This document shows, in pieces, positions 1 through 20,392 of a stretch of 20,392 nucleotides of DNA (positions are counted from its first letter, which is position 1; every line of letters begins with the position of its first letter). The notes under the pieces were generated by a model. It saw only the letters and a program-made list of their open reading frames with translations. It made no database searches and was not told the origin of the DNA. The stretch covers positions 1 to 20,392 of IMG/VR virus record IMGVR_UViG_3300018049_000184. One strand, given 5' to 3'. Source of the stretch: a virus. Position numbers and translations under genes: made by a program.

Positions 1-1
1 T

Positions 2-250
2 ATAAATATTTCAGATGTTGAAGCAGGCAATAATGCTTTTGATTTTTCATATATTAATGAACAATTTATTCTTCCTATGCTTGGAACTTCAAATACTGGC
101 TCAACTACAACTTGTAATTTTGGACAAGATGGAACTTTTGCTGGCAATGTAACTGCTGGTGGTAATAGTGATGGTAATGGAATAGGTAATTTTAAATATA
201 GTGTTCCAAGTGGGTACTTGGCACTTTGCACAAAGAATTTAGGGAGTTAA
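2..250 (+). CDS. C-terminal end of a SPRY-like tail/adhesin protein (partial)
   Basis: An open frame enters from the left edge and stops at 248-250, leaving 82 residues. It is rich in Gly, Asn, Thr and Ser and ends with a segment (GNFKYSVPSGYLALCTKNLG) that matches in pattern the end of the SPRY-like part of the next gene (SFTYTPPTGFVALQQDNLP). It is therefore probably a paralogous module from another tail or receptor-binding protein. The next gene starts 2 bases after this stop, with a good ribosome site (agggag, 241-246) inside the end of this frame, so the two are in one late operon. The N-terminus and full domain layout are outside the window. Confidence 0.75.
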   Translation: MNISDVEAGNNAFDFSYINEQFILPMLGTSNTGSTTTCNFGQDGTFAGNVTAGGNSDGNGIGNFKYSVPSGYLALCTKNLGS

Positions 251-251
251 T

Positions 252-2636
252 ATGGCAACACCAACAATACCAAATGGCGAAGAATATTTCTTTCCAATAA
301 TCTACGAAGGCAACGGAGGTGGGCAACGTGTCGGTAAGTTCGTACCTTTTACAGATAATGGGACAATAGATAATAGTGTTATATTTAATCGTGGAGATAA
401 TCCAAAGTTATCAAGATTACCAAGTTCAGATGGAAATAGAAGAACATTAACATATAGTGTATGGATTAAAAGAGGTATCTTAGGCACAGAAAACCATTTT
501 ATATCTTGTTATGATGGTTCTTCAACTGATAATGAGTCAATGTGGGAAATGCAATTTTTAACAGATAATACAGTAAGTATTTCAAGATATTCAGATTATA
601 TTTTACAAACCACAAGGACATTTGAAGATACTTCAAAATGGTATCATTTTGTAATGGCAATAGATACAACTCAAGGAACAGCAAGTGATAGAGTAAAACT
701 CTATGTTGATGGTGATGAAATTACTACTTTTGATGTTGATAATAGAAGTAATATTACTCAAAATTTTGATACGGCTTTTAATAATACATCTGATACTTGT
801 GTGATAGGTGCAAGAATTAATAATACAACTAAACATTGGTCTGGATATATGGCTGAAATAAACCTTGTGGACGGACAAGCACTAACACCAGCATCTTTTG
901 GTTTGACCGACACCTCAACTGGCAGATGGATACCCAAAACATTAAGTGGTATCACTTATGGTACGAATGGTTTTAGATTAGAATTTGGTGATAGTTCAGC
1001 ACTTGGAGATGACACGAGTGGAAATACGAATGATTTCACAGCTACAAATTTAGCTAGTACAGACCAGACTACGGATAGTCCTACCCAGAATCATGCGACA
1101 TTTGACCCTAATTTTTCAGGCTCAATAGGATTAAGTGAAGGAAATCTTGTTGCGACTCAAACACTATCTAATAATTGGGAGTCCGCTTTTATAGGTATGC
1201 CAATACAAAGTGGTAAGTATTATTTTGAGTTAACCGCAGATGTTGTTTCAACTTATTTTATGTTAGGAGTAACTACTTTAGATGGTTATGCAAATGCAAA
1301 AAACACATATATAGGAGATAATGCTGATAGTTATTCTGTGCAAATTTATCCGGGTTTTAACGATTATGTTTATTATGGTGGAAGTAATTATGACACAGGT
1401 CAATCTACTAGTGTATCTAATGGTGATGTAATTGGTGTTTGTTATGATGCAGATAAAGGTGCATATTTTATTGCAGTAAATAACACTTGGACACATAGTG
1501 GCGATCCAGCTAATGGTACTAATCCAGTATTTACTGGTTATACACCAAATAAATTGGTTTATTTAGGAATAAGTTATTATGTTAGTGGTGCAAAATTTAC
1601 TTTAAATACTGGTCAAAAATCTTTCACCTACACCCCACCAACTGGCTTTGTGGCTTTGCAACAGGACAACTTGCCAGAAACAGTTAAAGGTGTTAGTGGA
1701 TTAGTGTGGACGAAGAATAGAGATTCTACTGACAATCATCAATTATACGATAGTTCACGAGGTAAACAATTAGTCTTAGCATCTAATGCAACAACTAATG
1801 AAACCACAGTTACAGATGGACTACAAAAGTTTTTAGCTGGTGGACAACAAATTGAAGATGATGTGTCAATTAATACAAGTGGTGAATCGTATGTGAGCTG
1901 GAACTGGGTGGCAAATTCAGGAAGCACTAGTTCAAATACTGATGGTTCAATTACCTCAACTGTTCAAGCTAATACAACTGCTGGATTTTCTATCGTGCAA
2001 TATACTGGAACTGGTAGTGCTGGAACGATTGGACACGGATTATCGTCAGCACCTGAATTTATAATTTTAAAACGATTAGTTGGAGTTCAAGATTGGTTAG
2101 TAGGAAATACACCTAGTGGTTGGACAAAGCATTTATTTTTAAATGGAACTGATGCTTTAGCAACAACATCAATAACTTGGAATAATACTGCACCAACTTC
2201 TAGTGTTTTTTCAGTAGGAACAGGAAATTCATCTAATAAGAGTGGTGACCCATTTATAGGATATGTTTGGCACTCTGTTGATGGCTTTAGTAAAATTGGT
2301 AGCTATACTGGAAATGGGTCAAGTGATGGTACGTTTATTTACACAGGATTCAAACCAGCTTGGGTAATGATTAAAAATATAAGTGGGAGTTATCATTGGA
2401 ATCTTTTTGATTCTGCAAGAGATACATTTAATCCAGTAGATAGAGCATTAGCACCAAGTTCAACCGCAGTAGAAACTAATTTTAGCACTAGTGAAATATT
2501 TGACTTTTTAAGCAATGGATTTAAATTAAGATGTACTTTGGGTGGAGAAAATTTATCTGGAAACACATATATCTATATGGCATTTGCTGAACATCCGTTT
2601 GTTGGTGACGGAGTTTCACCCGTAACAGCTAGGTAG
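252..2636 (+). CDS. Tail fibre / host-recognition protein with LamG-like and SPRY-like domains
   Basis: A 794-residue protein rich in Ser, Thr, Asn and Gly, typical of beta-structured virion adhesins. Residues about 50-200 look like a concanavalin/LamG fold (TLTYSVWIKRG, then WYHFVMAIDTT and VKLYVDGDEI). Residues about 310-475 look like a SPRY domain (GKYYFELTADV, then GDVIGVCYDADKGAYFIAVN, ending YTPPTGFVAL). The last 300 residues hold two related motifs, one near FSIVQYTGTGSAGTIGHGL and one near FSKIGSYTGNGSSDGTFIYTG, each followed by a short hydrophobic strand (PEFIILKR, PAWVMIKN). This is the layout of environmental phage proteins annotated as LamG/SPRY tail fibres. No signal peptide or membrane segment is seen. 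A strong Shine-Dalgarno supports the start. The role, binding host surface glycans or proteins, is inferred. Confidence 0.8.
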   Translation: MATPTIPNGEEYFFPIIYEGNGGGQRVGKFVPFTDNGTIDNSVIFNRGDNPKLSRLPSSDGNRRTLTYSVWIKRGILGTENHFISCYDGSSTDNESMWEMQFLTDNTVSISRYSDYILQTTRTFEDTSKWYHFVMAIDTTQGTASDRVKLYVDGDEITTFDVDNRSNITQNFDTAFNNTSDTCVIGARINNTTKHWSGYMAEINLVDGQALTPASFGLTDTSTGRWIPKTLSGITYGTNGFRLEFGDSSALGDDTSGNTNDFTATNLASTDQTTDSPTQNHATFDPNFSGSIGLSEGNLVATQTLSNNWESAFIGMPIQSGKYYFELTADVVSTYFMLGVTTLDGYANAKNTYIGDNADSYSVQIYPGFNDYVYYGGSNYDTGQSTSVSNGDVIGVCYDADKGAYFIAVNNTWTHSGDPANGTNPVFTGYTPNKLVYLGISYYVSGAKFTLNTGQKSFTYTPPTGFVALQQDNLPETVKGVSGLVWTKNRDSTDNHQLYDSSRGKQLVLASNATTNETTVTDGLQKFLAGGQQIEDDVSINTSGESYVSWNWVANSGSTSSNTDGSITSTVQANTTAGFSIVQYTGTGSAGTIGHGLSSAPEFIILKRLVGVQDWLVGNTPSGWTKHLFLNGTDALATTSITWNNTAPTSSVFSVGTGNSSNKSGDPFIGYVWHSVDGFSKIGSYTGNGSSDGTFIYTGFKPAWVMIKNISGSYHWNLFDSARDTFNPVDRALAPSSTAVETNFSTSEIFDFLSNGFKLRCTLGGENLSGNTYIYMAFAEHPFVGDGVSPVTAR

Positions 2637-2672
2637 TTTGACATTTCAAGACATAAAAGTTTTGCCTGACGA

Positions 2673-2695
2673 GGCTTAAATCAAGCCAATTTTTT
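2673..2695 (+). terminator. Probable intrinsic terminator after tail-fibre gene
   Basis: Five-base stem ggctt/aagcc (2673-2677 with 2683-2687), 5-base loop, then AA and a run of six T (2690-2695). It lies in the 104-base gap between the fibre gene and the next gene. The stem is short, so termination may be partial. Confidence 0.5.
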
Positions 2696-2740
2696 AAGAA
2701 TTATAACAAAATTAACAATTAACAAAAATAGGAGTTACTT

Positions 2741-3364
2741 ATGTACGCTTATGTAAAAGCTGGACAAGTTGTCCAAATAGTAAATGCGAGGGCGTGGAAC
2801 GATCCAGCAACGGGCGTTCAACATCCAGCCAGTATATTTAGTTTATGGTCAAAAGCTGATTTAGCTAATATTGGTTTATATCCCGTAGTGCAATCATCTT
2901 CACCTGATAGTCAATTTAATACTGTGGGTTCTGCTAGTTATAGTTTTGATGCTGATAATAACCAAGTTGTGGAAACTATTAGTTCTAATGAAAAGAATTT
3001 AAATGATGTAAACGAAGTAGATGATAATGGCGATGCGGTTTTAGATTCAGATGGTAACCAATTAGTTACAAAAGGGCTTAAAACAATATGGATTGAAAAC
3101 ACTAAAGCCACAGCAAAAAGTTTATTAGAGCCAACCGATTGGTATGTGGTTCGTAATGCTGAGGATAATACTCAAGCTATTCCAAGTGAAGTGACTACAC
3201 ATAGAGCAAGTGTTAGAACCGCTAGTAATACTATTGAAACGGCTATTACTGATGCTAGTGATATGACCGCCTTTAAAGCCTTGTTTATTGTACCTACTGA
3301 TTCTGATGGTAACCCAACGGGTAAAGCCCCTATACATAACTTTCCTGATTCTTATGGCGAATAG
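2741..3364 (+). CDS. Tail-fibre assembly / accessory protein (DUF4376-like ending)
   Basis: A 207-residue acidic protein immediately after the fibre gene. The N-terminus (MYAYVKAGQVVQIVNARAW) resembles small fibre-accessory proteins that begin with a short beta unit. The C-terminal part (EPTDWYVVRNAEDN, IPSEVTTHRASVR, then an A/T/I-rich helix) resembles the ending of phage fibre-assembly proteins of the DUF4376 type, where DWYV-R-E and P-V-x-x-R-x-x-R recur. The ribosome site ggag precedes ATG with good spacing. Position after the fibre gene is the usual one for a fibre chaperone or cap protein. Family assignment is by motif memory only. Confidence 0.6.
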   Translation: MYAYVKAGQVVQIVNARAWNDPATGVQHPASIFSLWSKADLANIGLYPVVQSSSPDSQFNTVGSASYSFDADNNQVVETISSNEKNLNDVNEVDDNGDAVLDSDGNQLVTKGLKTIWIENTKATAKSLLEPTDWYVVRNAEDNTQAIPSEVTTHRASVRTASNTIETAITDASDMTAFKALFIVPTDSDGNPTGKAPIHNFPDSYGE

Positions 3365-3366
3365 TT

Positions 3367-3843
3367 ATGTTGGAGATATTTAGTGCCACTATTGCTGGTA
3401 TTAAAATCGTTCAGGAAACATTTGATAAAATTTCATCTACCTTAGATAAGGCTCAACATATTGGCGAAATTGCTCATCACGTTGATGAGTTTCTTAATGG
3501 TTATGATCAAGTACAAAAAGACCGATTTAAACGTAACTCAGCATCTAACGTATTTTCTATAAATAATGTTGCTCAAGAGGTTATTGATGCCAAATTAGCA
3601 AGTGAAAAACGTCAGGAAATAGCGACAATGATTGACCTTAGATTTGGTTGGGGTACGTGGCAAAATATTTTAAAAATACGAGCTGACCGCATCAAAGCTG
3701 AACGAGAAAGAATAAAAAAAGAACGAATACTGCGAATCAAACGTAGAAACGAAATAATGAAACAAATTGAACAAGGGTCAATAATTGTTGTCGTCATTAT
3801 TGTAATATTAATCATAGTTTATTTTGGATTTATTAAAAAATGA
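3367..3843 (+). CDS. Membrane-anchored coiled-coil protein of unknown function
   Basis: A 158-residue protein starting 2 bases after the previous stop. The middle (residues about 90-135) is very rich in Lys, Arg and Glu and is probably helical coiled coil. Residues about 136-156 form one strong hydrophobic helix (IIVVVIIVILIIVYFGF) with a KK end, so the tail is probably in the membrane with the basic region on the cytoplasmic side. It sits between tail genes and lysis genes and overlaps the next gene by 4 bases (ATGA). I do not recognise the family. A lysis-accessory or virion-membrane role is possible but not shown. Confidence 0.65.
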   Translation: MLEIFSATIAGIKIVQETFDKISSTLDKAQHIGEIAHHVDEFLNGYDQVQKDRFKRNSASNVFSINNVAQEVIDAKLASEKRQEIATMIDLRFGWGTWQNILKIRADRIKAERERIKKERILRIKRRNEIMKQIEQGSIIVVVIIVILIIVYFGFIKK

Positions 3844-4037
3844 CAAAACTTACAGAACGAGAAACGGGTCAGCTTTTAGAAGCGATTGAAAATTTACAAA
3901 ATGAATGTACGACACTTAGTACACGAGTTCGTGCCTTAGAATTGCAATTAGCAAAAGGCAAGGGCATAATGTCTGCTGTTGTAGTCGTTAGTTCTAGCTT
4001 TGGGGCAATCTTAGGATTGATTCTTGGCAGATCATAA
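3840..4037 (+). CDS. Small coiled-coil plus membrane-helix protein (XhlA-like layout)
   Basis: A 65-residue protein. Residues about 5-40 show leucine-spaced heptads (LEAIENLQNECTTLSTRVRA LELQLA) and residues about 44-62 a hydrophobic helix (AVVVVSSSFGAILGLILG). An N-terminal coiled coil followed by a C-terminal membrane helix is the layout of XhlA-type lysis proteins and of some holins or antiholins. Translationally coupled to the upstream gene (ATGA) and overlapping the following frame by 14 bases. Function inferred from layout and neighbourhood only. Confidence 0.6.
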   Translation: MTKLTERETGQLLEAIENLQNECTTLSTRVRALELQLAKGKGIMSAVVVVSSSFGAILGLILGRS

Positions 4038-4434
4038 ATTTCAGGGTAAGTCCGCTGAATATTATGTAGCGTACTTATTATTAAGATTAGGATATGCGAC
4101 TAATCTCGTTAATCAAAATGGCTTTGACATATTAGCCATTATAAATGACAAGTTAATTAGAATAGAAGTTAAATCGTCAACACGAGGAATTACTAATCGT
4201 AATGGTTATAAATTTTCTACTAAGCAAGGTAAAAACGGAACGTTAAGAAAATTATCTGAAAGTTGTGATTCTGACATTGTAGCTTTTGTAATGCTAAATG
4301 AAGAATATCCACGAGTTTATTTTAAACCGACAAAAACAATAACGGGTATATCGCATCAGATATATTCAATTCATTTGTCAGATAAAAATTTAGAGAAAAG
4401 GACATTGAATGATGCACTTAGTAAATTGGGATGA
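4024..4434 (+). CDS. PD-(D/E)XK nuclease-like protein, TTG start
   Basis: A 136-residue protein with the core of a PD-(D/E)XK nuclease: Glu12 in an N-terminal helix (KSAEYYVAYLLLRLGY), Asp35 (GFDILAI) and Glu48-x-Lys50 (IRIEVKSS). This pattern is seen in Holliday-junction-resolvase-like and DUF4365-like nucleases. The only early start in frame is TTG at 4024, because stops lie just upstream. It overlaps the end of the previous gene and the start of the endolysin. Its place inside the lysis/late region is unusual for a recombination enzyme. It may degrade host DNA late in infection or trim packaged DNA, but neither is shown. Confidence 0.65.
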   Translation: MADHKFQGKSAEYYVAYLLLRLGYATNLVNQNGFDILAIINDKLIRIEVKSSTRGITNRNGYKFSTKQGKNGTLRKLSESCDSDIVAFVMLNEEYPRVYFKPTKTITGISHQIYSIHLSDKNLEKRTLNDALSKLG

Positions 4435-4795
4435 AATACAATATTTTAAAAAAGAAGAATTTAATTGCACTCATACGGGTAATAATTTAATGCAAGATGG
4501 TTTTATGCGAAAGCTGGATTTTTTGCGGAAGACCATTGACAGACCTTTAGTTATTTCTTCAGGATTTAGAGATGAAACACACCCCGTTGAAGTCAGGAAG
4601 ACAAAACCGGGTATGCACACAAAAGGTATTGCTTGTGATATTTTAGCTAATCACAAACACGCTTTAGATATTATTAAAATTGCCTTAGATATTGGATTTA
4701 TGGGTATTGGTGTAAATCAAAAAGGTAATTATGATGGACGATTTATTCACGTAGATTTGCGAGAAGCAGAATCACCAATTTTATGGAGTTATTAA
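4409..4795 (+). CDS. Endolysin, zinc peptidase M15 family
   Basis: A 128-residue protein with the M15 (D-Ala-D-Ala peptidase-like, VanY/Peptidase_M15_3) core: SSGFRDETHP, then His70 and Asp77 in GMHTKGIACDI, and His114 in FIHVDLR, the three expected zinc ligands. Proteins of this family cut the stem peptide of murein and act as phage endolysins. There is no signal peptide, so release needs the holin-like gene 3 bases downstream. Start at 4409 is favoured by aaagg at 4397-4401. A second ATG follows directly at 4412. It overlaps the upstream nuclease-like gene by 26 bases. Confidence 0.9.
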   Translation: MMHLVNWDEIQYFKKEEFNCTHTGNNLMQDGFMRKLDFLRKTIDRPLVISSGFRDETHPVEVRKTKPGMHTKGIACDILANHKHALDIIKIALDIGFMGIGVNQKGNYDGRFIHVDLREAESPILWSY

Positions 4796-4798
4796 ATT

Positions 4799-5170
4799 AT
4801 GTTATTTGGATCAATAATTTCAGGCGTTACCAAGTTAGCGGGTACGTGGCTACAAGGTAAACAAGAAAAAGCAAAATTAAAAGCTGAAGTAGAATTAACA
4901 AAATTACAAGCGACAAAGAAAAAAATAGAACAAGACGGCAACTGGAACGAGATGGCTATGAAAGCATCAGATAGTAGCTGGAAAGATGAGGCGTGGACAA
5001 TTTGTTTTATTGGTATTATCTTCGCTAGTTTTTTTCCACCCTTGCAACCATTTATGGCTGATGGTTTTAAATTTTTAAAAGAGGATTGTCCTGATTGGTT
5101 AACCTATGGAATATTAGCATCAATAGCTGGTTCGTTTGGGTTAAAATCAATCGCCCAATTTAGAAAATGA
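4799..5170 (+). CDS. Holin-like membrane protein (DUF3154 / 3TM-like)
   Basis: A 123-residue protein. It has an N-terminal amphipathic part, a charged Lys/Glu helix (residues about 20-50), the motif SWKDEAWTICF and then hydrophobic segments at about 66-85 (ICFIGIIFASFFPPLQPF) and 100-118 (WLTYGILASIAGSFGLK). The W-K-D-E-x-W motif before a membrane helix, and the closing G-S-F-G-x-K, match holins of the DUF3154/holin_3TM type found in proteobacterial phages and gene transfer agents. It lies 3 bases after the endolysin, which supports a role in forming the lysis hole. Confidence 0.75.
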   Translation: MLFGSIISGVTKLAGTWLQGKQEKAKLKAEVELTKLQATKKKIEQDGNWNEMAMKASDSSWKDEAWTICFIGIIFASFFPPLQPFMADGFKFLKEDCPDWLTYGILASIAGSFGLKSIAQFRK

Positions 5171-5298
5171 TGTACCAATGGCAGTTTAAAGTAATTGTTA
5201 CTTTATTAATAATTCAATTAATTTTACACGTTGCAGAAATAGTAATTGATTTAAATACGAACGATATTATGCAAATATTTCCCGTTCAAATAATATGA
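5170..5298 (+). CDS. Tiny membrane protein in the lysis group
   Basis: A 42-codon frame (MYQWQFKVIVTLLIIQLILH...) whose ATG overlaps the TGA of the holin-like gene and whose TGA overlaps the ATG of the next gene (ATGA). Residues about 7-30 form one hydrophobic helix, and the tail holds a few acidic residues. Perfect coupling on both sides argues that it is real despite its size. It could be a spanin-like or antiholin component. No lipobox is present. Confidence 0.6.
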   Translation: MYQWQFKVIVTLLIIQLILHVAEIVIDLNTNDIMQIFPVQII

Positions 5299-5489
5299 TG
5301 GAAAAATTTTTAATTATTGTATTTTTTATTATTCAACCAGCAAATGAAGATGTAAAAAAATACGAAATAGAACAAGAAGTTTTTAATAAAAATAAATGTC
5401 AGGAAATGGCAAAAGATATATCTTTATATGTAAAACCGAGCCAAGATATTTTAATTGAGGCTCAATGTGTTAAATATTTAAAGATGTAA
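5295..5489 (+). CDS. Small exported two-cysteine protein
   Basis: A 64-residue protein beginning MMEKFLIIVFFIIQPA, a short hydrophobic N-terminus like a signal peptide or anchor, followed by a charged soluble part with Cys35 and Cys58. It is the last gene before attP. The gene at 17009-17296 has the same layout, including an identical 23-residue cysteine spacing, so the two may be paralogues. A periplasmic disulfide-bonded product is inferred. Function unknown. Confidence 0.6.
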   Translation: MMEKFLIIVFFIIQPANEDVKKYEIEQEVFNKNKCQEMAKDISLYVKPSQDILIEAQCVKYLKM

Positions 5490-5490
5490 G

Positions 5491-5563
5491 TAGTGTATAA
5501 AGTAGTGTATAGATGGTATATTTTTAGGTATAAAAAGGAATAATGTATAAAGTAGTGTAGAAA
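5491..5563 (+). repeat. Two near-identical 19-base direct repeats, left attP arm
   Basis: 5491-5509 (tagtgtataaagtagtgta) and 5541-5559 (taatgtataaagtagtgta) differ at one base and start 50 bases apart, about five helical turns. Each holds two copies of the arm-site motif. The even spacing would place four integrase contacts on one DNA face. Confidence 0.75.
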
Positions 5564-5596
5564 TTTATCAAAACCATAGGGTTTATGGGGGTGTCA

Positions 5597-5646
5597 TTGG
5601 TTTGTGGTACCGGATGTCGGGGGTTCAAATCCCCTCAGCCACCCCA
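5597..5646 (+). other. attP core: 3' half of a tRNA-His(GTG) gene
   Basis: Anticodon stem ttggt/accgg (5597-5601 with 5609-5613, two G-T pairs) around a 7-base loop with anticodon GTG at 5604-5606. Then a 5-base variable region, T stem ggggg/cccct around TTCAAAT (5619-5635), acceptor 3' strand cagccac (5636-5642), C at position 73 and an encoded CCA (5644-5646). C73 is the usual discriminator of bacterial tRNA-His. No 5' acceptor strand, D arm or 5' anticodon flank can be found upstream, so it is not a working tRNA gene. It would recreate the 3' half of the host gene on integration. Crossover is probably at or near the anticodon loop. Confidence 0.88.
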
Positions 5647-5673
5647 TCTAAAACCCGCAGAATATAAGGCTTT

Positions 5674-5704
5674 TCCCCTAGTTTCGGCTAGGGGATTTTT
5701 TTTT
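5674..5704 (+). terminator. Strong intrinsic terminator next to attP core
   Basis: An 8-base stem tcccctag/ctagggga (5674-5681 with 5688-5695), 6-base loop, then nine T. It follows the tRNA fragment by 27 bases, where a host tRNA terminator would be, so it may be part of the host-derived identity segment. It would also stop late/lysis transcription before the integrase. Confidence 0.85.
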
Positions 5705-5825
5705 GTCTTTTTTATTTATACACTACCACCCCCAAAAACAGTATATTGAAGGTATTAAATAAGTGTATAAAAGGTGTATTGATACCTTTGCAGTATTCGG
5801 TTTCGTAGGAAAAATAAATTAGTGC

Positions 5826-5855
5826 TTGCATAATATACCATTTAAATGGTATAAA
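5826..5855 (+). promoter_or_regulatory. Predicted integrase promoter with repressor operator
   Basis: TTGCAT (5826-5831), 18-base spacer and TATAAA (5850-5855). The spacer contains the perfect 20-base palindrome TATACCATTTAAATGGTATA (5834-5853, core TACC-N8-GGTA). The same half-sites occur at the repressor and recombination promoters. A repressor bound here would cover the polymerase site and silence the integrase operon. Confidence 0.6.
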
Positions 5856-5895
5856 TAGTTATACACTAAATAATAACTTATAAAAACGAGGTAAT

Positions 5896-6084
5896 ATGAA
5901 AAAAAATTTATTAACATCTAAAGACATAGAATTTATCAAACAATGTATGTTTTATTTTTTAGACGATAGACATACTTCAATGGACACTAAACGTGAATTA
6001 AAAAATTATGAATATAAAGTTCATAGTATTGATGAAAAATTATGTGAAATGGAAAACACTATTATTAACCAACTAACGAGGTGA
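5896..6084 (+). CDS. Small protein upstream of the integrase, possible directionality factor
   Basis: A 62-residue protein, mostly helical by composition with many charged residues (MKKNLLTSKDIEFIKQCMFY...). It is preceded by gagg (5889-5892), and its stop codon lies inside the ribosome site of the integrase, so the two are translationally coupled. Position suggests an excisionase or integration accessory factor, but no winged-helix or MerR-type motif is evident. Family not recognised. Confidence 0.6.
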   Translation: MKKNLLTSKDIEFIKQCMFYFLDDRHTSMDTKRELKNYEYKVHSIDEKLCEMENTIINQLTR

Positions 6085-6086
6085 AA

Positions 6087-7217
6087 ATGAAATACGAATT
6101 TATAAGCAGTTCAAAAATTAAAAGAGGTAAAAATACATTTGGAAGAATCAGCTATCGTGAAAATGGTGTACGAAAAGTTTTAGATTGTTCCATTGATAAT
6201 TTAGAACAATATATTTCAAAATTTAAATATGGATTAGATAAACCAACACTCAATGCCTTAACTAAAAAATATTTAGAACACAGACAACAATTAGTTCGTA
6301 ATAGACAAAATGGTGGATATGAAGGTATTAAATTAAGAACCTATGATACGGATTATAATTGGATCAAAAATCATATTCTTAAACATTGGGGGTCAATGTT
6401 AATTGAGGATATTAATGAACGTTTTATTTTAGATACTGTAAAACCATTTCTTAAAAATCCATTAAATTATAAAACCTTTTCTACGGGTAGAAAAATTTAT
6501 AACCAATTACAAAAGATATTAGATTTTGGAATGGAACGTTCAATAATTAAACCTATTCGCTTTTTTAAATTTACATCAAAGAGTGATGGACGAAATGTTG
6601 AACCGAAAACTATTAGACCTATTCCAACAGTAGATGAAGTAAGAAAAATTATATCTATTGTATCACCATATTACCGAGTCTTTTTATTTACACTTGCGAC
6701 AACGGGTTTACGTGCTGGTGAATGTTTAGGTTTACAATGGGATGATATTAATTTTGCTAAAAAACAAATGACAATAAAACGAACTGTTAGTCTAAAGACG
6801 ATTGACATTCCAAAAACAGAAAATGGATTTAGAACCATTCCATTACCTGATTACTTAATAGGTATGTTAAAAAAGTTTAAATTAGATATACACAAATATG
6901 TCCAGCTATCTCAGCCAACTGATTTTATATTTCCTGATACAAAAGGTAGTTATAAAAATATTGATATTTGTCGTACTAATTCAATTTATTTTGCTAATAA
7001 AAAATTAGGTTATAAATTTGATCTACAATCATTCAGACGTTTTTACCGAACGGAAATGGAATTAATATTTGATGAATTAAACCTAAATAAAATGGTTTTG
7101 AATTATCGTTTCGGTCATTCTGCAAGAAATGTAGCTGAACAACATTATATTGATAGAAAAAGAGTGAATGATAGTGAAAACGAGTCTGTAAACATCTTGG
7201 CTAACAAGATTATTTAG
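6087..7217 (+). CDS. int: Tyrosine-type site-specific integrase
   Basis: ATG at 6087 is chosen because gagg (6079-6082) sits 5 bases upstream. A GTG at 6081 is in frame but overlaps that site. The product is 376 residues: an N-terminal arm-binding part (about 1-50), a core-binding SAM-like part (about 50-160) and a catalytic part. Visible catalytic positions are Arg209 (ATTGLRAGECLGL), Lys243 (PKTENGFRTIPL), Arg317 in box II, His344 (RFGHSARN) and the nucleophile Tyr354 (EQHYID). Box II reads LQSFRRF, so Gln314 stands where family members normally have His. It lies beside attP and should integrate the phage into the host tRNA-His gene. Confidence 0.93.
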   Translation: MKYEFISSSKIKRGKNTFGRISYRENGVRKVLDCSIDNLEQYISKFKYGLDKPTLNALTKKYLEHRQQLVRNRQNGGYEGIKLRTYDTDYNWIKNHILKHWGSMLIEDINERFILDTVKPFLKNPLNYKTFSTGRKIYNQLQKILDFGMERSIIKPIRFFKFTSKSDGRNVEPKTIRPIPTVDEVRKIISIVSPYYRVFLFTLATTGLRAGECLGLQWDDINFAKKQMTIKRTVSLKTIDIPKTENGFRTIPLPDYLIGMLKKFKLDIHKYVQLSQPTDFIFPDTKGSYKNIDICRTNSIYFANKKLGYKFDLQSFRRFYRTEMELIFDELNLNKMVLNYRFGHSARNVAEQHYIDRKRVNDSENESVNILANKII

Positions 7218-7238
7218 GACGATATATTAGTCGTCCTA
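7215..7238. terminator. Hairpin between convergent integrase and recombination operons
   Basis: Perfect 8-base stem taggacga/tcgtccta (7215-7222 with 7231-7238) beginning at the integrase stop codon, loop of 8. No T-tract on either side, so it may be a weak or factor-assisted terminator, or an RNA 3'-end stabiliser, for the converging transcripts. Confidence 0.45.
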
Positions 7239-7276
7239 CCCCCTAAATCGTTGCCTACGGGCTTTATTTTGGCTCG

Positions 7277-7435
7277 TTATTTTAGTTTTTGTAGCAGATT
7301 TCTTACTGTTTCAGAAATTCTATAATATTCTTCTTCAGTTACTTCTTTTGGCAACATTTTTAAATTACTACGTAAATAATTTTGATAATGAACCATTGAT
7401 TTTGTTAGTAATTTTTTTTCTTCTGTACTAAACAT
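7277..7435 (-). CDS. Small helical protein of unknown function
   Basis: A 52-codon frame, MFSTEEKKLLTKSMVHYQNY..., rich in Lys, Glu, Leu and Tyr and probably helical. ATG at 7435 lies immediately after the stop of the gene upstream (7436-7573), so it is the last gene of the leftward recombination operon. Family not recognised. Confidence 0.55.
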   Translation of the reverse strand: MFSTEEKKLLTKSMVHYQNYLRSNLKMLPKEVTEEEYYRISETVRNLLQKLK

Positions 7436-7573
7436 TTAAAAATTATTTAAAATTTCTTCGCAATCATAATGAATGAATTGCCATTTATTATCAATATACC
7501 TAAATCCGTGTTTCATTGTTTCTGTATCTAAAAATTCACCACAGACGGGGCAATTTAATTTGTAGTGTTGCAT
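7436..7573 (-). CDS. Small single-CxxC zinc-ribbon-like protein
   Basis: A 45-residue frame beginning MQHYKLNCPVCGEFLDTETM. The CPVC knuckle near residues 8-11, plus a later His-Tyr-Asp-Cys (HYDC, about 36-39), gives four possible metal ligands, so a small zinc-binding fold is likely. It fits exactly between its neighbours in the leftward operon. Function unknown. Confidence 0.55.
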   Translation of the reverse strand: MQHYKLNCPVCGEFLDTETMKHGFRYIDNKWQFIHYDCEEILNNF

Positions 7574-7590
7574 CTTAACTTTTTTAATCA

Positions 7591-7794
7591 CTACTGTTTT
7601 TTGTCCTCACAATGTTGTCTGTATTTTATGTAACCGAATATATGAAGTGATGGATTTTTGTCATCGGTTTTTTGCCAGCCGACATCCACCCATTCACAAT
7701 CATATAATCGTTCATTTCTTTTTTTTTGATGAATAAACTCTACATTATCCCAAGCAAAAAAATTTAAAATTAAACTGATAAATACTGTTTCCAT
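7591..7794 (-). CDS. Hypothetical protein coupled to ssb
   Basis: A 67-residue frame whose ATG overlaps the TAA of the ssb gene (TAATG seen on the minus strand). It has a hydrophobic N-terminus (METVFISLILNFFAW) and then a charged, aromatic-rich body (CEWVDVGWQKTDDKNPSLHI). The coupling supports reality. The N-terminal stretch could be a membrane segment, but it is short. Family not recognised. Confidence 0.5.
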   Translation of the reverse strand: METVFISLILNFFAWDNVEFIHQKKRNERLYDCEWVDVGWQKTDDKNPSLHIFGYIKYRQHCEDKKQ

Positions 7795-8180
7795 TAAAAC
7801 GGAATGTCGTCATCAGGTAGTTCAACAGATTCTTTTTTTTGTGGCGATCCATTAGCGGAATCTTTTTTAGGTAAAAACTCAAAATTACCAAAAATAATTG
7901 AGGCATTTTTCTTTTTATTACCATCTTTATCTTCATACGTTGATAATTGTAATTCACCATTAAAAACAAGACCCGTACCTTTTTTAAAAAAACCAGCTAA
8001 ACTTTCAGCCCGTTTTGTATTTAAAATGACACAATCAATCCAGCTAGTCTTTTGGTTTTCTTTACTACCCGTATTTTTTGAACCAATACTAAATTTAAGT
8101 ATTTTATTTTCAGGATTAGTTTTTGATGTGATTAACTCAGAATCTTGTCCAAGATAACCACTACCATTAATATTCAACAT
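7794..8180 (-). CDS. ssb: Single-stranded DNA-binding protein
   Basis: A 128-residue OB-fold protein. The first 100 residues carry the SSB pattern (LNINGSGYLGQDSEL, then FSIGSK, WIDCVIL, FFKKGTGLVFNGEL, YEDKDGN), followed by a linker and the acidic tail DDDIPF that recruits replication and recombination partners. It lies 8 bases downstream of the ERF gene, so it coats the single strands produced by the nuclease and handed to the annealing protein. Size is typical of phage SSBs. Confidence 0.93.
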   Translation of the reverse strand: MLNINGSGYLGQDSELITSKTNPENKILKFSIGSKNTGSKENQKTSWIDCVILNTKRAESLAGFFKKGTGLVFNGELQLSTYEDKDGNKKKNASIIFGNFEFLPKKDSANGSPQKKESVELPDDDIPF

Positions 8181-8188
8181 AATATCTC

Positions 8189-8842
8189 CTATTGGTTAGT
8201 TGTTATTTTTATTTCATCCTTCAGCTTTAACACTTGTTGTAAAACATCAGAATCCTCGTCTTTTAACTTTTTGTAAATTGGTGAGAATACTTTTAATAAT
8301 TTTCCTCCCGCACCCCCTTTACAATCCATTAACTGTTTATAATCATCAGGATATTTTTCTTTAAATTTAGTAAATTGACGTTCATCAATTTCTTTTTGCG
8401 GTTCAACCCGATAGCTGTGTCCACCATTACCTTTTGGTTTTTCTTTTAATGGATTATCTAAATCGTGGTCGTTGTATTCTGCTAGTCCTAATATAGACAT
8501 CAAGCCATATCGTCTTGCATACGATATTGATGCCCCTATGGATTGTAATTTAGAATCACCCGCTTTTTCAGATTCATATAACCGAACACCATCATCACTA
8601 ATAAATGAACCATCTTTATGTCTTATGGTTGTTTGTAAATAGCTATGTTCGTTAATTAATATTGAACGTTGTGTAAAATATAAATCACATTCATTCAATA
8701 TTGGTTTAATTTCACTAATTAGGGTCGGTAGTTCAAAATATTGTCCTTTAAAGGCTGATTTTTTTTCACCCTTTATCCCATCAAACAATGAGTGAAACTT
8801 ACACATTGATTCGTGAATTTTTCCTTCATTTACAGATTCCAT
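8189..8842 (-). CDS. erf: ERF-family single-strand annealing recombinase
   Basis: A 217-residue protein with the ERF (essential recombination function, PF04404) core: FELPTLISEIKPILNE, TTIRHKDG and the signature GASISYARRYGLMSILGL followed by an acidic stretch (NDHDLD) at about residues 103-128. The variable C-terminal third is charged. ERF proteins anneal complementary single strands and help to circularise or recombine phage genomes. It overlaps the nuclease gene by 13 bases and is followed by ssb, a three-part recombination set like lambda Exo-Bet plus SSB. Confidence 0.9.
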   Translation of the reverse strand: MESVNEGKIHESMCKFHSLFDGIKGEKKSAFKGQYFELPTLISEIKPILNECDLYFTQRSILINEHSYLQTTIRHKDGSFISDDGVRLYESEKAGDSKLQSIGASISYARRYGLMSILGLAEYNDHDLDNPLKEKPKGNGGHSYRVEPQKEIDERQFTKFKEKYPDDYKQLMDCKGGAGGKLLKVFSPIYKKLKDEDSDVLQQVLKLKDEIKITTNQ

Positions 8843-9867
8843 ATTCTTTTCACCTCTTCTGTAACGTCAGAACCTAAGTCGTACCAAAATTCATTTAGGT
8901 CAGGAGGTTCTATTAACTCAGTTAATAAAAACGGATCGTTTACCTTCTTTAGCAAGTTTTGACGACTTAAAGCAATCCGCCTCGCTTTTTCAACATATCC
9001 ATCCAATGATTCCTGAGATAATAATTCACAGTTATCTTGACTAAATATTTTGAAATCTTTTTCTGTGGCATAAACAATTATTGGTTTCTTTTTTGTTGCC
9101 CGACAGTATAATGCTAGTTGCATTATGTCGTTATTGTAAGGTTCTTTAACAACGGGAGGACTATCACATTCAAAATGTTTTTCCTCAAACATAATCTTAC
9201 ATTCACAATCTTGTTCATTTACATACACATCAACTTCATCTTTAGTTTTAAATACTCGTTTTGTTTTAGACCACATTCCATTTTTTAGGATGCGATAAAC
9301 ATTATATCGGTCAGGAACTTCACGAATACGATTCCATTTAGTTTTTAATTCAATGACGTTTTCACGAGTTCTAAAATCTGTATATCCCGTAATGGGAATA
9401 TCTAATTCAGGTAATTCTAAATTTATAGGTGTTTCTAAATCACATTCACTAACACCTAATTCTGTAAAAGCAAATTGCACGTTATTGTATGTAGGCATAA
9501 ACCGTTTTTCATATTCATCCGCCTTAAATAAATCTTTAGCATCATACTTATCTCTTCTTTTTCTAAAATCATTAAGTACGTCTTCCATAACGGATTTAAA
9601 GGGTAATTTTTTTATATCAATATCTTGAAATAATTGGTGTACGGCTGAACCCGCCCTTGCCATAGGTGATGCTTTTTTTTTCTTTTTTATTTCAGGGTCA
9701 AGTAAAAAATAATTAAGCAACCAAGATTGAATAGGTTGTTTGAGTTGAGAAGGGGAAAAATGGTCAAAATCTAAATCAATGTAAATTTGAGGCAGAACGT
9801 CTTTAATCTTGGGTTCTGTATCGCAAGGTGTTGAATCTTCGCTATATATTGTGGTTACGTTATTCAT
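8830..9867 (-). CDS. RecB/Cas4-like PD-(D/E)XK exonuclease, recombination partner
   Basis: ATG at 9867 gives 345 residues. A TTG nine bases earlier is in frame but lies inside the predicted operator and near the start of the RNA. Motifs of PDDEXK_1/RecB-type nucleases are present: FSPSQL near the N-terminus, His77 (RAGSAVHQLF), Asp164 (GYTDF), Glu173-x-Lys175 (VIELKTK) and Gln250 with Tyr254 (DIMQLALYCRAT). A segment of about 60 residues (about 184-242) separates the last two motifs and is unlike the compact family core. Being first in the operon with erf and ssb, it probably resects double-strand ends, as lambda Exo does. Confidence 0.88.
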   Translation of the reverse strand: MNNVTTIYSEDSTPCDTEPKIKDVLPQIYIDLDFDHFSPSQLKQPIQSWLLNYFLLDPEIKKKKKASPMARAGSAVHQLFQDIDIKKLPFKSVMEDVLNDFRKRRDKYDAKDLFKADEYEKRFMPTYNNVQFAFTELGVSECDLETPINLELPELDIPITGYTDFRTRENVIELKTKWNRIREVPDRYNVYRILKNGMWSKTKRVFKTKDEVDVYVNEQDCECKIMFEEKHFECDSPPVVKEPYNNDIMQLALYCRATKKKPIIVYATEKDFKIFSQDNCELLSQESLDGYVEKARRIALSRQNLLKKVNDPFLLTELIEPPDLNEFWYDLGSDVTEEVKRIWNL

Positions 9868-9868
9868 A

Positions 9869-9914
9869 TATACCAATAATGGTATAAATATAACAAAACT
9901 ACAACGATTATCAA
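9869..9914 (-). promoter_or_regulatory. Predicted leftward promoter (PL-like) with operator
   Basis: On the minus strand, TTGATA (9914-9909), a 16-base spacer and TATATT (9892-9887). The operator TACC-AATAAT-GGTA (9871-9884, inside the 18-base palindrome 9869-9886) covers the predicted start of transcription near 9880. The ATG of the nuclease gene is at 9867, so the leader would be only about 14 bases and shows no clear ribosome site. Confidence 0.6.
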
Positions 9915-9933
9915 GAATAAAATCGTTATTTAA

Positions 9934-10563
9934 TCAAATATGTTTAAAAATTGCCTTAATTACGTAAATTTCTATAACAACGTCTTTTTTTATTTCTGTA
10001 ATAAAATTATGTGGATTTTCATACGTGTTTTTATCTTCATTTATCCTTTTTATGTAAATGTTGTCGTTATCAACTTTATCAAATATGCCAAAAGCAATAA
10101 CGTTGTCGTTTTGTACGGCATACTCAATTACAATTTCTTCACCTTCTCCATAACTAGAGTCTTTTTCTATTAATACAAACTCATTTGGTTTTATACGTGG
10201 ATAAGAACACATACCGGGTACTTTTACAAAATAATAATTGCCATCATTGTCCCATTTACTGTAACGTCTAGGTGTCTTATCTTTTAAGCTAACTCGTTGA
10301 TCAATAGTCGTTTTACCAATTAAGGGAATACCTTTATTTGTATTTAAACTTTGATTAGCTTCACCAAGTTGCATCCGAACCAATTCGTCTACGGGCATAT
10401 TAAAAGCCTTAGCTATATTGCTTAATGTTTCTGTACGTAGTCGTCTGACACCTTTTTCTATACGAGATACTTCAGCCTGAGTGCAACCTAATCGTTCAGC
10501 TACTTCTCTTTGGGTTAAATTAAAACGTAATCTAAGTTCAGACAATAAAGATTTGTCTTTCAT
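9934..10563 (-). CDS. cI: CI-like prophage repressor, HTH plus S24/LexA-type C-terminal domain
   Basis: A 209-residue protein. Residues 8-60 are an XRE-type helix-turn-helix (LTQREVAERLGCTQAEVSRIEKG). Residues about 78-205 look like the S24 dimerisation/peptidase fold: VPGMCSYPRIKPNEFVLIE at 115-133 and YIKRI with Lys172. The family nucleophile Ser aligns with Cys119, and no Ala-Gly cleavage pair is seen in the linker. It is divergent from the cro-like gene and has a good ribosome site (GAGGTG, 10568-10573). It should hold lysogeny by binding the TACC/GGTA palindromes found at several promoters. Whether it self-cleaves after DNA damage is doubtful. Confidence 0.9.
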   Translation of the reverse strand: MKDKSLLSELRLRFNLTQREVAERLGCTQAEVSRIEKGVRRLRTETLSNIAKAFNMPVDELVRMQLGEANQSLNTNKGIPLIGKTTIDQRVSLKDKTPRRYSKWDNDGNYYFVKVPGMCSYPRIKPNEFVLIEKDSSYGEGEEIVIEYAVQNDNVIAFGIFDKVDNDNIYIKRINEDKNTYENPHNFITEIKKDVVIEIYVIKAIFKHI

Positions 10564-10581
10564 TTTTCACCTCTAATAAGA

Positions 10582-10609
10582 AATATACCATTTAAGTATA
10601 TTATTACAA
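10582..10609 (-). promoter_or_regulatory. Predicted repressor promoter (PRM-like) with operator
   Basis: Minus strand TTGTAA (10609-10604), 16-base spacer, TATATT (10587-10582). The sequence TATACCATTTAAGTATA on the plus strand (10584-10600) fills the spacer. One half-site (TATACC) is intact and the other is diverged (GTATA), which would suit weaker, autoregulatory binding. Confidence 0.5.
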
Positions 10610-10663
10610 GTAAAAAGAATGTTTTTACATAACAAGCAATAATTTATAGATATAACAGTTTAT

Positions 10664-10692
10664 TATACATAAATAGGTATTAATGGTATAAA
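10664..10692 (+). promoter_or_regulatory. Predicted rightward early promoter (PR-like) with operator
   Basis: TATACA (10664-10669), 17-base spacer, TATAAA (10687-10692). Operator-like TACA-N6-GGTA lies at 10666-10679, and a second GGTATA half-site at 10685-10690 overlaps the -10. The promoter points at the cro-like gene. The -35 is a weak match, so the exact promoter is uncertain, but the operator half-sites are clear. Confidence 0.45.
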
Positions 10693-10750
10693 ATTAATTA
10701 TAAAGACGAAAAAACTTGCCAAATAAAAAAAATTTCGTTATTTGTTAAAT

Positions 10751-10966
10751 ATGAAACTTAAAGATTATTTAAAAGAAAATAAACTAACAGAAGTAAATTT
10801 TGCCGAAATGTTAGGGTGTAAACAACCCACAATATCACGATACATTAATCAAAAACGAATTCCAAAAAAACAGATAATGCAAAAAATTAATGAGTTAACT
10901 AACGGCAACGTTAATAAAAACGACTTTCAACGGGGTGATGATAGTGGGGAAATCTCAGCGAATTAA
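10751..10966 (+). CDS. cro: Cro-like small HTH regulator
   Basis: A product of about 71 residues from ATG at 10751 (a TTG three codons upstream is less likely). The helix-turn-helix is LTEVNFAEMLGCKQPTISRYINQKRIP, typical of short Cro/YdaS-type phage regulators with no C-terminal domain. It is divergent from the repressor, separated by an operator-bearing gap, and is the first gene of the rightward operon. No ribosome site is evident upstream. It probably opposes the repressor at the shared operators. Confidence 0.82.
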   Translation: MKLKDYLKENKLTEVNFAEMLGCKQPTISRYINQKRIPKKQIMQKINELTNGNVNKNDFQRGDDSGEISAN

Positions 10967-11258
10967 AGGCAGTTCTTTTGAACGAGAAATAGTTAATAAA
11001 CACAAAGACTGGGGTGTTGATGCCAAACGTGTTCCATTATCAGGAGCAACTGACTTCGCCAAACACGATGTAATGATCAGCGGAATTTCCGCAGAATGTA
11101 AAATTAGAGCAAACGGATTTAAACAAATTTATGATTGGTTAGCGGAAGAACCTGACGTATTGATTTGTCGTGCCGATAGAAAAGAAACGTTTTATGTATT
11201 GCCTGAAAAAACGTGGATGCAGTTTTTAAAATGGTCAAAAATAATTAACGATGGATGA
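10938..11258 (+). CDS. Holliday-junction-resolvase-like PD-(D/E)XK nuclease
   Basis: A 106-residue protein from ATG 10938 (GTG 10935 is also in frame). It has the Hjc/resolvase-like pattern: KGSSFEREIVN with Glu15, RVPLSGATDFAKHDVMI with Asp44, and AECK with Glu54 and Lys56. The serine-rich turn before the acidic core (PLSGA) is typical of archaeal-type resolvases found in phages. It overlaps the cro-like gene by 29 bases and the next gene by 8. Probable role: resolving branched DNA during replication and recombination before packaging. Confidence 0.78.
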   Translation: MIVGKSQRIKGSSFEREIVNKHKDWGVDAKRVPLSGATDFAKHDVMISGISAECKIRANGFKQIYDWLAEEPDVLICRADRKETFYVLPEKTWMQFLKWSKIINDG

Positions 11259-11463
11259 GATACGTGTTTTACCTCCCGAACCCACAGTATTACCTGAAGA
11301 AAAATTATTTATCGCCGTACTTAGACAAGCGATTATTGATTACGTTAAGTTTCGTAAACAAAAAGATTATGAATGGTTTTTTTCTGACGATTGTAAAGAA
11401 ATTTGCCAATGGATTGATGTTTCGCAATCGTGGATCATCAGAATTATTAAGAACATTAAATGA
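11251..11463 (+). CDS. Small acidic/aromatic protein, possible HTH
   Basis: A 70-residue protein: MDEIRVLPPEPTVLPEEKLF, a helix with RQAIIDYVKFR, then EWFFSDDCKEICQWIDVSQSWIIRIIK. The C-terminal SDD-x-I-C-x-W-I-D-V-S-x-x-W-I-x-x-I pattern resembles a small DNA-binding helix-turn-helix common in phage early operons. It overlaps both neighbours by a few bases. No certain function. Confidence 0.6.
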   Translation: MDEIRVLPPEPTVLPEEKLFIAVLRQAIIDYVKFRKQKDYEWFFSDDCKEICQWIDVSQSWIIRIIKNIK

Positions 11464-12257
11464 AGAAACACAAAATATTAGATTTATTTTCAGGAATAGG
11501 TGGATTTAGTTATGGATTTGAAATGGCTAATTTGGGTGAAACTATTGCATTTGTTGAAAAGGAAAAGTTTTGTCAGAAAGTTTTAAGAAAGCATTGGAAG
11601 GATGTTCCAATAATAGACGACATAAGGAAAGTTAATGGAAAAGACTTTGGTACAGCAACAATTATTTCAGGAGGATTCCCTTGCCAACCCTTCTCCGTTG
11701 CTGGAAAAAGAAAAGGCAAAGATGACGACAGATACTTGTGGGATGAAACTATTAGAGTTGTTGCCGAATGCAAACCGAAATGGTTTATTGGAGAAAATGT
11801 TGACGGCATTGTTAACATCTCCAATGGTACAATCTTGCGACAGATACAAGAAGATTTGGAAAAAGAGGGTTTCCAAGTCCAATGTCTTGTTATTCCAGCT
11901 TCAAGCATCGGTGCTTGGCATCAAAGAAAAAGGGTTTGGATTATCGGACAAAATGTATCCGACTCCATTAAACACGGATTGGAAATACCAGTCATACAAT
12001 CCAATAACATACAAACTTCCAAAGCAAAAAAAAATGTCTACGGAAGTTTTGAAAAACAACAAACCTGGTGGCAAGCTCAATCCGAACTTTGTGGAGTTCC
12101 TAATGGGGTATCCTACGAATTGGACAAAGGTAGAGCCAACAGAATCAAATCACTCGGAAACTCAATCGTGCCACAAATCGCCCAACTTATCGGAGAATCA
12201 ATTTTGAAAGCTGAAGATGATGAAAAACAAACACATAAACAAATACTTGGCGATTGA
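11460..12257 (+). CDS. C5-cytosine DNA methyltransferase
   Basis: A 265-residue protein with the C5-methyltransferase motifs in order: motif I LDLFSGIGGFSYGF (8-20), motif IV GGFPCQPFSVAGKRKG with the nucleophile Cys75, motif VI ENV (112-114), motif VIII QRKR (155-158), and motifs IX-X RANRIKSLGNSIVPQIA (225-241). Only about 65 residues separate motifs VIII and IX, a small target-recognition region, and no cognate recognition site can be named. It would put a methyl group on carbon 5 of cytosine in phage DNA, for protection from host nucleases or as a base for further modification. Its codons use more C/G at third positions than neighbouring genes, which suggests separate origin or a second coding constraint. 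Confidence 0.93.
   Translation: MKKHKILDLFSGIGGFSYGFEMANLGETIAFVEKEKFCQKVLRKHWKDVPIIDDIRKVNGKDFGTATIISGGFPCQPFSVAGKRKGKDDDRYLWDETIRVVAECKPKWFIGENVDGIVNISNGTILRQIQEDLEKEGFQVQCLVIPASSIGAWHQRKRVWIIGQNVSDSIKHGLEIPVIQSNNIQTSKAKKNVYGSFEKQQTWWQAQSELCGVPNGVSYELDKGRANRIKSLGNSIVPQIAQLIGESILKAEDDEKQTHKQILGD
11947..12207 (+). other. Second, methyltransferase-like reading frame inside the methyltransferase gene
   Basis: The +1 frame is open from 11635 to the stop at 12205-12207, 190 codons, long for so AT-rich a genome. From 11947 it reads SDKMYPTP, then GGKLNPNFVEFLMGYPTNWT and ends ETQSCHKSPN. The LNP-x-x-VEWLMG-x-P-x-GWT pattern is known to me as the recognition-region signature of another group of phage C5-methyltransferases. 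A switch of +1 at the A-run 11950-11953 would join motifs I-VIII to this alternative ending, giving about 249 residues. This may be overprinting, a decayed ancestral frame, or a frameshift switch. Confidence 0.4.
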
Positions 12258-12456
12258 CGTGTTGGAATTTGTAACTGAACAGTTAAAGAATGGAATGACG
12301 TTAAAAGAAGTTGCTGAGAATTGGTTGGATAATTATGAATCTATTAACCTGACTTATGGCAATATTATCAATGCATTAATCCGCCAACATCAAAAGAGTT
12401 TTGAAAAGATTAGTAATGGGGAAATGAACCAAATGGGGTCTTATGATTACGATTAA
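12217..12456 (+). CDS. Small early protein of unknown function
   Basis: A 79-residue protein with two adjacent ATG codons (12217, 12220) inside the end of the methyltransferase gene. A helical segment (IDVLEFVTEQLKNGMTLKEVAENWLDNYESI) looks like a small helix-turn-helix or response-type fold (TLKEVAENWLDNY...LTYGNIINALIRQH). DNA binding is possible. It overlaps the next gene by 14 bases. Confidence 0.55.
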   Translation: MMKNKHINKYLAIDVLEFVTEQLKNGMTLKEVAENWLDNYESINLTYGNIINALIRQHQKSFEKISNGEMNQMGSYDYD

Positions 12457-12952
12457 ATTAACACCCGAAGTTTATGATAATGCCATTTCACTTGCTCATT
12501 TTCGTTATCAAATGAGTCGGGCAAGTAATTTAAAAAATCAAAAACAAGATAAAACACGAACTGAATTAGATATAGAAAAATTAGGGGCTAAAGGTGAATA
12601 TGCCGTTGCCACATTGTATAACTTAAATCCGCCAATAAGTGGAGGCTGGGATTCAGGTTATGACTTATGGTTTTGTTCAAAATCAATACAAGTTAAAAGT
12701 ACGTTTCATTCTGATGGACAATTATTATTTAGATCAAAAGAAAAATTTATAGCTGACTTTGCCATCCTGGTCGTACAAGACCAAAGCTGTCCAATGAAAA
12801 TGACGATAGTGGGGGCAACGAGTAAAGATTATTTTTTCAACAATGCCGTAAAAAAAGATTTAGGAAATGGTGAAGTATACACATTAACTCAGGACAAAAT
12901 GGCTAAACCGCAAGACTTTTGGAAATATATGATGGAAAAACGTTATGCTTAA
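12443..12952 (+). CDS. Restriction-nuclease-like PD-(D/E)XK protein
   Basis: A 169-residue protein. Glu52 in GAKGEYAVATLYNL, Asp74 in SGYDLWF and Gln83-x-Lys85 in SIQVKST make a PD-(D/E)XK core with a Q-x-K variant, seen in some restriction enzymes and phage nucleases. The rest is beta-rich (FAILVVQDQ, TIVGATSKDYF). It lies one gene after the methyltransferase, so a restriction-modification pairing can be asked about, although the order and lack of other features do not prove it. Translationally coupled on both sides by short overlaps. Confidence 0.65.
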   Translation: MITIKLTPEVYDNAISLAHFRYQMSRASNLKNQKQDKTRTELDIEKLGAKGEYAVATLYNLNPPISGGWDSGYDLWFCSKSIQVKSTFHSDGQLLFRSKEKFIADFAILVVQDQSCPMKMTIVGATSKDYFFNNAVKKDLGNGEVYTLTQDKMAKPQDFWKYMMEKRYA

Positions 12953-13778
12953 AACATTAAGAGTATTATCACTCGGTGCTGGAGTGCAATCAAGTACCTT
13001 AGCTTTAATGATTCATAAAGGTGAAATACCTATGGTTGATTGTGCTATCTTTGCTGATACTCAAGCAGAACCGCCTAAAGTTTATGAATGGTTAGAATTT
13101 ATAAAAAAAACAGTAAGTTATCCCGTGCATATTGTTACGTGGAGAAATTTAGAACAAGATGTATTAGATGCAAGTCAAGGTAAGTATCAAGCATTTACAA
13201 TTCCTTTTTACACAAAAAACAAAGAAACAGAACAAAAAGGTATGTTGATGCGACAATGTACTGCTGATTATAAAATTAAACCAGTTACAAAAAAAGTAAG
13301 AGAGTTACTAGGGTATAAAAAAGGTGAACGAGTAGATTTAAAAGAAGTAAAAGTTGAAATGTTATTAGGTATATCAACAGATGAATTAAGAAGAATGAGA
13401 ATGAATAGATTACGATATATAGATAATCAATATCCACTTATAAATGATTTTGGTATGTCAAGGCAAGATTGTATAGCTTGGATGAAAGATAATGGTTATC
13501 CTATGCCTACAAAATCAGCGTGTTATTTTTGTCCTTTTCACAGCCAATCAGGTTGGAAAGAAATAAAAGAAAATGATCCTAAGTTATTTGAAAAGGCAGT
13601 TCAAATGGATAAACAAATTCGTGACCAAGAAAAATATAAAATTAAAAACAAATTTAAAGATGACCTTTATTTACATAGAAGTTGTGAACCCTTAGACAAA
13701 GCATTGGAAGATGATGGTCAGTTAGATATGTTTGATGGGTTTGATTCCATTTGTGATGAGGGTATGTGTGGTGTTTAG
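12945..13778 (+). CDS. PAPS-reductase-like / adenine nucleotide alpha-hydrolase family protein
   Basis: A 277-residue protein. Residues 8-18 (LSLGAGVQSSTLA) form the pyrophosphate-binding loop of the PAPS-reductase/ATP-pyrophosphatase (HUP) superfamily, followed by FADTQAEPPKVYEWL. Cysteines occur at RQCTADYKIKP (Cys105), SACYFCPFHS (Cys193, Cys196) and near the end (SCEP, CDEGMC), enough to hold metal or an Fe-S cluster. Members in phages are not assimilatory sulfate enzymes. Relatives activate a nucleotide with ATP or make thio- or phosphorothioate modifications (DndC type). Next to a C5-methyltransferase and a radical SAM gene, a nucleic-acid modification role is plausible but unproven. 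Confidence 0.8.
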   Translation: MLKTLRVLSLGAGVQSSTLALMIHKGEIPMVDCAIFADTQAEPPKVYEWLEFIKKTVSYPVHIVTWRNLEQDVLDASQGKYQAFTIPFYTKNKETEQKGMLMRQCTADYKIKPVTKKVRELLGYKKGERVDLKEVKVEMLLGISTDELRRMRMNRLRYIDNQYPLINDFGMSRQDCIAWMKDNGYPMPTKSACYFCPFHSQSGWKEIKENDPKLFEKAVQMDKQIRDQEKYKIKNKFKDDLYLHRSCEPLDKALEDDGQLDMFDGFDSICDEGMCGV

Positions 13779-13995
13779 TTTATTTGTAGAAATAATTGCC
13801 GTAGCTACCGCCATCACTTCTATTTATTTGTATGGAAATGGGTGGAAATATTCAGGTTATTTCGGCTTATTTTCACAGTTTTGGTGGGTATTATTCACAT
13901 ATTTGAATGAACATACGACTTTATATGTGTTGTGTTTTTTTATGATCCTAACTCATATTCGCAATATTTTTAAGATGAGGGCTAATAATGAGTAA
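13771..13995 (+). CDS. Small membrane protein, GTG start
   Basis: The open frame extends back to 13732, but a ribosome site gaggg at 13758-13762 favours GTG at 13771, giving 74 residues beginning MFSLFVEIIAVATAI. It has three hydrophobic segments: about 2-20, 27-48 (YFGLFSQFWWVLFTYL) and 52-66 (TLYVLCFFMILTHI), so it is an inner-membrane protein. It overlaps the PAPS-like gene by 8 bases and the replication gene by 8. Similar short early membrane genes are common in marine phages. Possibly a superinfection or anti-holin function, not shown. Confidence 0.6.
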   Translation: MFSLFVEIIAVATAITSIYLYGNGWKYSGYFGLFSQFWWVLFTYLNEHTTLYVLCFFMILTHIRNIFKMRANNE

Positions 13996-14803
13996 AGAAC
14001 CCGTTTACATAAATAAATCTAAATTAAAAGATAAATACGCCATTACACCTAATGCCTTAATACAAAACTCCGCCATTACTCTAGAGGCAAGAGGACTATT
14101 AGTATACTTGTTATCATTACCATCAGATTGGAAATTAAACATAAAAGACCTAAGTAAGAAAAATAACGTAGGTGAAAACAAAATTCGTAAGCTAATCAAA
14201 GAGTTAATGAAGTATCGGTATATCATTCGTACACAAAGTAGAATTAAGGACGGAACGTTCAAAAGTTTTGATTATTTCATATATGATACTCCGCAAACCC
14301 TTGAAATCCGTCCAGTTGATGATTTACCGCAAGTGGATATTCCACAAGTGGATAATCCACTAGTGGATATTGGGTACACATATAAAGTAAACAATAAACA
14401 AAGTAAACATAATACAAAAGAAACATATACTGATGCTTTTGAAGAGTTTTGGAAGTTATGTAAACGTAAACAAGGTAAAGATAGAACGTTTAAAAAATAT
14501 AAGGAAATAATTAAAACAGTAGACCCAGCCATTCTAATTAAAAAGATGAACCAATACAATCAAGAAAAGGAAGAGTGTAAAACTGAATTGCAGTATTACA
14601 AAAATCCATATACGTGGTTGCATCAAAAAGGCTGGGAGGATGAATATATAGCGGAGAAGGATGAAGAACCTACTGAAGAAAAGATATTAGAAAGCTGGTT
14701 GCATAAACATACAAAGCTGGGTTATCAGCTACCTAATGACATAGAACAAAAACTAATACAAAAAGGTATGCTTAATGAAGAAAATAAAGTTAGTTCAAAT
14801 TGA
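13988..14803 (+). CDS. Phage replication initiator with helix-turn-helix, O-like
   Basis: A 271-residue protein. The N-terminal part (about 16-95) has the winged helix-turn-helix of phage replication/Rep-organiser proteins (ITPNALIQNSAITLEARGLLVYLLSLPSDW, then KDLSKKNNVGENKIRKLIKELMKYRYI). A short proline-rich repeat (PVDDL, PQVDI, PQVDN, PLVDI, residues about 109-128) follows. The C-terminal half (FEEFWKLCKRKQGKDRTFKKYKEI...NPYTWLHQKGWEDEY) resembles helicase-loader-type or DnaT-like tails. The DNA under the linker holds iteron-like repeats, as in lambda O, so the origin may lie within the gene. Confidence 0.78.
   Translation: MSKEPVYINKSKLKDKYAITPNALIQNSAITLEARGLLVYLLSLPSDWKLNIKDLSKKNNVGENKIRKLIKELMKYRYIIRTQSRIKDGTFKSFDYFIYDTPQTLEIRPVDDLPQVDIPQVDNPLVDIGYTYKVNNKQSKHNTKETYTDAFEEFWKLCKRKQGKDRTFKKYKEIIKTVDPAILIKKMNQYNQEKEECKTELQYYKNPYTWLHQKGWEDEYIAEKDEEPTEEKILESWLHKHTKLGYQLPNDIEQKLIQKGMLNEENKVSSN
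14312..14371 (+). repeat. Four tandem 15-base iteron-like repeats, candidate replication origin
   Basis: Units start at 14312, 14327, 14342 and 14357. The last three are close copies (ccgcaagtggatatt, ccacaagtggataat, ccactagtggatatt), and the first is diverged. Each of the last two contains a palindrome (CCACAAGTGG imperfect, CCACTAGTGG perfect). They encode five-residue protein repeats in the replication initiator. Tandem repeats inside an initiator gene are the layout of lambda ori. Confidence 0.65.
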
Positions 14804-15788
14804 TGGTAAGTTGCCTAATCTTGCATTAATGAAAATGTCATCTTATTTTAAATCATTGGGTCATAAAGTTACATTTACACGTTCTGTTAATCATTTAATG
14901 TTTGAGGATGATTATGATGAAGTGTATGGATCATCAATATTTTTATTTAGTAAAAACAGAATTGAAAAACTTAAAAGTAATTATCCTGAAGCAATAATTG
15001 GTGGAACGGGTACAGATGATTGGACAAAATGTATTGGTGATTATATTGATTTAAGTTGGAATAAATTAGATTATAGTCTTTACCCTGAATATAAATTTAG
15101 TATTGGTTTTACTCAAAGAGGTTGTCGCTTAAAATGTAAATTCTGTGTTGTTCCAATAAAAGAGGGTAAGAATAAATCAGATCAAACTATTAATGAAATA
15201 TGGAGGGGTAAACCTTATCCTAAAAAAATACACTTACTTGATAATGACTTTTTTGGACAACCGCAACAAGATTGGGAATACAAAATAAATGAAATAAAAG
15301 AGGGAAATTTTAAAGTGTGTTTTAATCAAGGAATTAATATTAGGTTAATTGATGATGTAGTTGCTAAAAATTTAAGTGAAATAGATTATCGTGATGACTC
15401 ATTTAAAAATAAAAGAATCTATACAGCTTGGGATAATATTGGTGATGAAAAACGTTTTTTTAAAGGTGTTGAAACATTAACAAAGTACGGAATTAAAACA
15501 AATCATATAATGGCATATATGCTTATTGGATATGATAAAAGAGAAACGTGGGAAAGAATTTGGTATCGTTTTAATAAAATGGTTGATGTTGGTATCTTAC
15601 CTTATCCTATGGTTTACGATCCATTACAAAATAAAAGAGATTTAAAGCTGTTTCAACGATATGTAATTAGAGGTGATTATAGACATAAAAATTATGATGA
15701 ATATTTACGTCACTATCATAATAGAAACATCAATGAATATAATAAAATTATGGAGTTAGATTTTGCCAAAAAAGAAAAAGCAGTATAA
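14775..15788 (+). CDS. Radical SAM enzyme with B12-binding-like N-terminus
   Basis: A 337-residue protein. Residues 1-80 look like a Rossmann/B12-binding fold (KLVQIDGKLPNLALMKMSSYFKSLGHKVTF, then EVYGSSIFLFS and AIIGGTGTDDW) but lack the DxHxxG cobalamin motif. The [4Fe-4S]-binding cysteines are in QRGCRLKCKFC (Cys117, Cys121, Cys124, spacing C-x3-C-x2-C). The remainder fits a TIM barrel (HLLDNDFFGQ, CFNQGINIRL, AYMLIGYD). The reaction is unknown. The ATG overlaps the end of the replication gene. With the methyltransferase and PAPS-like gene in the same operon, it is a candidate base-modifying enzyme. Confidence 0.87.
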   Translation: MKKIKLVQIDGKLPNLALMKMSSYFKSLGHKVTFTRSVNHLMFEDDYDEVYGSSIFLFSKNRIEKLKSNYPEAIIGGTGTDDWTKCIGDYIDLSWNKLDYSLYPEYKFSIGFTQRGCRLKCKFCVVPIKEGKNKSDQTINEIWRGKPYPKKIHLLDNDFFGQPQQDWEYKINEIKEGNFKVCFNQGINIRLIDDVVAKNLSEIDYRDDSFKNKRIYTAWDNIGDEKRFFKGVETLTKYGIKTNHIMAYMLIGYDKRETWERIWYRFNKMVDVGILPYPMVYDPLQNKRDLKLFQRYVIRGDYRHKNYDEYLRHYHNRNINEYNKIMELDFAKKEKAV

Positions 15789-16284
15789 AGCCGAAGATTT
15801 ACGTTTTCATAATCATATTCCTATTTATCAGGACACACCAACACCTGAACAAATGAAGAAAAACGTATACGAATATGAAACGTTAGAAACAAAAGTACAA
15901 CGAGCAAGAATACTCACTCAAACATTAATGGATACATACTTATTAAAAAAACAAATAACTGAACCACAGTATGATGCGGGTATGAAATATTATAAATTAT
16001 GGCGATTATCAGGACTAGAACCACGAACAACTAGTGCATTAAAACCCGTTGTTAGTTCTAATACATCAATGGCGATAGGGGACAATCAGGGTGATTGTTA
16101 TGTTGCCTTACAAGAGGCACGATCAGCCGTAGGAAAACGATTGGTTAGCATATTGGATAAAGTGTTGCTATATAATGAACCATTAAAAGAATGGGAAAAA
16201 TCGTATGGAGTTAGACCGAAGACGGGTATGTCGGTATTAATTGTCGCTTTAGATACGTTAGCTGACTTTTGGGGAATTGGTTAA
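15763..16284 (+). CDS. Basic early-operon protein in the Q-antiterminator position
   Basis: A 173-residue protein with TTG start (15763), preceded by ggag (15752-15755) and overlapping the radical SAM gene. It begins MPKKKKQYKAEDL and ends with a helical domain (LVSILDKVLLYNEPLKEWEKSYGV, then KTGMSVLIVALDTLADFWGIG) similar in outline to helix-turn-helix regions of DUF6456-type proteins. It is the last rightward gene before the strong promoter at 16893, where lambdoid phages have Q. An antiterminator or late activator role is therefore inferred from position, not from clear homology. Confidence 0.6.
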   Translation: MPKKKKQYKAEDLRFHNHIPIYQDTPTPEQMKKNVYEYETLETKVQRARILTQTLMDTYLLKKQITEPQYDAGMKYYKLWRLSGLEPRTTSALKPVVSSNTSMAIGDNQGDCYVALQEARSAVGKRLVSILDKVLLYNEPLKEWEKSYGVRPKTGMSVLIVALDTLADFWGIG

Positions 16285-16649
16285 TCGTCAGGATTATTTT
16301 CTTTATCTTTATATTCGTCAATCTTATCGTTAACTTCCATTTGAGCATTTAAATCTAAACTAGGATCACGTGCTGGAACTGTAAATGGTTTGTCATATTT
16401 GCTCAAGGCTTCATCTAAATGTGAAACGTCAATACCATATTTTTTTAATTCACGAATATTATATTTCATACATTTAAATAAATCTAAAACAACATTGTCT
16501 TTGCTATCAGCACGAGCAATATATTTTAACATACACGCACGATTGTGATTAAGATTAAAGGCATCAACTACATCAAGAATTTCTATTTCCGTTCCGTCAG
16601 GAGTAATGCCTTTATAATAATTAGGATTTACTGGAGTCTTATTCTTCAT
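16281..16649 (-). CDS. DUF3310 family protein (SaV-like)
   Basis: A 122-residue protein with the DUF3310 pattern: PNYYKG, IEILDVVDAFNL, MLKYIARADSKDNVVLDLFKCMKYNI. This fold is found in many phages and is linked to T7 gp1.7-like nucleotide kinase proteins, though enzymatic activity here is unknown. The C-terminal 40 residues are acidic and low complexity. It converges with the preceding rightward gene (4-base overlap) and is coupled to the small membrane gene upstream. Confidence 0.82.
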   Translation of the reverse strand: MKNKTPVNPNYYKGITPDGTEIEILDVVDAFNLNHNRACMLKYIARADSKDNVVLDLFKCMKYNIRELKKYGIDVSHLDEALSKYDKPFTVPARDPSLDLNAQMEVNDKIDEYKDKENNPDD

Positions 16650-16806
16650 ACAGCATTAACCAAAAAGCAAATATAGCTATTGATATACCTAGTGCAGAGT
16701 TAGCATAATTACCATACACAAGGTGATGAATAGAATAATAAAGCATTATTGGTGATAAACACACACCAAGACAGCGAGTAAATATATAAAATAGTTTATT
16801 TTCCAT
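16639..16806 (-). CDS. Small membrane protein upstream of the DUF3310 gene
   Basis: A 55-residue frame, MENKLFYIFTRCLGVCLSPI, with hydrophobic segments at about 5-24 and 35-52 (ALGISIAIFAFWLML). Its end overlaps the DUF3310 start by 11 bases. The predicted -10 (16813-16818) would start transcription at or near this ATG, so the mRNA would be leaderless. Function unknown. Confidence 0.6.
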   Translation of the reverse strand: MENKLFYIFTRCLGVCLSPIMLYYSIHHLVYGNYANSALGISIAIFAFWLMLYEE

Positions 16807-16812
16807 AACTTA

Positions 16813-16841
16813 AATATATTCTTAAATGGTATATAAAACAA
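16813..16841 (-). promoter_or_regulatory. Predicted minus-strand promoter with operator half-site
   Basis: Minus strand TTGTTT (16841-16836), 17-base spacer, TATATT (16818-16813). The spacer carries TATACCATTTAAG, identical over 13 bases to the site at the repressor promoter. The other half (GAATATA) is diverged. Drives the membrane/DUF3310 pair. Confidence 0.5.
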
Positions 16842-16870
16842 CTAAAAAATAATAAAATATAATTAATATA

Positions 16871-16920
16871 TACCATAAAAAGGTATGGGCTATTGACAAG
16901 GTTACCTGAAATGGTACTAT
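16871..16920 (+). promoter_or_regulatory. Strong predicted late promoter with two operators
   Basis: TTGACA (16893-16898, perfect), 16-base spacer, TACTAT (16915-16920). One palindrome TACC-N7-GGTA lies at 16871-16885 just upstream of the -35, and TACC-TGAAAT-GGTA (16903-16916) fills the spacer and overlaps the -10. The first RNA base would be near 16927, at the foot of a hairpin. Points toward the packaging genes. Confidence 0.7.
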
Positions 16921-16926
16921 TTAAGA

Positions 16927-16991
16927 AAACTTTCAAAAGAAAGTTTGTTTCCTTCCCTTTAAAAAAAAAGACCGAGTCACCTAAGGCTCGG
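16927..16991 (+). terminator. Two hairpins at the start of the late transcript; second is a leftward terminator
   Basis: Hairpin 1: AAACTTTC/GAAAGTTT (16927-16934 with 16939-16946), 4-base loop, starting at the predicted +1. Hairpin 2: CCGAG/CTCGG (16972-16976 with 16987-16991), 10-base loop. On the minus strand hairpin 2 is followed by a nine-T run (16961-16969), a proper terminator for leftward RNA. On the plus strand it is followed by catttgtt, a weak T-tract, so rightward termination could be partial. A short RNA of about 70-75 bases, or an antiterminator target, could arise here. Confidence 0.6.
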
Positions 16992-17008
16992 CATTTGTTA
17001 TAAAAAAA

Positions 17009-17296
17009 ATGTTAGAATTATTTATTATTACTCTATGGTTAGAGTTTAAAGGACAGCTTTATGTTAAGTATGATTTACCTTTACGAAGTAATTGTGAACG
17101 TGCATTTGAAGAAATAAAAGAACGATACAAAGATACACCGATAAAAGTGGTAGCGGTTAAATGCGAACCGACAGAAGATTTTGTACTTGATGAACAAATA
17201 TATAAATACACAAAATCATTTAATGAATATATAAATCCGAAGAAGAAATTATATGCCAAAAAAACCAGTAAAGAAAACTCAGGACTTACTCAATAA
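17009..17296 (+). CDS. Small two-cysteine protein, paralogue of 5295-5489 product
   Basis: A 95-residue protein with a hydrophobic start (MLELFIITLWLEF), Cys29 (NCERAFEEIKERY) and Cys52 (VKCEP), 23 residues apart as in the lysis-end protein. The tail is Lys-rich. First gene after the late promoter. It overlaps the next gene by 44 bases, which is long, but both frames look real. Export and a disulfide are inferred. Confidence 0.55.
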   Translation: MLELFIITLWLEFKGQLYVKYDLPLRSNCERAFEEIKERYKDTPIKVVAVKCEPTEDFVLDEQIYKYTKSFNEYINPKKKLYAKKTSKENSGLTQ

Positions 17297-17729
17297 GATT
17301 TGTCAGTACATTGTTGAAGGTAAGTCATTACGATCCATTTCAAAAATGGAAGGTATGCCGACAGTTCAGGCGGTGATGAAGTGGTTAAATAACGATGAAC
17401 AATTTTATAAGCAGTATCAGATTGCCAGAGAAAATCAGGGTGATTTGTATGGTGAAATGATTAATGATATTGCACTTGATTTAATCAATGGTAAAAGAAC
17501 AGACTTTCAAAATTGTCGTGTAGCTATTGATTCGCTGAAATGGACAGTAAGTAAAATGTCTAGTAAACGTTGGGGAGATAGACAGCAAATAGATGTAAAT
17601 CAAACCAATTATGTAGATGAATTGAATAAGGTTCAGGATGTTATTAAGAAGAGGATTGAAGAGAAAAACCTAGAGAAATCAAGGGATAACGTGGTGGCGA
17701 TAGATAAGAAGGTGGGCAAAACCTCTTAA
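17253..17729 (+). CDS. terS: Terminase small subunit (Sf6-like)
   Basis: A 158-residue protein. N-terminal helix-turn-helix region (QDLLNKICQYIVEGKSLRSISKMEGMPTVQAVMKWL) for DNA binding, then the oligomerising helices with the recognisable YQIARENQGDLYGEMINDIALDL and IDSLKWTVSKMSSKRWGDRQ of Sf6-type small terminases. The C-terminal part is a charged helix. It recognises the packaging site and recruits the large subunit, encoded 258 bases downstream. Genes are usually adjacent, so the gap is unusual. Confidence 0.9.
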   Translation: MPKKPVKKTQDLLNKICQYIVEGKSLRSISKMEGMPTVQAVMKWLNNDEQFYKQYQIARENQGDLYGEMINDIALDLINGKRTDFQNCRVAIDSLKWTVSKMSSKRWGDRQQIDVNQTNYVDELNKVQDVIKKRIEEKNLEKSRDNVVAIDKKVGKTS

Positions 17730-17987
17730 CGTGTTTAGCACTACACACGTACAAAAATCACAGAATTTGTACAGTATTTGGTTATATAAACCAACTACAA
17801 GTTAATTAAATCAATGACTTACAAAGATTTATACACTACATAGTTTTATTATGGGGGTTTTTCACCTCGTTTTCATAAACCCCCACCCATAAAATTTAGG
17901 CGGGGGCAGATTATTATAGGTATATCTCCCTCATATTACGAACACCTAACCACCCCCCTTGTTTTTTAGAACAACCAATAGGATTCT
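17730..17987. other. 258-base non-coding gap between terminase genes, candidate cos/pac site
   Basis: No frame of note. Contains successive inverted repeats: acgtgt/acacgt (17729-17734 with 17745-17750), gtacaaa/tttgtac (17749-17755 with 17766-17772), ttggtt/aaccaa (17778-17783 with 17789-17794), and tgggggttt/aaaccccca (17852-17860 with 17877-17885). Also G/C-rich tracts (cgggggc, cacccccc) in otherwise AT-rich DNA, and one copy of the integrase arm motif in inverted orientation (tttatacacta, 17828-17838). A packaging or cutting site is the best guess. Confidence 0.5.
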
Positions 17988-19373
17988 ATGCAAAATTCTG
18001 ATGTAATTACTAAACTCGCACTAGACCCCACCCTTTATGTGGAAACAATGCTTAACGTCACCCCTGAAGATTGGCAAAAAGATGTTTTGGAGTCTTTGCT
18101 AACTTATGACAAGATTTCTATTAAATCGGGTCACGGCACGGGTAAGACGGCGTTACTGAGTTGGATTATTTTATGGTGGCTGAGTTGTCGCCTTCCGTGT
18201 AAAATTGCGATTACGGCAAACACGTCAAACCAGCTTAGTGATATTTTGTGGAGTGAGATTGGTAAGTGGCATCGTAATTTGCCACAAGGCTTTAAGGATT
18301 TATTTGAATTTAAGTCGGATAAGATTAATTTAGTCGGTGTTAAGGATAGTTTTGCGGTGGCAAGAACGGCACGCCGTGAACAGCCTGAAGCCCTTCAGGG
18401 CTTTCACTCACCCAATATGTTATTTATAGCGGATGAGGCATCAGGTATTGATGATTTAATATTTCAGGTAGCTGAAGGGTCATTAAGTACCCCCAACGCT
18501 AAAGTGTTATTAACGGGTAACCCTACTCGTTCTAGTGGTTATTTTTTTGATACGTTTCATACGATGTCGCATCGCTGGAAGAATTTTACTGTATCGTGTC
18601 ACGATTCACAGCAAGTGAATCAGGGGTTCATTGAGGATATGAAAACCAAATATGGCGAAGATAGTAATGTGTATCGTATTCGTGTATTAGGTGAATTTCC
18701 TGATAACTCGGATGATTCAATTATCCCACTTCATTTGATTAGTGAAAGTATTAAACGTGATATTGAACCCAGCACGGATGACGTAGTTTGGGGTTTAGAT
18801 GTGGCGAGGTTTGGTAATGATAAAACAGCCTTAGCTAAGCGACAAGGCAATACGTTGTTAGAAAAGGTGAAAACGTGGCAAGGTAAAGACTTAATGCAAA
18901 CTGTCGGTCTTGTTGTTACTGAATATGAGGCGTTGCCGTATTCTAAACGTCCAACGGAAATACTGGTAGATTCTATTGGAATTGGTGCGGGTGTAGCGGA
19001 TAGATTACAAGAATTAGTAGATTGTCAGGTTACGCCAGTTAATGTGGCTGAATTACCCGGTTTACAAGAAAAGTATTTACGTCTTAGAGATGAGTTATGG
19101 TTTTTAGCCCGTGAGTGGTTTGAAAGTCGTGATGTAAAGATACCTGAAGATGAAAATTTAATAGCGGAGTTAGTAACCCCTCGTTATTCGTTTATGTCTA
19201 ATGGTAAGATTAAGGTTGAATCAAAAGAGCAAATGAAAAAAAGAGGGCATCAATCACCTGATTTAGCGGATGCTTTTTGTCTTACGTTTGGTAGTAAAGG
19301 TGCTTTTGCTAATGTTAATCGCAATTACAAATGGAATAAGCCCATTGAAAGGGATTATAAATGGATCGTATAG
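17988..19373 (+). CDS. terL: Terminase large subunit (ATPase/nuclease)
   Basis: A 461-residue protein. Walker A GHGTGKT (48-54), Walker B LFIADE (145-150), coupling motif LLTGNP (174-179). The RNase H-like nuclease has acidic residues at Asp271 (GLDVARFGNDKTAL), Asp328 (ILVDSIGIG) and Asp425/Asp428 (SPDLADAF). It is full length and powers DNA translocation into proheads and cuts the concatemer. The ribosome site agga is at 17980-17983. It is of the Terminase_6C-like group. The next gene overlaps its end by 13 bases. Confidence 0.96.
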   Translation: MQNSDVITKLALDPTLYVETMLNVTPEDWQKDVLESLLTYDKISIKSGHGTGKTALLSWIILWWLSCRLPCKIAITANTSNQLSDILWSEIGKWHRNLPQGFKDLFEFKSDKINLVGVKDSFAVARTARREQPEALQGFHSPNMLFIADEASGIDDLIFQVAEGSLSTPNAKVLLTGNPTRSSGYFFDTFHTMSHRWKNFTVSCHDSQQVNQGFIEDMKTKYGEDSNVYRIRVLGEFPDNSDDSIIPLHLISESIKRDIEPSTDDVVWGLDVARFGNDKTALAKRQGNTLLEKVKTWQGKDLMQTVGLVVTEYEALPYSKRPTEILVDSIGIGAGVADRLQELVDCQVTPVNVAELPGLQEKYLRLRDELWFLAREWFESRDVKIPEDENLIAELVTPRYSFMSNGKIKVESKEQMKKRGHQSPDLADAFCLTFGSKGAFANVNRNYKWNKPIERDYKWIV

Positions 19374-19606
19374 ATCAAGACGAGCAAATGGATGTTTCGC
19401 CATTAATTGTAATTGTTGAATATTTAATAGAAATTAAACAAATGAATCCCCAGTTATCGTGGGAAGATTTGATGTATAACTGTATTTTTGCGGGGGCGTA
19501 TATGGCGAAATACAGCAAAATGAATAAGGATGATTATTTAAAGGTATTACGAGGCATTAAGATTGTTGAGGAAGACATACCTGAATATCAAGTAGGTGAG
19601 GCGTAA
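19361..19606 (+). CDS. Small acidic helical protein after terminase
   Basis: An 81-residue protein, acidic and helical (MDVSPLIVIVEYLIEIKQMNPQLSWEDLMYNCIFAGAYMAKYSK). It contrasts with the basic proteins after it. Overlaps the end of terL. Small genes between terL and portal are common in marine phages. Function unknown. Confidence 0.65.
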   Translation: MDRIDQDEQMDVSPLIVIVEYLIEIKQMNPQLSWEDLMYNCIFAGAYMAKYSKMNKDDYLKVLRGIKIVEEDIPEYQVGEA

Positions 19607-19867
19607 ATGGCGATTTACAAAGGCAGAAAAGTAACATTAAACAAACCCACTCGTATTAGTAAAGGGCAGACGAGTTATGGTAAAAAAAAATTTCAAGTTT
19701 TTGTAAAGAATAAAAACGATAATGTGGTCAGGGTTACATTTGGTGATCCAAATATGAAAATCCGCAAAAACGAACCAAGTCGCAGAAAAAGTTTCAGAGC
19801 AAGACACAAATGCGATACGGCAAAAGATAAAACCTCAGCCCGTTATTGGAGTTGTAAGAAATGGTAA
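19607..19867 (+). CDS. Small basic protein with conserved Cys/Trp ending (DUF6321-like)
   Basis: An 86-residue very basic protein. The body has VRVTFGDPNMKIRKNEPSRR, and the end is KSFRARHKCDTAKDKTSARYWSCKKW. This ending recurs in environmental phage proteins I associate with DUF6321, from memory only. Two Cys and two Trp suggest a small metal-binding or folded domain. Directly follows the previous stop. Possibly a head or maturation factor. Function unknown. Confidence 0.65.
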   Translation: MAIYKGRKVTLNKPTRISKGQTSYGKKKFQVFVKNKNDNVVRVTFGDPNMKIRKNEPSRRKSFRARHKCDTAKDKTSARYWSCKKW

Positions 19868-20016
19868 AAACGAAATCAATATCAGCCCCACGTGGGTATC
19901 ATTTTATGAAAAAGGGTAGTGGTTATACCTTAATGAAAAACCCTACGGGTGGTTTTAAACCACATAAAGGGGCAAGTTTAAAAGCGACATTTAAAATTCA
20001 AAAAGTACATAAATGA
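19861..20016 (+). CDS. Very small basic protein
   Basis: A 51-residue frame beginning MVKTKSISAPRGYHFMKKGS with the ATG overlapping the previous stop and the stop overlapping the next ATG. It is rich in Lys and Gly. Too short for a confident family. Confidence 0.6.
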   Translation: MVKTKSISAPRGYHFMKKGSGYTLMKNPTGGFKPHKGASLKATFKIQKVHK

Positions 20017-20186
20017 CGAAAAAAAAATCCACAAAAAAGAAAAAGGCTGTACCCACTAACCCTTCGCTATATGCACGTGTTAAGGCAGAGGCTAAACGTA
20101 AATTTGATGTTTACCCCTCCGCTTATGCCAATGGCTGGTTAGTTAGAACCTATAAAAAGCGTGGTGGTAAATATAGGACAGTATAA
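20013..20186 (+). CDS. Very small basic protein, DUF5872-like motif
   Basis: A 57-residue frame. Lys-rich N-terminus, then ARVKAEAKRKFDVYPSAYAN and GWLVRTYKKRGGKYR. The VYPSAYANGWLV-x-x-Y-K-K-R-GG pattern is common in marine phages and large DNA viruses (possibly DUF5872, uncertain). Joined to the next gene by TAATG. Confidence 0.65.
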   Translation: MTKKKSTKKKKAVPTNPSLYARVKAEAKRKFDVYPSAYANGWLVRTYKKRGGKYRTV

Positions 20187-20392
20187 TGGCAAAACCTAAA
20201 GGTGGTTTAACCAAATGGTTTAAAAAAGAAAAGTGGGTGGATATTGCTAGTCCTAAGAAAAAAGGTAAATATCAACCTTGTGGACGTAAGTCAGCAAAAA
20301 GTTCTAAGCGTGGTTATCCGAAATGTGTTCCGTTAGCTACCGCTAAGAAAATGACTAAGGCACAAATTAAATCAGCGGTTACTCGCAAACGA
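20186..20392 (+). CDS. Basic protein of the GGLTKWFKKEKWVDI family (partial, cut by window end)
   Basis: 69 codons are present before the window ends. N-terminus MAKPKGGLTKWFKKEKWVDI, then PCGRKSAKSS and GYPKCVPLATAKKMTKAQIK. This pattern (KWFKEKWVDI, CGR, YPKCVP, KM-T) is a small phage/viral protein family of unknown function. The two Cys may bind metal. The rest lies beyond the window. Confidence 0.7.
   Translation, partial: MAKPKGGLTKWFKKEKWVDIASPKKKGKYQPCGRKSAKSSKRGYPKCVPLATAKKMTKAQIKSAVTRKR

Follow-up and report, generated by a model that had tools for sequence, protein, structure and literature searches.

A TATACC/GGTATA operator family probably joins integrase, recombination and membrane genes to the CI/Cro immunity switch of an uncultured phage

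The window analysed here, from a temperate marine phage, is the whole 20,392-bp IMG/VR record IMGVR_UViG_3300018049_000184, and a 35,658-bp contig, IMGVR_UViG_3300023178_000140, matches it at 99.9% identity throughout the window. Its genes run in the order structural genes, att site, int, a leftward recombination operon, a leftward CI gene, Cro and the early genes (rightward), leftward DUF3310 and membrane genes, and terminase; non-coding DNA makes up ~8% of the sequence. Syntenic phages, designated here by L numbers, were found by using CI, the gene that follows cro and the recombination-operon gene as queries, and the identity of their CI proteins to that of the window is 79% in L008, ~40% in L104 and L103, 36% in L114, 28% in L112 and 26% in L263. 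A search of the genome contig set yielded no CI relatives, and no publication on the group turned up in our literature searches. The genes considered below, together with the late promoter, are:

5896–6084, plus strand: small gene preceding int, likened to an excisionase solely by its position, with no Pfam match; a 58% identical homologue lies before int in L112
6081–7217, plus strand: tyrosine integrase (PF00589, E 6.7e-10)
8830–9867, minus strand: gene 1 of the recombination operon, nuclease-like by eye (ExK motif), with no Pfam match; conserved in L104, L112, L114 and L263, and followed by ERF annealase and SSB-like genes
9934–10563, minus strand: CI-like repressor (HTH_3, PF01381, E 5.3e-15) with a weak S24-like C-terminal domain; recognition helix TQAEVSR
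10751–10966, plus strand: Cro-like protein (PF01381, E 5.6e-9); helix KQPTISR
16281–16649, minus strand: DUF3310-like gene (PF11753, sub-threshold), second of the leftward membrane-gene pair; conserved in L104, L113 and L114
16639–16806, minus strand: putative membrane protein of 55 residues
16893–16920, plus strand: late promoter TTGACA-16-TACTAT; the -35 and part of the spacer are conserved in L104 and L114

The original prediction held that palindromes of the form TACC-N6-8-GGTA, some with one diverged half, lie within or beside the -35/-10 pairs of all these transcription units. Its seven sets of coordinates are correct, including the one-sided matches at 10586-10600 and 10666-10679, and every site does fall within or beside such a pair. 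Exact copies number four in the window (5836-5851, N8; 9871-9884, N6; 16871-16885, N7; 16903-16916, N6), against 0.70 expected and with none of 100 shuffles reaching four, and all four are non-coding, while the five matches to the reversed control pattern (6823, 13735, 15609, 19331 and 19388) all lie within genes. The better unit is the half-site TATACC/GGTATA rather than the exact palindrome: 11 of its 18 copies in the window are non-coding, as are all nine copies of the longer TGGTATA/TATACCA. The site listed as a mere half at 16828-16833 proved to be part of a full 17-bp operator-like element with N5 spacing. The resulting sites, to which no strand is assigned, are:

5834–5853: candidate integrase-promoter operator TATACCATTTAAATGGTATA, a perfect N8 palindrome, readable also as two overlapping N5 left halves
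9869–9886: candidate recombination-operon operator TATACC-N6-GGTATA, one base before the start codon
10584–10600: candidate PRM operator, 17 bp, TATACC-ATTTA-AGTATA (N5), overlapping the cI -10 TATATT (10582-10587, minus strand)
10666–10690: PR (cro) site cluster, TACA-N6-GGTA (10666-10679) plus a TGGTATA that doubles as the likely cro -10
16817–16833: candidate membrane-gene operator, 17 bp, TATACC-ATTTA-AGAATA (N5), with counterparts at this position in L104 and L114
16869–16886: N7 palindrome between the membrane-gene and late promoters
16903–16916: TACC-N6-GGTA in the late-promoter spacer

Adjacency to a promoter-like pair proves little by itself, because such pairs are no commoner in the window than in shuffles (48 vs 68.5), and therefore the argument rests on the relatives. 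We took a census of intergenic hexamers over six loci (the window, L104, L114, L112, L108, which equals L008, and L109, which equals L103), and GGTATA/TATACC was the most over-represented of all, ranking first of 1256 with 41 copies against 9.2 expected; it still ranked first when the window and L008 were left out. Had the motif been equally common in coding DNA, the prediction of a regulon would have lost its ground, but the 41 intergenic copies exceed the 2.8 predicted from the coding rate more than tenfold. GGTATA was not enriched in the intergenic DNA of candidate hosts (2 vs 5.5 expected). Of the three sets of control phages, two likewise showed no enrichment, and the moderate enrichment in the third (23 vs 7.7) came largely from one site repeated in near-identical phages; TGGTAT was enriched in none of the candidate hosts or the three control sets. 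At least one copy is present in each of the 17 homologous promoter regions (shuffles: mean ~3.1, maximum 10), and together they hold 36 sites against 3.4 in shuffles, the relatives behind these counts being few and not fully independent. L263, which was found after the motif had been fixed, carries it in all three of its regions (the CI-cro, recombination and int promoters), a result matched by 8 of 5000 shuffles. By these counts the motif is group-specific and concentrated at promoters.

The placement of individual sites recurs as well. At int, the element lies between the -35 TTGCAT (5826-5831) and an overlapping -10 TATAAA (5850-5855), and the same spacer holds a site in L112 (TATACCATTTTAGATAA) and L263 (TATACCATTTTAAATTA) and a half-site in L114; elsewhere among viral contigs the perfect 20-bp palindrome was found in near-identical copies only. 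The recombination-operon site lies directly downstream of the -10 TATATT (9887-9892, minus strand; -35 TTGATA, 9909-9914), and L104 and L103 have an N6 site in the same place (TATACCATAATTGGTATA). The PRM site is near-identical in L008 and has the same N5 form in L104, L103 and L114. In L008, whose CI is identical to that of the window over residues 1-74, the cI-cro gap has diverged except for the PRM site and a PR TATACCAT block; at PR, TGGTATAAAA is retained there and the upstream half has moved. The PR sites are otherwise poorly conserved.

Spacing between halves is more restricted than the N6-8 first proposed: exact copies do exist at N6, N7 and N8, but the second half is significant only at N5 and N6, where 12 partner half-sites (at least five of six matches) stand against 0.54 expected, with a weak signal at N8 and none at N7 or N9-12. 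N5 sites occupy PRM in the window, L008, L104, L103 and L114 and the membrane gene in the window, L104 and L114; the int sites of L112 and L263 are also N5, with a weak second half. N6 sites lie at the recombination operon of the window, L104 and L103, and the N8 site at int in the window. A weight matrix made solely from the relatives' N5 sites and scanned over the whole window ranked the membrane-gene site first (20.9 bits) and the PRM site second (18.8 bits), the next match scoring 14.1 bits.

As for the proteins that would read these sites, CI and Cro are divergent, with sites between them in the window as in the relatives, and both carry an HTH_3 domain. The Peptidase_S24 match of CI falls below the Pfam cut-off (17.5 vs 23.3 bits; 22.3 bits in L114), and a low-confidence fold model (pLDDT 56) matches full-length lambda repressor best. 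In the group, Q and R occupy corresponding positions in the aligned recognition helices of both proteins, so that CI as well as Cro may read the half-site. The relatives keep both residues together with the half-site, and only in L131, a distant relative with a Cro-like gene in which no CI was found, is a shift suggested: two N5 palindromes, ATTACCAGATTGGTAAT and TTGACCAAACTGGTATT, lie before its cro (L131 2754-2835), and their form (ATTACC-N5-GGTAAT) suggests a shifted operator paired with a changed Cro helix. By alignment to the mEp043 CI, the catalytic Ser of the GDSM motif is replaced by Cys, Asp or Asn in every repressor except that of L008 (Cys in the window), and the self-cleavage Lys is absent from the aligned position in all of them. 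Simple SOS induction through CI autocleavage is therefore unlikely, as has been reported for the CB repressor of phiKO2/N15 (PMC4997575). With the catalytic residues missing and the relatives variable at these positions, an antirepressor may be needed for induction.

Taken together, the TATACC/GGTATA half-sites are very probably operators of this phage's CI/Cro immunity switch. They occur in both orientations, at promoters and often with a second half-site, and control of the integrase, the recombination operon, cI, cro and the membrane and DUF3310 genes is well supported by their conservation; one immunity switch probably acts directly on all of these. The claim of one operator family over all the promoters is supported for these genes, at which the family is kept in relatives with repressors only 26-41% identical, and is not supported for the late promoter, whose palindrome is lost in L104 and L114. 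The variable spacing (N5, N6, N8 and lone half-sites) counts against the operator reading, since a rigid dimer would not tolerate it freely. We propose that CI, and at some sites Cro, would bind as dimers to pseudo-palindromes of 17-18 bp, in which, as in lambda, a full half is often paired with a degraded one, and would exclude RNA polymerase from the promoter spacer at int and the membrane gene, from the -10 at cI and cro, and from the start site at the recombination operon. In the lysogen, CI would simultaneously silence cro, the membrane pair and the integrase and recombination genes, and during lytic growth Cro on the PRM site would turn cI off.

The same letters could instead mark promoters, as TGGTATA resembles the extended -10 (TGnTATAAT) of a host sigma factor. 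It does stand at the -10 position of cro (10684-10690), int (5847-5855) and cI; at cro, and possibly at cI, the half-site and the likely -10 coincide; and it is the cro TGGTATAAAA that L008 retains while the other half is not kept. A plain extended -10 is nevertheless excluded, because the membrane-gene site has its full TATACC half on the -35 side, within the 17-bp spacer of TTGTTT/TATATT (minus strand, 16841-16813) in three lineages, and because the recombination-operon site lies downstream of the -10; a significant second half at N5 and N6 argues the same way. Site positions and the control sets, in which TGGTAT showed no enrichment, rule it out as the whole explanation, and we regard it as very unlikely. 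Still less credible, to the point of being almost negligible, is that the sites bind a host regulator recruited by the phage, as CtrA is in some alphaproteobacterial phages: host regulators that control phages of Alphaproteobacteria are known (PMC9437464), but the half-site is not enriched in candidate-host intergenic DNA and the sites track phages carrying this CI/Cro pair.

Within the preferred reading of CI/Cro operators, two further possibilities concern who binds where. The N5 sites (PRM, membrane gene) could serve mainly Cro and the N6/N8 sites (recombination operon, int) mainly CI, in line with the consistent promoters of the two classes across relatives, with L131, in which a Cro-like gene but no CI was found and two N5 palindromes precede cro, and with phiKO2, whose Cro binds only OR3, upstream of cB (PMC4997575); but int sites are N5 in L112 and L263, and the predicted contact residues are common to CI and Cro, which leaves this division of labour a tentative and rather unlikely idea. 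Equally doubtful is direct control of the late promoter through 16903-16916 and 16869-16886. An exact palindrome does lie inside the spacer with a second just upstream, and the upstream element is partly kept in L114 and L104; however, the spacer palindrome of the window (TACCTGAAATGGTA) is lost in L104 (AACCAGAAATGATA) and L114 (AACCTGAAAAAGGC), both of which keep the promoter, N7 spacing is not significant, and the upstream element may be part of the divergent promoter of the membrane gene. Its distance from the membrane-gene site is 52 bp in the window (centre of the N7 palindrome), 51 bp in L114 (an N5-type site) and 31 bp in L104 (one half-site), and because these are close to whole helical turns they suggest cooperative pairing, three cases being few. 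The element at 16903-16916 is probably not a conserved operator, and late genes are most likely controlled by other means.

Lambda operators are 17-bp pseudo-palindromes with one strong half, one of them overlapping PRM. Like lambda, this phage has divergent cI and cro and a candidate operator overlapping PRM, and its repressor may likewise have two domains, but its CI lacks the catalytic Ser and Lys and its spacing varies. The lambda int gene is activated by CII (PMC7708051), whereas here the int promoter is covered directly by a putative operator. A direct reach broader than in lambda, as originally proposed, is a fair description, and P1, phiC31, L5 and BPs have a similar one: in P1, C1 acts through 22 operators and has the late activator Lpa under its control (PMC8546580), and phiC31 and L5 have 18-30 repressor sites (PMC4557955). 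These three share many dispersed sites with the present phage, in which a common sequence recurs at the int, recombination-operon and membrane-gene promoters of several lineages. The P1 and L5 sites are asymmetric, unlike the half-site pairs here, and L5 stoperators lie mostly outside promoters in one orientation, whereas nearly all sites here lie at promoters and in both orientations. The BPs repressor gp33 acts on four promoters and five regulatory regions spread over its genome, through two half-sites with a variable spacer and one degenerate half, its OR lying between the PR -35 and -10 (PMC4557955). Dispersed sites, variable spacer, degenerate half and a site in a promoter spacer are all shared with our phage; integration-dependent immunity (attP inside the repressor gene), 12-bp half-sites and a tetrameric repressor are not. 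The prophage of N15 and phiKO2 is a linear plasmid. Their CB protein resembles the window CI in being CI-like without self-cleavage residues, and it binds five sites at cB, cro and repA (PMC4997575), but these operators are 16 bp long and differ in sequence from TATACC/GGTATA.

Broad direct reach of a repressor is already known; distinctive here are the direct int and recombination-operon operators and the mixed spacing. A more speculative and unlikely proposal is that the integrase and recombination genes of this group of uncultured marine alphaproteobacterial phages are directly repressed by a CI that does not cleave itself, with N5 versus N6/N8 spacing splitting Cro from CI sites; integration, excision and immunity would then be joined in a single circuit that lacks a CII-type activator. 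Little is known about the lysogeny circuits of phages of marine Alphaproteobacteria with small genomes, and the group gains a readable, testable operator code that indicates integrase and recombination genes to fall under the immunity switch and could be used to predict immunity groups from metagenomes.

Several other elements of the window were observed. The att core (5599-5647) coincides exactly with the 3' half of a tRNA-His gene, from anticodon loop to CCA, and is identical at 50 of the 51 bases compared to the tRNA-His of marine Alphaproteobacteria (1.0-1.4 Mb assemblies); L114 has a similar core, and an Rfam tmRNA match at 5587-5644 (17.7 bits, below 47) is spurious, the stretch being this tRNA half. 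No integrase homologue was found in 14 candidate host genomes. GTGTATA repeats in both orientations flank the core (5493, 5505, 5717, 5763 and 5860; window 5493-5868) and are likely integrase arm-type sites, and L112, which has a different integrase, carries TGTACTGAT repeats in their place; half-sites in this arm region (5514-5532) were excluded from the regulon. The early operon includes PAPS-reductase-like and radical-SAM-like genes (12945-13778 and 14775-15788, named by eye), which may be accessory since neither was detected in L104. Between the late promoter and the start of the late genes is a GC-rich hairpin (16972-16991) that may be an attenuator or an antitermination site; the hairpins at the corresponding position in L104 and L114 differ from it in sequence.
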